From Methanospirillum hungatei (lineage in GTDB: Archaea; Halobacteriota; Methanomicrobia; Methanomicrobiales; Methanospirillaceae), in the NCBI RefSeq assembly GCF_019263745.1, contig NZ_CP077107.1:2356001-2420000 (forward strand): 64,000 nucleotides of DNA, in the 5' to 3' direction. Shown here one piece after another: positions 1 to 64,000 of the stretch. Position numbers and translations under genes: made by a program. Numbering within the stretch: position 1 is the stretch's first letter; every line of letters starts with the position of its first letter. The notes under the pieces are model-generated. The model had not been told where the DNA came from and did no database searches. It saw only the letters and a program-made list of their open reading frames with translations.

Positions 1-1140
1 CCTTCAGCGGATGGTAAAAACAGGTTCCAAAGAGGGGTGGGTGATAGAGGAAAAGGAAATCAGGCAGGGGAGAACGAATCTGTATCCGGAAAATCTGATG
101 CCGGCTGGAATAAAAAGGGTGGAAAAACATCTGGTTCTGGAATTGGTGGTCAAAAAGTAATCATGGATCGTTCTATACGACGGGGAGGATCAGATTCTGA
201 TAAAAAACCGATTGAGACAGAAAATTCAATTCCTGACATCCAGGTAGAAGATCCTGAGCAGGAGAGTAAAGAGATTGAGGGGATGTGGGGTTTTCCTCAT
301 TCTCTTCGTGATCGGTATGAGCCCCTAGGAGTGGCAGGAGATGATTCATACGCACGGGTATACAAAGTCCGCAAAAAAGAGAGTGGTGCTTTAAGGGCAT
401 TAAAAGTAGGTCATTTAAAGCAACCCGGAAGTGAAATCCTTCAGAAAGAGACGGCTGTCTGGCGATCACTGCGGCATCCAAATATCGTTCATCTGTTCCG
501 TTCTGAGTTTCTTGATGACATGACATTTTTAGAGAATGAATACCTGGAAGGATTATCGTACAAGGGCTCTCTCCATACCTCCCTCTCCGGCCTTCCAAAA
601 CCTATCCGGGAACAATATGCCGTATCTCTCGTTCGGGATATTGCCGAAGGACTTCGTTATGCTCATGAAATAGGAGTTCGTCATTATCATCTTCAGACAG
701 GTGATATTCTTATTACTCCTAAACTCCGTGCAAAAATTTCTGGTTTTGCGAGGGGGAGAAATGAATTTGGATTCTCAATAAAGGATTCAGATGTCCGGAA
801 TGCTACTGCAGCATATATTACACCTGAACAAAAGAATGAAACAATATACGGAAACCCAGGAAGAAGAACTGATATCTATCAGCTTGGGGTTATTTTTTAT
901 GAACTTCTGACTGGTTTTCTCCCTTATAGTCCGGAAGCATTTAAGAAGTCAGGTCGTGAAGGATTGTATGAGGAATATAAAGATGAACTTATTTTACCCT
1001 CAGAAATAAGAAAAAACCTGGTAAAATATGATCCTATTCTTTTACGGATGTTATCCCGGAAAAAATCAGGGCGATATGATTACATGGATGAGTTCATCGC
1101 AGATCTAGATGCGTTGAGCAGGCCTAAACCGGTAGAATAA
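1..1140 (+). CDS. Pseudokinase-domain protein, 5' end cut by window edge
   Basis: The reading frame is open to the first base of the window, so the GTG at 37 need not be the start; this is probably the C-terminal part of a larger protein built like the next two genes. A charged Gly/Ser/Lys-rich linker (to about residue 95 counted from the GTG) is followed by a kinase fold. Seen: a VAIK-like lysine (LRALK), the APE-like segment TPEQ and the helix-F motif TDIYQLG. The catalytic loop reads HYHL instead of HRDL, and the metal-binding DFG reads GFA within KISGFA. Both catalytic aspartates are therefore missing and phosphotransfer is unlikely. Same strand as the next gene, 41 bases away. A regulatory or scaffold role is inference. 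Confidence 0.75.
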   Translation, partial: PSADGKNRFQRGVGDRGKGNQAGENESVSGKSDAGWNKKGGKTSGSGIGGQKVIMDRSIRRGGSDSDKKPIETENSIPDIQVEDPEQESKEIEGMWGFPHSLRDRYEPLGVAGDDSYARVYKVRKKESGALRALKVGHLKQPGSEILQKETAVWRSLRHPNIVHLFRSEFLDDMTFLENEYLEGLSYKGSLHTSLSGLPKPIREQYAVSLVRDIAEGLRYAHEIGVRHYHLQTGDILITPKLRAKISGFARGRNEFGFSIKDSDVRNATAAYITPEQKNETIYGNPGRRTDIYQLGVIFYELLTGFLPYSPEAFKKSGREGLYEEYKDELILPSEIRKNLVKYDPILLRMLSRKKSGRYDYMDEFIADLDALSRPKPVE

Positions 1141-1181
1141 ATAGGCTGTACGTACATCTCATTCTTTACAGGTACAGTCGG

Positions 1182-3659
1182 ATGGTTCCTATCATCGTAG
1201 TAGTATTACTCGTAATATTAGCCATTGTTGTACCTGTAAATGCTGCTGAAGAATGGGTTAACCCTCCAGGGTTTGGTCCTGCATATGTTAGTGATACAAT
1301 TCCAGATCAATTGCTCCCTGGTCACGCTTATCCGGTTTTCATAACGTTTCGCAATAATGGTCTTGTCAGCTGGCAGGATGAAATGAGAAGAATCGGTCTT
1401 TTGTATGAAGGAGATTTAACTGATGTGACAGCCATCCCCACATTTGTTGAACTCTCAAAAGATCTCAATATTACTCCAGGAAAGACCGCAAGTTTTGGCC
1501 TTACTCTTCTTCCAGTTGGTGTTCCTGGATCGTATAATCTTTCTTTTTCCGTTGTCATGCGTTCTGCTATCGGAGATCAAAAGATTACAGAGAGTTATGT
1601 AAAACACATAAAAATTGTCCCAACTGATGGTATCTCATCACCGGTAAATGGATCTATTTATGTTGAAAGTCCTCTGCCAGATTTGAAAATTTTTCAAAAC
1701 TCGGTGTATGTGGGGAATATTCCTGCAATAATTGCAGATGTAAAACCTGGTCGATATGAGATCAAAGCAATGAATGGGACATTTGAGCGTTTTTTTTCAG
1801 TAGATGTAGATCGGGGAACAATGACCCGGATCATGGTCCTGGATCAAAGAGATCCTCCAGTAATCACAAAGAAAAAAGTGGGTCCTGTCTCTGATGGAAC
1901 ACTGATAGGATATATTGAAGCAAATATTCCTCTTATCCTCATAATTCTCCTGATAATTATAGTATGTATTGGATTAGTGATTCATGGGTTGCGAAAAAGA
2001 ACCCAATTAGAAGAAGAGAAATCTAAAAAAGGAAAAAAGAAACAAAAATCCGATGATCATGATGAGAATCGGTTAGAAGAGGAAAATGAACTTCTTAAGA
2101 AGATTCATTCGAAAAAACCGATCTTTGAAGGATTGACATCATCTTCAATTCAAGATGGAATCAGTTCAGGCAATCCCTCTGTTTTAACGGGATCTGGTGT
2201 CTTGAAATATCATCCGGGTAAATTGGATAAATCATCGGATAAACAGGGCATTAAAAGAGAAATTTCTGATGATAAGAAAAAAGGAACCCTACTTACTCCA
2301 ACTCATGATCTTGATGTTAACCTGCAGAACCTTGAATTAAAATCAGGTTCTGCAACAGCATTTCTAGGAATTTCTAATAATTCATCTGTTCCGGTAACAG
2401 TAAAAGATCAGGATATTTCTGCTGGAGGGTTTGGCATAGTTCCAGTAGATCTGAAAGAGCCAGTTGATGATGAGCCTGAGTTAACCCTTCGCCTTCGTTT
2501 TCTTGCCGGAGGATCTGAATTTTTTAAAAACATTTCAATTCCTTACAATCGTGGTCTTGCCTTACTGGCTCGTGGTGTGGTCGAAAAAGGATATGAATAC
2601 TTTAAAAATTTACTCCATAATGATCCAACAAATATACAGGGATTATTTTATCAAGCCATGATTCTTGCAAAATGGGGTCTTGAAGAGGAATCAAAAGCTG
2701 TTTTTGAGGAAATACTAAAAATAGATCCTTCACATACCGAAGCTTTGAGTGAATTAGAAAAACTTAATACGAAAATTCAAAAAAGAAAAGAAAACAGAGA
2801 AATTCAGATCAAACCAAAAATTGCCGGATATCCAGATGAGTTATTCGATCGTTATACTCCTATCCGGGTTCTTGGTGATGATCCATTTGCGACTGTAATT
2901 CTGGTACGTAGAAATGATACAGGAGATTTACGTGCCCTTAAAATCCCCCAGAATACTGCAGATATTCGTCCATCCCTATATACGGAAATTTCATTATTAT
3001 ACCAACTTCGGCATCCATATGTTCTTCGTATGTTCAGGGCAGAATTCTCCCCGGTAATGTTTCTTGAGTTAGAATATGTGGCTGGAGCCCGTTATGAAGG
3101 AACACAACGGATATGCCTCTCCGATCTTCCTGCTCCGTTACCGATTGACTTATGGCTTCCAATGATTGAGCAAATTTCTGAAGGTCTTGCGTATATTCAC
3201 AAACAAGGTGTTCGTCATTACCATCTCTCACCTAAGTATATTCTTCTTGATGAACCAATGACACCAAAAATTTCAGGTCTCATTCGGGAATCATTACGTG
3301 GGGCTGGGAGTAGTGGGAAAGAAGAATTTTTTGTTCAGGCACCTGAACAGATTGATCCACATTTTTTTGGAAAAACCGGGAAAAAAACAGATATTTATCA
3401 ACTTGGGGCAATATGGTTCTGGTTGGTAACTGGAAAAATTTTCAATCATGATACTCTAATTCCAGAATCAGACTGGGAAAAAATATCGTTCAGCAGGTTT
3501 GATGAATCTCTGGCATGTTATGACCCACTTCTTCAAAATCTCACCGCCCGCTTTAAAAATGATAGGTATTCTTCTGTTGAATTTTTTTTAAAAGATCTTC
3601 ATGAGGCCTCTATAAATCAGGGTATACCTATGAGTAATTCATTTTCTGATGCCGTATGA
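1182..3659 (+). CDS. Membrane-anchored PEGA / TPR / pseudokinase protein
   Basis: An 825-residue protein with a signal peptide (about 1-22), an outer beta-rich domain of the CARDB/NBR1-like kind (about 25-145), a PEGA domain (about 155-222), one membrane segment (about 247-268), a charged linker, a second beta domain (about 380-460), TPR-like helices (about 462-535) and a kinase fold (about 553-810). The kinase keeps the ATP-anchoring lysine (LRALK), APEQ and TDIYQLG, but HRD is HYH (about 678-680) and DFG is GLI within KISGLI. It therefore looks like a pseudokinase inside the cell coupled to a sensor outside. Its stop overlaps the next start (ATGA), so the two are translationally coupled. 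Role unknown; cell-envelope signalling is inferred. Confidence 0.8.
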   Translation: MVPIIVVVLLVILAIVVPVNAAEEWVNPPGFGPAYVSDTIPDQLLPGHAYPVFITFRNNGLVSWQDEMRRIGLLYEGDLTDVTAIPTFVELSKDLNITPGKTASFGLTLLPVGVPGSYNLSFSVVMRSAIGDQKITESYVKHIKIVPTDGISSPVNGSIYVESPLPDLKIFQNSVYVGNIPAIIADVKPGRYEIKAMNGTFERFFSVDVDRGTMTRIMVLDQRDPPVITKKKVGPVSDGTLIGYIEANIPLILIILLIIIVCIGLVIHGLRKRTQLEEEKSKKGKKKQKSDDHDENRLEEENELLKKIHSKKPIFEGLTSSSIQDGISSGNPSVLTGSGVLKYHPGKLDKSSDKQGIKREISDDKKKGTLLTPTHDLDVNLQNLELKSGSATAFLGISNNSSVPVTVKDQDISAGGFGIVPVDLKEPVDDEPELTLRLRFLAGGSEFFKNISIPYNRGLALLARGVVEKGYEYFKNLLHNDPTNIQGLFYQAMILAKWGLEEESKAVFEEILKIDPSHTEALSELEKLNTKIQKRKENREIQIKPKIAGYPDELFDRYTPIRVLGDDPFATVILVRRNDTGDLRALKIPQNTADIRPSLYTEISLLYQLRHPYVLRMFRAEFSPVMFLELEYVAGARYEGTQRICLSDLPAPLPIDLWLPMIEQISEGLAYIHKQGVRHYHLSPKYILLDEPMTPKISGLIRESLRGAGSSGKEEFFVQAPEQIDPHFFGKTGKKTDIYQLGAIWFWLVTGKIFNHDTLIPESDWEKISFSRFDESLACYDPLLQNLTARFKNDRYSSVEFFLKDLHEASINQGIPMSNSFSDAV

Positions 3660-6187
3660 GAATTGTATCCGAAATGAATACTGTTCCTATATGGCGATAT
3701 ATCCTGTTTATTGTCATTTTATTATTTTGTATTCCGATAATCGGCATTACACATGGCTCTTTATCTGGAATTAGTATTCAGGGAGGTGAATATGTAACTG
3801 ATACAATCCCTGAAAACCTATCTACGGGACACAGTGGTCAATTCATGATAGAATTTCGAAATACTGGAATGACTGCATGGGAATATGATGTAGAGAAGTT
3901 TGGAGTTGAATACTTCAGTGATAATTCCCTGATTACTATCGAACCCCTAATTAACCTACTTCCGAAAGGTTCCAGAGTTCATAATGGTCAAAGTTACCAG
4001 TTTCCATTTTCAATGAATACTCACAATCCTGGAGAAGTTACTCTTTCATTCGCATTAGTCAGATTGTTACCGTCTGGTAAAACTGTACCTGTTTCAGATA
4101 TGGTTAATATTCCTGTAAAGATTATACCACAAAATCCCAATCTTATGAGTGAAACCGGAGTTATTCAGGTATCAGGGGGAGTTTTTCATCTCCCAGTAAA
4201 ATTGGATAATATATATGTTGGAATGACTCCTCTTACTCTCTCGGATATTCAGGCAGGGTTCCACAAAGTGGAAATTGAAGGGAGAGAAGGGGTGATGGAA
4301 AAAGAGATTGAGGTTTTGCCAAATTCTTTGAATCCTGTTTTGTATGATCCTGAAGATTCTTTTTTTTACATCGAAACAAAAAATTCTCTTTTATTAGATG
4401 ACACAAATCCGTTTCTGACTGCAATATTATCAAATTTTTTTATCGTTCTTGGATTCGTAATCACTTTGACCGGAGTTGGAATTTGTGCAGTTGTTGTAAT
4501 AACTGGCAAGATGAAACGAGTGAAATTCACAGTTTCACAAATATTACCGTTTTCAATTCATAGCCATCCTGGCCGGGATTTCTCTGTTGAGGTCTCGAGA
4601 AAAACTGATAAAGATGAGGTACGGTTTGATCCCATACCTGGGATATTTACTCAGGGAAGAGAAAAAAAGTTCCAGATAAAAATTTCGAATCTAGGTAAAA
4701 AGGACATCACTGTTGAAAATCACCGCATTTCTCCAGGAGAAATCAAATTACTGTATCGGGAGATAAAGGATGATAGTCCTGGAGACAATGTCACTGGGAT
4801 GGATATTTCCTATATTGGAAGTGACGGTAAAAAGAAAACTCAATTTATTAACCTATATTATCGGATTTTACCGAAAAAACCTGATCTCTCCTGGGTGTTT
4901 GAACGTTTTTTTATAAGGGATGGAAAAGTTGTTGCAGTTATTAAAATTAAAAATAAAACCCTTGAAGCATTAAATATTGATTCAGTGAACATATTGCCCG
5001 GAAAAGAAGGAAAAATCTTTATTGGGATGGATGAGCCAGATATCGACTCAATTTCGACTTTTAAAAATCTGCATATAATTGATGGAGAAGGTGGTTCATT
5101 ATCTCTGCCGACAAAAATACCATATAATCGTGGCGTTTTCCTATTTTTTTCAAAGCAATTTTCTGATTCTCAAGAATGGTTTCATCAACAGATGAAGAAG
5201 GGAATTAACGATCCAAATCTGCAAAAATATGCAGAGATTGTTGAGAAAAAAATTATGGAACTGAAAATTGCTAATAATTTGACAGATCAGAGAGGTGACA
5301 ATGAAAATAAAAAATCTATGCTCCCCTCCCCTCCTGATCATCATCATATTACGAATACTAACATTCTTTATGATATACAACAGGAATTTCCTGAGGATCT
5401 CATTTCTCTTTATCACCCATCTGGAATTATCAGTGAAGATAGGTTAGGAATGATTTATAGGGCTGTGAGAGTATCAGATAACGAAGAGGTAGCGGTACGT
5501 ATTCTAAAACCTGGAAAAGTAAATCATTCAACAATTGAATTACAGATACAAGCATGGAGATCGTTGAAACATCTGAACATACTTCAAATAAAATATTGGG
5601 AACGCGATCCCCAGTACTATTTGGAATTTGATCTCCCCTCCGGAGTTCTTCAATCTCGAAAAAGAATATATTCCCTTGCAGATGTTAAAGTTCCAATACC
5701 ACCTCGTGCCTCTCTTAAAATCATCCGCGGACTTGCAGAAGGTATTGATTATCTTCATCATCAGGGAGTAAGACATTATCTCTTGGAACCTTCAGTAGTT
5801 TTGCTTGATAAAGGATTAAATCCAAAAATATCTGGATTTGACGCAGCTGCTCTGGTGCAATCATATATACCAGAAGATTGTTGGATTATTGCTCCTGAGC
5901 AATGTAACTCTGCCAAGTACGGAAATCCTGGGAAAAAGACGGATATTTATCAGGTTGGAGCGATCTGTTATTACCTTATCACCGGCCAGATCCCATCCAT
6001 TGACAATTATAGTGATGTATTGCCCTCACACATCAATCCGGATTTAAATGTTTTCGATAATCTCATACGGAAGACATTGTCTCCAGATAAAAATGGCAGA
6101 TATGGAGAGGTAAATGAAATGATTCAGGAAATTGACAATCTCATTGATGCTTTTTCTCCAAAAATCAAACAGAACTCTCGTAGATAA
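3656..6187 (+). CDS. Membrane-anchored PEGA / pseudokinase protein, paralogue
   Basis: 843 residues with the same plan as the gene before: signal or anchor segment, outer beta-rich domain, PEGA domain, membrane segment near residues 255-280, linker with a second beta domain, and a kinase fold from about residue 579. This copy is the most degenerate. The VAIK lysine is arginine (VAVRIL), HRD is HYL (about 706-708), DFG is GFD within KISGFD, and the glycine-rich loop cannot be recognised. APEQ and TDIYQVG remain, so the C-lobe is probably folded. An alternative start at 3674 gives a cleaner signal sequence. It overlaps the previous gene by four bases and lies two bases before the next, so it belongs to one operon. 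Confidence 0.78.
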   Translation: MRIVSEMNTVPIWRYILFIVILLFCIPIIGITHGSLSGISIQGGEYVTDTIPENLSTGHSGQFMIEFRNTGMTAWEYDVEKFGVEYFSDNSLITIEPLINLLPKGSRVHNGQSYQFPFSMNTHNPGEVTLSFALVRLLPSGKTVPVSDMVNIPVKIIPQNPNLMSETGVIQVSGGVFHLPVKLDNIYVGMTPLTLSDIQAGFHKVEIEGREGVMEKEIEVLPNSLNPVLYDPEDSFFYIETKNSLLLDDTNPFLTAILSNFFIVLGFVITLTGVGICAVVVITGKMKRVKFTVSQILPFSIHSHPGRDFSVEVSRKTDKDEVRFDPIPGIFTQGREKKFQIKISNLGKKDITVENHRISPGEIKLLYREIKDDSPGDNVTGMDISYIGSDGKKKTQFINLYYRILPKKPDLSWVFERFFIRDGKVVAVIKIKNKTLEALNIDSVNILPGKEGKIFIGMDEPDIDSISTFKNLHIIDGEGGSLSLPTKIPYNRGVFLFFSKQFSDSQEWFHQQMKKGINDPNLQKYAEIVEKKIMELKIANNLTDQRGDNENKKSMLPSPPDHHHITNTNILYDIQQEFPEDLISLYHPSGIISEDRLGMIYRAVRVSDNEEVAVRILKPGKVNHSTIELQIQAWRSLKHLNILQIKYWERDPQYYLEFDLPSGVLQSRKRIYSLADVKVPIPPRASLKIIRGLAEGIDYLHHQGVRHYLLEPSVVLLDKGLNPKISGFDAAALVQSYIPEDCWIIAPEQCNSAKYGNPGKKTDIYQVGAICYYLITGQIPSIDNYSDVLPSHINPDLNVFDNLIRKTLSPDKNGRYGEVNEMIQEIDNLIDAFSPKIKQNSRR

Positions 6188-6189
6188 TT

Positions 6190-7356
6190 ATGTTATTAAA
6201 TGTTTTGAAATATTTCCATCGCTCATTGATCTTACTGATTATATTCATAGCAATACCAATGATTGGTGCTGCGTATTATTCTGATTCAGAAAAATTACTG
6301 GACGAAGGGGTGGCTGAATATAAATCTGGAAATTTGGACACTTCGTTTCATATTTTTGAAGATATAACTCTTCAAAATCCATCATGGCCCTATGGTTGGT
6401 TATGGAAAGGAACAGTATTGGCTGATCTTAAGAAACAGGAAGAAGCCGACGTTGCATTTAAAACAGGAAGCTGTTTATTGAATCCTGATTCCTGCGAAGA
6501 TTATTCAAAAGGGGATTCTGGAAAGATATATAGACAATATGAAACATTTCCCAATGACCATGCTTCTCTTTCATCATCTTTTTTTGTTGATTATCCACAA
6601 TCTTTTGAAACGGGAAATAATTATTATATTTTGTCAGATGATCCCAATAAATCTACAAGTGAATCGAAACAATTTGTTCATCCTGAATTATTTGACAAAG
6701 AAGGTGACCTATTCAATAGCGCTGGTCACATTGATGAAGCAATTCAGTCTTTTCAACATGCAGAAGAATTAGATCCAGATAATTCTACCTATTCCAGGAA
6801 ATTGGGGGATATGTATGCCAAAAAGGGTGACTTGAATTCTGCATTATCTGCATGGAACCGTTCTATTGAAAAAGAATCAGAAAAAGAAGTAATTGATGAT
6901 ATTTTAAAAAAACGAAGTGATACATTTTCAGCTTTAGGAAAACCATATAATGCTGGGAAGGAATTGGAAAAGATGAATTTTCCAAGAAATAATCCAACTA
7001 CTATAATGGAAAAAGGAGATTTCTTCACTCAAAGTGGAGACTATCACCTGGCTGAAGAAGCTTACCTGGAATATTTGGATGCATTTCCAGGAAATACGGA
7101 TGCATCACTAGGTCTGGCAAATGCTCAGATCAATCTGGGGAAATATCAGAAAGGGAAGAAAATCCTCGATTCAATTCCTGAGTCATCCCTCAATCCAAAG
7201 CAGATGGATCTTTATACTAAAACCAAGATGAACATCCCTGAACAAAGTGAAAAATTACCTGATCTGACCTTCCTCTTCCGGAACCACGTATTATATCTTT
7301 TCATAATTATCGGGGTTGTAGGAATAGTATTTTTCAGGAAAAAAATATTTAAATAA
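6190..7356 (+). CDS. Secreted, C-terminally anchored TPR protein
   Basis: 388 residues: an N-terminal signal segment (about 8-28), two groups of TPR-like helix pairs (about 30-95 and 165-340, for example LDEGVAEYKSGNLDTSF), and a C-terminal membrane helix followed by a short RKKIFK tail. The repeats should lie outside the membrane. It starts two bases after the third pseudokinase gene, so it is probably co-transcribed and may bind the outer domains of those proteins; that link is inference. Many lysines and A/T-rich codons match its operon neighbours. The gene ends one base from the convergent gene at 7358. Confidence 0.72.
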   Translation: MLLNVLKYFHRSLILLIIFIAIPMIGAAYYSDSEKLLDEGVAEYKSGNLDTSFHIFEDITLQNPSWPYGWLWKGTVLADLKKQEEADVAFKTGSCLLNPDSCEDYSKGDSGKIYRQYETFPNDHASLSSSFFVDYPQSFETGNNYYILSDDPNKSTSESKQFVHPELFDKEGDLFNSAGHIDEAIQSFQHAEELDPDNSTYSRKLGDMYAKKGDLNSALSAWNRSIEKESEKEVIDDILKKRSDTFSALGKPYNAGKELEKMNFPRNNPTTIMEKGDFFTQSGDYHLAEEAYLEYLDAFPGNTDASLGLANAQINLGKYQKGKKILDSIPESSLNPKQMDLYTKTKMNIPEQSEKLPDLTFLFRNHVLYLFIIIGVVGIVFFRKKIFK

Positions 7357-7357
7357 T

Positions 7358-7876
7358 TTATGAGCACCCGCAAGCCCGGGATGCGGATCCTGGACTTGGT
7401 AACATCACCTGAATAAACGAATCTGCTTTCAAGCTGTGTGATGATTTTTTTCCTGTTCTATCTTTTTTTTGTTCGTATACTGTTATTTTTAATTGATAAT
7501 CTCCTGGTTGAGTCTGTGGAATGGTAAATGCTACTTTATAATCTCTTTTATCTCCGACATCAGGAGCTTGATAATCGGTATTTTCATGTATGAGATCCAT
7601 TGGTCCAAGCATAGCAGAAAATTGAATGGGTCCGGAGCTATTGGACAAGATGCCGTTATTTTTTATAGTTATTACTGGATTAATCACTTTTCCTGCACTG
7701 ACTTTCAAATCTCCAGTGGAAAGGTTGAGTGATGTTATCTCAAACCCTGAATTTTGTCGTGTATCAAGAAGATCGGGAGATACTGCCCCAATTACTGAAG
7801 ATGATAATATCGTAACCATTATACATGTCCAAAAACCCAACTTAATCGATAAAAAGTAAATGGTATTCCTGTTCAT
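7358..7876 (-). CDS. Secreted CARDB-like protein
   Basis: 172 residues with a signal peptide (about 1-31), then a single beta-sandwich domain resembling CARDB adhesion modules (VSAGKVINPVITIKNNG followed by PGDYQLKITVYEQ). The C-terminus ends in a Cys-rich ACGCS tail. Convergent with the TPR gene. Related beta modules occur in the pseudokinase proteins next door, which suggests a shared cell-surface theme. Function unknown. Confidence 0.6.
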   Translation of the reverse strand: MNRNTIYFLSIKLGFWTCIMVTILSSSVIGAVSPDLLDTRQNSGFEITSLNLSTGDLKVSAGKVINPVITIKNNGILSNSSGPIQFSAMLGPMDLIHENTDYQAPDVGDKRDYKVAFTIPQTQPGDYQLKITVYEQKKDRTGKKSSHSLKADSFIQVMLPSPGSASRACGCS

Positions 7877-8028
7877 CCTTGTGTTATTGGCACCACATGA
7901 TTTTATATTCTGTCATGAATAATATTGGGGTGGCACTCCTCTCCATATATTTTTCAATAATTTGTTGGATGATGTCGCTTCAAGGCTTTGAAACACGATA
8001 AAGAAATCATATATCAATATCGAAAAGA

Positions 8029-8781
8029 ATGATCTTCATGAATTTCATAACCTTATCACACCCACACTCAATTACACAAGGGGAATTTGAAGATTTTCGA
8101 ACATATGATGAGATTCCAACAGCGATTTTTATTAATGGCAGGCATTTATCTACTCTTCTCCTGGCTCCAGGGGATCAGAAAGAATATATTACTGGTTTTC
8201 TTTTAACCGAACAACATATTACAAAAAAAGAGGAAATTGAATCAATCCGTGTAGAAAAAAACCGGATAAGTATTATTACAACGAATATTTTTACTAGCCC
8301 CGGGCCAAAGAAGACAATTCTTTCTGGATGTGGAGGAGCAGTTTCATATATTGACACTGGAAAACTACCCATTTTATCCAGTAATTTTTCTGTGTCTGAA
8401 AATGCGATAGATGATTGTATTCGAAAAATCCATTCAGAGAAAGAAATATGTTCGTATGGTCTCGTCTTCTCATGTCTATGTCAAGAAGATGGATTGCTTC
8501 TATATCGATGTGATATCACTGATGATCAGTCATTGGATCGGATGATTGGAGCAGCATTCACCAAAGAAATAAATCTTACTTCCTCATTTTGTGTCTGTTC
8601 AGCAACAATAACATCAGAATCGGTTCGAAAATGTTTGATTGCCAGAATTCCCCTCATAATAACCATTGGATATTGTACTTCTCTCGCAGTTGAGATCGGC
8701 AGAAAAAATGGATTGGGTATTGGTGTAGTCCATGATGAGACGATCATGATCTATTCAACTCCAGAACGAATAAGCCGATAA
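8029..8781 (+). CDS. Divergent FdhD-like protein
   Basis: 250 residues alignable over the full length with the FdhD at 20741-21505. FdhD moves sulfur from a cysteine desulfurase to the molybdenum cofactor of formate dehydrogenase. This copy keeps LSGCGG and the C-terminal YSTPERIS segment, but the strongly conserved GRHNALD motif is replaced by TDDQSLD and the SGRxS motif by SATIT. It is probably no longer a standard FdhD. It converges with the desulfurase fusion at 8782 with no gap. A second start at 8038 is possible. Confidence 0.7.
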   Translation: MIFMNFITLSHPHSITQGEFEDFRTYDEIPTAIFINGRHLSTLLLAPGDQKEYITGFLLTEQHITKKEEIESIRVEKNRISIITTNIFTSPGPKKTILSGCGGAVSYIDTGKLPILSSNFSVSENAIDDCIRKIHSEKEICSYGLVFSCLCQEDGLLLYRCDITDDQSLDRMIGAAFTKEINLTSSFCVCSATITSESVRKCLIARIPLIITIGYCTSLAVEIGRKNGLGIGVVHDETIMIYSTPERISR

Positions 8782-11412
8782 TTATTGGCTGATGATCTCT
8801 TTCAGAGTAGCAAGGAAGAGATCAATCTCCTCTCTGGTATTATAGTGTGCAATACTTACACGAACCGTTCCTTCAGGCAGATTCAGAGCACTCATCAGTG
8901 GCTGACAGCAGTGAAACCCTGACCGTACCAATATGTCATGGTCATCAAGCCGTTGGGCTACTTCATGGGGATGCATCCCATCAATGGTGAAAGAAACAAC
9001 CCCTATTCTGGTTTCTGGGTTACCTGGTGCATATACCCGGACTCTCTCAATGGCGTGTAGACCGTCGATCAGGCGGCTGGTGAGATGCTCTTCATGCTCA
9101 TGGATCTTGTCCATGCCGATTCTCTTCAGATAATCAACCGCAACACCTAACCCGATGCCCCCTGCAATATTGGGTGTACCAGCTTCATATTGCTCATATC
9201 CCTGTATCAGCACAACCTCCTCGTCGGTAACCGACTCAACCGTTCCTCCACCCTCCATCAGAGGAATCAGGTTTGGTTCTTTCATCCAGAGAACTCCCGT
9301 GCCGGTTGGCCCGCCGAGTTTATGTCCTGAAAAGCAGTAGAAATCGCAACCGATTCTTCTGACATCAACCGGCATATGGGGGGCTGCCTGGGCCCCGTCG
9401 ACGAGCAGTAGTACTCCTTTTTCCCTGCACAGAGTGGCAATTTCCTGCACTGGGGTGATGATCCCAAGGACATTTGATGCCTGTGTGATTGCCACAAGCC
9501 TGACCGGCTTTTCAAGAGCCTTCCGGAATTCATCCATATCCAGGGAATAATCCGGAAGTATGCCGATGATTTCAAGGGTAACACCCTGCTTCTCAAGTGA
9601 TCTCCAGGGCAGAAGGTTTGAGTGGTGTTCAAGGATGGTAGTGACAATCCGGTCACCCGGTGTCCAGGTCAGTCCCTGTGCAACCATGTTGATCGCTTCG
9701 GTGGTGTTTTTGGTAAAGACCGTGACGCCCTCCTCTGCTCCGATAAATTCTGCCACCTTCTCATGTGCATGCCAGTACCGCTGGGTTGCTATCCGGGTAA
9801 ACCGGTGCACTCCTCTTCCGACATTTGACCTGTACCGGTGTTCAAACTCGACCATAGCCTCAACAACCGGTTCAGGAGAGCAACTGGTCGCAGCATTATC
9901 CAGATATATAACATCTCCAAGGATGGGATAATCATGCCTGATCGCACGGAACATATCATCGGGTTCAGGTCCGACATCTGCTCTCTTCTGCTCGATGGGA
10001 GAAACTGGCGGGGGTTGCTGCTTCTTTTTTCTCTCTTTTGTTTGTGCAAGGGTGAAATCATCATTGACGAGAACTCCCATGTTCCTACATAATTCACGCA
10101 TCTTCGGTGGAAGTGCCCGCCATCGCCACAGACCCCAGTCAGTGTAGGCATCCGGCATCTGTTTCTTTTCGGCCCATTTATCAAGAAATGCATCCCACCG
10201 CTCGGTGAAATCCGGATGAGTCTTTCGGATGGAATCATATTCACTTTCAAGCATGGCAGGACAGAGGTAACAGCCGATCCGCTCGATACCCCGTTCATAG
10301 AGGGGATTAATTGGGAAGTTCCGCCACCAGAGATAGAGGAATACTTCAAATGCCCTCCAGCTCCGGATAGGGGATATATTCAGCTGCAGTGGATTTGCCG
10401 GGTTCTGACTGGTCTCATCAAGACCGGCACGGTTCCATGACTCATACCAGCGGTTCCCCTGAATGGTAACACTGGGACCTATATCAGCAAGATAAATCTT
10501 CAGGGGATGTAATTTGAGAAGTTTACAACACCACCGGTTGTCCTTGCCGGGTGGTCCTGCCTTCTCCACCGCCTGCCAGAAGTCACCGCCCTTCCTAATG
10601 ATCTCAACTCCCTGCTCTTCAATAAACTGAATGGTTTCAGGGAATTCGAGTCCAGTATCGATGAAAAATGCCTTGTCCACTCCGGCTTTTCGTGCCAGGT
10701 GAAGAACAGCTGTGCTGTCCTTTCCACCGGAGAATGAAACATTGACCGTCGGCCGGTCTTTCATGTGGCTCTTAATGGTCCGGACAGCATTCCGTTCCAG
10801 GTTTTTCAGATGATATGTATTGTGGACAATGACCGCTTCCCAGTCAGGATCCGGATAAGTGGAGGGGGTAATCGGGAGGAGTTCTTTTACCTTGATAAAT
10901 CCCTCTTTCACGATGGCTGTCCCGTATTTTCCATTCGCCGTGACAATGACCGAACCATCCGGCACCGGTGTTTTCAGGGGAAATCGTTTCCCACCGATTC
11001 TTCCTTTTTCTGCTTTGAGATCAATATGAGCAGTCAGGTCGATGATCCCTTTTGATATATACGGAACCAGAAATGGCAGAGCTTCAGGGGTAATATCGAG
11101 TGAATAGGTTTTGGTCACCGGATCAAAAGTGAACCAGCCAAACCGCTGCCCGTTGATGATAACAAGTTCTGCACGATCATACCCCCCGGTCTTATTCAGG
11201 AGAATTATCTTCGGAACAGGAACATCTCCGTATTGGGAAGTTAATAATTGAATGATATGATCCCGATCTGCCGAGAGAGCAGGGCGGAGATCATAGGGCT
11301 GAAGAAGGGGGATGGTTTTTGCTTCATTGCCGCAGCTGCAGGTTCGTCCGATCAGGGGAACGTTGCAGTGTTCACACCAATAGAGTGTTTTTTTCACAGC
11401 CGGCTCGTGCAT
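8782..11412 (-). CDS. Zn-ribbon / PUA / PAPS-reductase-like PP-loop / cysteine desulfurase fusion
   Basis: 876 residues. The N-terminus has a Zn ribbon (C13, C16, C25, C27) and a PUA-like beta domain (about 125-190). Next comes a PAPS-reductase-family PP-loop domain with SGGKDS (about 226-231) and extra cysteines (WCCK near 295, CYLC near 379). From about 486 there is a complete class-V PLP desulfurase with the PLP lysine in SGHK (about 692) and an active-site cysteine in SGFHCC (about 834). One chain thus contains a sulfur donor and an ATP-using sulfur-chemistry enzyme. Substrate unknown; thiolation of RNA or a cofactor is inferred from the PUA domain. Its desulfurase half closely resembles 21508-22689. 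Confidence 0.85.
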   Translation of the reverse strand: MHEPAVKKTLYWCEHCNVPLIGRTCSCGNEAKTIPLLQPYDLRPALSADRDHIIQLLTSQYGDVPVPKIILLNKTGGYDRAELVIINGQRFGWFTFDPVTKTYSLDITPEALPFLVPYISKGIIDLTAHIDLKAEKGRIGGKRFPLKTPVPDGSVIVTANGKYGTAIVKEGFIKVKELLPITPSTYPDPDWEAVIVHNTYHLKNLERNAVRTIKSHMKDRPTVNVSFSGGKDSTAVLHLARKAGVDKAFFIDTGLEFPETIQFIEEQGVEIIRKGGDFWQAVEKAGPPGKDNRWCCKLLKLHPLKIYLADIGPSVTIQGNRWYESWNRAGLDETSQNPANPLQLNISPIRSWRAFEVFLYLWWRNFPINPLYERGIERIGCYLCPAMLESEYDSIRKTHPDFTERWDAFLDKWAEKKQMPDAYTDWGLWRWRALPPKMRELCRNMGVLVNDDFTLAQTKERKKKQQPPPVSPIEQKRADVGPEPDDMFRAIRHDYPILGDVIYLDNAATSCSPEPVVEAMVEFEHRYRSNVGRGVHRFTRIATQRYWHAHEKVAEFIGAEEGVTVFTKNTTEAINMVAQGLTWTPGDRIVTTILEHHSNLLPWRSLEKQGVTLEIIGILPDYSLDMDEFRKALEKPVRLVAITQASNVLGIITPVQEIATLCREKGVLLLVDGAQAAPHMPVDVRRIGCDFYCFSGHKLGGPTGTGVLWMKEPNLIPLMEGGGTVESVTDEEVVLIQGYEQYEAGTPNIAGGIGLGVAVDYLKRIGMDKIHEHEEHLTSRLIDGLHAIERVRVYAPGNPETRIGVVSFTIDGMHPHEVAQRLDDHDILVRSGFHCCQPLMSALNLPEGTVRVSIAHYNTREEIDLFLATLKEIISQ

Positions 11413-11483
11413 TTCATTGAATAATTGGGGGTGAGGAGATAAGATACCTGTCAGTGGTCCAGTGAATATGGGACGATAATTAT

Positions 11484-11520
11484 TAGTGTACTCTCGATTA
11501 TGATAATGCAGAGTACACTA
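11484..11520. repeat. Inverted repeat upstream of the desulfurase fusion and thiM
   Basis: Perfect 11-base arms TAGTGTACTCT (11484-11494) and AGAGTACACTA (11510-11520) separated by 15 bases. It lies 72 bases upstream of the fusion gene and about 190 bases upstream of thiM in a divergent intergenic region, so it could be an operator or an RNA hairpin. No T-tract follows, so a terminator is less likely. Confidence 0.5.
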
Positions 11521-11707
11521 TTAAATCGCCTGAATTGAATGAACTTTCTGATAGTCTTCGTTTTCAATATTAAGAGTCAAATGGCCGGTTATGTGAATTG
11601 AGAATTGGTGATTGTAGGTCCAAAGTAAGGAGTTTCCTGATCCCATCAATCGGATTACAAAATAATTTATCCTACAATGCTGACTTATCCTGAAATACTG
11701 AATATTT

Positions 11708-12502
11708 ATGACAATTTTAGGATCAATCCTTTCAGATATCCGGGAAAAAACACCCCTTGTCCACCATATGACAAACTATGTCACGGTGAATGACTGTGCC
11801 AATATCACCCTTTGTATCGGCGCTTCACCGGTCATGGCACACGCAGAAGAAGAAGTCGGGGAGATGGTTGCACTTGCAGGATCTCTCGTTCTGAACATCG
11901 GCACCCTTGATCCCCTCCAGATTGACCGGATGTTTGTAGCGGCGAAAGCCGCAGAAAAACATGGCATCCCTATCATTCTTGATCCAGTCGGTGCCGGAGC
12001 AACCAGCTTACGGACAAAAACCGCTCATAGAATGATCCAGGAGTTGTCCATCTCAGTTCTCAAGGGAAATGCCGGAGAGATAGGAACCCTTGCTGGGAAA
12101 CAGGCACAGGTCCGTGGTGTAGACTCCGGTGGGGTAACCGGCGATCCGACAGATATCACCTGTGTCCTTGCAGAGCGACTTGGCTGTACGGTTGTCATGA
12201 GTGGTCCCACTGACATCATCAGTGATGGTTCCCGGACTCTTCTTTGTGAGAACGGACACCCCCTTATGGGACGTATATCCGGGACAGGATGCATGGCTGC
12301 ATCGGTTATTGGGTCCTGTGTCGCAGTCACCCAGAATTATCTCTCTGCATCCGCCACAGGTATTGCTGCGTTTGGGATTGCAGGAGAGCGGGCTGCTTCA
12401 GAGGCTGCAGGTCCTGGCTCTTTTAAATATCGCCTCTTTGACAATATGGCATCAGTCACTTCGGATGATGTTGACCGGTGTGCCCGTACTCGGTCAGTAT
12501 AA
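11708..12502 (+). CDS. thiM: Hydroxyethylthiazole kinase
   Basis: 264 residues, normal length for ThiM, which phosphorylates 4-methyl-5-(hydroxyethyl)thiazole for thiamine salvage. Seen: the N-terminal [17 protein letters not shown] substrate region, the [10 protein letters not shown] segment, LKGNAGEI, and the C-terminal GTGCM segment that forms the phosphate-binding anion hole. No TPP riboswitch is recognisable in the 295 bases upstream. It fits the sulfur theme of the area, since the thiazole sulfur comes from cysteine and ThiI is encoded at 36530. Confidence 0.93.
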
Positions 12503-12539
12503 AGGAAATCAGTGATCTGATTCACAACCTTCATGGGGA

Positions 12540-13940
12540 ATGGGGGAATATCTTCATTCCTTCATGAAGTTACCTGGCATTTCTCTGAGCACTCTCATAA
12601 TCGCAGTATTTTGTGGTTTTTTAACGCCATTTGATTTATCCGCAGTAAATATTGCATTGCCTGCGATTGCCAGTGAATTTTCTCTTGATGCTATTGAATT
12701 AAGCTGGGTTAGCAGTGCGTATCTTCTGGCATCAGCGATCTTTCTTGTTCCTTTCGGCAGAATAGGGGATATCTTCGGGAGAAAAAAGATCTTGATTGGT
12801 GGGATAGCACTCTTTACTCTAGCCTCTATAGGGATGATCTTCTCGGCCTCATCCATTATGCTTATCAGTTTTCGCCTTGTTCAGGGCATCGGAGCTTCGA
12901 TGATCTTCGGAACTGCGGTGGCAATTCTGACATCCGTGACCTCCCCGGCACGACGTGGTCAGGCTCTTGGTGTCTACACTACTTCAGTGTACCTCGGTCT
13001 CTCTGCAGGTCCCTTTATCGGAGGCATTCTTACTGATGATTTTGGGTGGCGAAGCATCTTTCTCATAAATGTCCCGATTGGCGTCCTTATCATTGCCCTG
13101 ATCCTGTTCTATTTAAAAGGAGAGTGGGCAGATGCAGCAGGTGAGCGGTTTGATCTGAGAGGAGCTCTCATCTATGGAAGTAGCCTTACCGCAGTTATGA
13201 TTGGTTTTTCTGAGCTCCCCCATGTCACTGGATTCATAGCACTTGGACTGGGAATTACCCTGTTAACACTGTTTATCTGGCTCGAAAACCGGGAGCAGTA
13301 TCCGCTCATCAGGGTGTCCATGTTCAGAAAAAACCGGGTATTTGCCTGCTCAAATGTTGCGGCTCTTATAAATTACGGTTCAACCTTTGCGATTACGTTC
13401 TTTCTCAGCCTGTACCTACAATATATCAGAGGTTTTGATCCGCAGGAGGCCGGGTTCATTCTCGTTACCCAGCCCGTAGTTCAGGCGATCTTCTCTTCAT
13501 ACGCAGGCAGTCTTTCTGATAAGATTGAGCCTGCGAAAATATCTTCACTGGGTATGGGGATTATTGCTGCAGGGCTTGTCTCCCTGAGTTTTCTCTCTCC
13601 TGAAACTTCCATGATTGAGCTTATGGTAATCCTGGCGGTTCTTGGGTTTGGTTTTGCTCTCTTTTCGTCTCCAAATACGAACGCAATTATGAGTTCGGTG
13701 GAAAAGCGGTATTATGGCATCGCATCCGGGACGTTGGGGACGATGCGGCTTTTAGGCCAGATGCTCTCGATGGGAATCGCGATGATGATCATCGCCGTGA
13801 TGGTTGGAAAAGTAGACATAACCCCAGATGTTTCAGATGAACTCATGAGTGCAATGAGTATCGGGTTTGTTATCTTTTCTGTCATGTGTTTTATCGGTAT
13901 ATTCTTCTCGATGGTCAGGGGGAATGTCCGTTCTGAGTAA
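12540..13940 (+). CDS. MFS drug/solute exporter, DHA2-like
   Basis: 466 residues, largely hydrophobic, with about 14 predicted membrane spans. It carries the MFS loop 2-3 signature (GRIGDIFGRKKILIGG, about residues 75-90) and an antiporter motif C-like segment (GVYTTSVYLGLSAGPFIGGIL). The length and D(L)SAVNIALPAI start resemble EmrB/QacA-type 14-TM transporters. Substrate unknown. It lies 37 bases after thiM on the same strand and may be co-transcribed; a role in thiamine precursor transport cannot be excluded. Confidence 0.8.
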   Translation: MGEYLHSFMKLPGISLSTLIIAVFCGFLTPFDLSAVNIALPAIASEFSLDAIELSWVSSAYLLASAIFLVPFGRIGDIFGRKKILIGGIALFTLASIGMIFSASSIMLISFRLVQGIGASMIFGTAVAILTSVTSPARRGQALGVYTTSVYLGLSAGPFIGGILTDDFGWRSIFLINVPIGVLIIALILFYLKGEWADAAGERFDLRGALIYGSSLTAVMIGFSELPHVTGFIALGLGITLLTLFIWLENREQYPLIRVSMFRKNRVFACSNVAALINYGSTFAITFFLSLYLQYIRGFDPQEAGFILVTQPVVQAIFSSYAGSLSDKIEPAKISSLGMGIIAAGLVSLSFLSPETSMIELMVILAVLGFGFALFSSPNTNAIMSSVEKRYYGIASGTLGTMRLLGQMLSMGIAMMIIAVMVGKVDITPDVSDELMSAMSIGFVIFSVMCFIGIFFSMVRGNVRSE

Positions 13941-14260
13941 TTTTATCATGACAATAATCACATTTTCATTTGTTGGGCTTGATGGAAGCATGATTCCGTT
14001 ATTTGCTCACGTGTAAAATCATTGAATATGATTGACGATTTCATTCAAAATTGTCAGGTATAATTGATGATTTTCTCATGAATTATCCATTATTTTAAAC
14101 GTGAAATTCGAGGGTTAATTGATGCGATGGATTCACACCCTGGAGTTACCAAATACATTCTTACTATGAACGATTCAGAAAGGATTGAGGTGGATGATAA
14201 GATTATCCTGGTAATTCCTGCGTACGAATATGCAGAAATGCTAAAAAAATGATATACGGG
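13941..14260. other. Intergenic region with one possible micro-ORF
   Basis: 320 bases between the MFS gene and the convergent iscU end. A/T-rich, with no tRNA or clear promoter. The only candidate is the 41-codon ORF listed next. Confidence 0.5.
14127..14252 (+). CDS. Possible 41-residue small protein
   Basis: ATG to TGA with 41 codons. The product begins MDSHPGVTK and ends AYEYAEMLKK, with alternating charged and hydrophobic residues rather than random composition. A GAGG sequence lies 13 bases upstream, a long spacing. No family recognised. It ends 8 bases before the convergent iscU stop. It could equally be chance. Confidence 0.3.
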   Translation: MDSHPGVTKYILTMNDSERIEVDDKIILVIPAYEYAEMLKK

Positions 14261-14692
14261 TTATTCTTCACAGGTCAGTTCATCATGACTGTGGGTGTGT
14301 CCTTCCTTCTCCTCCCAGGGCTCCAGTCCGTTCTTAACCCGGTAATCGTTTATCGCTTTGTGAATCCCTTCTTCTGCAAGAACTGAGCAGTGCATCTTGA
14401 TCGGGGGGAGCCCCTCAAGTGCTTCGGCAACTGCTTTATTGGATACGTCCCAGGCTTCTTCAAGGGTTTTCCCCTTGATGAGTTCGGTTGCCATACTGCT
14501 TGATGCAACAGCAGCTCCACATCCGAATGTCTGGAATTTTACATCGGTGATGATATTATCCTTCACCGTGAGAAAAATCCGCATAATATCTCCACATGTG
14601 GGATTTCCTACCTCTCCGACGCCATCAGCATCAGTGATCTCCCCCTGGTTCCGGGGGTTCATGAAATGATCCATTACTTTTTCGCTATACAT
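14261..14692 (-). CDS. iscU: Fe-S cluster scaffold IscU/NifU N-terminal type
   Basis: 143 residues. The three ligand cysteines of IscU scaffolds are present in NPTCGD, FGCGAA and MHCSVLAEE; assembly occurs on these before transfer to apo-proteins. The conserved LPPIK precedes the third cysteine. An extra C-terminal tail (GHTHSHDELTCEE) is His-rich and ends with a fourth cysteine, which may bind metal (inference). Its start overlaps the nifS/iscS gene by eight bases, giving a two-gene operon with the desulfurase first. Confidence 0.93.
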   Translation of the reverse strand: MYSEKVMDHFMNPRNQGEITDADGVGEVGNPTCGDIMRIFLTVKDNIITDVKFQTFGCGAAVASSSMATELIKGKTLEEAWDVSNKAVAEALEGLPPIKMHCSVLAEEGIHKAINDYRVKNGLEPWEEKEGHTHSHDELTCEE

Positions 14693-15881
14693 TGCAAGGC
14701 CTCTTTTTCAGGTAATCAGCATAAAGCGGTGACATTGCTCTCAACCGTTCAACCGCTTTTTTAATCTCGTCAAATGCGTAACTGATATCCTCGTTCGTAT
14801 TTTCCAATCCAAGGGTGAGTCGCAGGGACCCGTGGGCGACTTCTGCTGGAAGTCCAATCGCCAGTAATACATGGGAAGGCTCAAGTGATCCTGAGGAACA
14901 GGCACTGCCGGTCGATGCGGCGATTCCAGAATGGTCAAGGAGTAATAATAATGATTCACCCTCGATAAATTCAAAGCTTACATTTATATTCCCTGGGAGT
15001 CGCATAGTCCGATGCCCGTTTAATCGGGTATTTGGTATCTCATGTAAGATCCGATCGAGTAAAGCATCCCGCAGTGTCCGTATCTGTAAAGTCTTCACTT
15101 CCAGGTTCGAAACCGCTTTTTCGATTGCAACACCGAGGCCTACAATTCCAGGAACATTTTCTGTGCCCGCCCGTTTCCTGTGTTCCTGGCCGCCTCCGTG
15201 AAGGTAATTATCGATACGGACTCCTTTCCTGATATAAAGTGCTCCAATTCCTTTTGGTCCGTAAAATTTGTGGGCAGATAATGATAAAAGATCAATGTTC
15301 ATAGATTCAACATCTACGGGGAGATTGCCAATAACCTGCACAGCATCAGTGTGGAAAAGAATCCCCCTTTCTCTACATGCCGCGCCGATCTCGGGAATAG
15401 GTTGAATCGTCCCGATCTCATTATTTGCAAACATCACCGATACAAGAATTGTCTTATCGGTAATTGCAGATTTGAGATCATCAACTCGAACCTGCCCAAA
15501 TTCATCCACTGGAAGATAGGTGATCTCAAAACCCTGTTTCTTGAGATAATCACAGGTATGTGTTATTGCATGATGCTCAATAGCAGAAGTGATGATATGG
15601 TTTCCTTTCTTTCGAAGGGCTAAAGCAGCACCTTTCAGTGCCCAGTTATCTGATTCGGTCCCCCCGGAGGTAAAGAATATTTCGTCTTGTTTTGCTCCGA
15701 TGGCTTTTGCAACTTTTTCCCGGGCTTCCTCAATTGCAGTTCTGGATTCCCTGGCAAGGCGGTACAAGGAAGAGGGATTTCCATAATTGATCGAGTACCA
15801 GGGGAGCATGGCCTCTACAACTGCAGGATCTGTTGCAGTTGTGGCGCTGTGATCCATGTATATGGTTTTTTGACTGGCCAT
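14685..15881 (-). CDS. iscS: Cysteine desulfurase, NifS/IscS type
   Basis: 398 residues, class-V PLP enzyme that takes sulfur from cysteine. Seen: MDHSATT start, HTDAVQ, PLP lysine in LSAHKFYGPKG, and the flexible active-site loop TGSACSSGS containing the catalytic cysteine, the arrangement of IscS/NifS (group I) rather than SufS. The overlapping downstream iscU is its acceptor. This is one of four desulfurases within 14 kb, and the only one of group I. Confidence 0.93.
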   Translation of the reverse strand: MASQKTIYMDHSATTATDPAVVEAMLPWYSINYGNPSSLYRLARESRTAIEEAREKVAKAIGAKQDEIFFTSGGTESDNWALKGAALALRKKGNHIITSAIEHHAITHTCDYLKKQGFEITYLPVDEFGQVRVDDLKSAITDKTILVSVMFANNEIGTIQPIPEIGAACRERGILFHTDAVQVIGNLPVDVESMNIDLLSLSAHKFYGPKGIGALYIRKGVRIDNYLHGGGQEHRKRAGTENVPGIVGLGVAIEKAVSNLEVKTLQIRTLRDALLDRILHEIPNTRLNGHRTMRLPGNINVSFEFIEGESLLLLLDHSGIAASTGSACSSGSLEPSHVLLAIGLPAEVAHGSLRLTLGLENTNEDISYAFDEIKKAVERLRAMSPLYADYLKKRPCNV

Positions 15882-15940
15882 TGTATCGTGAGTATATGTA
15901 TGTTCTGATTATAGATGAGGTGTATCTGAATTGATTCTAC

Positions 15941-16867
15941 TCATTTTTCCTTCGTCATAGGGTTAAGGTGTGTATCCTTTCCCAGGACCATGCATACCTG
16001 GCAAATGATTCCAGAGCCAGGCCACCCACAGATTGAACACGTTTTATATGCTTCCTGCTGATAAGTCCCTCCTAATTTTGCTCTGATATTCTCTTCACAT
16101 TGTGCAGCATTTCTCATTGCTCCAGGATGATTTTTTTCATACTGGTACAGGAGTGTCCTGACCTCTCCCCTTAGTGAAGAGACAGCATATGGACATTCGG
16201 GTAGATCTCTGAATAATCCGTTCAGAAGAGCATACAGTGTGACTTCTTTCTCACTTACACAGACAAATGGTTTGATTCGCTGAGCGTACCACGAAGAAGA
16301 TCCATACCCGGTGAAGACCTTTTTCACATCTCCAGATATGGCATTCATAAGTGCAGTCTGGGCATGATCATCCTGATTATGCCCGGTTGCAATCATGGAG
16401 ATCGAACATTTCTGCGCAAGTACTTCGAGTGCACGGCGGCGGAGGATTCCACAGATAGTGCAGGCATTTCGCTCAGATCCTGATACCAGATGATCCAGGG
16501 AATATCCATACAGATCCTGGAATCTGATAATCTCGTGAGGTATCCCGAGTATCAGACAGGTTTCTGTCGCTGCCTTGATTGTATCCTGGCGATAGCCTTC
16601 TATCCCTTCATCTACCGTAAGTGCGATAATTCTGCAGGGTAATTCACTCCTGATTTCACTCAGCACTTTGAGTAAGGCAGTACTGTCTTTTCCTCCGGAA
16701 AATGCAACCCCGAGTGTTTCCGGGAGTCTGATTGTTTTCAGATACCTTCGAACTTCATCCTCAACAGATTCTTTCAGATGGTTTCTGCAGAGATGAATCC
16801 CCTGCTCCCGGTCAAGGTAGACTGCGGGCTTGTCGCACTTTTCACAGAATATCTGGTTATCCGCCAT
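15941..16867 (-). CDS. tRNA 2-thiolation PP-loop ATPase, NcsA/TtuA family
   Basis: 308 residues: N-terminal zinc finger (CEKCDKP, then C..H), PP-loop SGGKDST (about 54-60), central CTICG (one of the cysteines expected to hold a catalytic [4Fe-4S] cluster or persulfide), GHNQDD, and a C-terminal zinc finger (CSICGWPGSGIICQVC). This is the layout of TtuA/NcsA/CTU1, which make 2-thiouridine in tRNA by adenylating U34 or U54. Its start codon lies inside the end of the small ubiquitin-like gene upstream, matching the known need of the family for a carrier ending in Gly-Gly. Confidence 0.9.
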   Translation of the reverse strand: MADNQIFCEKCDKPAVYLDREQGIHLCRNHLKESVEDEVRRYLKTIRLPETLGVAFSGGKDSTALLKVLSEIRSELPCRIIALTVDEGIEGYRQDTIKAATETCLILGIPHEIIRFQDLYGYSLDHLVSGSERNACTICGILRRRALEVLAQKCSISMIATGHNQDDHAQTALMNAISGDVKKVFTGYGSSSWYAQRIKPFVCVSEKEVTLYALLNGLFRDLPECPYAVSSLRGEVRTLLYQYEKNHPGAMRNAAQCEENIRAKLGGTYQQEAYKTCSICGWPGSGIICQVCMVLGKDTHLNPMTKEK

Positions 16868-17051
16868 GGGCGATCCGAATGACTCTTATAACATCTTCAT
16901 CATCCGGAATGGTATCTTCCGGGATGATCTCGTCCTCCCGTGAAATCAATGTCGTCAAGGGATCGATGCCCTGATTGCTTAGTATCGTCTCGATTGATCT
17001 TCCCTGGACTGATAATTCAATTACTGATTTATCCGGGAGTATAAGTTTCAT
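16857..17051 (-). CDS. Ubiquitin-like sulfur carrier (SAMP/TtuB-like)
   Basis: 64 residues with a MoaD/ThiS-like beta-grasp pattern (MKLILPDKS, then a VIRVIRIAHGG end). The C-terminal Gly-Gly is where an E1-like enzyme adenylates and thiocarboxylates such proteins. The stop overlaps the start of the NcsA/TtuA gene (11 bases shared), so the pair is translationally coupled and this protein is most simply its sulfur donor. The E1 partner is probably the ThiF-like protein at 37996. An AGGA sits immediately before the ATG. Confidence 0.85.
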   Translation of the reverse strand: MKLILPDKSVIELSVQGRSIETILSNQGIDPLTTLISREDEIIPEDTIPDDEDVIRVIRIAHGG

Positions 17052-17283
17052 TCCTGGATAGTTTTGGTGTTATGTATGATAGGTTTGATGATGCCGGCAA
17101 AATTATTGATCCTGATTTTTTTGTGTCTTATGTATATCATCATGTGGTGTATTGAGTGCACAATCCGTTTCTTTATTAATTTATTTCTGATGATTTTCAC
17201 GTAACAAAATCCGAAGTTTGCCTATTACTCCATGAATAAATAATCTAAAAACAACAGTAATATTCATCAGATGGAACGCAAGG

Positions 17284-18267
17284 ATGGTATTATCTCATAT
17301 ACGTGAAGACATTCAGGCGATTATATCAAAAGATCCGGCTGCAAAAAGTATGGTTGAGGTTCTCCTCTGCTACCCGGGATTACATGCATTAGTATTGCAC
17401 CGTATTGCCCATAAGGCCTGGATTCATAACCGGTTTCTGACAGGACGGTTTCTGTCACATATTGCCCGCTTTTTTACCGGGATTGAGATTCATCCGGGTG
17501 CAGTTATTGGCAGACGGGTGGTGATAGATCACGGGATGGGTGTGGTGATTGGGGAGACGGCTGAAGTTGGCGATGATGTTCTCATTTACATGGGTGTGGT
17601 GCTTGGTGGAACTGCACTGAAAAATGTAAAACGTCACCCCACAATAGCCAAAGGAGTGGTCATTGGCTCTGGTGCCTCCGTCTTAGGGCCGATTCATGTG
17701 GGGGAATATGCTAAGATTGGTGCAGGAGCGGTTGTTGTCCGTGATGTACCTCCCGGAGCCACTGTTGTCGGAGTTCCTGGCCGTATTGCCGGCCTTGAGA
17801 AATACACTTCACAGGATAACATTCGCGATTCTGCCATGCCTGACCCGACCCTTCGGGTTCTCAGCAGGCTTCTTGAGCGGCAGCAGGTGCTTGAAGATCG
17901 GATATTCAGACTTGAACGAGAGAATGCACTTTTGAAAGGCGGAGTGGATATTAAAATCTCCGGAGACAGGGAGTCTGAAGTCCTGAATGCCTTAAGGCAG
18001 GTGATTGATCCTGAGATCGGACATAGTATTGTGGATGTCGATCTGATCCGGTCAATAACCATAGCAGAGACGCTGGTAAAGATTGAAATGGCAATAAACT
18101 GCGATGCATGCCCGCTTCAGGACTATCTCATCGACCAGGTTTCAGCACGGGTCCGCCTTATCCCCTGGGTCTCTGATGTTGAGATAACCGTTATCCATGA
18201 TCCCTGGGACTGGAAGATCTCTGCTGAAAACACTGAATGCAGTCCGGTAATGGATAAAACAATATAA
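17284..18267 (+). CDS. cysE: Serine O-acetyltransferase fused to a DUF59/MIP18 domain
   Basis: 327 residues. The first 190 or so form a CysE: an N-terminal helical part and hexapeptide repeats with the catalytic HGMGVVIGETAEVGDDV region and VVGVPGRI end. It makes O-acetylserine for CysK (38778). After a coiled-coil linker (about 198-225) comes a DUF59/MIP18-like domain (about 232-315) with VIDPEIGHSIVDVDLI and a cysteine in CDACP, a family tied to Fe-S assembly. The fusion is unusual and suggests cysteine synthesis coupled to Fe-S delivery (inference). A TATA-like GAATAAATAA lies near 17234. Confidence 0.88.
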   Translation: MVLSHIREDIQAIISKDPAAKSMVEVLLCYPGLHALVLHRIAHKAWIHNRFLTGRFLSHIARFFTGIEIHPGAVIGRRVVIDHGMGVVIGETAEVGDDVLIYMGVVLGGTALKNVKRHPTIAKGVVIGSGASVLGPIHVGEYAKIGAGAVVVRDVPPGATVVGVPGRIAGLEKYTSQDNIRDSAMPDPTLRVLSRLLERQQVLEDRIFRLERENALLKGGVDIKISGDRESEVLNALRQVIDPEIGHSIVDVDLIRSITIAETLVKIEMAINCDACPLQDYLIDQVSARVRLIPWVSDVEITVIHDPWDWKISAENTECSPVMDKTI

Positions 18268-18341
18268 GTATGGGTATAAGCGGATTCCTTATACCTCACC
18301 ATATTTTGACATAGATCCATATGCCGTGATTATAGGTGGCA

Positions 18342-18674
18342 TCATCTTCCTGGTGGCTCATCCATTCCTGACTCATTGATATTATCCTCGTACTCCGAAT
18401 AAAGGGTGGAAAGAAATTCTTTTACATCTTCTACTGAAAACCTGGTTGATATGATGATATCCGGATCATGGACCATTCCCTGGATGGATAATGACGAGGA
18501 TGTATCAACCCTGAAGAAGGTTAACGGACCGATAGTATAAGTGGTAGCCATTTTGGTATTGACCAGAAACTGAATAAAATTTGAATCGGGTTTCGGATCT
18601 ACATGAAAGGTATATCTGAAAATTCCCTGAGTGCATGTTGCCACTTTTGCCCGATATGTTATACTGACTGGCAT
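18342..18674 (-). CDS. Uncharacterised 110-residue protein, sulfur operon
   Basis: No family recognised. Mixed alpha/beta content with a C-terminal helix (DVKEFLSTLYSEYED). It is the last gene of the moaD-moaE-desulfurase operon, overlapping the desulfurase by 16 bases. It aligns weakly along its whole length with the product at 33597-33914 (shared YT, FI, GxL..F, GM..DP.I and a final EF...L...Y pattern), so the two may form a small family. One cysteine (C13) is present; a sulfur-transfer role is only suggested by position. Confidence 0.6.
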   Translation of the reverse strand: MPVSITYRAKVATCTQGIFRYTFHVDPKPDSNFIQFLVNTKMATTYTIGPLTFFRVDTSSSLSIQGMVHDPDIIISTRFSVEDVKEFLSTLYSEYEDNINESGMDEPPGR

Positions 18675-19831
18675 ATTGCGTTGATAGCATCAGCGATCTG
18701 AGCACACTCCTCAGGAGTGTTCATGTATGACAAACTGATACGTACAGCCCCTTTTCCCTCTGTTAGGCGGGAGTGAATCCACGGTGCACAGTGGAGACCA
18801 CTTCTTGAGATGATCCGGTATGCTTTCGCAAGGATGTACCCGATATCATCAGGATCGAGCCCGGATATCTGAAATGATACAAGGGGGGTCTGTGGGTTTT
18901 CATGGAGTAAGGATACTCCTTTGATGCCGAGCAGCTGCTGAATCAGGTCAGAGATCATTCCCATAGACTTCTTTTGTATGGATTCTATCCCGATATCCTG
19001 AACAAATGCAATGCCCGCTGCAAGTCCTGCAATACCAGGGAAGTTTGGTGTCCCTGCTTCAAATCGTTCAGGCATTGATTCCGGCTGAACTGGTGAGGAC
19101 GAATCTGTCCCGGTACCCCCCTGTCGTACCGGGTAAATCAGGTCAGGACTTCTCAGAAAGAACCCCCCTGTTCCTGGAACTCCAAAAAGATACTTGTGGC
19201 CGGTAAAAACAAATGCATCACAAGATGTCCTTGAGAGATCGACTGGGATCTGCCCGGCACTCTGCGCTCCGTCAATAATGGAGTAAGTGTCTGCTTCATC
19301 CATGATGCGGGAGATTTCTTTGATATTCTGAATTGTTCCGGTTACATTTCCTGCATGAGAGATGATCCCAAGTTTTGTATCATCCCGAATAGCCTCACTT
19401 ACATCTTCAGGATCGATTACCCCGTTTGCATTCGGAGGAATGACCGTCACCGAGATCCTGCCCGTCTTTTGCAATTTATACAATGGGCGGATTACCGAAT
19501 TATGCTCAAATGATGTGGTAATGACATGAAATGGTTCTTTCTCCTGTGCAGCAAATCCGTGTAAAAGGAGATTGAGTGAATCGGTGGCATTTGCGGTAAA
19601 TACATATGCATCAGGATCTCTAGTATTAAAAAAGTTGGCAAGTTTTCTTCGTGTTTCGAACAGGTAGTCAGGTACATCCTGTAAGGTGGTTCTTCCCTGT
19701 TCAAGATAGGGTCCGGCTGCTGCCTGTGATACCGCGGCTAAAACTGATGGTGGTTTCTGCCAGGTTGTTGCAGCATTATTTGCATAAATTATTGAGTTCT
19801 GAATGGTATCAGGATTATTCTTTTTCTCCAT
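18659..19831 (-). CDS. Cysteine desulfurase-like class-V PLP enzyme
   Basis: 390 residues. Seen: YANNAATTWQKPP start, IDGAQSAGQ, PLP lysine in FTGHKYLFGVPGTGG, and a cysteine in SGLHCAPW at the position of the SufS/CsdA active-site cysteine, with no long loop (group II). It overlaps moaE upstream by 17 bases and the small unknown gene downstream. The context suggests it supplies sulfur to the MoaD C-terminus for molybdopterin synthesis, the task of IscS-like enzymes in bacteria. Confidence 0.87.
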   Translation of the reverse strand: MEKKNNPDTIQNSIIYANNAATTWQKPPSVLAAVSQAAAGPYLEQGRTTLQDVPDYLFETRRKLANFFNTRDPDAYVFTANATDSLNLLLHGFAAQEKEPFHVITTSFEHNSVIRPLYKLQKTGRISVTVIPPNANGVIDPEDVSEAIRDDTKLGIISHAGNVTGTIQNIKEISRIMDEADTYSIIDGAQSAGQIPVDLSRTSCDAFVFTGHKYLFGVPGTGGFFLRSPDLIYPVRQGGTGTDSSSPVQPESMPERFEAGTPNFPGIAGLAAGIAFVQDIGIESIQKKSMGMISDLIQQLLGIKGVSLLHENPQTPLVSFQISGLDPDDIGYILAKAYRIISRSGLHCAPWIHSRLTEGKGAVRISLSYMNTPEECAQIADAINAICQSV

Positions 19832-20213
19832 GTATCCATGCGACCTTGTCGTTGAAGACGTCTGCTTTCCAGATTGGTACCCGAATTTTTAATTCGTCGA
19901 TGATATATCGTGCGGCTAAAAATGCTTCATTCCGGTGGCCTGCTGCGACGGCAATGAGGACAATTACTTCGCCTATATGCATCTCTCCATACCGGTGAGT
20001 CACCTGTGCACGAATAGGGCCCCATTTGGAATCAGCCTCTCTCACAATGATTCCAAGTTCTTTTTCAGCCTCATCAATATCCGTTTCAAACAGGAGATGA
20101 TCCATTCTATCTGCCCGGACTGTTCCGGCAAAAAGGACCAAAGCTCCTGTCTCTGGGGAGATAAGGTCAAACAAGTGTGAGGTGTCTATCGGTTCTTTCT
20201 GGATATGTATCAT
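19815..20213 (-). CDS. moaE: Molybdopterin synthase catalytic subunit
   Basis: 132 residues. MoaE with MoaD-thiocarboxylate converts precursor Z (cPMP) to molybdopterin. Family features seen: VLFAGTVR, THRYGEMHIGE, AAGHRNEAF, and the active-site lysine region LKIRVPIWKAD followed by WIHG. It directly follows moaD with no gap. Methanogens need this cofactor for formate dehydrogenase and formylmethanofuran dehydrogenase. Confidence 0.93.
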   Translation of the reverse strand: MIHIQKEPIDTSHLFDLISPETGALVLFAGTVRADRMDHLLFETDIDEAEKELGIIVREADSKWGPIRAQVTHRYGEMHIGEVIVLIAVAAGHRNEAFLAARYIIDELKIRVPIWKADVFNDKVAWIHGEKE

Positions 20214-20492
20214 TTAGCCTCCGGAAACAGGTGGGTAGATTATGAGTTCATCCCCATCCTGAAGGTCTGTAGAATCAGTCTCTTCGTTCAGGATTCGATC
20301 TTTGTTTTTGAGTATAATAACATACCTTCTTACTACTCCGTTCTCATCAAAGAGCAGGGATTGTTTCTTTTCATCCTCCCCGGTAAGGAGTTCGAGAAAT
20401 TCCTGGACTGTTGTTCCTGGTGTAACTTCAATGTCGCCTTCTTTTCCAAAGAACTCAACAAATCGTGCATATGTCTGATAATGAATTTTCAT
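20214..20492 (-). CDS. moaD: Molybdopterin synthase sulfur carrier subunit
   Basis: 92 residues from the ATG at 20492, chosen because AAGGAGAAG lies just upstream; a longer frame to 20537 has no such site. Beta-grasp fold with DGDELIIYPPVSGG at the end; the C-terminal Gly-Gly is thiocarboxylated. First gene of an operon moaD-moaE-desulfurase-unknown, all abutting or overlapping. A 6-base hairpin (AGGCAA/TTGCCT, 20632-20646) lies in the leader region upstream, of unknown meaning. Confidence 0.9.
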   Translation of the reverse strand: MKIHYQTYARFVEFFGKEGDIEVTPGTTVQEFLELLTGEDEKKQSLLFDENGVVRRYVIILKNKDRILNEETDSTDLQDGDELIIYPPVSGG

Positions 20493-20740
20493 ATCTTCTC
20501 CTTTCTGGGTAAATCCTTTCAATGTATTAACGGGCATGTCTCTCCCTCAGGATGTCCACTCTGGGAATCTTCTTCGAAAGTCCATGGTATGCAATAAGTA
20601 GGGGGTATTATCCACGAATATTCTATGATTCAGGCAAGTATTGCCTAAACAGAGTGAACTTGGTTACCTGAAGAGTGAGGTTAGTGAGGAAGATCTCTTT
20701 GATCTGACCTTCTGGAATGCACTCAATTCCTAACCTTTTT

Positions 20741-21505
20741 TTATAAACTGACTTCTATCCCGGATATCCGTTCCGGATGCGAATAGATATTCATTTTTCT
20801 TCCCCGGACAAATCCAATTATGGTTAGCCCCTTACCCTGAGCAAGACGTATAGCAAGGGTTGTTGTCGCTCCCCTGGAGACAATAAGCGGGATATTTGCA
20901 ACAAGGCACTTTCGTGCCATCTCTGAAGATATCCGCCCTGATATTACTGCATAACAGTGAGATAAGTCAATGTCATTTTGCAGGGCATAGCCAATCACCC
21001 GGTCAAGAGCATTATGTCTACCAATATCTTCTGCAACGGTATGGACTCCATCAATACCGGCAAGTCCGACTACATGGATACCCCCTGTCAATCGGTGAAG
21101 GTCTGAATCCAGAATTCCTTTTATTGTCTCATGAATTCTTTCTCCGGATATGTGAAAATCTGAAGTGATGTCCGGGAGCCTTGCAGGATCAAGGTATGAA
21201 CTGTCTCCCCCACATCCTGAGAGGACTGTTTTTGTTCCACTGCGGATGTGTGCCCGGTGAATAGTAAGTACTCTGATCTGGTTTCCTTCAATCTGCAGTG
21301 AGTCAATCTCCTGGCAATGAGAGATGATTCCCTCCGTCACCAGATACCCCATGACAAATTCCTCAAGCCTGGTCGGACTGGTCATGGCGTTCAGGATCTT
21401 CCTGCCATTGACCCAGATGGTATACTGCTCTTCAATAATTACTTCATGAGTCCGTGCTGTGTAAATGCCATCCTCTTCTCCATAACAGGGAAGTATTTCA
21501 TACAT
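20741..21505 (-). CDS. fdhD: FdhD, sulfur transferase for formate dehydrogenase
   Basis: 254 residues. It keeps the FdhD core motifs EDIGRHNALDRVIG and SGRISSEMARK and the final YSHPERIS. In the loop where bacterial FdhD usually has CxxC, only the first cysteine is present (SGCGGDSS). FdhD takes sulfur from a desulfurase and sulfurates the Mo/W cofactor of formate dehydrogenase. It follows the desulfurase at 21508 by two bases, a dedicated donor-acceptor operon. Formate dehydrogenase itself is not in the window. Confidence 0.92.
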   Translation of the reverse strand: MYEILPCYGEEDGIYTARTHEVIIEEQYTIWVNGRKILNAMTSPTRLEEFVMGYLVTEGIISHCQEIDSLQIEGNQIRVLTIHRAHIRSGTKTVLSGCGGDSSYLDPARLPDITSDFHISGERIHETIKGILDSDLHRLTGGIHVVGLAGIDGVHTVAEDIGRHNALDRVIGYALQNDIDLSHCYAVISGRISSEMARKCLVANIPLIVSRGATTTLAIRLAQGKGLTIIGFVRGRKMNIYSHPERISGIEVSL

Positions 21506-21507
21506 AT

Positions 21508-22689
21508 TCAGATACCCTCCGAGATTTCTGTCACCGCTTCTACAAATTTATTAATTTCTTCTCTTGTATTGTAGAGATACAAGCTTGCCCTGACCGTTCC
21601 TTCAGAGATAGCGAAATGTTCCATCAGTGGTATACAGCAATGATGACCAGATCGAACCATGATGTCATATTGATCATCCAGCAGGTGGGCGGATTCATGC
21701 GGATGCTGACCCTCGATAGTAAAAGAGACAACACCAAGACGTGAGTCTGTCCCTTTTGGTCCATACATCGTAACTCCGGGTATCTGTAAGAGCCCGCATA
21801 TCATATCACGGGTCAGGGATAATTCATGTTCATGGATTTCCCTCATTCCAACGTGGTTTAGAATTCGTATGGCTTCCCGAAGGCCTACTGCTCCGGTTAT
21901 GTGAGGGGTCCCTGCTTCATATTTCATATAACCGTCTTCCAACGTGTATTCGCTGGTCGTTACCGATTTGATGCTCCCGCCACCCAGAATAAATGGTTCC
22001 AGGTCCGGCTCTTTCATCCAGAGGGCACCGGTTCCGGTTGGCCCAAGCATCTTATGGCCGGAGAATGAAAGATAATCACACCCGATATCTGATACGTCAA
22101 CTGGAATATGAGGTACGGACTGTGCACCGTCTAGCAGGGTTTTAATATCATGGTCATGAGAGATGGAACATATCTCTTTTACCGGCTGGATGGTTCCTGT
22201 TACATTTGAAACGTGGGTGAAGGTAATAAGTCTGGTCTCCTTTTGAATGAGTTCTGAAAAAGACTCGGGGTGCAGATATCCCTCTGCATCAGGCCTGACA
22301 AAGTCCACGTTGATACCCTTTTTTCTCAGTTGCATCCATGGGAGTATGTTGGAATGATGCTCCAGGACTGATGTGATTACATGATCCCCCGGATTCAGTC
22401 GGAGGCCATACGCGACCTGGTTAATCCCTTCGGTGCAGTTTTTTCCAAAAATACAAACCCCGTCTGTTCCACCAATGAATGATTTTACCCTCTCATGTGC
22501 ATCCCAATAGAGTTGTGAACTCACCTGGGAGAGACGGTGAACCCCTCTTCCAACATTTGATCTGGATGAAGTCTCATATTCATCCATAACCTCCAATACA
22601 GAGGATGGCATCAGGCTGGTAGATGCATTATCAAAATAGATGAGATCCTGAGTGAGAGATATGTCTTCCCGAATCGTTTGTATATTCAT
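21508..22689 (-). CDS. Cysteine desulfurase, SufS/CsdA type, paired with FdhD
   Basis: 393 residues from the ATG at 22689, chosen because GGGGGA precedes it at a good distance and the product begins at the usual SufS point (MNIQTIREDISL...IYFDNAST). Seen: SNVGRGVHR, LDGAQSVPH, PLP lysine in FSGHKMLGPTG and active-site cysteines in SGHHCC (group II). It is the closest relative in the window to the C-terminal half of the fusion at 8782. First gene of a desulfurase-fdhD operon; a likely TATA (TTATATAG, about 22730) lies about 40 bases upstream of the start. Confidence 0.9.
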   Translation of the reverse strand: MNIQTIREDISLTQDLIYFDNASTSLMPSSVLEVMDEYETSSRSNVGRGVHRLSQVSSQLYWDAHERVKSFIGGTDGVCIFGKNCTEGINQVAYGLRLNPGDHVITSVLEHHSNILPWMQLRKKGINVDFVRPDAEGYLHPESFSELIQKETRLITFTHVSNVTGTIQPVKEICSISHDHDIKTLLDGAQSVPHIPVDVSDIGCDYLSFSGHKMLGPTGTGALWMKEPDLEPFILGGGSIKSVTTSEYTLEDGYMKYEAGTPHITGAVGLREAIRILNHVGMREIHEHELSLTRDMICGLLQIPGVTMYGPKGTDSRLGVVSFTIEGQHPHESAHLLDDQYDIMVRSGHHCCIPLMEHFAISEGTVRASLYLYNTREEINKFVEAVTEISEGI

Positions 22690-22787
22690 AATTTTCCCCC
22701 GATGTGTCCTTATTTGCACTATTTTAGGATTCCTATATAAGGGTCTATACTGGTCACGAGTATTTATGGTATATGGCATCAAACATA

Positions 22788-22803
22788 TTTCACAATTGTG
22801 AAA
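22788..22803. promoter_or_regulatory. Palindrome TTTCACAATTGTGAAA at the nadA start
   Basis: A perfect 16-base palindrome ending nine bases before the probable nadA ATG (22812). It recurs in core form at 32120, 42746 and, with one change, 42554. A TATA-like TATTTATGGTATATGG lies about 20-30 bases upstream on the plus strand, so the palindrome would cover the nadA transcription start, a typical repressor position. It could also act on the divergent desulfurase gene. Confidence 0.65.
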
Positions 22804-22811
22804 ATAGAAAA

Positions 22812-23804
22812 ATGACATATATTCGACCTACAGAGTCTGAAATCCAATCGCTCAAAGAGGAAATAGCCGCTTTAAAAAAAGAACAGGATGCAATAATTCT
22901 GGCCCACAATTATCAAAGGCCTGAAATATACGATATAGCGGATAAGATCGGAGATTCCCTTGAGTTATCACTTGCCGCCCGTGATGCCCGGGCCGAATGT
23001 ATCATTTTTTGTGGTGTTGATTTTATGGCAGAGACTGCAAAAATTCTCTCTCCTGATGCCAGCGTGTACCTTCCAGCAGAAGAGGCTTATTGTCCCATGG
23101 CGAGTATGGTGTCTGAATCTGATGTATTTTCTTTGAAAGAGCAGTACCCGGATGCCGACGTTGTGTCGTATGTCAACACCTCCGCATCCACGAAAGCTCT
23201 GTCAGATATCTGCTGCACATCAGCGAATGCCATTGAGATTGTACGTTCATGTGCATCTGATCAGGTTATTTTTCTTCCAGATCAGAATCTGGCCTCCTAT
23301 GTCCAGTGTTTTTCAGATAAATTAATCATTCCCGGAAGAGGGAATTGTTATGTCCATGATCGGATTACACCGATAATGGTAGATAATATGCGGGCATTTC
23401 ATCGGAAAGCCCCATTTATTGCCCATCCAGAATGCAGACCTGAAGTAATTAATATCGCCGATGCAGTCTGTTCTACGAGCGGGATGATTGCATACTGCCA
23501 GGATCATCCTGCAGAGGCTTTTATCATCGGGACTGAAAATGGTATGATCGAACGTTTAAAGCGTGAAATTCCTGAAAAGCGATTTTATGCTATCGGGGGG
23601 ATATGCACTCCCATGAAACAGACAACCCTGGATACTGTAAAAGATTCACTCCTATCCGGTGCTGGAGAAGTCACTCTGGAAAAATCTCTAATTTATACGG
23701 CACGTGGAGCTCTTGAACGCATGCTCCAGATTTCAGGAAGGAAAAAAAATATCCCGTGCCGACAGATGAAGAAGAGTGGGCCGGGGATTATTATACGAAA
23801 GTGA
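22812..23804 (+). CDS. nadA: Quinolinate synthase
   Basis: 330 residues from the ATG at 22812; a longer frame from 22773 would place the palindrome inside the gene, so the shorter start is preferred. NadA condenses iminoaspartate with dihydroxyacetone phosphate for NAD synthesis, using a [4Fe-4S] cluster. Seen: LAHNYQRPEIYDIADKIGDS, CGVDFMAETAKIL, a cysteine in EAYCPMA, VHPEC-like AHPEC, STSGMI and GGICTPMK; cysteines near residues 100, 190 and 275 fit the cluster ligands. Divergent from a cysteine desulfurase, which could provide cluster sulfur. Confidence 0.93.
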   Translation: MTYIRPTESEIQSLKEEIAALKKEQDAIILAHNYQRPEIYDIADKIGDSLELSLAARDARAECIIFCGVDFMAETAKILSPDASVYLPAEEAYCPMASMVSESDVFSLKEQYPDADVVSYVNTSASTKALSDICCTSANAIEIVRSCASDQVIFLPDQNLASYVQCFSDKLIIPGRGNCYVHDRITPIMVDNMRAFHRKAPFIAHPECRPEVINIADAVCSTSGMIAYCQDHPAEAFIIGTENGMIERLKREIPEKRFYAIGGICTPMKQTTLDTVKDSLLSGAGEVTLEKSLIYTARGALERMLQISGRKKNIPCRQMKKSGPGIIIRK

Positions 23805-23886
23805 TGGGTAACATGATCGATATTGAAAGGAAAAATCCCTCTTTTTTGATACTATGGATGGCTTTTTCAGGGGGCAGGCGGGTATC

Positions 23887-25359
23887 ATGATTCGCGGTTC
23901 AGTTGGAACGGTACAGACTCAGGTTCACACATTTTCTTCACCATTAACACTCGAAAGCGGAGCGGTTCTCCCGTCAGTTACGGTTGCGTATGAAACATAT
24001 GGCTCGCTCAACCCGGATCACTCCAACGCAATTCTCATCTGTCATGCTTTGACTGGTGATGCCCATGTTGCCGGGTACCATGAAGGAGATGACAAGCCCG
24101 GGTGGTGGGAGATGGTTATTGGTCCTGGAAAAGCTTTTGATACAGATAGGTTCTTTATCATCTGTTCAAATGTCCTGGGTGGATGCAAAGGGACAACCGG
24201 CCCTTCATCGGTCAATCCTGAAACTGGAAAGATATACGGGGCATCATTCCCTGTGATAACGATTGCTGATATGGTGATGGTCCAGAAAAGACTGATAGAT
24301 AATCTAGGAATCACGAATCTCTTTGCAGTTGCCGGGGGCTCCATGGGCGGAATGCAGGCACTCCAGTGGAGTGTTTCATATCCTGATATGCTGAGCCGGG
24401 TGGTTGTAATAGCAAGTACTGCGTATTCAACGCCACAGCAGATAGCCTTTAACGAAGTCGGCCGGTGTGCAATCCGTTCAGATCCATCCTGGAATAATGG
24501 CCAGTATTATGATCAGGAATGTCCAGCCTCTGGTCTTGCACTTGCACGGATGATCGGTCATATCACATATCTGTCAGATGAATCGATGCACCAGAAATTT
24601 GGCAGGGATTTACAGGAAAAAGCTGGCTATAGTTATGATTTTACGACAGACTTCCAGGTAGAGAGTTACCTTCATCACCAGGGAGATCGGTTTGTTGAGC
24701 GATTTGATGCAAATTCATATTTGTACATCACCAAAGCAGTCGATTATTTTGATCTGACCGTGAATGGCTCCCTGATTGATGCGTTTAAGGATATGAAAGC
24801 AAAATGCATGGTGATCGCCGTCAGTTCAGACTGGTTATATCCACCATATCTTTCACGGGAGATTGTATCCGCTCTGGCTCAGCTGGATAAAACTGTCGAA
24901 TACTGTGAGATTCGATCCAATCATGGACATGATGCATTTCTGCTGGAATCAGGACAGATGAACTACCTTCTGGGGCGTTTTCTCTCGCACCTAACAGTTT
25001 CAGATCTGATGATCCGGAGTGTGCCAACGGTTCGCGAGACCGTGACCATTAAAGGTGCGGCGGCTCTGATGATTGCTGAAGCAGTTAATCACCTTCCGAT
25101 TGTTTCGTCAGATGGCAGCCTTGTTGGTATTGTCACATCCTGGGATATCTCCCGGTCGGTGGCGCAGGATGTGAAAACTCTTGAAGATATTATGACCCGG
25201 ACCGTCCTTACTGCAACACCAGGAGAACATATCAGTAAAGCAGTAAACCGTATGCAAAAGAACCGGATATCCGCCTTGCCTGTGGTTGATGAAGAAAACC
25301 GGGTTGTTGGTATAATTACTGCAGAACGTTTATCACGCCTGGTTATCAGGTGTGAATGA
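23887..25359 (+). CDS. metX: Homoserine O-acetyltransferase with C-terminal CBS pair
   Basis: 490 residues from the ATG at 23887 (an in-frame ATG at 23854 lacks a ribosome site). The first 375 or so form an alpha/beta-hydrolase MetX: nucleophile Ser in GGSMGGMQ, Asp in SSDWLYPP, His in NHGHDAF. The remainder is two CBS motifs ([18 protein letters not shown] and [15 protein letters not shown]), which usually bind adenosine nucleotides or SAM and could give feedback control. The product, O-acetylhomoserine, would be used by MetY at 39847. The N-terminus begins GSVGTVQTQ. Confidence 0.92.
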
Positions 25360-25457
25360 GAAAAATATTATTTGGGATCTGGCCCGAGGGAATCTGGATG
25401 ATAGTGATCATCTACACACATTCCTTATTTTACAGTTGAATAATCCTTTCAAGACTA

Positions 25458-26147
25458 TTAAAAACTAGTAATATTGTACCGTATTGAAGTCATACGCACA
25501 AAAACGGTTACGATCATACATGCGATAAATCCATCAGTACTTGAAAACCCTGCCATGGACATCAGCACATATGCTGTGGCACCAGCAAAAGATGCTATGG
25601 CATAGAACTGGCTTGGTTTAAAGAGTTCAGGAATTTTAGCAAATAATATGTCTCGTAGCACCCCTCCGAAAGAAGCGGTGATTACTCCCATGATGGGGGC
25701 AATAATGGGGGGTATCCCACTGGTTAGTGCGTACATGGTGCCAAGATATGCCCACATACCAAGAGCGAACGAATCAATAAAGGCAAAGGTCCCTGAAGTT
25801 CCGAAGATCAGTCTGGTAATCGACTGAAAAAAACCAGAAGAACGTTTCTGTTTTCCGGGGAGATCTGTCCTTGATATTGGAATAAGAATAATTCCAATTA
25901 TCCCCACGATGAAGATGCTGATAAGATAAATCGGATCAGCCAGCCAGAAGAGGGGATACCTGTCGAGCAACAAATCCCGGATTGTTCCCCCTCCAACGGC
26001 TACTATCACTGCTATGACAAGTGCACCAAAATAGTCCATCCCGTTTTTTCGTGCATCATACACACCGGTGGATGCAGAGAGCATTATTGCAATCCATTGT
26101 ATGACGGTCTGAAAAAGAAGAACCATATCAGTGATTTCAGGATCCAT
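25458..26147 (-). CDS. YadS/UPF0126-type membrane protein
   Basis: 229 residues with about seven membrane spans and two internal repeats, each carrying the family signature GGGxxRDxxL: VGGGTIRDLLLDRYP (about 50-65) and FGGVLRDILFAKIPE (about 155-170). This family is related to TRIC-type cation channels and includes putative glycine/amino-acid transporters. Transported species not known here. It stands alone, convergent with metX. Confidence 0.82.
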   Translation of the reverse strand: MDPEITDMVLLFQTVIQWIAIMLSASTGVYDARKNGMDYFGALVIAVIVAVGGGTIRDLLLDRYPLFWLADPIYLISIFIVGIIGIILIPISRTDLPGKQKRSSGFFQSITRLIFGTSGTFAFIDSFALGMWAYLGTMYALTSGIPPIIAPIMGVITASFGGVLRDILFAKIPELFKPSQFYAIASFAGATAYVLMSMAGFSSTDGFIACMIVTVFVRMTSIRYNITSF

Positions 26148-26658
26148 GAAAGGACTTTCAGCTCCTCAATTTGCGTATTCTTATCTCTTGCTTGTCTATA
26201 TTGTCCGCACTGTGATAAACTATCATGCCCAGTGACTTGGGGTTTGGAATAAATGTATAGAATGCAGGGTTTCCTGACAACGGTAACATATTTGTCTCAT
26301 TTTTTGGAAAACTGAAAAAATCTGATATTCCGACATTTTTTTCCTCCTTCGGATTGTGAAAATTACTGGCATCTTTTGCCTGAAAATCAGTTTATTTTTA
26401 TTCGGTGACCAAACGGTATAAGGTTCACATCATCGTGAACACTATTCGGAATGAAAAGATATGACATATATCAGGCATAAACCGGTCTCTCGGAATACGT
26501 ATCTGTCAGAGGTACCGGCAGGACTATTCCGTTTAGGTATAATGCGTTCCTGTTGTTAAATTCACAATTCTCGATAATTTTGCACAGAGGTGCAGAGCAT
26601 CATCTTTTGATTACCCTGATCCTGGTCAATGGATCCCTTACAACAGGAACGAATCATG
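26148..26658. other. Long A/T-rich intergenic region
   Basis: 511 bases between two divergent membrane-protein genes. It has a 6-base inverted repeat (GTTCAC at 26423, GTGAAC at 26435, six-base spacer) and several T-runs. No convincing ORF or RNA gene was seen. Confidence 0.5.
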
Positions 26659-27156
26659 AAAACAACTGTATATCATCAAAAAATCGGCACCATCATATCA
26701 TCAATACCAGTACTACTCTACATGGTAAGCGCAGGTATTCTGGGAATCACGGCTTCATTTCTTCTGTATGAAGGGATATTAAGCACGATTCATGCTATTC
26801 AGACAGAAACACTCTCAAGCTCTTCATCAGAGATTTATAGTGCATTTTTCCACGCCGCAACCGCGATTGCCCTTCTTGAGACAATTGAGGTCTATTTCAG
26901 GACACACAAGGTCGTCGTTGAAGTACTTTTCCTTGCAGGAATCGCAGAAGCAATCCGTCATATACTGGTGTATGACATTGCAGATATTGCTCACGGGGAT
27001 ATCTCCACATCCCTTGTCCTCATTGCAGGACTTATCGGGGGAATCCTTGTATATCAGCATCTGTCACATTCAGGTTCGGCAAAAACAAGCCGAAGCTTGA
27101 GAAGATCTGCGAAAAAATCAGGCCACTGGAAAATATTTACCTGGTCTGGAGCCTGA
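26659..27156 (+). CDS. Four-TM membrane protein, PsiE-like
   Basis: 165 residues from the ATG at 26659 (an upstream ATG at 26629 is less likely). Four hydrophobic helices with a polar, short C-terminal tail rich in Ser/Lys/Arg. The segment EVYFRTHKVVVEVLFLAGIAEAIRHILVYD resembles the conserved core of phosphate-starvation-inducible PsiE family proteins, whose function is not established. A T-rich stretch just after the stop (27165-27178) may terminate transcription. Confidence 0.55.
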   Translation, partial: KTTVYHQKIGTIISSIPVLLYMVSAGILGITASFLLYEGILSTIHAIQTETLSSSSSEIYSAFFHAATAIALLETIEVYFRTHKVVVEVLFLAGIAEAIRHILVYDIADIAHGDISTSLVLIAGLIGGILVYQHLSHSGSAKTSRSLRRSAKKSGHWKIFTWSGA

Positions 27157-27304
27157 TACCCCCTCTCTTTTTAAATTTTGCTGATTATTTAGAGGTTTTC
27201 GTTCATACTCAAACATACGGGTATGATACTCATGTAGCTCCTTTGATGAGAGAACCTTTAATTACGTGATTATAACCAGATTGTACTATACCTATGGAGA
27301 GAAT

Positions 27305-27754
27305 ATGAGTATCAATAGAAATTACGTAATGATCTCGGGGATTATAGCACTTTTGCTGGTTTTTGGAGGGCTTGTCACCGTTCTATCGGGGACCGGCAAC
27401 GGAATAGATGCAGGTACTCAGGATCAGAATGAGAAAAAAATTCCGATAGAATATTACTATGATCCATCCTGTGGGTCATGCAATGTTGTCCATCCATTTA
27501 TTGAGCAGTATGAATCCAATTCATCAGATATCTCTGTAGTCTATTATAATATTGGTTCAGACAACTCCAGTGCACAAAAATTTGCTCAATTGCAAAAATC
27601 TCTTGGTCACGTTCATGTACCGTTTGTCCTGATGGGGGATCGCTATCTTACCGGTCAGGATAATATCATACAGAATTTTGACATACTGGTTCAAAAGATA
27701 AAAAATAATGATATTGAGCCTGGTGACACTCCGCAAGAATATATGGCTCCTTAA
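27305..27754 (+). CDS. Membrane-anchored thioredoxin-fold protein with CGSC
   Basis: 149 residues from the ATG at 27305, chosen for GGAGAG six bases upstream; an in-frame ATG at 27266 has none. One N-terminal membrane helix (about 9-29), then a thioredoxin-like domain with the CGSC redox pair in YYDPSCGSCNVVHPF and a cis-proline-like VHVPF segment. It probably acts outside the membrane as a thiol-disulfide protein. Monocistronic: a T-tract follows the stop. Confidence 0.72.
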   Translation: MSINRNYVMISGIIALLLVFGGLVTVLSGTGNGIDAGTQDQNEKKIPIEYYYDPSCGSCNVVHPFIEQYESNSSDISVVYYNIGSDNSSAQKFAQLQKSLGHVHVPFVLMGDRYLTGQDNIIQNFDILVQKIKNNDIEPGDTPQEYMAP

Positions 27755-27771
27755 AAAATCCCCGGCTGAAA

Positions 27772-27787
27772 TTCTTTTTTTCTTTTC
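27772..27787 (+). terminator. T-tract terminator
   Basis: A run ATTCTTTTTTTCTTTT begins about 18 bases after the thioredoxin-fold gene. Oligo-T tracts end archaeal transcription without a needed hairpin. Confidence 0.5.
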
Positions 27788-27909
27788 GCACGACGATATG
27801 GATTGAAACAGGTTCCGGCATGAATTGCCGCATTCCTGATTCTTACCTAATATGGCAACATACCAATCTCCCATCTCGAAAGTGATATGAGAAGGGCCTT
27901 GAGTATCTG

Positions 27910-28911
27910 GTGAAAGGTATGGATGATTCATTTACTGCAGAAATAAAAGCAAAATTAATCAGTATCGGCTCAGTCAGGCTGGATCCCGCCTTGGAACTCC
28001 CCGAATATGTCGGGAGGTCTACTGCTGGTCCAAGTGCGGGGGGCAGGTCAGTCTTCTTTACTGCCGACTCACGTCGCGTCCGCCTCTCTATTCGTGACAA
28101 TAGTCCGTTATTCATAAGGCTGGAAGGAGAAGGTGTAGCTATTTTTCATGATGGCTCTCTTGTAGCAACAGGGATGTTGGAACCGGTAGGTGCTCATTGT
28201 CCGCATCAGGCATATATCACGGTATCAGAACGGTGTATTTTCCACTGTGCGTTCTGCCCGGTTCATCGTATCCAGGGTCCGGTAAAATCTCAGGATGAGG
28301 TATTATCGCTGGTTGATGAAGCATATGCCCGGGGGAATCTGCAGGCAATTTCTCTGACAGCCGGCATTGAGGCATCACCGGATCATGAAGTTGACCGGAT
28401 GGAATGTATTGTCACCGCTCTTCGGAAACAGTACGATATTCCTATTGGGGTATCTGTATATCCTACCTATGACAGTTCTGAACGGCTGTACGCTGCCGGT
28501 GCTGATGAGATAAAATATAATGTTGAAACGATGGATGCCGATATCTTTTCCATTGTCTGCCCGGAGCAGGATCTTGATTTTATTCTCAATTCCCTTTTGA
28601 ATGCAGTTCGTATTTTTGGAAAAAACAAGGTTAGCTCGAATAGTATCATCGGGCTTGGAGAGAGTGATGAAACGGTCATTTCTGGCCTTGAAACGATTAC
28701 CGGTCTGGGGGTGCTTCCTGTTTTACGGCCTGTGGTTATTCACCCGACCAATCCCTTACCTGGTGCCGAACGCCCCTCAGCAGAACGGCTCCTTAAACTG
28801 GGAAAGGCAGCAAAGGAAGCGATGAACCGGCATGGGTTAACTCCTCTGAATGCCCGGACCATGTGTGTTCCCTGTACCGGATGTGATCTGACTCCCGTTA
28901 TTGATTTTTAA
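27910..28911 (+). CDS. Radical SAM protein, biotin-synthase-like, unknown substrate
   Basis: 333 residues from a GTG at 27910; ATG at 27919 is an alternative. The radical SAM cluster motif is CxxxCxxC (CIFHCAFC, near 112-119). GVSVYPTYDSSERLYAAGADEIKYNVE resembles the BioB/HydE barrel. A C-terminal CVPCTGCD triplet (about 320-327) could bind an auxiliary Fe-S cluster. The first 100 residues form a beta-rich extension not typical of BioB. No biotin genes nearby. Possibly a methanogen-specific radical SAM enzyme; function unknown. Confidence 0.75.
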   Translation: MKGMDDSFTAEIKAKLISIGSVRLDPALELPEYVGRSTAGPSAGGRSVFFTADSRRVRLSIRDNSPLFIRLEGEGVAIFHDGSLVATGMLEPVGAHCPHQAYITVSERCIFHCAFCPVHRIQGPVKSQDEVLSLVDEAYARGNLQAISLTAGIEASPDHEVDRMECIVTALRKQYDIPIGVSVYPTYDSSERLYAAGADEIKYNVETMDADIFSIVCPEQDLDFILNSLLNAVRIFGKNKVSSNSIIGLGESDETVISGLETITGLGVLPVLRPVVIHPTNPLPGAERPSAERLLKLGKAAKEAMNRHGLTPLNARTMCVPCTGCDLTPVIDF

Positions 28912-28972
28912 CATCATTTCCTGTTTTATCAGGAATCTTATCCTCAATTTCAGATAGGTGAGGAAAAAAGAG

Positions 28973-29665
28973 TTATGGATTTTCCGGACAGGAACAGGGG
29001 GTATCTGGTTCCAGAAGTCCATCCCGAAGACGGATTACCCGATGTGCCCGGTGGGCAAGTTCTGAATTGTGGGTTACGATTACAACCGTGTACCCTTTTT
29101 GAACGAGCTCTTCAAAGATGCCGTACATCTGTTCGGCGGTATGGGAATCCAGGTTTCCGGTCGGCTCATCAGCGAGGACTATCTTGGGATCATTGATTAA
29201 AGCCCGGCCGATGGCAACCCGCTGCATCTCTCCTCCGGAGAGTTCATGGGGGAGATGATCTGCCCGGTGGGATAGTCCTACCATATCCAGAATTTCCTGT
29301 GCTCTGGATTCATTAACCGGCTTTTTACTGAATGTTAATGGGAGAAGGATGTTTTCTTTCGCGCTCAGTGTAGGAATCAGGAAGAACTGCTGAAAGACAA
29401 ATCCTATCTCCGCTCGTCTGATAATGACCCGACGACTTTCAGGAAGGTTGGTAACATCAGTTCCATTGATGGAAAGTGTTCCGCCTGATGGGGTGTCAAG
29501 GCAGCCAAGCAGGTTCAGAAGAGCTGTTTTTCCTGAACCGGAAGGGCCGACTATCGAGACAAACTCCCCGGCCTGCACCGAAAGACTGACTCCACGGAGT
29601 GCATGAACATCTTCAGCGCCACGATGGTATATCTTCGTAAGGCCTGAAGCGTCGATTACGCTCAT
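28973..29665 (-). CDS. ABC transporter ATP-binding protein, LolD/MacB type
   Basis: 230 residues with Walker [14 protein letters not shown]-loop FVFQQFF, signature LSGGEMQR, Walker [13 protein letters not shown] and the H-loop histidine in VTHNSE: all functional motifs are intact. The length and motif spacing match the MacB/LolD/FtsE group. Its ATG overlaps the permease stop upstream by four bases, so it forms a transporter with 29662-30831. Exports or extracts an unknown substrate. Confidence 0.9.
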
Positions 29666-30831
29666 GAGATCTCACCCCTCATTGCTTCCATGGGGGATTG
29701 TTTTCCGGATCGAATGGCCGGATAGATACTGCAAACCAGGCCTAGAACAACAGAGAGCCCGATACACAGGAGAGCCATAACCGGATCAGCTGCTATCAGA
29801 CTGCCTGACGGAGCATAGGGGACATTTGCCCTGATGAAGGATTCAATGAGACCTCCTCCCAGGAGAGCCAGAAGAACTCCTGCCAATCCACCAAGGAAGG
29901 TAACTACCAGGGTTTCCATGATTACCAGTCTCATGAGGTCTGCAGATCGTGCCCCGATTGCTTTGAGCATTCCAAACTCCTTCGTTCGTTCATGAACAGA
30001 CATGAGCAGGGTATTGGAGATACCAACGGCAGTAATTACCAGGGTCACCGCAATCATCGAAAGGAGCAGAGTCCGTGCGGATCCGACGATATTCAGGATT
30101 GTTCCGGTAATCTGTGTCATGGTTACAACCTGCATATCCGGGATCTCTTCGATTCTGTCTGCCACAATTCCTGAATTATCGATAGAATCTGCCAGCACTG
30201 CGATGGTTGTGAGTTTATTCTCTTTTCCAAATACCCGCTGAGCCTCACTGAGCGGGGTGAAATGGAATTCATCCTCCTGGCCTCCGGAAGTATCCAGAAT
30301 GCCAATGATCTCGAAGGGTTCTTTCTTTGGTCCGAACGGGAGTATCTGACCTACCTTCAGATCTTCTTTATCTGCAAGTCCCTTTCCGACAACCATCACA
30401 CGCTCTTCGTTATCTTCGAAAAAGCGTCCTTCTACTTTCCAATATGGCCGGATGGAACGCATTTCAGATCCGATGATCCCATAGAGGATATGGGGCGATC
30501 CGTTCACGATAAACTGGTGGAGAAGAATCGGGGTTGCAAGTGTTACGCCCTCGGTATTTTTTACCCGGTCAAGATCCGTCTCATTGAGATATTTTGGGAT
30601 CACCCCGCCATGCATGATCAGGCTTGCTGCCTCATAGGGGCACCCTTTGGGTACCGCAAGCATATGAATCCCGAGGCTGTCAACTTCTTTGGTAAGTTCC
30701 TGTTCATATCCTGCCTGAAATGCCAGCAATGAAAATAATACCGCTACTGCTAACGCGACACCCGCAATGGTTAGGATTGTTCGGACCTTTCGACGCTGAA
30801 GATTTCGGAGAGCAAATACAAAAAGGTTCAT
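29662..30831 (-). CDS. MacB/FtsX-type ABC permease
   Basis: 389 residues: an N-terminal membrane helix (about 16-38), a large outer domain (about 40-265) and three C-terminal helices typical of FtsX permeases (about 270-380) with the cytoplasmic KEFGMLKAIGA coupling loop. The outer domain has one cysteine in PKGCPYEAAS. It is preceded, with four bases overlap, by the OB-fold gene and followed by the ATPase. The regulator at 31335 lies upstream on the same strand. Confidence 0.87.
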   Translation of the reverse strand: MNLFVFALRNLQRRKVRTILTIAGVALAVAVLFSLLAFQAGYEQELTKEVDSLGIHMLAVPKGCPYEAASLIMHGGVIPKYLNETDLDRVKNTEGVTLATPILLHQFIVNGSPHILYGIIGSEMRSIRPYWKVEGRFFEDNEERVMVVGKGLADKEDLKVGQILPFGPKKEPFEIIGILDTSGGQEDEFHFTPLSEAQRVFGKENKLTTIAVLADSIDNSGIVADRIEEIPDMQVVTMTQITGTILNIVGSARTLLLSMIAVTLVITAVGISNTLLMSVHERTKEFGMLKAIGARSADLMRLVIMETLVVTFLGGLAGVLLALLGGGLIESFIRANVPYAPSGSLIAADPVMALLCIGLSVVLGLVCSIYPAIRSGKQSPMEAMRGEIS

Positions 30832-31199
30832 GGATAGGTGGTATCCCCGATAGTGACCTGGCTTCCGGTAACAAAGATGTCACCTTTTTCAGATACCTGG
30901 CCGGTTACCGTTGCTTTTTTACCCATTGCCGGGGGAATCACGAAATTATTTGCCCGCAGCGTGACATAGAGGTCACCGGTGTCATCTGATATGATAAACC
31001 AGCATCCAGAACCGCACTGAGAGGTTATCGTCCCATTAAAGGTGACATTCTGTCCCACATACGTTTCAGGGTTCTCAAGGATGGTTCCTATCTGCACCTG
31101 GGTTGTATTTACTGGCTCTGTTGTATCAGCGAAAGCGATACCTGTAATACATATGATGAAAAGGATTCCAAATGTTGCATATTGCATAGACTTTTTCAT
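30828..31199 (-). CDS. Secreted OB-fold protein
   Basis: 123 residues: signal peptide (about 1-24), then a beta-barrel OB-fold of the kind in small periplasmic tRNA-anti-like/DUF4920-type proteins (PETYVGQNVTFNGTITSQCGSGCWFIISDD, then KKATVTGQVS). Two cysteines, CGSGC, could pair or hold a metal. It overlaps the ABC permease by four bases and may be its outer partner. Function not known. Confidence 0.75.
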   Translation of the reverse strand: MKKSMQYATFGILFIICITGIAFADTTEPVNTTQVQIGTILENPETYVGQNVTFNGTITSQCGSGCWFIISDDTGDLYVTLRANNFVIPPAMGKKATVTGQVSEKGDIFVTGSQVTIGDTTYP

Positions 31200-31334
31200 G
31201 GTTCATTCCTCCTGGGATACGAAGATATGGATGGAATACTGGTCAGCCATTACTCCTCGTCCGCTATTGTAACCATTGGGGATGTGAATATAAACCTATT
31301 CTAATCAGAAGAGCTACACGAACGAGAAAAAAAG

Positions 31335-32087
31335 TCAGGAATTGAGTGTGCAGGAAAGGGTGTCCGGATCCCACCCTGGGTAGTATCTTCTAAATTTCCC
31401 ATCCGTTTCCTGTCTGATGAGGCCTTCTTTTATGAGCTGCTGCATACTTCGGGAGACAACCGGTCCGGAAATTCCCAGAATGCTGGCAAGTTCTCCCCTG
31501 GATACTCCGGGATTATCCTGAACCGCTGTGAGGAGTTTCCCCGGCCCTCTATGATGAAACCGGGACATGAGCTGTTGCTCTTCTATTGAATAGGTCCCGT
31601 GGTTCTCAAAGTAATGATTATTGTTTCCTGCCTGGCAAACTGAAACAAGGCCGGCATCAACTATCTGGTCCAGATGGTACTTTAGGGTGTGTTCATTCAG
31701 CCCGCATAATTCAGCCAGAGATCTCAGTTCAAGGCCTGGATGGGTTACGATCATGGAATAGAGGATCTTCCGGGATTCATGGTCCAGAACATTTTTCCGT
31801 GATATTCTGCGGTATCCTCTGATAATATACTGTCTGACCCGTTCTGATATACTCGGGGCTGGAGCCATCATCCGCTGATGTGAGCATGAACAGGTGCTTT
31901 GAGGCATTGCTGAAGTCGGCATGTTGTTGCAGGAACATCCTGATCCAGACTGGCCTGGAGTATCCATTGAACAAGTCATTGGGCAGCAGGGTGTTCGTGG
32001 GATCATAGGCTGAAAAATCGCAGCCCCTGCTTCTCCAATCTGGGCAGATACCAGAAAGATGACAAAGAGAAGAGCAGGAACATTCAT
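31335..32087 (-). CDS. Membrane-anchored Cys/Met-rich double winged-helix regulator
   Basis: 250 residues. A hydrophobic N-terminal segment (about 4-24) is followed by a stretch (about 30-75) with seven cysteines, including CC and two CSC pairs, and about six methionines. Two winged-helix DNA-binding domains come next (about 105-165 and 180-240; LAELCGLNEHTLKYHL and LASILGISGPVVSRSM are the recognition parts). For the DNA-binding domains to be in the cytoplasm the first segment must act as an N-out anchor. It is probably a metal or thiol sensor for the adjacent ABC operon (inference). A TTCACAATTGTGAA operator precedes it. Confidence 0.78.
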   Translation of the reverse strand: MNVPALLFVIFLVSAQIGEAGAAIFQPMIPRTPCCPMTCSMDTPGQSGSGCSCNNMPTSAMPQSTCSCSHQRMMAPAPSISERVRQYIIRGYRRISRKNVLDHESRKILYSMIVTHPGLELRSLAELCGLNEHTLKYHLDQIVDAGLVSVCQAGNNNHYFENHGTYSIEEQQLMSRFHHRGPGKLLTAVQDNPGVSRGELASILGISGPVVSRSMQQLIKEGLIRQETDGKFRRYYPGWDPDTLSCTLNS

Positions 32088-32119
32088 GAGTTATTATTAG
32101 TTATACTGGAATAAATAGT

Positions 32120-32133
32120 TTCACAATTGTGAA
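32120..32133. promoter_or_regulatory. Palindrome TTCACAATTGTGAA before the Cys/Met-rich regulator
   Basis: A perfect 14-base palindrome 33 bases upstream of the start at 32087. On the minus strand it is followed at once by the TATA-like CTATTTATTC, the same arrangement as at 42554 and 42746. Binding there would block the TBP/TFB site. Confidence 0.65.
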
Positions 32134-32176
32134 GCATTATCTCATTGTGCAACATGATACTGATGTAGTGGTTTTC

Positions 32177-32201
32177 GGAGGGGTGGGTCTTGAACCTCTC
32201 C
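32177..32201 (+). promoter_or_regulatory. Possible leader hairpin before the DUF1890 gene
   Basis: GGAGGGGT (32177-32184) can pair with ACCTCTCC (32194-32201), one G-U, nine-base loop. It lies just before the ribosome site GAAGGG of the gene at 32219 and might control its translation. Could be chance. Confidence 0.35.
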
Positions 32202-32218
32202 TCTGAAGGGAATAGCAT

Positions 32219-32689
32219 ATGAATGAACAGAAAAAGGCCCTTCTCGTGCTTGGGTGCCCGGAAGTTCCGGTCCAGATGGCCCTGGCCCTCTTTGCAGGGT
32301 ATCATCTTGGAAAAGAAGGATATGATGTCATTACCGCAGGAAATCCGTCGGTTATGAAGCTCATAAAAACATCAGATCCAGCCGGTCATTATCTTAAACA
32401 ATTAACGACACTGGAACATTGCATCGAGGATATCACGGAAAAGGGAGCATCATATGATCTTTGTATCTCTTTTGCTCACAATGATGCAGGGATTTCCTAT
32501 GCTGCAACCATGCGGTATCTTTTGCCCGATATCCGGTTCATTACTATTGTGTTTGGAAGGGAAGCAACAGAACTTGCACCAAGGATTGAGTACACCGGGG
32601 AACAGATTGTCGAGATTGCGGTGCATAATCCGGTACCAATCCGGCGAAAATTGCAGGAGGTCATGGGATGGGGTGTATCGAAGAGTTAA
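32219..32689 (+). CDS. Methanogen-specific protein, DUF1890-like
   Basis: 156 residues with a Rossmann-like beta-alpha start (ALLVLGCPEVPVQ) and a cysteine at that first loop. It matches my recollection of the DUF1890 family, found in methanogens and without assigned function. GAAGGG lies eight bases upstream of ATG. The last 22 bases overlap the next gene, DUF1894-like; the pair is usually found together. Confidence 0.7.
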   Translation: MNEQKKALLVLGCPEVPVQMALALFAGYHLGKEGYDVITAGNPSVMKLIKTSDPAGHYLKQLTTLEHCIEDITEKGASYDLCISFAHNDAGISYAATMRYLLPDIRFITIVFGREATELAPRIEYTGEQIVEIAVHNPVPIRRKLQEVMGWGVSKS

Positions 32690-32961
32690 GCTACAACATC
32701 CTGGCAAAAGGGATGAGTTTTCCGAAATCACGGCAGTATATTGAGAAAACATACGCTGAAGTCTACCATATCATGCCAGGAACAAAAATCTTTGGAGATC
32801 CTCTGATCGGTCCCCCTCCCATTGCTATTGGAATTGAAGGTGACCTGATTGTTTTTCCCTATGTGAAACCCTGCCATGGTACTTTTCTCTTATCCATCGA
32901 GGATTCAAATGAGGCACTTCGTATCCGACAGACTGCGAAGTATGTTGGGAAAAAACGGTAA
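32668..32961 (+). CDS. Methanogen-specific protein, DUF1894-like
   Basis: 97 residues, overlapping the gene before by 22 bases and probably translated with it. Contains the pattern GTKIFGDPLIGPPPIAIG followed by VFPYVKPCHGTF, which fits the DUF1894 family as I recall it. Function unknown. One conserved-looking cysteine in PCHG. Confidence 0.7.
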   Translation: MGCIEELSYNILAKGMSFPKSRQYIEKTYAEVYHIMPGTKIFGDPLIGPPPIAIGIEGDLIVFPYVKPCHGTFLLSIEDSNEALRIRQTAKYVGKKR

Positions 32962-33034
32962 TTCATAACAGAAATCGCTTTATTTTTCTCCTATTATGAG
33001 GTATTTTCTGCCGGTTTTCAAGCATTTAATATCC

Positions 33035-33050
33035 CATAGGTATACCTATG
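33035..33050. promoter_or_regulatory. Palindrome CATAGGTATACCTATG
   Basis: A perfect 16-base palindrome, followed by a second short one (GTTCA-5-TGAAC). It sits about 30 bases before the possible micro-ORF at 33082, so it could be its operator. No second good copy at a promoter was seen in the window. Confidence 0.45.
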
Positions 33051-33081
33051 AGTGTTCATACACTGAACATGAGGAAAAAGT

Positions 33082-33213
33082 ATGCCTCATACACAGAAAA
33101 ATGGAATTGGCCTGACTCATTCTGATCAGGAGAATAGTATCCGGAGTTCTTCGGGTATGATGTATCCACAGTACTCCTTTCCCCAGGAACTCCGTCGTGG
33201 AATATACTGTTGA
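33082..33213 (+). CDS. Possible 43-residue small protein
   Basis: ATG to TGA with 43 codons (starts MPHTQKNG, ends LRRGIYC). GAGGAAAAAG lies just upstream at a usable distance and a palindrome lies at promoter distance. Composition is low in hydrophobic core residues. No family recognised; may be a remnant of a longer gene. Confidence 0.3.
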   Translation: MPHTQKNGIGLTHSDQENSIRSSSGMMYPQYSFPQELRRGIYC

Positions 33214-33305
33214 TTTCGAGAAGATCACGATGCTTTGGTAAGGGTTGTCGCCACCCAACTAGAGATCCAAATCCTCGAAATTACTCGTACCATGCCCCGA
33301 TTATA

Positions 33306-33512
33306 TCACCATAACAGATACAATATCCGCAAAATAGATTGATATCTGGCTGGAATTGTGTTATCCCTTTCCACCATATTTTTTGTAAATGTTCTTCTTG
33401 GTCCTATATCAACGACCAGAACGATCATTTCACCATCAGAAAGTGCGATGACAACTCGATACCCACTAATTCTCTATTTGTACAGTGGTTTCGCACCTTT
33501 CGGGTTGTTCAT
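33306..33512 (-). pseudogene. RelE/ParE-like toxin remnant
   Basis: Read on the minus strand, the frame gives NNPKGAKPLYK, an in-frame TAG (33474-33476), then RISGYRVVIALSDGEM and VDIGPRRTF. That order matches the core of RelE-type toxins: NP..G.PL, the GDYRV strand, and the final strand with GHRR. The internal stop and absence of an N-terminal part or antitoxin show decay. Plus-strand frames across it are shadows. Confidence 0.4.
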
Positions 33513-33596
33513 TTCTTTAAAATGGGATGAGAAAAAGGTGAATTTTCACTATGCTGATGTTTATTTGTTTCACAAAACCAATAATGAGTACAATAA

Positions 33597-33914
33597 ATGA
33601 ACATTTTGAAACGTAAACGAACCTCAAAATGCACATCCGGAGCACTGGTGCATGAATATACCCTGAGTGAACCAGTTGATATGTCATTCATTGGTCTTCT
33701 TGGCTCATTCGGGAGCGTAGAAAAGAAAGTAATGGGGGATCTGGTAATGTTTACGTTTCAGAAAGATGAATGGTTTACTCTGAAAGGAATGTCAGATGAT
33801 CCTATATTCTATACTACCTGTCAGAAATCAGATTCAAAAGCAGCAGAAGAGTTCATTGATAATCTTCTAACGACATATAATAATCAGCAGCAGGAAGATG
33901 GTTCGGGAGTCTGA
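33597..33914 (+). CDS. Uncharacterised 105-residue protein
   Basis: No family recognised. Beta-rich N-terminal half and a C-terminal helix (AAEEFIDNLLTTYNN). It is weakly alignable over its length with the product at 18342-18674 (shared YT, FI, GDL..F, L.GM.DDP, final EF...L...Y). Neighbours are a decayed region and a broken ABC transporter, so no function can be taken from context. Confidence 0.55.
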   Translation: MNILKRKRTSKCTSGALVHEYTLSEPVDMSFIGLLGSFGSVEKKVMGDLVMFTFQKDEWFTLKGMSDDPIFYTTCQKSDSKAAEEFIDNLLTTYNNQQQEDGSGV

Positions 33915-33974
33915 TGCCCATATATCGGGCTCTCCCGCTTTTTTCACCATAGACATGCGTTCTTTCACCCACAT

Positions 33975-34954
33975 ATGGAGTTCTGTCAGATGCCAGATAT
34001 TCCCCGGATACTCATAAAAGATCTTACCTGCACTTTTGGCCAGCTCTGTGCCGTAAATCAGATGAATCTCTCCAAATCTGACGAAATTTTTGACATCCTC
34101 GGCCCAAATGAATCAGGAAAAACAACTACCGTTCTGATGCTCACAACCCTGCTTGCACCTACCAGTGGGACTGCAGAAATCTGTGGGTATGATATCTGCA
34201 CAGAACCTGACAAGGTCCGCAGGATGATCAGTCATGTCTCCCAGGATATGGCAGTAGATGTCCGACTAACCGGCCGGGAGAACGTGATGATGTATGCCTA
34301 GCTGTATAATGTCCCGGATTCGGCGAGGAAAACCGATGAAGTCCTCCGGATTCTTGAACTAGCTGATAGAGCAGACGAATATGCCAAAGTCTACTCAGGG
34401 GGAATGAGAAGACGTCTGGAACTGGCTCAGGCTCTTGTGCATAATCCACGAGTACTCTTTCTTGATGAACCAACGGTCGAGCTGGATGTATCAGCACGAA
34501 AAAAGATCTGGGAACATATCAGCACTCTTCGTAATGCCGGGATGTGCATTTTTGTCACCACTCATTATATGGATGAGGCTGACCGGTACTGTGACCGGGT
34601 TGCTATTATCGATAAAGGAGTAATCCGGGTGGTTGATACTCCAGCACAGCTGAAAAGCATGATCTCTGATGATGTAATATCAGTGATATATCCGGGATTT
34701 ATTCTGGAATTTCTCTTCCCGGGATTCGGTTTGTCGGAATGGAAGGAGATTACCTTATCTTTCATACTAAAAACGGGTCGCAGGCTCTCCCGTCGATTAA
34801 ATATGAACTCACTGCCCAGGGGATGCAGGTTCTTGAGATGTCGGTTCGATCACCCTCACTGGATGATGTCTTTCTCCACCTGGTCGGACCGGGTGAGGAT
34901 ACGAGTCCCTTTAAACTGAGTGCATTTCGAAACATGACCGGGAAGCGAAAATGA
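33975..34954 (+). pseudogene. Broken ABC transporter ATP-binding gene
   Basis: Reads as a DrrA-like ATPase: Walker A GPNESGKTTT, signature YSGGMRRR, Walker B VLFLDEP, THYMDEAD. Two lesions are seen. An in-frame TAG at 34299-34301 follows ENVMMYA and precedes LYNVP, where an arginine codon is expected. A frameshift near 34720-34750 separates GFGLSEWK from the rest (HTKNGSQALPSIKYE...LDDVFLHLVG), which continues two frames over. The first half alone cannot work. The permease gene directly after is intact. Confidence 0.85.
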
Positions 34955-35664
34955 ATCCAATACATGTCTATTGCAAACGTGACCTGATTCGGTGGTACCG
35001 GGCAAAGTGGGGATTTATTTCGGCGATGATGATCCCGGCTGCCTGGCTGATATTTGTCGGTCTTGCTCTCCCGATTACCTTTACTGATAATTATATTGAT
35101 TTTGTAACCCCCGGAATCCTAGCGATGACAACGCTGAATTCATCACTGGGAGGGGGAAGCCTTATTATTCTTGATAGAACCCTGGGATTTTTCAACAAAT
35201 TTCTGGCTCTTCCCACCCCCCGTGAAAGCATTCTCTTTGGGAAGATTCTGGTTATTATGACTCGGGGGCTTATTCAATGTACCATCATTCTTGCAATGGT
35301 ATTCCTTCTTGGAGCAACACCCTACTCACCTCTTCAATTAGCCGGGACTTTTTGTGTCCTCATCATATTCGGGATTTTACTATCAGGGTTTGCGACCACC
35401 CTTGCTCTGTATGTCGATGAACATGACAGTTATGCAGCACTCTATGCCATGATCTCAATGCCGCTGTTCTTCACTTCGTCAGCCATGATGCCCTATAGTG
35501 AAATGCCTGAATGGATGCTTATTCCCGCGGCATTAAATCCCCTGAGTTATGCCATCGATGCCATCCGGCTGATGCAAACCGGGATATTCCCTCTCATTCA
35601 GGTTACCCGGCTATCAGTTCTTGCCCTGCTCGTTATTGTAACCAGTATTCATGTCTTCAGGTAG
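34951..35664 (+). CDS. ABC-2 type permease
   Basis: 237 residues, six hydrophobic helices in the ABC-2/DrrB pattern (IFVGLALPITF, then SLGGGSLIILDRTLGFFNKFLALP, the conserved ABC-2 loop). Full length and without lesions, overlapping the end of the broken ATPase by four bases. Without a working partner it may be idle or use another ATPase. Likely a drug or lipid exporter by family. Confidence 0.8.
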   Translation: MNPIHVYCKRDLIRWYRAKWGFISAMMIPAAWLIFVGLALPITFTDNYIDFVTPGILAMTTLNSSLGGGSLIILDRTLGFFNKFLALPTPRESILFGKILVIMTRGLIQCTIILAMVFLLGATPYSPLQLAGTFCVLIIFGILLSGFATTLALYVDEHDSYAALYAMISMPLFFTSSAMMPYSEMPEWMLIPAALNPLSYAIDAIRLMQTGIFPLIQVTRLSVLALLVIVTSIHVFR

Positions 35665-35692
35665 GCAGAAGTCTAGAAATGAAAAAGTCTCT

Positions 35693-36526
35693 TCAGGATG
35701 AGGGCCCTAAAACCTCATCCATGCTTCCTGAACGGTATCCTTTCAGATCCAGAGTGATATATGAAAAACCGATAATTTTAAAAAACGAGTGGATCTGTTC
35801 TCTGTGTGCGATGATTTTTTCCATCTCTTCCGGGAGCACTTCAATTCGGGCAATTGAGCCATGGTGGCGAACCCGTGCCTGTCTGATTCCGATGTCATGA
35901 AGGAGTTCTTCTCCCTTTTCAATCATCACAAGTTTTTCATTGGTAATCTCCTCACCATACGGTATCCGGGAATACAGGCAGGCAGAAGATGGTTTATCCC
36001 AGAATGGCAGTTCCATCTGACAGGCTATCTCTCTGATATCCTGTTTGGTGATCCCTGCCATGATAAACGGGTGAATCACACCGCATGAGCTGAATGCTTC
36101 AATACCGGGACGATGTTCTCCTAAATCGGATGCATTCGCACCATCTGCGATATACTTGCAACCAGTCTTGTCAGCAATTTGCCTGAGGATCGTATACGTT
36201 CCCAGTTTACAATGTCTGCACCGGTCATGGGGGTTTGTTCTTTGTAATTCAGTGGAGAATGGCACTCCTTCCCGGACGGTGAGAGGGATTTTCAGGTATT
36301 CTGACTGGTTTATTGCTGCTGTTAAAGCTCTTCGGGGAACTTCTGGTCCGTCCACCAGTACACAATGCATATTTTCGGCTCCGATAGTCTCCCTGGTAAG
36401 AACAGCAAGCAGGGTACTATCCACTCCTCCGGAGTATGCGATGAGGAGTGGTGCATGTTCTCTGATTATCCTTTTCAAATCCTGAATTTTGGTATTGATG
36501 TCCATAATATGCACAGAATATTCCAT
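35693..36526 (-). CDS. larE: LarE-like PP-loop sulfur transferase
   Basis: 277 residues. PP-loop SGGVDST (about 30-36), then CRHCK (about 112-116) and the LarE catalytic region SSACLYSRIPYG. LarE proteins put sulfur on a nicotinate-derived cofactor. Those with only the last cysteine sacrifice it, while those with three cysteines, as here (CxxC plus SAC), are expected to hold a [4Fe-4S] cluster and act catalytically. It starts four bases after thiI; ATG 36505 is an alternative. LarB/LarC are not in the window, so the true acceptor may differ. Confidence 0.85.
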   Translation of the reverse strand: MEYSVHIMDINTKIQDLKRIIREHAPLLIAYSGGVDSTLLAVLTRETIGAENMHCVLVDGPEVPRRALTAAINQSEYLKIPLTVREGVPFSTELQRTNPHDRCRHCKLGTYTILRQIADKTGCKYIADGANASDLGEHRPGIEAFSSCGVIHPFIMAGITKQDIREIACQMELPFWDKPSSACLYSRIPYGEEITNEKLVMIEKGEELLHDIGIRQARVRHHGSIARIEVLPEEMEKIIAHREQIHSFFKIIGFSYITLDLKGYRSGSMDEVLGPSS

Positions 36527-36529
36527 TCC

Positions 36530-37639
36530 TTATTTGGCTGGAGATCCCTTTGCTAGTTCTTCTTCCAGGGTTGATATCGTTTCCCGCTGGGATGTGGTCG
36601 CAGGTTTAAAGGGGATGGCACAACAACAGCTGGGAACCTGCATGACTGAAAGGTCATATGTCCCGATTTTTTTTGCGACTGCTATGGTCTCTTCCTTATC
36701 AAATCCAATGAGGGGACGATATACCGGCATTGATATCGCATCATCCAGGACGTACAGATTGTCAAGTGTCTGAGAGGCAACCTGTGCCAACGATTCACCA
36801 GTGACAATCCCTTTTGCTCCGATTGTGCGTGCTTTTTCCTCGGCGATCCGGTACAGGTGCCGTTTACAGAGAACACATGCATATTTTTCAAGATCCCGTT
36901 TTTTTAGTTCCATCCTGGTCGCGTACACATGCCCATCATCAATGACCTCAAGGGTTAGATCCGGCTGATATTTCCTCAGGTGTTCTACAATCAGATGTGC
37001 TCTCTCTTCAGACCTGTCATCATGAAATGGAGCGATCTTCACATACACCGGGTGAAGTATCGCCCCCCGTTTCATCATCATGAACATGGCAACCGGCGAG
37101 TCAATTCCTCCGGAATGCAGGGTGACAAGGGTGCCTGATGCTCCCTGCGGAATTCCTCCGGGACCGGAAATGATCTCCTGATAGAGGTAGCACTGTTCAT
37201 CCCGGACCTCAATATGTAATTCATATTCAGGATTGGTGAGGTCAACAGCAACAGTTTGCCATGATTTCTGGATATGTGCTCCGAGTGATCGGGCCAGCTC
37301 CTGTGAGGTAAACGGGTGGTTTCCTGACCGATTAATCCGCAAAGCAAACGTTTTGTATTCAGAAAATCCGGTATCGTTTACATATGCCAGTACTCTTTCA
37401 TTCAGATCTGACAGGGGGAACATAATACAGGGAGAAAAGGAATACACTCCGAAGGTATGAGATATGGCATCCGGGTCCACTTTCCCTGATATCCATATCC
37501 TTCCCCTTGTTTTGGATATTGTACAATCTGGTAATTTTTGTTTGAGTGAATGGATAAGGAGATCCTCCCAGACACGACGTACAGGTTCGCTTTTTAAAAA
37601 TATTTCAGAATATCGGATAAGCCAGATGTCAGGGTTCAT
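36530..37639 (-). CDS. thiI: tRNA 4-thiouridine synthetase
   Basis: 369 residues from the ATG at 37639, selected for the GGAAAG upstream; an in-frame ATG at 37705 is unsupported. An N-terminal ferredoxin-like/THUMP part (about 1-165) is followed by a PP-loop domain with SGGIDSPVAMF. Adenylates U8 of tRNA and inserts sulfur. There is no C-terminal rhodanese domain, as in archaea. Cysteine motifs CVLCKRH and PSCCCA are present and may hold an Fe-S cluster or persulfide. Co-transcribed with larE. Confidence 0.92.
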   Translation of the reverse strand: MNPDIWLIRYSEIFLKSEPVRRVWEDLLIHSLKQKLPDCTISKTRGRIWISGKVDPDAISHTFGVYSFSPCIMFPLSDLNERVLAYVNDTGFSEYKTFALRINRSGNHPFTSQELARSLGAHIQKSWQTVAVDLTNPEYELHIEVRDEQCYLYQEIISGPGGIPQGASGTLVTLHSGGIDSPVAMFMMMKRGAILHPVYVKIAPFHDDRSEERAHLIVEHLRKYQPDLTLEVIDDGHVYATRMELKKRDLEKYACVLCKRHLYRIAEEKARTIGAKGIVTGESLAQVASQTLDNLYVLDDAISMPVYRPLIGFDKEETIAVAKKIGTYDLSVMQVPSCCCAIPFKPATTSQRETISTLEEELAKGSPAK

Positions 37640-37995
37640 ATATCTTTCCGGGGGTGACTTCCTGAATACGCAAGTGAATATCGAAATAAATGGCCTAAAC
37701 ACCAATACATAAAATTTTGTAGGTTATTGTCCATTTTCAAGTCGGGATTCAAACAATCCGGTTTGCAGGTGATCTACAATCAGCCAGATGGGCACTTTGC
37801 CATCATGACAATGCATCAGAGAATCTGTTGTTATGAAAAATGGTAATTATACACATAAATCAGGTCTCTTTGCGGCAACATCCGCCAACATATGGTATGT
37901 TTAACAACCATCCATGTATCTCTCACGTAGCAGCAATAATTGCCTCAATCCAGGTGTATGAATGAATGGGCAATCCAATATGAGAACGTGAGAGA
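37640..37995. other. Intergenic region between thiI and the E1-like gene
   Basis: 356 bases, divergent promoters expected. It has a small inverted repeat AACATA-TGG-TATGTT (37887-37901). No ORF or RNA gene is evident. Confidence 0.5.
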
Positions 37996-38733
37996 ATGGT
38001 CCTTACAGATTTTGATGAAAAAAGATATCACCGGCAGATGCTCATATCCGGATTTGGCTTGGAAGGGCAGGAACGGCTAAAAAATGCAACGGTCTTTATT
38101 GCAGGAGCCGGAGGCCTTGGAAGTCCTGTTGCCACTTATCTTGCCGTAGCAGGAGTAGGTCAAATTATTCTGGTTGATATGGATGTGGTAGATCCGTCCA
38201 ACCTGAACCGCCAGATTCTCCACTGGGATGAGAATGTTGGTCAGAAAAAGGTTGAAAGTGGAGCTGTGAAACTCAGAAGGTTAAATCAGGAGATCCGGAT
38301 TACTGCTCTGGATGTTACAATTGATGAAAGAAATGTGTATGAGCTGACAAAGGATGCCGATGTCATTGTCGATGCCATGGATAATTATCCGACCCGGTTT
38401 CTCCTCAATAAAGCAGCCCATGTTCACTCGATTCCATTTGTGCATGGTTCAGTATGGGGACTTGGAGGTCAGATGATGACGATTATTCCCGGAAAAACAC
38501 CCTGTCTCTCCTGTCTGGTGCATGAAGCCCCACCTAAAGAAGTTTTTCCAGTTCTTGGGGCAACACCGGGTGTTATTGGGACTCTTCAGGTAACAGAAGC
38601 CATAAAATTGATCACTGGTATTGGGAAACCGGTCTTAAATCGTTTACTATTATATGACGGGGAATTTATGAATTTTCATGAAGTTTCTATCGAGAAAGAT
38701 CCTCGGTGCCCGGTATGTGGAATATCCCGGTAA
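37996..38733 (+). CDS. E1-like adenylyltransferase, MoeB/ThiF/UbaA type
   Basis: 245 residues. Nucleotide site GAGGLGSPVATYLA (about 36-49), DxDxVDPSNLNRQ, the catalytic-region DAMDNYPTR, and two zinc CxxC pairs (TPCLSCL and CPVC). It adenylates the Gly-Gly end of small carriers such as MoaD (20214) and the ubiquitin-like protein (16857). No rhodanese domain, so sulfur must come from one of the desulfurases. Archaea often use one E1 for all carriers. GAACGTGAGAG precedes the ATG. Confidence 0.92.
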   Translation: MVLTDFDEKRYHRQMLISGFGLEGQERLKNATVFIAGAGGLGSPVATYLAVAGVGQIILVDMDVVDPSNLNRQILHWDENVGQKKVESGAVKLRRLNQEIRITALDVTIDERNVYELTKDADVIVDAMDNYPTRFLLNKAAHVHSIPFVHGSVWGLGGQMMTIIPGKTPCLSCLVHEAPPKEVFPVLGATPGVIGTLQVTEAIKLITGIGKPVLNRLLLYDGEFMNFHEVSIEKDPRCPVCGISR

Positions 38734-38777
38734 TTATTCTCCTATTTAAAGCGAAAGAAAATTGAAAATAGGGGATA

Positions 38778-39728
38778 TTATCCAGAATATGGAAACAACT
38801 CGGTCGAGAGGTACCGCTCACCGGTATCCGGAAGTATCGTCACAATCATCTTTCCCGCATTTTCAGACCTTGCGGCAACTTTCAGAGAAGCCGCGAGGGC
38901 AGCTCCTGAAGATGGACCGGCGAGAATACCTTCCTCTTTTGCAAGTCGCCGTGCCATCTCATATGCTTCTTCACTGGTGATTGGGATGACTTCATCAATG
39001 ATGTTTACATGCAGGTTCTCCGGGATAAATCCCGGACTAATCCCCTGTATCTTATGGGGTCCAGGCTTTCCACCAGAGATCACCGGTGATTCAGCAGCCT
39101 CTACAGCGATCGCCTTGAACGAAGGTTTTCGCTCTTTTATCACGGTCGCAATGCCGGTAATAGTCCCTCCGGTTCCAGCCCCGGCAACCACAATATCTAC
39201 TGCTCCATCGGTATCGTTCCAGATCTCTTCAGCGGTGGTCCGCATATGGATTTTCGGATTTGCCTCATTCTTAAATTGCTGTGGTATCAGGTAACTGTCC
39301 GGATGTTCCCGATGGATCTCCTCGGCCCTTCTGACTGCTCCGGGGATTCCTTCTGATGCAGGGGTGAGAATGAGTTCTGCCCCTAATGCAACCAATAATT
39401 TCCGTCTCTCCACACTGAACGATTCAGGCATTGTCAGAACCAGTTTGTATCCCTTTGAAGCACAGACATAGGCCAGAGCAATACCGGTATTTCCACTAGT
39501 GGGTTCAATTATCGTCGTCCCTTCTTTGATAAGCCCTTTTAACTCAGCATCCTCGATAAGGGCTACTCCTATCCGACATTTTACACTCCCGAGCGGATTT
39601 CTGGACTCCTGTTTTACCAGGATTGTCGGAGGGTTTGGGAGTTTTAAGAATCTTTTTGGTATCTTGTTTAGTCGGATTAGGGGGGTATTTCCTATTGTCT
39701 TTGTAATATCGCTGTATATTCTTGCCAT
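38778..39728 (-). CDS. cysK: Cysteine synthase (O-acetylserine sulfhydrylase)
   Basis: 316 residues. PLP lysine in [11 protein letters not shown], the CysK-type version of this motif; substrate loop TSGNTGIAL; phosphate loop [11 protein letters not shown]-terminal GPSSGAA. It joins sulfide with O-acetylserine from the CysE fusion at 17284. Lies 118 bases after metY on the same strand. Confidence 0.93.
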
Positions 39729-39846
39729 GATTGCTCACCTGAGAAGATCTGGAATCATTATCGGTTATTCCTCATAGTGAAATGAGTTGCATTAGATCCG
39801 GTTTTGCGTCCGAAATGAATGGGAAGATTTCCCATTTCATAGAGGC

Positions 39847-41151
39847 TTAGATCTGTGCTAATGCCTGATCCAGATCCTCAATGATATCTTCTACATTTTC
39901 AATCCCGATTGAGAGCCTGATATAATCAGGGGTTACACCGGTTGCCAGCTGTTGCTCCGGACTCAGCTGCTGGTGAGTCGTTGAAGCGGGGTGGATGACC
40001 AGACTCTTTGAATCGCCGATATTTGCGACATGAGAGAAGAGTTGCAATGCGTTAATGACTTTCTTCCCTTCCTCAACACCACCTTTCACACCAAATCCAA
40101 GAAGTGCACCATATCCGCCTTTCATGTATTGTGTTGCCAGTTCATGGGCCGGGTTATCCGGAAGACCCGGGTAGTTCACCCATGCCACTTTTGGATGTGA
40201 CTTCAGGAATTTCGCAACGGCAAGGGCATTTTCAGAATGCTGTCTGATCCGGAGGGGCAGCGTTTCGAATCCCTGAAGGAGCAGGAACGAGTTGAAGGGT
40301 GATATTGCAGCTCCCATATCCCGAAGCAGGGAAAGTCTGATCTTAAAGATGAATGCCACGTTTCCAAGACCTGCAAAATCTTTGAATACGTCCCAGTATA
40401 CGAGGCCATGATAGCTTGGATCGGGCTCTGAAAATTCGGGGTATTTTCCATTCCCCCAATTGAATTTCCCTGAATCAACAATCAGGCCCCCAATTGAGTT
40501 ACCATGACCTCCGATGAATTTTGTGGCAGAATGGACTACAATGTCCGCACCATGCTCGATTGGTTTTACCAGTCCTACTGCCGAGGTATTGTCAACGACC
40601 AGGGGAATTCCTGCTTCATGTGCAATATCTGCAATGGTTCGAAAGTCCGGAACGTCCAGTTTTGGATTTCCGAGGGTTTCTGCATATATCGCCCTGGTTT
40701 TTGGAGTAATAGCCTTTCTGAATGCCTCGGGATCCTGTGAGTCAACAAAGATGACGGTTCGTCCAAGCTTGGCAAAGGTGTATTTGAGCAGGGTATATGT
40801 ACCACCGTACAAATTGTTTGCTGCAACGATCTCATCACCAAGCCGGGTAATGTTCAGCAGAGCATAGGTTATTGCTGCCTGTCCGGATGCAACTGCTAAT
40901 GCTCCGGTTCCTCCTTCAAGGGCTGCAATTCGCTGTTCAAGAACATCAGAGGTAGGGTTCATGAGCCGGGTATAGATATTTCCGAGTTCAGATAGCCCAA
41001 ATAGGGCTGCAGCATGGTCGGCATCACGAAATACATAGGAGGTCGTCTGATAAATCGGAACCGTCCGTGATCCGGTTGCTGGGTCTGCTTTCTGGCCTGC
41101 ATGCAATGAAGTTGTGCTGTCTCTGTCTTTTTTTTCTGTCATTGGTCTCAC
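39847..41151 (-). CDS. metY: O-acetylhomoserine sulfhydrylase
   Basis: 434 residues, Cys/Met-metabolism PLP family: TTSLHAGQ start, QTTSYVF, PLP lysine in [13 protein letters not shown], and the [14 protein letters not shown] end. Uses O-acetylhomoserine (MetX, 23887) and sulfide to make homocysteine. GTG at 41151 or ATG at 41142 may be the start. It follows the SepCysS gene by three bases, linking it to cysteine coding and placing it under the 42554 palindrome. Confidence 0.92.
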
Positions 41152-41154
41152 GTT

Positions 41155-42519
41155 TCACTTTTTTATTGGTAATTCATATTTTTCTGCAATTTCGACAAAC
41201 GCATCAGCAAGGTATCGTAACTTTTTCCAGGAAAGCCCATAGGTTGATAGTTTCCAGGTTCGTGTTGCTCCTGCAAATTCACCGACAATTCCCCGTGCGG
41301 ATAACTCATCAGAGAAGTAAAATCCCTTGCGTTTGTGTGTTTTGGCGACGATGTCAAAGCTTCCTGTGGTATCTACCTTTGAAAGGGCATGTTTTCTCGG
41401 GTACTCTGACAATACTTTGCTCCCGTCGATGGTGAGGAGAGCATCGATGAAATAATTTGATTTTTTAACTTCATCATCCCAGTTTTGTGTTCGTTTCTGT
41501 ACCTCCGGGAAGGAGGCCATCATGGCGATGAGATTGGAACCCATCAGGGTACACCCGAGCATCTCGACTTCCTTCACTCCGAATTTCCTGCTCGTCAGGT
41601 CTCCGACCATCTGGGTTGTTCTCAAAACTTTTGGTGCCCATTCATCAGTTGTCGCAAGCATGCCTGATGGTGCCGGGGATGCCATACTTTTATGCCCGGA
41701 TCCCACCACAAAATCTGCCCCGATGGCTTTTCCATCAACAGGCATGACTCCTACGGTATATGCCCCATTATAGAGGAAGGGGATATCATATTGATGGGCA
41801 ACTTTTGCAATATCAGTGACATCATGTTCGTTTGCCACCTGGTAGTCAATATGATCCATCATCACCAGAGCTGGGGTTTTTCCTGTTTCCCGAATGACTT
41901 CCTCGATTTTTGTCGCGGTAGCATCAGCAGTTATGAGATTATTGTTATCAACCGGGACTTCCCGTACCTGTCCTCCGGCTCCCTCTACGGCTAGAAACTC
42001 GGTATAGTGGGCAAAAGATGATACAATAACTGAATCACCCTTGTTCACCACCGTCTGTGCAACTGCCTGAAATCCCCGCCTGGCTCCAGGAACCACCCGT
42101 GCCTGATCCATGTTCACAAACTGAGCAAGTTCTGTATGGAAATCACCAATCGGTGGTTTAGAAATCTTGTCCAGACGGAATGGTTTCCGGCAGGCATCAC
42201 AGGTTGAATACCCGTCTCCATACGCAATAATGGCCTTCCGGCCTTCAAGCGTTAATCTTCCGGCTGCCTGGATTGGCTGAATATTGATATAATTCTCTTC
42301 CCTGTTTCGAATCTCAATGGTCCCTGCAATTTTTTTGAGTGGTTTGGTGACCGATTCAGAATCCAGTTTTTGAACGATTTCATTCAGTTCGGATAGTTTA
42401 CTCTTCCAGACCTCCTTTTCGTCATTATCAAGTCCGGTCGGGAGAGAGTCACGGAGTATTTGCCTTATTTCTTCCAGTTTAAAGAGAGCATTAAAAACCT
42501 CATCAGTCTTTTTCTCCAT
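41155..42519 (-). CDS. pscS: O-phosphoseryl-tRNA(Cys):cysteinyl-tRNA synthase (SepCysS)
   Basis: 454 residues, a class-V PLP enzyme that turns Sep-tRNA(Cys) into Cys-tRNA(Cys). Seen: the cysteine pair STCDACRKPF, a third cysteine in EMLGCTLMG, and PLP lysine in GSGHKSMASP; these cysteines carry the sulfur in characterised enzymes. Compared with the usual 370-390 residues it has an N-terminal helical extension of about 65-75 residues, possibly a fused SepCysE-like tRNA-binding part (inference). First gene of an operon with metY; a palindrome and TATA lie 30-50 bases upstream. SepRS is not in the window. Confidence 0.93.
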   Translation of the reverse strand: MEKKTDEVFNALFKLEEIRQILRDSLPTGLDNDEKEVWKSKLSELNEIVQKLDSESVTKPLKKIAGTIEIRNREENYINIQPIQAAGRLTLEGRKAIIAYGDGYSTCDACRKPFRLDKISKPPIGDFHTELAQFVNMDQARVVPGARRGFQAVAQTVVNKGDSVIVSSFAHYTEFLAVEGAGGQVREVPVDNNNLITADATATKIEEVIRETGKTPALVMMDHIDYQVANEHDVTDIAKVAHQYDIPFLYNGAYTVGVMPVDGKAIGADFVVGSGHKSMASPAPSGMLATTDEWAPKVLRTTQMVGDLTSRKFGVKEVEMLGCTLMGSNLIAMMASFPEVQKRTQNWDDEVKKSNYFIDALLTIDGSKVLSEYPRKHALSKVDTTGSFDIVAKTHKRKGFYFSDELSARGIVGEFAGATRTWKLSTYGLSWKKLRYLADAFVEIAEKYELPIKK

Positions 42520-42553
42520 CTCCGGATAATCACCTTTTCATTACATAATAATT

Positions 42554-42567
42554 TTCACAAATGTGAA
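42554..42567. promoter_or_regulatory. Palindrome TTCACAAATGTGAA before SepCysS-metY
   Basis: One base off the perfect TTCACAATTGTGAA. On the minus strand the TATA-like AAAATTATTATG follows directly, and the SepCysS start is 35 bases away. Same layout as the sites at 32120 and 42746. Confidence 0.6.
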
Positions 42568-42744
42568 CTCATACAGATTAGGTACCCGTTCATAAAAGAG
42601 ATATGAAACCGGCAGAGTTTGCTTATTGTTATTCATTTCATCAGGACCGAACGAAGAATCCATTTGTCTTACTGATAATATTGACGAGTTCCCCGTTCCA
42701 TGGGGGTGGGATTTGGATAATAATGAGAATGATATGAGATCATC

Positions 42745-42760
42745 ATTCACAATTGTGAAT
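42745..42760. promoter_or_regulatory. Palindrome ATTCACAATTGTGAAT before the small wHTH gene
   Basis: A perfect 16-base palindrome directly followed by TATA-like ATATTTATTA (42759-42768), about 39 bases upstream of the ATG at 42799. It points to autoregulation of the wHTH gene. Confidence 0.65.
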
Positions 42761-42798
42761 ATTTATTAGGTACGAGAACACACATAAGTATAGTCACT

Positions 42799-43087
42799 AT
42801 GACCAGAAGGGATCGTTTTTGCCTCTGAAGGGGCTGGAAATTTAGAATTACTGGAATTTGAGCGTCTTCCGCCATCTGCAAAGCTGGTGTATAAAGTGCT
42901 TGAGACGGGTGAACCTCTCACTCAGAAAGCAATTATTGAGAAGACACGACTGCCGCCAAGAACTGTCCGGTATGCAATTCGACGGTTGAAAACGAATGCA
43001 TTGCTCAAGGAACGATTGAGTTTCATGGATGCCCGTCAAAGCATTTACAGCATTGCAGAATCAGGTCATGCTGTACTGATGGGGTAG
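42799..43087 (+). pseudogene. Small winged-helix regulator, apparent frameshift in a T5 run
   Basis: The wHTH frame (ELLEFERLPPSAKLVYKVLE, then a helix-turn-helix TQKAIIEKTRLPPRTVRYAI) has no ATG, GTG or TTG before GTG 42887, which would cut into the first helix. An ATG at 42799 starts MTRRDRF in another frame. Skipping one T of the run 42816-42820 joins both frames into a 95-residue MarR-like protein. This could be a real lesion, a sequence error or programmed frameshifting. Its promoter has a perfect copy of the palindrome shared with SepCysS and nadA, so it is a candidate regulator. Confidence 0.6.
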
Positions 43088-43301
43088 ATGAAATGGAAGA
43101 AAATCAATTGTCCTTTCTCTCCCCTAATTTATCAGAATATTAGTGACCCGTTTGGTATCGATTTTTCATTTTTTCTTTATGGAGTATCAATTTTTATTGT
43201 ATCCCGTTGATTTCTTACGCTATTTGGGAATTATGAATCTTCCTGTGAGTCCTTTGCATAAGCCTATAGATATTACTTGTGACAAAATTGTTTAAAAACA
43301 G

Positions 43302-43373
43302 AGCCAAGATCCGGATTTGAACCGGAGTGTAGCTGATCTGCAGTCAGCCGCGTGGCCGCTCCGCCATCTTGGC
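43302..43373 (-). tRNA. tRNA-Cys (GCA), U73
   Basis: 72-base cloverleaf on the minus strand: acceptor GCCAAGA/TCTTGGC, anticodon stem GCTGA/TCAGC around loop CTGCAGA (anticodon GCA), T-arm TCCGG-TTCAAAT-CCGGA, discriminator U73, the usual tRNA-Cys identity base. The CCA end is not encoded. It lies 0.8 kb from SepCysS. Its body differs from the second tRNA-Cys at 43729. Confidence 0.95.
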
Positions 43374-43728
43374 AATCACTACAGGATTTTACTTCTGCGT
43401 ACTCATAGATCAACCTCGAAGCATATAAACAGACGCTATTCGGCAATAAGAATGATGGGAATTCACATTACTGGTTAAGATGCTTATCTTCCAATATGTG
43501 CCTTGATATTCATGAGGTACCATTTTTTATTGGTATTCTGTGCTCATCTCTTACATTATCCGGTCTATTTTGCCTGATTCCTGTTATATTTAAATGAATC
43601 CGGCATACGATAGTATGGACAGAATCTGCAGGAAAGTATCTGGACCGATCAGACTGGTTGACTCCTCTCTCCGCATAAGGATTATTATCCACCTGATGAG
43701 TCTGTATCTGTAAGATGAGTGCCTTAAT
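43374..43728. other. Intergenic region between the two tRNA-Cys genes
   Basis: 355 bases. A TATA-like TTATATTTAAATG at 43584-43596 could start a transcript carrying the second tRNA-Cys and cysS. Short minus-strand frames here look random. Confidence 0.45.
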
Positions 43729-43802
43729 GCCGGTGTGGCAGAGTGGCTGAATGCCTTCGCCTGCAAAGCGAATGTTTGGGGGTTCGATTCCCTCCGCCGG
43801 CG
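43729..43802 (+). tRNA. tRNA-Cys (GCA), second type, G73
   Basis: 74-base cloverleaf: acceptor GCCGGTG/CGCCGGC (one G-U), anticodon stem TTCGC/GCGAA with loop CTGCAAA (anticodon GCA), short variable loop TGTTT, T-arm GGGGG-TTCGATT-CCCTC (one G-U). The base after the acceptor stem is G, not the U73 expected for tRNA-Cys. It ends 21 bases before cysS, so tRNA and synthetase are probably co-transcribed. CCA is not encoded. Confidence 0.88.
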
Positions 43803-43823
43803 TTTCTGTTGGGTGATTTCAAT

Positions 43824-45095
43824 ATGCAACTGTATAGTACCTTATCAAGATCGGTGGAGCCATTCCAGACACGATTTCCTGATCGGGTTTCACTCTTTGT
43901 CTGTGGTCCGACCGTATACGATTATCCTCATCTGGGTCATGCAAGGACCTATGTGGTCTTTGATGTCCTGGCAAAGTATCTCCGATGGACCGGGCAGGAG
44001 GTACTGTATGTCCAAAATATCACCGATGTCGATGATAAAATTATCAACCGGGCACAAGAAGAGAAGATTTCACAAAAAGAACTTGCAAGGAAGTTTGAAC
44101 GTCAGTATATCAGAGACATGCTGGCCCTCGGTATTGATTCGGTGAGTTACCACGCCAGGGCAACAACCCACATCCCGGAAATCATCAACCAGATAGAGCG
44201 ACTCGTAAGCATTGGTGCTGGGTATCTTACAGAAACCGGTGTCTACTTTAACATTGATTCATTCCCCGGAAACGGAGAATTATCCGGGCAATCAAAGGAT
44301 AAACGAATCAGCCGGGTTACTGACTCAACAAAACACAATCCCGCAGATTTTGTGTTGTGGAAACGTGGTGAATATGGTGAATATACCTGGGACTCTCCGT
44401 GGGGAAGAGGCCGTCCGGGCTGGCATATTGAGGATACCGCGATAACCGAGAAATATTTTGGCCAGCAGTATGACATCCATGGCGGCGGGCTGGATCTCAT
44501 CTTCCCCCACCATGAGGCCGAGATAGCACAGATGGAGTCTCTCGAAGGGAAACATCCGATGGTCAGGTACTGGATGCATACCGGGTTTCTAACTATTGAA
44601 GGGGAAAAGATGTCAAAATCCCTAGGCAACTTTATCAGAATTCAGGATGCCCTCAAGACATGGGATAGAGATACCATCCGGTACTTTATTCTCCTCTCCC
44701 ACTACCGCTCACCGCTCCAGGTAACCGAAGAGAGCCTCTTAAATGCCAAAAAAGCCCTGGAACACATCCGTGCTATCGCAATAACTGACAAATTTCCCTA
44801 TCCTGAAGGACGGGATGCATTCATCGCAGCTATGGAATCTGATCTCAATACGCCGAATGCTATTGCAGCAATCCATGCCCTTGCAGCACATGGGGATATC
44901 GAAGCGTTAATAGAATATGGAGAGATTCTTGGCATCCGGTTCCTCCCCGAAACCAGTGCACCGCTCAGTATCCTTCAGGACATCAGGGCAGAATTACGTG
45001 CCTCAAAACAGTTCGAAATCGCTGATATGATTCGGAAGAAGATGGTCGATGCAGGCATACAAGTTACGGATTCTCCCTTGAAACCCTTGAAATAG
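43824..45095 (+). CDS. cysS: Cysteinyl-tRNA synthetase
   Basis: 423 residues from the ATG at 43824; the frame runs back to 43743 but that part is the tRNA gene. Class-I synthetase with HLGHA (HIGH motif), KMSKS, zinc ligands CGPTVYD cysteine and PHHEAE His/Glu. The ligand cysteine usually found in GWHIEC is Asp here (GWHIED). C-terminal DALR-like helices are short. With SepCysS in the same window, the organism has both direct and indirect routes to Cys-tRNA. The tRNA-Cys next to it is likely its partner. Confidence 0.93.
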   Translation: MQLYSTLSRSVEPFQTRFPDRVSLFVCGPTVYDYPHLGHARTYVVFDVLAKYLRWTGQEVLYVQNITDVDDKIINRAQEEKISQKELARKFERQYIRDMLALGIDSVSYHARATTHIPEIINQIERLVSIGAGYLTETGVYFNIDSFPGNGELSGQSKDKRISRVTDSTKHNPADFVLWKRGEYGEYTWDSPWGRGRPGWHIEDTAITEKYFGQQYDIHGGGLDLIFPHHEAEIAQMESLEGKHPMVRYWMHTGFLTIEGEKMSKSLGNFIRIQDALKTWDRDTIRYFILLSHYRSPLQVTEESLLNAKKALEHIRAIAITDKFPYPEGRDAFIAAMESDLNTPNAIAAIHALAAHGDIEALIEYGEILGIRFLPETSAPLSILQDIRAELRASKQFEIADMIRKKMVDAGIQVTDSPLKPLK

Positions 45096-45431
45096 CCATT
45101 CCTCTTATTTTTTTTATTTTAAGGGTTGGTATCATTGGGGGATTTTATTAGCGACTTACATAACCTACCCTTAACCTATACAAAATACAGTTCTCAAAAT
45201 TTGGACAATCTATAGGGTCACATATACGCACGGTATTGTCAGATCTCTCATGTATTCTTCTGACTGCCGTGGCAGAGTGCTAATATTTCGAATCAAATTA
45301 AAGATTTGATACTATAATGGCCGTTTTATGGTCTGTATAGTCCACGATCTCTAGAGGATCAGGAAGTACTTTTTCGATTGCAAGAAAAGACCGAAATTGG
45401 CACTAAATTGGGTGGAAAAAATAAAGCTGGG
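45096..45431. other. Intergenic region between cysS and mtrH (convergent)
   Basis: 336 bases. T-tract near 45103, a 7-base hairpin (ATCAAAT at 45292, ATTTGAT at 45304), and a T-rich minus-strand stretch near 45417 that may end the mtr transcript. No ORF supported. Confidence 0.5.
45103..45117 (+). terminator. T-tract terminator after cysS
   Basis: TTATTTTTTTTATTT within 25 bases of the cysS stop, typical of archaeal oligo-T termination. Confidence 0.55.
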
Positions 45432-46454
45432 TTATACCAGCATGTTGATTGGATGCTTTTCTGCCTTTACATCGCCACCGAGTTCACGGAGGGTTTCTGC
45501 AAGAACAATGTCACTGAATGCCATTGCAGTTGCGGTTGCCTCACAGTTCTCGATTGGACCGAACATGATAAGGTCAGCACCAAGGGTTGCTGCCATAATG
45601 TTACAGCCGATGTCAGCAGAGGACCAGGCAGCCTGACGGATACCTTCAACACCGCCAAAGTGGTGGTGTCCCATCTGTTCAAGAAGGGTTCCTGCATCTT
45701 TATACCGGTCAATGATACCGCTCTTTCTCCAGCGTTTGAGCCAGGTCCAGGAAACGGTCATGTTGTGGTATGCACCACCGGTTGGGAGACCGTGGATTGC
45801 CTTACATGCAAGGATCTCACGGAATGAACCACCGGATCCAAGGCCGAGCGGAGTTGCTGCAGTGTCGAGGATTGGACGCTTGATTCCACATTCCTCTGCA
45901 ATTGCCATCATGGACTTTTCCTGACCGGCAACGCCACCTTCTGCGAGCACTTTCTCACGCCCACGGACACTTGGGTCACCTGGGTTGAATGCGAGCACTA
46001 TTGCTGCATCTACGTCACTGTTCTTGATTGCCTCGATGTTCTCCGGTCCGATAGAACCGTTGATGGAGTTGTAGACTGCACGGTCTGCAATACCTGCATC
46101 GGTAACATACTTACATGCATGTGCAAGTGCTGCCGGTGCAGAGGAGTCCATCAGGAATGGGAACTGGTCATCGATGGAACAGAACCAGTCGATGTAGCTC
46201 TCGAAGGCTTCTCCGAATTCAGCGATGATCTGACAGAAATACCAGTGACCGGTTATGTCGTAGAGTTCGACGCACCGGTTCCAGAGTGCTTCTGCTTTTG
46301 CTTTGTCAATCTTTCCAGTGTGCTCATCGAGCACGGTCTCGTGCTTGTTGTAGAATATCGATGCACCGAGTGCACGGGGGTATTCTCCCGGCTGTCCTCC
46401 AAGCTTGTAGCCGTTGAAGTCGAGGACCGTCTGTTCTTTTTCAAACATGAACAT
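45432..46454 (-). CDS. mtrH: Methyl-H4MPT:coenzyme M methyltransferase subunit H
   Basis: 340 residues. MtrH moves the methyl group from methyl-tetrahydromethanopterin to the cobalamin of MtrA. Family features seen: the start FEKEQTVLDFNGYKLGGQPGEYP, the TIM-barrel strands (MDSSAPAALAHACKY, LAFNPGDPSVRGRE, ILDTAATPLGLGSGGS) and the end DVKAEKHPINMLV. Last gene of the eight-gene mtr operon, 13 bases after the MtrA-MtrG fusion. Confidence 0.97.
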   Translation of the reverse strand: MFMFEKEQTVLDFNGYKLGGQPGEYPRALGASIFYNKHETVLDEHTGKIDKAKAEALWNRCVELYDITGHWYFCQIIAEFGEAFESYIDWFCSIDDQFPFLMDSSAPAALAHACKYVTDAGIADRAVYNSINGSIGPENIEAIKNSDVDAAIVLAFNPGDPSVRGREKVLAEGGVAGQEKSMMAIAEECGIKRPILDTAATPLGLGSGGSFREILACKAIHGLPTGGAYHNMTVSWTWLKRWRKSGIIDRYKDAGTLLEQMGHHHFGGVEGIRQAAWSSADIGCNIMAATLGADLIMFGPIENCEATATAMAFSDIVLAETLRELGGDVKAEKHPINMLV

Positions 46455-46467
46455 GGCTTATCACCTC

Positions 46468-47214
46468 TTATTTTGCGAGTATCTCGAGCAATTTTGGCAG
46501 TAATTCCGTAATAATTATATATGACATAAGTCCGGCAACGATACCGTAGAGAATACCGATATCGCGTCCGACTTTCCGGCCGACACGCTGGGCCATCTCA
46601 CCCTCGACAAATTCGAGTTTGGTTTCGATTGCGTCCAGCTTAGCCTCGATCTCAAGGAACTGCGGATTTGCAGTTGCAGATGCGGCTGCTCCACCGCCTC
46701 CACCTTCTTCCTTGATCTCGACAACCATTGGTCCACCAGGGAAGACTCCGGGATCCCGTGCTTTCAGCTCATTGATTTTTGCTGAAATGGCTCCGATATC
46801 CTCAGACTCCATGATGTCAACGATCTCGACCTGTTCCTGGAACCTCTTGATGTGATCTCCGGTGAGGTTCTCAATGAACGGAATTGCTCCTTTTGATCCG
46901 ACGATTTTACCGCCGTCAACACCGTTCTGGTGAAGGGCGATTAAGCTCTGTCCGGAAAGGTGACCCTTGACTTCTGTACCACAGGTTATTACAAACCGGA
47001 TATTCGGATTGGAGATGACATTTGCAATGACCTTCTCCAGACCGAGGTTTTCAGTTTTACAGGAACCAGCGATTGCCGCTCCTGCACTGCAGATTGCACC
47101 TTCGTCAAGGTGGGAACCCATAGTAACGACTGCTACCGGGCTCTTTGAGTCACCGGTGTGGAAGTCACCCTGGACAATTGGCCATCCGGAGGCGGCCTCT
47201 CCCTTGTCTGCCAT
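46468..47214 (-). CDS. mtrG: MtrA-MtrG fusion, second MtrA copy
   Basis: 248 residues. About the first 170 are a corrinoid-binding MtrA domain almost identical to the MtrA at 47418, including the cobalt-ligand histidine region VKGHLSGQS. After an Ala/Gly linker the C-terminus is not the MtrA tail but Mtr[19 protein letters not shown] and RDIGILYG are the MtrG signature, then a membrane helix (about 222-243). MtrG elsewhere is a separate protein of about 75 residues, and this gene sits exactly at the mtrG position between mtrF and mtrH. The complex would hold extra MtrA domains. Confidence 0.93.
46725..47190 (-). repeat. Duplicated MtrA coding segment (partner 47650-48130)
   Basis: The two MtrA domains share one run of 93 identical residues ([11 protein letters not shown] to AIPFIENL), with closely matching DNA, while the flanks (residues about 140-170 and the C-termini) differ. 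Direct repeats about 0.95 kb apart, suggesting gene conversion. Confidence 0.85.
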
Positions 47215-47417
47215 CAGACTCCTCCCATCAGAATTACGGGTACAACCAGGATAAGGGCAAATGCAAGACCTATTGCAAATCCAACAATTCCTGAACCCAT
47301 GATACCGGATTCGAGTTTGTTGGTACGTGCAAGGATCTGTCCCTTATATTTCATGTCAGCCACCATGGTATCAATTGCTGCCATGCGTATTGGGCCTGAC
47401 TTCTTCTCATCTGACAC
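47214..47417 (-). CDS. mtrF: Methyltransferase subunit F
   Basis: 67 residues with an N-terminal cytoplasmic part ([25 protein letters not shown], characteristic of MtrF) and one C-terminal membrane helix (about 43-65). MtrF resembles the tail of MtrA. Its stop base overlaps the start of the fusion gene. Confidence 0.95.
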
Positions 47418-48152
47418 TTAGCTCACCCCGTGTCCTACAAGCAGGAGTCCCACAATCACAAACGAAACGATAAGACCAATCATAAGTCCTTCGACTTTAC
47501 CGCCGTATACACCGGCAGCATACTTGTCGTAGAAACCAATATCGGTAATCATCCGCTGGACTGTTTTCATCCGTGCATGAATCAGAGCGACTTCGGCAGA
47601 CATTGGTCTGACTTCGCCACCCTCTTCTGCTGCTCCGCCACCTTCTTCCTTGATCTCAACGACCATGGCTTCAGCGTCGAATGCACCTGGATCGCGAGCA
47701 GTCAATTCCTTTATTTTTGCAGAAATTGCTCCGAGATCTTCGGATTCCATGATGTCGACAATCTCGACCTGTTCCTGGAACCGCTTCATGTTGTCTGCGG
47801 AGAGATTTTCAATAAACGGAATTGCTCCCTTGGATCCGACGATTTTTCCACCGTCAACACCGTTCTGGTGAAGTGCGATAAGACTCTGACCGGAGAGGTG
47901 TCCCTTAACCTCAGTACCACAGGTTATGACAAACCTGATGTTCGGATTGGAGATGACATTTGCAATGACTTTCTCCAGACCGAGGTTTTCGGTTTTACAG
48001 GATCCGGCGATGGCTGCTCCTGCACTGCAGATTGCACCCTCATCGAGGTGGGATCCCATGGTAACAACTGCCACCGGGCTGTTTGGGTCACCCGTATGGA
48101 AGTCACCCTGAACAATTGGCCATCCACTGGCTGGTGATTTCTTGTTTGCCAT
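47418..48152 (-). CDS. mtrA: Methyltransferase subunit A, corrinoid protein
   Basis: 244 residues of normal MtrA length: cytoplasmic cobamide-binding domain with the cobalt-coordinating histidine about residue 85 (GHLSGQS) and one C-terminal membrane helix (about 220-242). The cobamide carries the methyl group from MtrH to coenzyme M, and demethylation is coupled to Na+ export by MtrE. Directly after mtrB and before mtrF. The domain is copied in the fusion gene two places downstream. Confidence 0.97.
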
Positions 48153-48162
48153 TTTTCTCCCC

Positions 48163-48447
48163 TCACATCAAAGCCAGAACGATGATTCCGGCGACCAGGA
48201 GTCCTACAGCAAGTCCATAGAACATGGCCGTGATTCCACCAGCGAATACCAGTGATTTCTCACGGTTCGGGAAGCTTTCAAGGAAACTACCCTCACCGGA
48301 GAGCATGCCAACGATATCGTCAGTGACTTTCTCCAGCTTATTTACCTGTTCTACGATTGGTGCCAGAGACTCACCCTGCTGGGTGACGAATCCTGCAAAT
48401 ACATCACATCCAAGACCGAAGTCAGGAAGGACCGGAATCCACGTCAT
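48163..48447 (-). CDS. mtrB: Methyltransferase subunit B
   Basis: 94 residues, cytoplasmic N-terminal part ([22 protein letters not shown], typical of MtrB) and one C-terminal membrane helix (about 70-92). Shares one base with mtrC. Stabilises the membrane complex. Confidence 0.95.
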
Positions 48448-49346
48448 TACTGGTCACCTCCGACTTCAATGATCGGCTTTGAGTCAAGCCATGCATATGC
48501 ATCACGCTTGGAAAGTGCAATATACTGCTTGTACGTGTAAATCCATCCAATCAGTGAAATGATCAATCCGACGGTTGCAGACAAGAGGTCGAGGAATGCG
48601 AAGGACATAACGGCTACAACGAACATGGAAAGGAATCCAACTTCGATGGCAAGCATAAGGGTTCTGTCCTGTGACTCGTTCGGGCCAAGACAGGCATTGA
48701 ACGGGTGCTGCAGAGCCATTGCACCAAGGAAGAAGATCACTGCAAGAGCTGCTCCACCGATGAGTGAACCTGCAAACTCTGGTAATACGGTTACCATGAA
48801 TGTCTGAGCTCCTCCGGCTGCTGCTTCTGCTGCAGGTTCCATAGAGAGGGTCATTCCACCGATGACAAGACCGTTGAACATGAAGGTTCCTGTGCACATT
48901 GCGGCAAATCCGAGCATGGTCAGTGCTCCGACGATTGATAATTTCATGAGTGAAAATATCATGACCGGAATGTTCATGTTAATGATGTTGTTTGCGATGT
49001 ACCCGATGACTGCTCCGATGATGGCTGCAAGAATCAGGGTTACAATCGGTGATGCCATTCCAAACTTTGTACCTGCAATCATGGCGATTGCACCGGCTCC
49101 GAATGCTACCATTCCGGCAGATGGAACACCGGTACCAAGACCGTAACTGCACAGGTGCTTGATTGTGTCAGAACCCCACCAGATTGCTGCAATGGCGCCG
49201 ATTCCACCAAAGAAGGAGAAAACTGCGATGCCAGTTACAACATTGAGATATGTGAGGTATGTGCCGACTAAGGCGACGACAATTCCGTAGATCATCAGGG
49301 TGTTTTCAGATATCGCCCCTGCTGATGCTTCCATTTTTGCTGTCAT
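48447..49346 (-). CDS. mtrC: Methyltransferase subunit C
   Basis: 299 residues with about eight membrane spans, typical Gly/Ala-rich MtrC (GVPSAGMVAFGAGAIAMIAGTKFG, LGPNESQDRTLMLA). One of the three large membrane subunits (C, D, E) of the Na+-pumping methyltransferase. Ten bases after mtrD. Confidence 0.96.
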   Translation of the reverse strand: MTAKMEASAGAISENTLMIYGIVVALVGTYLTYLNVVTGIAVFSFFGGIGAIAAIWWGSDTIKHLCSYGLGTGVPSAGMVAFGAGAIAMIAGTKFGMASPIVTLILAAIIGAVIGYIANNIINMNIPVMIFSLMKLSIVGALTMLGFAAMCTGTFMFNGLVIGGMTLSMEPAAEAAAGGAQTFMVTVLPEFAGSLIGGAALAVIFFLGAMALQHPFNACLGPNESQDRTLMLAIEVGFLSMFVVAVMSFAFLDLLSATVGLIISLIGWIYTYKQYIALSKRDAYAWLDSKPIIEVGGDQ

Positions 49347-49356
49347 TGTATTCTCC

Positions 49357-50199
49357 TCACATCCCGGTGTTTAATACAATCAGCATCGAAATCAGGCCAC
49401 AGAAGGCTGATGCGACTGCACAACCGATAACTGCCCGTGGAACACGCTTGAATTTTGGGTCATGCGGTCCTTCGATAGTGCCGGTGATGTTGTATGCTGC
49501 CAGTACTGCGTTGACCAGGAAGAAACCGATAGCAAAGATTCCGGCGAGTGATACTGCCAGGGGTTCGATTGCTTCGGGGCTGGCCTGCATAATTGCTGGC
49601 AGTCCTGCATGGTAGACATCGAGAAGTTCGATGTAAATCAGGGTTCCGCCAAGACCGGCGATGAATCCACCAACCACTCCTCCGAAGAATGAGATGAATG
49701 GCAGACCATGTCCTTCAGTTCCCTGTGATTTATATTCAGGGAAGGTGTCTCCGGTGATTGGGTCCTTGGCAACTTTTCCAGATGCTGCAGGGATACCCAT
49801 TGCGAAGACATAGGTGGCGTTGACCATCAGACAGGTGATGGCCATCATAAGACCTCCACCGACGGCTCCACCAGCGACCGCTACTGCAAAGTCTCCGGTT
49901 GCCTCATATGCCCAGGCCCCACCAAAGAGACCTGCAAGACCGGCACCGGCGGCAAGCATAGCGACACCGGTTGCGATACCGGGTGCCTGTCCCATAGCTG
50001 CCGGAGCACCACCGACTGGCACAAAGTGAACGCCAAATCCAATGAGTGCTCCACCGATTATTATTCCGATGAGAGGAACGATAGAGAAACCAAGTGCGTA
50101 TGTTGCAGCGATCGAGACGAGGAGAATAACAATACCTACGACAGATCCGGTTGGGTTTATTCCTTCACCGCCGGCTGCCTTACCTCCGAGTGCACTCAT
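49357..50199 (-). CDS. mtrD: Methyltransferase subunit D
   Basis: 280 residues, about six to seven membrane helices with the long polar loop KDPITGDTFPEYKSQGTEGHGLPFISF usual for MtrD. Start overlaps the mtrE stop by four bases. Confidence 0.96.
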   Translation of the reverse strand: MSALGGKAAGGEGINPTGSVVGIVILLVSIAATYALGFSIVPLIGIIIGGALIGFGVHFVPVGGAPAAMGQAPGIATGVAMLAAGAGLAGLFGGAWAYEATGDFAVAVAGGAVGGGLMMAITCLMVNATYVFAMGIPAASGKVAKDPITGDTFPEYKSQGTEGHGLPFISFFGGVVGGFIAGLGGTLIYIELLDVYHAGLPAIMQASPEAIEPLAVSLAGIFAIGFFLVNAVLAAYNITGTIEGPHDPKFKRVPRAVIGCAVASAFCGLISMLIVLNTGM

Positions 50200-51092
50200 G
50201 AAGAGGCCTCCTCAGTGGTGTATGGTCCGTAGGTCTTGCGGCCCCACACTTCGACCCAGCGGTCGATGAATGTGAAGACAAGAATCAGAACAACTCCCAT
50301 GATGATTGCTCCCCAGCCGTTCATCATCTTTTCAAAGAGGACGGTACGCCAGAGTTCGAGGAACACAATCAGACCGAAACAGATACCAGATGCCGGACCG
50401 GCAAACTTGGTAGTGAACCAGCCGTTGTCAAGGGATGAACGCTGTCCTGCTTCTGCATACCGGACGATGTTTCCAGATGCGGAGATCGGAACACCTGCAC
50501 CATACTTCTGGTTCTGGTACTGACGTTCCTTTCCGTAGAATGGATTTCCGGTTGCAGATCCTGCGGCACCAAGCGCAATACCCCACACCAGTCCGAGCAG
50601 GGGGAGTGCGAACGGATGATGGAGTGCTGATGCCATCAGGTAACACATCGCGACCGTACAAAAGATCGCGACGAACGCATGTGCCATAGTGACCGATAAC
50701 AATGACTTGATGATGTCAATGTATACCGGCTGCTGGAACTTTGCCAAACTTGCTATACGGCCAAGATAACCGGAAGTACAGTAGATTCCCTGTACAAATA
50801 CGGCGATAACTGAACCGAGAATAATAGCAAGTGCCGGGTTGTAGTTAATCTGCATCAGTGCCCAGGCAACACCTGCTCCAATGGCACACCAGGCTCCATA
50901 TGCTGGTGGCTCACCGGAGATTGCCTTGTTAAAGATGCGGTGAATGTAACCCATCTGCGGAGCGAGCTGAACCTGTGAGTTCGGGTCACCCTGTGATCCG
51001 ATATCAGATTCAGTATCTTCCGCAGCACCGGCAACTGTGGCAAAAGCTCCCGCTAATGCAGTAATACCAATGCCTAATACAATCTCTTCCAT
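50196..51092 (-). CDS. mtrE: Methyltransferase subunit E
   Basis: 298 residues, about six membrane helices; MtrE hallmarks are DTESDIGSQGDPNSQVQLAPQMG near the N-terminus and NPFYGKERQYQNQKYGAGVP. Proposed Na+-channel-bearing subunit. First gene of the operon; the leader and promoter lie at 51093-51350. Confidence 0.96.
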   Translation of the reverse strand: MEEIVLGIGITALAGAFATVAGAAEDTESDIGSQGDPNSQVQLAPQMGYIHRIFNKAISGEPPAYGAWCAIGAGVAWALMQINYNPALAIILGSVIAVFVQGIYCTSGYLGRIASLAKFQQPVYIDIIKSLLSVTMAHAFVAIFCTVAMCYLMASALHHPFALPLLGLVWGIALGAAGSATGNPFYGKERQYQNQKYGAGVPISASGNIVRYAEAGQRSSLDNGWFTTKFAGPASGICFGLIVFLELWRTVLFEKMMNGWGAIIMGVVLILVFTFIDRWVEVWGRKTYGPYTTEEASS

Positions 51093-51509
51093 GTAAACCT
51101 ATCTCCTGCGTAGCTCAAGATCAGACACAAGAGTGCTCGCGTTGCAATACCACACACATGGCATATCAGACCCGTTGTGGTAATTGATTTGTTCGGTCAG
51201 TATTGAATTAAAGGTTTCGAAATAACGTCGATTTATATGGTTATACTACCCCTCCTGAAAAAAAGAGGCCAAATTGAAGGATTTCACTCAGGCAATCCTT
51301 CTCTAATTCAAAAAAACTTGTTTTCAGATCAACATTCCCTGAGTGAATCAGAGGGAGAAAGTATTTGTTCTTCAGTGAGTGGTGTTGGTATATATATATG
51401 ATTCGGATGAAAAAAACGCGTGAATCGATGATTATGCGCGTGAAGTTCGTTTATCGTCGATTTTAATCGAATAGATCCAGGATTGCTCTATTTGCTTGAT
51501 TTATGGGAA
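51093..51509. promoter_or_regulatory. mtr operon leader and promoter region
   Basis: 417 bases. On the minus strand ACCATATAAATC (TATA-like, 51230-51241) would start a leader of about 115 bases. The leader holds a hairpin with arms TACCACA (51148-51154) and TGTGGTA (51176-51182, plus-strand reading). Upstream of the TATA are arms TTCACTCAGG (51283-51292) and CCTGAGTGAA (51338-51347), a perfect 10-base inverted repeat 45 bases apart, with a third partial copy near 51375. These may be operator sites. Confidence 0.55.
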
Positions 51510-52859
51510 TTACCCTGAATAATATTTTCGAAGAAGGTGAGTTACATTTCTGATGTCGGTTCCCTGTTTCCTTGCCTCTTTTAGATATGCCTTATATTGG
51601 GTATCCTGTGTCATTCGAGGAACAGGTCTGCACACATCCGAATGGAGCATCAAGTCAAATGCCCTGGCTTCCGCTTCTGATAGGTGGAGCCCGGCATAAT
51701 CACCGGTGTGTGGTATGGATACAAGATCTAAAACCGGATCTTGAGAACATATCTGTTTAGCCAGTGGAGTACTTGGGATTGGTTCAGCAATTGATATGAA
51801 GACGTCATCCAAACAGAGTTCTTCCATAATATCCTTTGTAATCTGAAAGTCCTCCTCTTCTTCTCCTGGATATCCTGTGATGAAACTTCCTGCAGGCTTT
51901 ACTCCATATTGCCTGCATTGTTCAACTGCATCCCGGACCTTGTCAATTGGGATACCTTTTTGCATCAGGTCAAGCACTTTTTCACTCCCTGATTCTACAC
52001 CGAAAAAAATCCAACCGATAGTGTGTGCCCGGACTGCTTCAAGTACTTCTTCTGTAAGGCAATCAGCCCGGATATCTGGGCATGAAACATTTTTAGGTCC
52101 CATAATCGATGAAATGCCTTCGAGAAGACTGATAAACGCATCTGAATTAACTTCGCCATCCCGTGATCGGTATAATGATCCGGTTCCTCCGATAAGGGCA
52201 AGTTTTCTGACCCCTTTCTTTTGAAATGCTCTGACTTCTGTGAGGATCTCTTCAAGAGTCCTGCTCCTGATTCGTCTGCCAAACACCCGTGGCACCTGAC
52301 AGAATCCGCACCGCCCAAAACACCCCCGATGGGTTTCAATATAGGTCTGGGCGCCTCGGATATCCTGAGTTGCGATGTCTTCAGGGATTAAGGGGAGCGG
52401 GAAGGTGATATCTTCTACCCGGTGTTGGCTAGTCTTTATGATTTCATTTTTTTCCAGATATGCACAATTCGGGCAGTCTGAAAAATCATTTCCCTCTATG
52501 ATTCTGGATACTGATTCTTCACCTTCACCACAAACAACAAGATCAGGATGTAGTTCACCCAAAACCATTTCAGGACCGGAGGACACTGGCCCTCCGATAA
52601 TACAAGTTCCTCCCTCCTGTTGTATTCTCAGGACTGTGTCTTTTATCACCGGATCAAGAAGATGAAGTGTACTATAAAGGCTCAAAAAAATTGTGTCCCC
52701 ACGTAAATCGGAGATATTCCGGGTAATCTGTGGTTTAAATCCCGCTTCCCGAATGATCCCGCCAATTCGCATTGCTCCATAGGTGTAGAGTCCGGGAGCC
52801 CCTACCATAACCCTTGATCTCCGGCTTTTCATTATCTTTACACTGTTTGGATTATTCAT
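51510..52859 (-). CDS. B12-binding-type radical SAM protein
   Basis: 449 residues. An N-terminal Rossmann-like domain of the cobalamin-binding type (about 15-150, with IIGGPVSSG) and a radical SAM domain with CFGRCGFC (CxxxCxxC, about 180-187), then GGTGSLYRSRDG, FFGVESGSEKVL and FITGYPGE, as in B12-dependent radical SAM methylases and MJ0865-type proteins of methanogens (recalled). Being upstream of mtr on the same strand and widespread in methanogens, it may modify a methanogenesis enzyme or cofactor; this is inference. Confidence 0.8.
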   Translation of the reverse strand: MNNPNSVKIMKSRRSRVMVGAPGLYTYGAMRIGGIIREAGFKPQITRNISDLRGDTIFLSLYSTLHLLDPVIKDTVLRIQQEGGTCIIGGPVSSGPEMVLGELHPDLVVCGEGEESVSRIIEGNDFSDCPNCAYLEKNEIIKTSQHRVEDITFPLPLIPEDIATQDIRGAQTYIETHRGCFGRCGFCQVPRVFGRRIRSRTLEEILTEVRAFQKKGVRKLALIGGTGSLYRSRDGEVNSDAFISLLEGISSIMGPKNVSCPDIRADCLTEEVLEAVRAHTIGWIFFGVESGSEKVLDLMQKGIPIDKVRDAVEQCRQYGVKPAGSFITGYPGEEEEDFQITKDIMEELCLDDVFISIAEPIPSTPLAKQICSQDPVLDLVSIPHTGDYAGLHLSEAEARAFDLMLHSDVCRPVPRMTQDTQYKAYLKEARKQGTDIRNVTHLLRKYYSG

Positions 52860-53016
52860 TCATAAATATCCATACCCGTTTGCTCTCAAGATGGTATTCT
52901 TCCTGATCTTAATTATTTCTCATAAGCTCAGAAATATATTAGAATCACTCAGACATACAATATAATTACTACGTCTGTGCCAGACTGAATGGCAGGGATG
53001 TTGCTGAGGAATAATT

Positions 53017-53496
53017 ATGGGACAATCTACCTATTCCGGGGTTCCAGGTATTCTGCGACCCTTTAAAGAATATATTGAGAAATGGGCGCTTCCATCTGGA
53101 TCAGAAATTGTTTTTTATGGTGTTCCAGGAACCTGTACTCCCTTTGTTGAGTTACTTTGCTTTGCTATCAGATCTCTTCCTGTCACCTGTATCTTTGTTC
53201 CTTACACTCATGAGGAAAAAGCTCATAAACTGGCTTTGAAGACTGATGTCGGATTTCAGGCAATAGAAAATTATGCTCCGAAGAACCCAGCTGTAGTAGT
53301 AATAATGGGTGGACTTGCAATGCCGAACATGCCGGTAACCGCCGATGATGTTGCGGTAGTATTGAAAAAATGGAAAGGGGCAGGGACCATCGGCGTCTGT
53401 TTTATGCATATGTTTGAAAAAGCGGGCTGGCTTGATAAGGTGCATTTTGATATGCTCATAGATGCTGATATTTCGGTTTCTGTAACATCTGAATAA
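53017..53496 (+). CDS. Methanogen-specific protein, DUF2124-like
   Basis: 159 residues with a Rossmann-like order of strands (EIVFYGVPGTCTPFVELL, VVVIMGGLAMP, GTIGVCFMHMF). Probably the DUF2124 family, recalled as found in methanogens and of unknown function. A cysteine follows the first strand. It is 31 bases upstream of mrp, so possibly co-transcribed with the Fe-S cluster genes. Confidence 0.65.
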   Translation: MGQSTYSGVPGILRPFKEYIEKWALPSGSEIVFYGVPGTCTPFVELLCFAIRSLPVTCIFVPYTHEEKAHKLALKTDVGFQAIENYAPKNPAVVVIMGGLAMPNMPVTADDVAVVLKKWKGAGTIGVCFMHMFEKAGWLDKVHFDMLIDADISVSVTSE

Positions 53497-53527
53497 TCTT
53501 TAAAAAATATTTCAATTTTGATGTATC

Positions 53528-54340
53528 ATGGAACATTCTCAAAAAACCAATCTGCCCGAAAGAGCGAATATTAATGTTCGCCATGTTATACTCGTTCTTT
53601 CAGGAAAAGGCGGTGTTGGCAAATCAACAGTATCTGTAAATCTGGCATATGCTCTGGCAATGAAGGGTAAGCAGGTGGGCCTGCTCGATCTGGACATTCA
53701 TGGTCCAAACGTGCCAAAAATGCTTGGTATTGAAAAACATCAATTACTTTCAGAAAATAATAAAATAATTCCAGTTCGTGTCCTTGACAACCTTCAAGTG
53801 GTTTCTATGGCTTTTCTTCTTCCTCATAGAAACTCTCCGGTAGTGTGGAGGGGTCCGATGAAATCTTCAGCGATAAGGCAATTTCTAGAGGATACTGCAT
53901 GGGAACCTCTTGATTATCTGATCGTTGATCTCCCGCCCGGTACGGGTGATGAAGCGTTGACTGTAGCCCAATCTGCACCTAACATTTCTGGTGCTGTTAT
54001 TGTTACATCTCCACAGTCTGTTTCTACCCTTGATTCATCCAAAGCAATTACGTTCAGTAGAGATCTAGGCATCGAAGTACTTGGCGTGATAGAGAATATG
54101 AGTGGGTATATCTGCCCTTCATGTAAAAAGGAAGTTGATATATTTGGAAAAGGTGGGGGCGAAAAGATAGCAGAAGAGATGGATGTTCCCTATCTTGGTA
54201 ATATTCCAGTGGATGTTGATATCAGGCGGTCATGTGATGAGGGTTGGCCGTATGTCGCAAAAATTACTGGAAGTCCTGCATGGTCTTCTATTCACACAAT
54301 AATCGAAAAACTGAATGCACGGATCGAAAAATCCAAATAG
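53528..54340 (+). CDS. Mrp/NBP35-type Fe-S cluster carrier ATPase
   Basis: 270 residues. Deviant Walker A SGKGGVGKST (about 24-33), DLDIHGPN, LPPGTGDE, and the CxxC pair CPSC (about 197-200) that bridges a [4Fe-4S] cluster between subunits. Archaeal Mrp proteins bind and hand over Fe-S clusters. First of several P-loop ATPase and Fe-S genes on the plus strand to 57.5 kb. Confidence 0.92.
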   Translation: MEHSQKTNLPERANINVRHVILVLSGKGGVGKSTVSVNLAYALAMKGKQVGLLDLDIHGPNVPKMLGIEKHQLLSENNKIIPVRVLDNLQVVSMAFLLPHRNSPVVWRGPMKSSAIRQFLEDTAWEPLDYLIVDLPPGTGDEALTVAQSAPNISGAVIVTSPQSVSTLDSSKAITFSRDLGIEVLGVIENMSGYICPSCKKEVDIFGKGGGEKIAEEMDVPYLGNIPVDVDIRRSCDEGWPYVAKITGSPAWSSIHTIIEKLNARIEKSK

Positions 54341-54374
54341 AATCTACTCAGTTTTTCATTTCTTGCAGGGAACA

Positions 54375-54398
54375 TTTATTGCTCATATGTGCAATAAA
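54375..54398. promoter_or_regulatory. Palindrome with CTCATATGTG core before the NifX-like gene
   Basis: TTTATTGC and GCAATAAA, perfect arms around TCATATGT, ending eight bases before the ATG at 54407. The centre CTCATATGTG is one base off the CTCATATGAG repeated at 56933, 59568 and 60414. The left arm doubles as a TATA-like sequence. Confidence 0.55.
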
Positions 54399-54406
54399 TA
54401 TCTGGT

Positions 54407-54739
54407 ATGATAGTAAGCATACCTTCGAGTGGTTCCACCCTGGACTCTCAAATGGATGATCGATTTGGACGTGCTCCGTACTTTGCATTCTTTGATACTG
54501 ACAGTGGCAGCTCTAGAATAGAAGCAAACCCACACGCAGGAGGATCAGGAGGTGTTGGTCCAATGGCAGTACAGTTTTTAGTTAAAAACAATGTGCAGAT
54601 TCTTATTGCACCCCGCCTTGGAGGCAATGCAGATGGTGCCCTGAAAGCATCCAACATAACAGTGATCATGCGAAATCCGGATGTAACCGTAGAAGCTGCA
54701 TATAATGCATGGAAACAGAGTTCTGAGAACTCTTCATGA
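54407..54739 (+). CDS. NifX/NifB C-terminal-like protein (FeMo-cofactor family)
   Basis: 110 residues, the dinitrogenase iron-molybdenum cofactor biosynthesis fold: MDDRFGRAPYFAFFD, GGVGPMAVQFLVKN, IAPRLGGNADGALK. Small proteins of this type bind metal-sulfur clusters. No nif genes are in the window, so a role in general Fe-S or metal handling with the MinD-ferredoxin ATPases is more likely. Confidence 0.85.
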   Translation: MIVSIPSSGSTLDSQMDDRFGRAPYFAFFDTDSGSSRIEANPHAGGSGGVGPMAVQFLVKNNVQILIAPRLGGNADGALKASNITVIMRNPDVTVEAAYNAWKQSSENSS

Positions 54740-54767
54740 ATAATAGAAAAAATCTGCGGAGTCCTGT

Positions 54768-55619
54768 ATGCAGATTGTAATTGCCAGTGGAAAAGGAGGA
54801 ACCGGAAAAACAACTATCTCCTCCAATCTTGGATATGTCCTTTCTCAAAGCAAAAAAATTACAATTGCGGATTGTGATGTTGAAGAGCCAAACCTGGGTA
54901 TTTTTTTCACCTGCATTCCACAAATCAGAGAGATTCATGTTATTGTCCCTCATGTGGATGAAAATGCCTGTCTTTATTGCGGTGCGTGTGGAGAATTCTG
55001 CAGATTTGGTGCTTTGACAGTACTAAAAGATCGAGTGTTGTTTTTTCCCCAGTTGTGCCATTCATGCGGAGGATGTTTCCGTGTCTGTCCTCATGAGGCC
55101 TTAGAAGAAAACCCTGCCCTGGTTGGGTGCATTGAAACCTGCAATCTTACCGATTCCTTAACTTTGGTCACAGGCAGACTGCGGGAAGGTGATGTCAGGA
55201 CAACTGCAGTAATACATGCGGTACGAGACCAGATTAAGGATGATTCACTTGTTTTGTTGGATGCTCCTCCTGGTACTGCATGCCCCTTTATAGAGACAGT
55301 CGATGATACATCCTTGTGCGTTTTGGTAACAGAACCCACCCCGTTTGGTCTTCATGATTTAAGCGTTGCCGTAGATGTTCTTGATGTTCTTCATATCCCT
55401 GTTGCAGTAATTATTAACCGGAGTGATGGGAATGATGATATTATTGAAGAATATTGTCTGAAGCGAAATCTGCCCATCCTCATGAAAGTTCCACTTGATA
55501 TGGCATTACTCCGAATTCAGAATAATGGTTCTCTCATTTCTCAGGTTGACCCAGTCTGGTTTGATCGTTTTTCAATACTTGGTGATCAAATTCTTGCTTA
55601 TGCTGGGGGACTTCAATGA
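54768..55619 (+). CDS. MinD-like ATPase with inserted two-cluster ferredoxin domain (1)
   Basis: 283 residues. Deviant Walker A SGKGGTGKTT (about 7-16), then after DCDVEEPN an inserted 2[4Fe-4S] ferredoxin with CLYCGACGEFC and CHSCGGCFRVC (about 65-110), and the switch DAPPGTACP. This belongs to the MinD superfamily with inserted ferredoxin domain, often beside NifX-like genes. Electron or cluster delivery is likely; substrate unknown. Its stop overlaps the start of the next, paralogous gene by four bases. Confidence 0.9.
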   Translation: MQIVIASGKGGTGKTTISSNLGYVLSQSKKITIADCDVEEPNLGIFFTCIPQIREIHVIVPHVDENACLYCGACGEFCRFGALTVLKDRVLFFPQLCHSCGGCFRVCPHEALEENPALVGCIETCNLTDSLTLVTGRLREGDVRTTAVIHAVRDQIKDDSLVLLDAPPGTACPFIETVDDTSLCVLVTEPTPFGLHDLSVAVDVLDVLHIPVAVIINRSDGNDDIIEEYCLKRNLPILMKVPLDMALLRIQNNGSLISQVDPVWFDRFSILGDQILAYAGGLQ

Positions 55620-56485
55620 TCCAGGTAGCTGTTGTAAGTGGGAAAGGTGGAACTGGAAAAACAATCCTCACCGCTTCACTTGCTTCATTGTTACCTCAGG
55701 ATAAAGTCTTGATAGATGCTGACGTTGATGCAGCAAATCTTGCACTCCTATTAGATCCTGTTGATTGCAGCGCTGATGAATTCAGAGGCATGGATGGGGC
55801 TTTTATTGATCCTGGTTCCTGTGTTGGATGTGGCATTTGTGCACAGGCCTGTAATTTTGAAGCCATACAAAAAAATCAGGATCTGTATGGGGTAGTACCA
55901 TATCGATGTGAGGGCTGCGGGACCTGTGTTCTTGTGTGTCCTGAAGATGCTGTTCAGATGCAGCCCAGGGTTACTGGCAGAATACATTATGCACAATCCC
56001 ATGCAGGACCACTCCTCTATGGATCACTGATGCCGGGATCAGGAAATTCAGGATTGCTTGTTCATCGTCTTAGGCAGGAAGCAAGAGTGAAACATCCGGA
56101 TGTTTCCCTCGTTCTGATTGATGGACCTCCTGGAATTGGGTGCCCTCTTATATCGACTATCACCGGAATCCAGGTTGCAATATTAGTTACAGAACCGAGC
56201 AAGTCTGCCAAGTCAGATTTGATGCGTCTGATTACATTATGTAGATCCTTTCAAGTCAGGATGTATCTGGTGATAAACCGGTATGATGTAAATGAGGATA
56301 TCGCCAAAGAAATTTGTCAGATAGCAGCAGAAAAGGATATTCATCTGCTTGGCATGATACCATATGATCTGGATGTTCTAAAAGCAACGAGAAATGGGAT
56401 TCCCGTCAGTACGATATCTGGTCATGCATCGGAAGCGATACATCAGATTGCGAAGAACCTTTCAGGTGAGATCGATCAAATATGA
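55616..56485 (+). CDS. MinD-like ATPase with inserted two-cluster ferredoxin domain (2)
   Basis: 289 residues, paralogue of the gene before: Walker A SGKGGTGKTI, DADVDAAN, ferredoxin cysteines CVGCGICAQAC and CEGCGTCVLVC (about 62-105), DGPPGIGCP. The two probably form a heterodimer, as such pairs always occur together (inference). Overlaps both neighbours by four bases, so one operon with the DUF134 regulator. Confidence 0.9.
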   Translation: MIQVAVVSGKGGTGKTILTASLASLLPQDKVLIDADVDAANLALLLDPVDCSADEFRGMDGAFIDPGSCVGCGICAQACNFEAIQKNQDLYGVVPYRCEGCGTCVLVCPEDAVQMQPRVTGRIHYAQSHAGPLLYGSLMPGSGNSGLLVHRLRQEARVKHPDVSLVLIDGPPGIGCPLISTITGIQVAILVTEPSKSAKSDLMRLITLCRSFQVRMYLVINRYDVNEDIAKEICQIAAEKDIHLLGMIPYDLDVLKATRNGIPVSTISGHASEAIHQIAKNLSGEIDQI

Positions 56486-56904
56486 TGGATGTGGAGAATG
56501 GCAGCGGACAGCAACGAAGACGTGGTCGACCCAGGATCAGAAGAAGACTTTCTGAGTTTGGCTCACTCCGCTGTTATGGGCCACGATGTCTTGTTCCGGT
56601 AGAGGAAGAGCCTGTCATATTACTTCCTGAAGAGATTGAGGTGTTACGACTCATAGATCTCGATGGAATGGAACAGGAAGAGGCTGCTTCTTTTCTGGGA
56701 GTTTCCAGAAGAACCGTTTGGAAAGATCTTCATGATGCCAGGCGTAAAGTAACTGATGCACTGGTTAACGGGAAGATTATTGAGGTCTCCGGATGTATGA
56801 GGCAAGGAGGAGACGAATGCCCAAAAACCCATGAATTTCTCTGTCCCCGGGATGCCCATGTCTGTCCGAGGATTGTTCACGATGATACTGATGAATCCTT
56901 GTGA
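56482..56904 (+). CDS. DUF134 helix-turn-helix protein
   Basis: 140 residues. RRRGRPRIRRRLSE start and a sigma-like HTH (EIEVLRLIDLDGMEQEEAASFLGVSRRTVWKDLHDAR) typical of DUF134. About six cysteines (RCYGPRC, GCMRQGGDEC, FLCPRDAHVC) could hold a metal or Fe-S cluster for sensing. Encoded in the MinD-ferredoxin operon and amid four CTCATATGAG sites, it is the best candidate to bind them (inference). Confidence 0.82.
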   Translation: MMDVENGSGQQRRRGRPRIRRRLSEFGSLRCYGPRCLVPVEEEPVILLPEEIEVLRLIDLDGMEQEEAASFLGVSRRTVWKDLHDARRKVTDALVNGKIIEVSGCMRQGGDECPKTHEFLCPRDAHVCPRIVHDDTDESL

Positions 56905-56931
56905 CGCAATCAAAAACTTTTTTATAATTTA

Positions 56932-56943
56932 ACTCATATGAGT
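56932..56943. promoter_or_regulatory. Palindrome ACTCATATGAGT before a Gly/Arg-rich gene
   Basis: Perfect 12-base palindrome just after TATA-like TTTATAATTT (56920-56929). From CTCATATGAG onward 20 bases are the same as those before the gene at 59256, and both are followed by a hairpin (here GGTGC-TGT-GCACC, 56950-56962) and AGGA. Confidence 0.65.
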
Positions 56944-56985
56944 AATAATGGTGCTGTGCACCAGGAGGTGACAACTATACCTGAT

Positions 56986-57165
56986 ATGGATGGTACCGGA
57001 CCCAGATGGCTTGGAGAACGTAAATTTTTCAAGCGGGGATGGTGGAATCAGCCTGACAATAATAATGATATACCGGGTTCTTCTGAACAGAAACCTGAGT
57101 ATGGAATTGGCAGGGGCGGTCTTCCCCGTGGATGTGGGAGAAGAATGCGTAAAAGATGGAACTAA
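56986..57165 (+). CDS. Small Gly/Arg-rich protein, DUF5320-like
   Basis: 59 residues from the ATG at 56986. The frame runs back to an ATG at 56938, but that lies within the palindrome near the expected transcription start, and the family-like start DGTGP appears only at 56986. GGAGGTGA (56964-56971) is a strong ribosome site, though 14 bases away. Aromatic-basic middle (RKFFKRGWWN) and a GRGGLPRGCGRR tail, the same type of tail as at 59256. Function unknown; next to NifX. Confidence 0.6.
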   Translation: MDGTGPRWLGERKFFKRGWWNQPDNNNDIPGSSEQKPEYGIGRGGLPRGCGRRMRKRWN

Positions 57166-57184
57166 TTCAATCAGGTCGTAATAC

Positions 57185-57538
57185 ATGAAAGTTGCAATTG
57201 CGTGTGATGGAAAGGATGTGTCGGCACATTTTGGACACTGTGAAGGGTATGCAATATATGATGCTACTGATTCTGTGATAGCATATTCTGAAACCCTGCA
57301 AAGTCCGGGGCATGAACCAGGACGGCTTCCGGTTTTTCTGGCTGAACATGGTGTAAACCTGATAATTGCCGGAGGAATGGGAGCTCGTGCTGTTCAACTC
57401 TTCAATGATAACAATATTGAGGTTATTCTTGGAGTAAGTGGCCCGGTTGATGTTGCTGCACAGAATTTTATTGGCGGAAAATTACAGTCCACCGGTAGTA
57501 TCTGTTCACATCACGATCATGAGTGTTCCGGACATTAA
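57185..57538 (+). CDS. NifX-like protein with His/Cys tail
   Basis: 117 residues: MKVAIACDGKDVSAHFGHCEGYAIYD, IAGGMGARAVQLF and the end CSHHDHECSGH. Dinitrogenase iron-molybdenum cofactor family, with two N-terminal cysteines and a metal-binding-like tail. Starts 19 bases after the small Gly/Arg-rich gene, probably co-transcribed. Confidence 0.87.
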   Translation: MKVAIACDGKDVSAHFGHCEGYAIYDATDSVIAYSETLQSPGHEPGRLPVFLAEHGVNLIIAGGMGARAVQLFNDNNIEVILGVSGPVDVAAQNFIGGKLQSTGSICSHHDHECSGH

Positions 57539-57822
57539 CCAGCTTGATTGTCGTAAACGTTGATTGTAGTATCTTTTCCAGGTAAAATATTGCCATCATT
57601 GGCAAACCTCTCCCGAGAAAATATCCCCTTGTGAGTAACTGGAATATATCCGGAAGGTCGGAACACCGACTTTTTCCGGTTATTGAAGAAAACTTTCTCT
57701 TGGTCATGATTTCTCATTTTACCTTTGAATAAATGTATTTACCCAGGTACTCGTTCGGAATTATCCGGATAGGTGTGAAAAGAGATGAATCCAAACCTTA
57801 ATTCTCGTGTAAAATCGATATT

Positions 57823-58764
57823 TTAAACGTTTATACCTACCCAGTAAAAAATTCCCCGTTCACCACTTTTTGCCTGAACAATCCCCTGCTGAACCATCAG
57901 AGCCAGTTTTTTTCTGACCTCCGGTGCCTGAAGTCCGGTCATGTGTGCGATATCTTCTGCAGTACAGGGACGACGACGGAGTGTTTCATCTATCAGGGCA
58001 ATACTGTCATCATCAGAGAGAAGCGTACCTGGTTCATCAAAGCCCGTGATATCAACCGGTATTCCTCCTTCAGCAAAGAAATCCTGGATATTCTTTAATT
58101 GCATCGGGTCAGGTGAAGACACCCATGCTTCTGTTCCCGGCCGGTCAAGGTAATTGAGCTGGATCCTGTTTGGCCTGATACGGTATGTAGCAGTCCGGAG
58201 CTTATCAAGTTCAGTATCCGTGGTGTTCAGTCCGGGAACCAGGAATACTTCCAGCCAGATCTGGCCTAAATACTCGTTCCTTAGGTTCTTTATTCCCTGG
58301 ATGATTTGAGTAACCGACAATCCCGGAACAGGCCGGTGAATTTTCTCGAAGATCTCTTGTGTGGTTGTTGTTATCGTTGGACTCACGAGATCAGCCTTGA
58401 GAAGATCCCGCCGTACATCAGGGTCAGTGCAGAGACTTCCATTGGTAAGGACCGCTACCTTATACTGATCATAGTTTTGTTTCAGGTGGGCAAGCACAGG
58501 GCCGAGAGAGAGCGAGAGGGTGGGTTCGCCTGATCCGGCAAACGTGATATAATCAAGTCTTGGAGAAGAGGAGAGGATTGTATCTACCTGGTGGATGATC
58601 TCATCGGTCCTGAAAAATTCTCTTCTCTGCGATATGAGATCAGTTGTTGCTCCACATTCGCAGTATACACAGTTGTATGAACATGTTTTGAAAGGGATGA
58701 GGTCAATACCAAGCGATCGACCAAGTCGTCTTGAGATAACCGGTCCGAAAATATGGTGAATCAT
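57823..58764 (-). CDS. Radical SAM protein (COG0731-like) with C-terminal winged helix
   Basis: 313 residues. Radical SAM motif CSYNCVYC (CxxxCxxC, about 28-35), FAGSGEPTLS and LTNGSL, as in wyosine-like/COG0731 proteins. Extra cysteine ECG beside the cluster motif. The last 65 residues form a winged helix (TLRRRPCTAEDIAHMTGLQAPEVRKKL), an unusual addition that suggests nucleic-acid binding. Substrate unknown. Confidence 0.8.
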   Translation of the reverse strand: MIHHIFGPVISRRLGRSLGIDLIPFKTCSYNCVYCECGATTDLISQRREFFRTDEIIHQVDTILSSSPRLDYITFAGSGEPTLSLSLGPVLAHLKQNYDQYKVAVLTNGSLCTDPDVRRDLLKADLVSPTITTTTQEIFEKIHRPVPGLSVTQIIQGIKNLRNEYLGQIWLEVFLVPGLNTTDTELDKLRTATYRIRPNRIQLNYLDRPGTEAWVSSPDPMQLKNIQDFFAEGGIPVDITGFDEPGTLLSDDDSIALIDETLRRRPCTAEDIAHMTGLQAPEVRKKLALMVQQGIVQAKSGERGIFYWVGINV

Positions 58765-58869
58765 AGTTACAATGGGATACCTGAATATTCGTATTCACTG
58801 GGTTTTTCTCAATGGAATGATATTCAATCCATCTATCTTTCTATTGCATATGTATGTTAGAGTCAATTA

Positions 58870-59121
58870 TTACCTGCAATCTGACCAGAGCTCATTTTTC
58901 ATTGCTTCAATATCACTTCGGGTGAATTTTTCTTTTGAATTTGCAGGTGCTCGTATGGATTTCAGAAACGGATCCTCATTGGGTTCCCGATGAATGATTA
59001 TTGTATTATTATCCATCACCTTCAGTGATACTTTTTCAAAAGGTCTAAAAAGCACTTTCTCATTTATTGCATGAAGAGAAATTTTGAGATCCTGATCTAT
59101 CTTACTGTATTCATAAGGCAT
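58870..59121 (-). CDS. AbrB/VapB-like antitoxin, orphan
   Basis: 83 residues. The N-terminal half fits a SpoVT/AbrB swapped-hairpin barrel (EKVLFRPFEKVSLKVMDNNTIIIHRE), and the C-terminal helix (KEKFTRSDIEAMKNELW) looks like the toxin-binding tail of VapB proteins. No PIN-domain toxin gene is adjacent, so it may be an orphan or regulate other genes. Confidence 0.5.
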   Translation of the reverse strand: MPYEYSKIDQDLKISLHAINEKVLFRPFEKVSLKVMDNNTIIIHREPNEDPFLKSIRAPANSKEKFTRSDIEAMKNELWSDCR

Positions 59122-59255
59122 CTTGTCTGGTTTACCTACATGTAATTTATCAATTTATTATCATAATGGATGTACGGAGAGAATACTTTTCTCAAAAAGA
59201 GGGATCCGATCAGGTTAATACATGGAAATAGAAAGAATTCTACTGATAGGATTCT

Positions 59256-59531
59256 TTACCAGAAACATCGTCCCCTTCTTCCTCGCGGACCTCCAAATGT
59301 ACATCCTCGTCCCCCGCCATAGGGTATTCCTCCACGACCGCGTCCGTATATTGGTGCTTGACTCTGAACTGGTGGCTGATATACGGGAACATTTTCGGTT
59401 GTGATTGTCTGACTATCTCCGGAAGGTGCGACAGGTTGACGTGCTGACTGATATGTAGTGCGGCAGTATCCAAATCCTCTTCCTGTCATGGAACCTCGTC
59501 CAAGAGGTCCGGTTCTATCAAATCCTGGCAT
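59256..59531 (-). CDS. Small Gly/Arg-rich protein, DUF5320-like
   Basis: 91 residues. Begins MPGFDRTGPLGRGSMTGRGFGYC, the hallmark of DUF5320-type proteins often encoded beside NifX/MinD-ferredoxin genes. Pro/Gln-rich middle and a GRGRGGIPYGGGRGCTFGG tail. AGGAAA precedes the ATG by seven bases. Intrinsic disorder likely. Function unknown. Upstream are a hairpin and a CTCATATGAG site. Confidence 0.75.
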   Translation of the reverse strand: MPGFDRTGPLGRGSMTGRGFGYCRTTYQSARQPVAPSGDSQTITTENVPVYQPPVQSQAPIYGRGRGGIPYGGGRGCTFGGPRGRRGRCFW

Positions 59532-59542
59532 ATTTTTTTCCT

Positions 59543-59560
59543 GGTACGATACATCGTACC
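59543..59560 (-). promoter_or_regulatory. Leader hairpin of the DUF5320-like gene
   Basis: Perfect 8-base arms GGTACGAT/ATCGTACC with a two-base centre, directly before the ribosome site. A matching shorter hairpin stands in the same place before the gene at 56986. Confidence 0.5.
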
Positions 59561-59567
59561 ATTATTA

Positions 59568-59577
59568 CTCATATGAG
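59568..59577. promoter_or_regulatory. Palindrome CTCATATGAG before the DUF5320-like gene
   Basis: Perfect 10-base palindrome 37 bases upstream of the start at 59531; on the minus strand a TATA-like TTTATGTATTTT precedes it. Followed by the same TAATAATGGT as at 56933. Confidence 0.65.
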
Positions 59578-59682
59578 CAAAAATACATAAAGGTATCGTT
59601 CAAGCGCTGAATGATCCTTATTTTTATACTCCCATACATCTCAAATAAAATAATTACAATGGTTTTCAAAAATGATGAAAAA

Positions 59683-60402
59683 TTATCCCCCAGTTACCAA
59701 CGGGGGGATGTAAGGTGAACTAAAATATGAGTTATGCTCTCCTAATTTTCGTCTTACCTCCTCAAGCAGTCGTGTTATTTCATCCTGCTCATCAGGATGT
59801 GATACTCCCGCATTTTCGTACTGAGTAAGAGCTGTTTCAAGTGCATTGACCGCCTCTGGAAATCGATTCAGATTATTGAAAACTCTTCCTAATCCTGCAT
59901 AGGATGCCCAGTTGGATGCAGCGCCTTCAGCACTGGTTATTGCCTGTTGATAAGCTTCAAGTGCTGAAAGATACCTTTTTTGACGTTCAAGGGTGATACC
60001 TAATCCATACCACGCTTCGGGATTTGTGGGATCCAGTTCAGTGGCTTTTTGAAAAGCTGAGTATGCACCCCGGTAATTTCCCCCATCAAGTGCAGCATAC
60101 CCTGTAGTAATATAGTCGTCTGTCTGGTCGGGAGTGATCGTCGGAGTAGGTGAGGGAGTGACTCCTCTGTCCAGGACAGTACTCATAAGGTTTTGATCTA
60201 TCTGTTTTAGAAGCCAGTTTGGAGCAGAGAATAACGAACCATGTGACCAGCCATCCTCGTATGGTACCATTCCGGATGGAACAAGATCTGGATCGAATGC
60301 GTATCCATTATAATATACTTTCCCGGTATCAGCGGTGCAGACTATACCTACAACGCTCAGAAGAATAGTGAGGATAAGCAGGGTCAGAAGATTGTGTGAC
60401 AT
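59683..60402 (-). CDS. Secreted TPR protein
   Basis: 239 residues: signal peptide (about 1-24), a 70-residue region ending in Thr/Pro (TPSPTPTITPDQ), then about three TPR units (ATELDPTNPEAWYGLGITLERQKRYLSAL and neighbours). Extracellular protein-binding role likely. A CTCATATGAG palindrome lies 11 bases upstream of the start. Located just after mcrA but with its own promoter. Confidence 0.75.
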   Translation of the reverse strand: MSHNLLTLLILTILLSVVGIVCTADTGKVYYNGYAFDPDLVPSGMVPYEDGWSHGSLFSAPNWLLKQIDQNLMSTVLDRGVTPSPTPTITPDQTDDYITTGYAALDGGNYRGAYSAFQKATELDPTNPEAWYGLGITLERQKRYLSALEAYQQAITSAEGAASNWASYAGLGRVFNNLNRFPEAVNALETALTQYENAGVSHPDEQDEITRLLEEVRRKLGEHNSYFSSPYIPPLVTGG

Positions 60403-60412
60403 ACATAATTGA

Positions 60413-60424
60413 TCTCATATGAGA
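60413..60424. promoter_or_regulatory. Palindrome TCTCATATGAGA before the TPR gene
   Basis: Perfect 12-base palindrome close to the ATG at 60402, after a TATA-like TTTTTTAGTT on the minus strand. Fourth member of the CTCATATGAG set. Confidence 0.6.
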
Positions 60425-60633
60425 ACTAAAAACTTTCTTATGGATTATCATAATTCAGTCAACCCTAATTTTTAGAGTTTGTGATGTTATCAGATCCAGG
60501 CAGTTTTTATTTCTTCCTTATCTTTTGTGGATAGCAGATACTCAACCGAATAAAAAAACCGATTGAGAATGGAATTTTCAAGATCTGTATCAATAAGAAA
60601 AATCTGTCTGAAAGAAGGTGTTATTACTGGAAT

Positions 60634-60655
60634 AAAAAAGAAAAAGTGTTTTTCC
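60634..60655 (-). terminator. T-rich terminator of the mcr operon
   Basis: On the minus strand, just after the mcrA stop, two T-runs (TTTTTC then TTTTTTATT) follow; archaeal oligo-T terminator. Confidence 0.55.
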
Positions 60656-60658
60656 CGT

Positions 60659-62362
60659 TTAACGGGCTGGCATGAGAAGAGTACGCTCTCCGCAGGCTAC
60701 GAACTCGCGGATTGCACCCTTTGCGAACTCCTTCCGTGGCTCGGCAAAGTCGAACGGCAGGGATGGGTCTGCGAAGGTGATCTTGATCATTGGGGACAGA
60801 CAGAAACCATCGTTTCTGGTGTAGTGTGAAGAACCGACAATTGCTGCGTATTCTCCCTGGTGTCCCACATTCATTGCGTAGTTCGGGTAGTTTGGACCAC
60901 GGTATTCACCGATACAACCCTCGTCAGGTCTGACTGAGAGTGAGTTGGTGGAACCACACTGGTCCTGCAGGTCGTATCCGAAGAATCCGAGACGTGACCA
61001 GCCTTCCTTGTGCATGAGCATGGAGAGATACCATCCATTCAGACCTGCGTTGGAGTTTGCAGTTGCGATACCGACTGAAAGACCGGATGCTGCTGCGATA
61101 ACTCCTGCACGCTGGGAACCTCCGAAGTGGTCCTCCATCATGGTTGGGAACTGTTCGTACTGCTCCATTGCATTGAGGGTGACCTCACCAGCGATGTCAT
61201 TGACGACTTCCTGGGTTGGCTTGACCTTCTGTGCCGGGTCAACTGCCTTGAAGTCGACTTTGTACTTGTCCTTGATGTAGTCCATACCATAGTAGGTGAA
61301 CTCATCGAGGATGTTGTCGGTGTATGCTGCGGTTGCATACTGGGTGAATCCGACACCACCAGACATGTAGGAACCGAGCCAGATCTGGTCAAAGAGCATA
61401 CAACCTGCACCGACAACCTCAAGGGATGCCTTTGCCGGGTCGTTCGGGTACTTCCGGTTTGCCTGGATCATGTCAGCGAAGTGACCGAACATGATTCCAC
61501 CTGGCTCATTCGGACCACGTGCACGACGGGCTGGGAGGTGGCTTGCCATCTGGATAACACCAGCGTGCTTTGCTGCAAAGGACAGGTCAGCGACTGCTGC
61601 TTCTCCGGCACACATGCGGTATGCGGTAATGAAGGACATACCGATCTGCATGGCAGACCACCGGGATGTAGTTCCACCATCACAGGTACGTGAGACGATG
61701 GTCGGGATGTGGATTGCCTGCCAGAGTGACTTGCCGACAGCTTCATTCAGTGCTTCTGCCTGTTTTGCGGGGAAGAGCTTGTTGACATCGAGGACAAACT
61801 GCTTCTCGAGCTGGTCTGCAAGTTCGGAATCTCCGGTAAAGACTTTACAGTAACAGTCATCGACAACACTTGGGTGGGTCTCAACCATGTGTTCCTGAAC
61901 GACTGCACCACCGGGCATTGCGTGGTTTAAGATGTGGAGGTACTCGTTGATAGTTTCAGGAGTAATTTCCTTGCCAAGACGCTTCTGAAGAGTGCTGTGT
62001 GCAAGGTCCATGTTGACGATGATAGTACGACGGATATCATCCCACATCTGCTGCATTGCCGGGTTGTTGACAAAGTGCAGGTCATCACCCTCTACAAAGG
62101 TTCCGGTTCCGGAAACTTCGTAGGTCATGAGCTGACGCTGACCCATTGGCAGACCACCGAGGTGGCAGCGGTTGGGGTCGTACATGGAGATTCCACGGCG
62201 AAGTTCTACCTTCTTGGATGCTTCCATGAACTCTTTCTTTCTTGCAGACTGGTTCAGGCCACCAAAGTTGTAAAAACCGGTCTTGGTGTCTGCGACGTCT
62301 CCCTCGAATTTGGTCTTCAGTGCTTTGAGGAAAAGTTTCTGTGCTCTCTCTATTTTTGCCAT
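60659..62362 (-). CDS. mcrA: Methyl-coenzyme M reductase alpha subunit
   Basis: 567 residues, full length. Makes methane from methyl-CoM and CoB with the nickel cofactor F430. Regions known to carry modified residues are intact: AKHAGVI (methylhistidine), [11 protein letters not shown] (methylarginine), GGSQRAG (methylglutamine) and [10 protein letters not shown] (thioglycine; S-methylcysteine site). [13 protein letters not shown] near the active site also present. Last gene of mcrBDCGA, 13 bases after mcrG. Confidence 0.98.
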
Positions 62363-62375
62363 ATTTAGTACCTCC

Positions 62376-63134
62376 TTACTCCACCGGCATGAAACCGTAT
62401 TTTGTTCTCAGGGAGTGGATCCGCTGGATATATTCAATGTACTCGGCGTCGCTCCGGTAAGAGGTACCAACGAGTGAGTGGAACATGGTAGTGTTTGCTT
62501 TCAGCCAGGCATCATCCATTGGCTTACCAACATCGACCTTCTTGTCGAGTGGGGTACCAATCTGGTCCTTGACGTACTTGACGGATCCGCCTTCGAGGAC
62601 ACACCGCTGCAGCATGTCGAACATCATACCATCTTCTGCAAGACGGAGTGAGTGACCGTGCACCGTTGCACCACGGATACCGACACGTGCCGGATCAAAG
62701 AGGTTCGTGTTGATCAGGTCAGCGGAGATTTTTTCAAGGTCACGCTCACGGCACTCGACGATCTGACGGCCGGACAGAGTTCCTGGGTCGATACCACGGT
62801 AGCGGTAACACTCGGTGTAGGTTCTCTGGTACGGCTGGGATGGTGCGTTAAACATTGAGTCTGCGAACTGGATGTACCGAACACGGTCTCCAGCCTTTGC
62901 ACCGTCGGTTGGGGTGACAATCTTTCTGATTGGGCAGTCTGGCTCACCCTGTTCTGCAAGTGGTGGGTGTGCAGCCGGATATGCCTGACCTGGTGCACGG
63001 TGTCCGAGAATAAGGACAATGTCCTCGTCAGTGACATTGCGAATTTTTTCAAGCTTTACATTTGGGTTCATCTGCTTGCGCCGGTTTTCGGCGACAACAG
63101 ACTGGCCTGGACCATACTGTGGAGTATATGCCAT
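62376..63134 (-). CDS. mcrG: Methyl-coenzyme M reductase gamma subunit
   Basis: 252 residues of normal size: [19 protein letters not shown] start, [20 protein letters not shown], and [20 protein letters not shown]. Part of the alpha2beta2gamma2 enzyme. Sits four bases after mcrC. Confidence 0.98.
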
Positions 63135-63138
63135 ATCT

Positions 63139-63774
63139 TTATCTCTCCAAATTTGAAGTTTTCATAAGTTTCATGACTTCGTGAATGACTTCGCTGATCT
63201 TCTCACGAGACGGAGTCTGACCCCTTGTGATACCACTGACGATCGCCATTACTGTCCCTTTCGTCCGGACATTTGCTTCAGTCGGCATCACTAGCGCCGT
63301 TTTTACCCCTTCTTTTGCAAAATCCTCGTAATCGATGGGAGCCTGACAGACCACAATCGCCGGTATTTCACAGTCCTTTAAGATAGATCGGACTTTGTGG
63401 ACAACATGTGATCTGACATTTCCATGGTGCAAAACCGCAACTTTGTGACGGTTTATCTGGATAATTTCCTTCTCGTTCAGGCCGAAATATGCTCCCAGCA
63501 CATGACCGGCACTCTTAGGGGCATCAGGGGGAATCCCGGAGCCCGCGTTGAGAATCATGGTGCTGATACTATATTCGACCCCCTGTGCCCGCAGGGCGGA
63601 CGTAATATCACAGACCGGCTTTGTGACGTGCCGGCGACCGGGGGACATCCCTACTATGATGACGTCAGGATATCGGCATTCAGAGATAGTCCCCCTTTGG
63701 GCTAGGGCCCCTCCTTTTCCCATGCCCGCACTTTCGCGGCAGTCTACAATCTGTGTTACCCGTCCGATCGGCAT
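63139..63774 (-). CDS. mcrC: Mcr operon protein C
   Basis: 211 residues: MPIGRVTQIVDCRESAGMGKGGALAQRGT start and SPGRRHVTKPVCDIT. McrC is an accessory protein thought to belong to the ATP-dependent complex that activates Mcr. Its ATG shares one base with the mcrD stop (TAATG), so translation is coupled. Confidence 0.96.
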   Translation of the reverse strand: MPIGRVTQIVDCRESAGMGKGGALAQRGTISECRYPDVIIVGMSPGRRHVTKPVCDITSALRAQGVEYSISTMILNAGSGIPPDAPKSAGHVLGAYFGLNEKEIIQINRHKVAVLHHGNVRSHVVHKVRSILKDCEIPAIVVCQAPIDYEDFAKEGVKTALVMPTEANVRTKGTVMAIVSGITRGQTPSREKISEVIHEVMKLMKTSNLER

Positions 63775-64000
63775 TATCTATTTCCCTGGATGAGTGTCGG
63801 TCCGGTTTTATTCTTGGGATCGACCAGACCTAGCATAATTTCGTTTGCATTCGGGCCGTACTTTGCATAATCAACCTGTGTTGGTGTTGATCTCATAAAC
63901 TTCCCTTCTTTTACTGAATAGGTAAAGTTTGTAAACACTTCTTTACAGGCTTCTTCGATTTGCTGTACGATATCCCGTGTTTCCAGTTCGAGAAGGAATG
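63774..64000 (-). CDS. mcrD: Mcr operon protein D, C-terminal part only
   Basis: The last 75 or so codons of mcrD, continuing beyond the window. The C-terminus contains FTYSVKEGKFMRSTPTQVDY and KYGPNANEIMLG, ending PTLIQGNR, the conserved McrD tail. McrD helps deliver or handle F430/assembly of Mcr. mcrB should lie further upstream. Confidence 0.93.
   Translation of the reverse strand, partial: FLLELETRDIVQQIEEACKEVFTNFTYSVKEGKFMRSTPTQVDYAKYGPNANEIMLGLVDPKNKTGPTLIQGNR

Follow-up and report, generated by a model that had tools for sequence, protein, structure and literature searches.

A conserved fusion of a PAPS-reductase-like protein and a SufS-type cysteine desulfurase in Methanomicrobiales is a candidate sulfur-transfer enzyme

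Introduction

Proteins that join a PAPS-reductase-like domain to a cysteine desulfurase have already been published, under a reductase name (PMC6286981, PMC11237513). Putative APS/PAPS reductases of methanogens with a cysteine desulfurylase domain are noted in Fig. 3 of PMC6286981, and PMC11237513 lists CysH-SufS as a cluster found only in Methanomicrobiales (cluster 536). PMC6286981 places such proteins in one group with two homologues from M. jannaschii for which APS and PAPS reductase activity has been reported; these activities are credited to Lee 2011 and Cho 2013 (thesis), both cited there and in PMC10322725. PMC6286981 itself calls it unclear where APS/PAPS would come from, and PMC10322725 leaves open what such genes do in other methanogens. 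In the sections of the two papers that present the fusion, the proteins are named from the domain alone, and their motifs, PUA domain and kinship with BrxP are not considered there.

Further systems share parts of this architecture. The archaeal PRK13795/PRK08557 proteins of Methanosarcinales and others consist of a Zn ribbon, a PUA region and a PP-loop domain with CC/CxxC cysteines and a WRW signature, and end in an alpha+beta domain with two 4Fe-4S ferredoxin motifs. BrxP, the PAPS-reductase-like DNA phosphorothioation enzyme of BREX type 4, is encoded in defence loci and carries ferredoxin and often DUF4007 tails; no PUA domain was seen in it. In phosphorothioation, a desulfurase donates sulfur to PAPS-reductase-like proteins (PMC12839542). 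The Fe-S tRNA thiolases TtuA, NcsA and TtcA combine a PP-loop fold and an Fe-S cluster with a logic of adenylation followed by thiolation. Here we describe a fused gene of Methanospirillum hungatei and compare it with these systems.

Architecture of the fused protein

The window, that is, the whole stretch of DNA that was analysed, comprises 64,000 nucleotides of M. hungatei (contig NZ_CP077107.1, positions 2,356,001 to 2,420,000). On its minus strand, a single open reading frame with an ATG start (8782..11412) encodes a protein of 876 aa made of a putative PP-loop sulfur-transfer half and a SufS-type cysteine desulfurase. Zn ribbon, PUA-like, PP-loop and SufS modules are confirmed in this one chain, and Pfam matches PAPS_reduct at residues 223-386 (1.5e-36) and Aminotran_5 at 502-866 (1.2e-122). 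Since the same architecture occurs in an identical single frame in many independent genomes, some of them single-contig, an assembly error, a frameshift or a chance fusion was ruled out, and the fusion is not an artefact. A preliminary description of the locus had listed the four modules correctly but overlooked the invariant cysteines of the predicted [4Fe-4S] site and the kinship with phosphorothioation enzymes that are presented below.

The chain begins with a Zn ribbon (residues 10-30; 11323..11385), whose cysteines 13, 16, 25 and 27 never change among 51 distinct fused homologues or in a 32-sequence family alignment. It is followed by an alpha/beta domain (residues 32-118; 11059..11319) that reaches to the PUA region and is modelled with pLDDT >90; a by-eye comparison found a similar ‘RPxxxxE/D’ stretch in a Treponema BrxP. 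A diverged PUA-like domain takes up approximately residues 120-181 (10870..11055). For this domain, 10 of the 32 family members match Pfam PUA (best 3e-21), the family profile matches the PUA domains of archaeosine transglycosylase (TGT), Cbf5, Nip7 and others, and the model of the N-terminal half has a beta-rich domain at about 120-181 (strands at 123-180) that appears to match the PUA region. With Pfam PUA, a paralogue elsewhere in this genome (1.44 Mb) reaches 8e-18. Given the PUA domains of relatives and the family profile, the domain of the window protein appears to be inherited and diverged. The term “PUA-like” used earlier thus holds for the family, but the window protein is itself too diverged to score with Pfam.

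The PP-loop domain of the PAPS_reduct fold (about residues 198-390; 10243..10821) was assigned by Pfam, the VIA fold match and hhalign. Its SGGKDS ATP-pyrophosphatase loop (residues 228-233; 10714..10731) is present as first described, like the Zn ribbon, and is identical in all 51 fused homologues. RWCC (293-296), GNRWYES (319-325), Cys381, Cys384 and WRW (429-431) are equally unvarying in these proteins, and the eight cysteines outside the desulfurase are invariant in the 32-sequence alignment, which reaches Methanosarcinales and distant paralogues. Cys295-Cys296 (10525..10530) and Cys381-x-x-Cys384 (10261..10272) align with the CC and CxxC cluster ligands of the P. aeruginosa APS reductase 2goy, and these four cysteines are predicted to form an APS-reductase-type [4Fe-4S] site. 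Since none of the four has been lost, the cluster may play the structural or electrostatic part that it has in APS reductase instead of carrying sulfide. TtuA/NcsA-type thiolases leave one cluster iron open, whereas four cluster cysteines are present here, so that a [4Fe-5S] mechanism is not indicated. Further downstream, the family signature WRWRALPPKM (residues 429-438; 10099..10128) occupies the place of the catalytic ECGLH region of CysH.

A linker (residues 447-486; 9955..10074), which is disordered at 465-482 (pLDDT <50) and varies from 39 to 63 aa among the fused homologues, leads to the SufS-type cysteine desulfurase domain (residues 487-876; 8785..9954), supported by Pfam, PDB and fold matches. 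The claim that its PLP lysine and active cysteine are intact was borne out: K698 (9319..9321) and the catalytic persulfide cysteine C835 in RSGxHC (8908..8910) are found in 51/51 fused homologues, together with the desulfurase-site residues H596/H597, D672, Q675 and H834. SufS-type enzymes are the best PDB matches of this half, and the sufS model TIGR01979 (NCBIfam) is the best model for the region, with 415.4 bits, under its cut-off of 475.1; the genome’s standalone SufS also lies under this cut-off (411.7 bits).

The full-length structure model has a mean pLDDT of 90 and a pTM of 0.55, and this low pTM together with the disordered linker indicates that neither half holds a fixed position with respect to the other. 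The desulfurase part of the model matches the Thermococcus onnurineus desulfurase 5b87 with a VIA Z of 56 (rmsd 1.3, 388 residues). Because a fold search with the full model matched the desulfurase half only, the N-terminal half was modelled and searched alone (pLDDT 92, pTM 0.91), and its PP-loop part gave a VIA Z of ~15 to APS/PAPS reductases and ~10 to TtuA, NcsA and LarE.

Distribution and evolution

The survey covered 55 well-assembled Methanomicrobiales genomes and, from the rest of the phylum, about 240 more. The fused form was found in 37 of the 55, one of them with a longer linker, and only an unfused PP-loop copy in the remaining 18; no genome had neither, so the PP-loop gene, fused or unfused, is a near-universal core gene of Methanomicrobiales (55/55). 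The fusion was absent from the approximately 240 other genomes of the phylum, which hold unfused homologues only, most of them with a ferredoxin tail. Fused matches in a scan of named genomes likewise came solely from Methanomicrobiales, and the PRK08557 model was over its cut-off in one named control genome.

On the tree of the PP-loop half, the fused proteins need three state changes, which fits one fusion event followed by losses; a single origin of the fusion seems likely. In one relative from Methanospirillum the desulfurase half has been lost. In two genomes (G155 and G010) the halves are consecutive cistrons, with a stop/start overlap in G155, and the desulfurases of these two pairs form one clade with the fused desulfurase domains (97 SH-aLRT), which suggests that the pairing of PP-loop protein and desulfurase is itself kept, whether fused or not. 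That homologues might always be separate, with the fusion explained by sequencing, was considered from the outset; instead, the shared domain order is conserved across the order, with separate halves of the same desulfurase clade as neighbouring cistrons in these two genomes.

Related PP-loop genes also occur elsewhere in these genomes. An unfused relative, located upstream of grpE-dnaK-dnaJ and oriented divergently to purH (loci L124-L136), is found in many Methanomicrobiales, chiefly those that lack the fused form. The M. hungatei paralogue (L154 6942-8342, at 1.44 Mb) is a PRK13795-like PP-loop protein with a canonical PUA domain, without a ferredoxin or SufS tail, and is present in nearly all Methanomicrobiales sampled. 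It and the fused protein are the only two BrxP-type PP-loop proteins of the genome.

Genomic context

The fused gene lies tail to tail with an FdhD/NarQ-like sulfurtransferase gene (8029..8781, plus strand), a possible acceptor that scores below the FdhD cut-off, and is divergent from a ThiM hydroxyethylthiazole kinase gene (11708..12502, plus strand). Among 36 long fused loci, an FdhD-cluster gene occurs within 8 genes in six, mostly adjacent; it directly adjoins the fused gene in Methanospirillum and in a small number of other cases. As a convergent gene that is not widely kept, FdhD is a weak candidate for a dedicated acceptor. In 13 of the 36 loci thiM is the same-strand gene at +1, and thiE follows at +2 in 10, mainly in Methanoregula, where thiM is downstream on the same strand in most loci; in Methanospirillum it is divergent, and fused loci of Methanocorpusculum have neither a thi cluster nor an FdhD neighbour. 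The thiamine link is therefore confined to genus level, and neither association is general enough to name the substrate. Neither in the window nor in related loci do the recurrent neighbours include BrxC, PglZ, DUF4007 or DndD/E, and a BREX or Dnd defence island was ruled out, with no such partners beside the fused gene.

The window has further genes of sulfur metabolism. At 20741-22818 (minus strand), only 2 nt separate the gene of a stand-alone SufS (21508-22818) from that of a second, canonical FdhD downstream of it (20741-21505), and this pair likely supplies sulfur for the Mo/W cofactor; with the second FdhD paired with its own SufS, the FdhD beside the fused gene is the odd one. Three more cysteine desulfurases of different subfamilies lie between 14261 and 22818, namely NifS beside an IscU/NifU-type scaffold, an EF2568-type enzyme (18659-19831) and the SufS just mentioned. 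An NcsA-like thiolase is encoded in the same 9 kb, making this a sulfur-trafficking neighbourhood. Amid the desulfurase genes, at 17284-18267 (plus strand), a serine O-acetyltransferase (CysE) is fused to a C-terminal FeS_assembly_P (SufT/DUF59-like) domain, possibly linking cysteine synthesis with Fe-S assembly, and at 23854-25359 (plus strand) a homoserine O-acetyltransferase MetX carries C-terminal CBS domains.

Comparison with described systems

The published CysH-SufS cluster 536 and the proteins of PMC6286981 have the same architecture and belong to the same order, and are very probably the same protein group. With the PRK13795/PRK08557 proteins, the fused protein shares every element from the Zn ribbon to the WRW signature, but has SufS in place of their alpha+beta and ferredoxin C-terminus. 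The desulfurase has the fold, PLP lysine and persulfide cysteine of SufS group II (T. onnurineus 5b7s, B. subtilis SufS); here, in contrast, it is the C-terminal domain of a larger enzyme, in a genome where no SufE was found. TtuA, NcsA and TtcA belong to another PP-loop subfamily, with other Zn and RNA-binding modules and only marginal similarity in sequence profile. Their three-cysteine site is not seen in the fused family, which has four invariant cysteines and matches the PAPS_reduct/CysD subfamily best.

The closest functional relatives by profile are found among phosphorothioation enzymes. PADLOC models scored on the PP-loop half with 125 bits for BrxP (5.7e-37), 44 for SspD (5e-12) and 21 for DndC (3e-5), against 62 bits for the best CysH-type NCBIfam model, a ranking that is only indicative because libraries and profile lengths differ. 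The hhalign profile comparison of the PP-loop domain with a BrxP gave 2e-40, and the motif series FSGGKDS, RWC(C), GxRxxES and NPLYxxGxxRVGCxxCP is common to BrxP and the fused protein, with single-residue departures, whereas E. coli CysH is unlike both. BrxP differs in its defence loci and tails from the fused protein, which is a core gene product with a PUA domain and a covalent SufS. Two plasmid BrxP-like proteins from BREX-4/Ssp-like loci were compared, one encoded upstream of a BREX-4 PglZ gene; the other has as neighbours DUF4007 and a class-V PLP enzyme that carries an aminotransferase annotation. The gene of the latter locus, on Treponema saccharophilum plasmid pTS1 (L191 8698-10329), is missing from the PLSDB gene table, which is incomplete. 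In the PP-loop tree the archaeal proteins group together, and the sister group is not fixed because the BrxP branches are very long.

Discussion

We interpret the fused protein as an ATP-dependent housekeeping enzyme of sulfur transfer that carries its own sulfur source and probably acts on RNA, a reading on which our judgement is evenly balanced. The SufS half, with its complete active site, would take sulfur from cysteine and form a persulfide on C835. This sulfur may cross the flexible linker to the PP-loop half rather than go to SufE. The PP-loop half, carrying its predicted [4Fe-4S] cluster, would adenylate the substrate with ATP, as the SGGKDS loop suggests, and sulfur would replace the activated group. 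The idea that sulfur is passed within the chain to an activated substrate, already put forward in the preliminary description, is supported, with the hand-over step being one that we infer; the word “self-contained” was too strong, as some relatives persist without the desulfurase half. We consider RNA the probable substrate, and tRNA the likeliest kind, given the archaeal-type family PUA domain, the Zn ribbon and the status of a core gene rather than a defence gene. RNA is a plausible substrate in that PUA domains usually denote RNA. Kinship with the desulfurase-partnered sulfur writers BrxP, SspD and DndC also counts in favour of sulfur transfer. Against our interpretation, the genome already encodes two ThiI and one NcsA-like gene (s4U8 and s2U34 thiolation enzymes), so that no orphan tRNA thionucleoside is identified, and both the 18 genomes with unfused copies only and the ferredoxin tail in Methanosarcinales argue that the desulfurase is not essential in cis.

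The published label, by which the protein would be an APS/PAPS reductase (CysH) of sulfate assimilation fused to a desulfurase that only builds or feeds its Fe-S cluster, is probably wrong on the evidence of the sequences, and we regard this function as quite unlikely. In its favour stand the PAPS_reduct fold (Pfam and VIA), the APR-type CC...CxxC ligands, the reported activities of the two M. jannaschii homologues (via PMC6286981 and PMC10322725) and the cluster name CysH-SufS (PMC11237513). However, the catalytic cysteine of ECGLH, a motif present in E. coli CysH, occurs in 0/32 family members, the SGGKDS loop is intact where that of CysH/APR is degenerate, and the route to APS is missing: Sat was found in 0/80 and CysD over cut-off in 0/61 Methanomicrobiales genomes, APS kinase was full-length or near full-length in only ~4/80 genomes of the order, and none of the supply genes Sat, CysDN and CysC was found in the M. 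hungatei genome itself. The label is judged weak on the lack of ECGLH, the intact SGGKDS and the missing ATP sulfurylase, and the higher score of the BrxP model than of any CysH model also speaks against it.

Unlikely, in our view, is a sulfur or cofactor enzyme that is not directed at RNA and serves the thiamine thiazole, or FdhD and the Mo/W cofactor. The thiM-thiE and FdhD neighbours described above suggest such a role, but the thi cluster adjoins mainly in Methanoregula, Methanocorpusculum has neither neighbour, the other FdhD in the window comes with a SufS of its own, and the PUA domain and Zn ribbon would be left unexplained. We consider very improbable a phosphorothioation writer of the BrxP, SspD or DndC type that has turned into a core gene and modifies the backbone of RNA or DNA rather than a base. 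Profile similarity and the C-terminal ferredoxin region that Methanosarcinales homologues have in common with BrxP point to it; the absence of BrxC, PglZ, DndD/E or DUF4007 partners nearby, a vertical core distribution unlike that of defence genes, and a tree with no firm sister relation argue against it. To our knowledge, RNA phosphorothioates have not been established as natural. A slim chance is given to a core enzyme that adds sulfur to RNA, with writer and desulfurase in a single chain and a product that could be a phosphorothioate in the backbone or a thionucleoside not yet described; it would be an RNA-directed housekeeping relative of the BREX-4/Dnd enzymes that modify DNA with sulfur.

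In conclusion, PAPS-reductase-like proteins of archaea are routinely assigned to sulfate assimilation, in genomes unable to make APS or PAPS. The fusion is a direct clue that this family accepts sulfur from cysteine, and the kinship with BrxP together with the PUA domain makes RNA sulfuration a testable idea. If this is true, a widespread gene family of methanogens bears the wrong name, and a new modification by sulfur, or the route to one, would await discovery.
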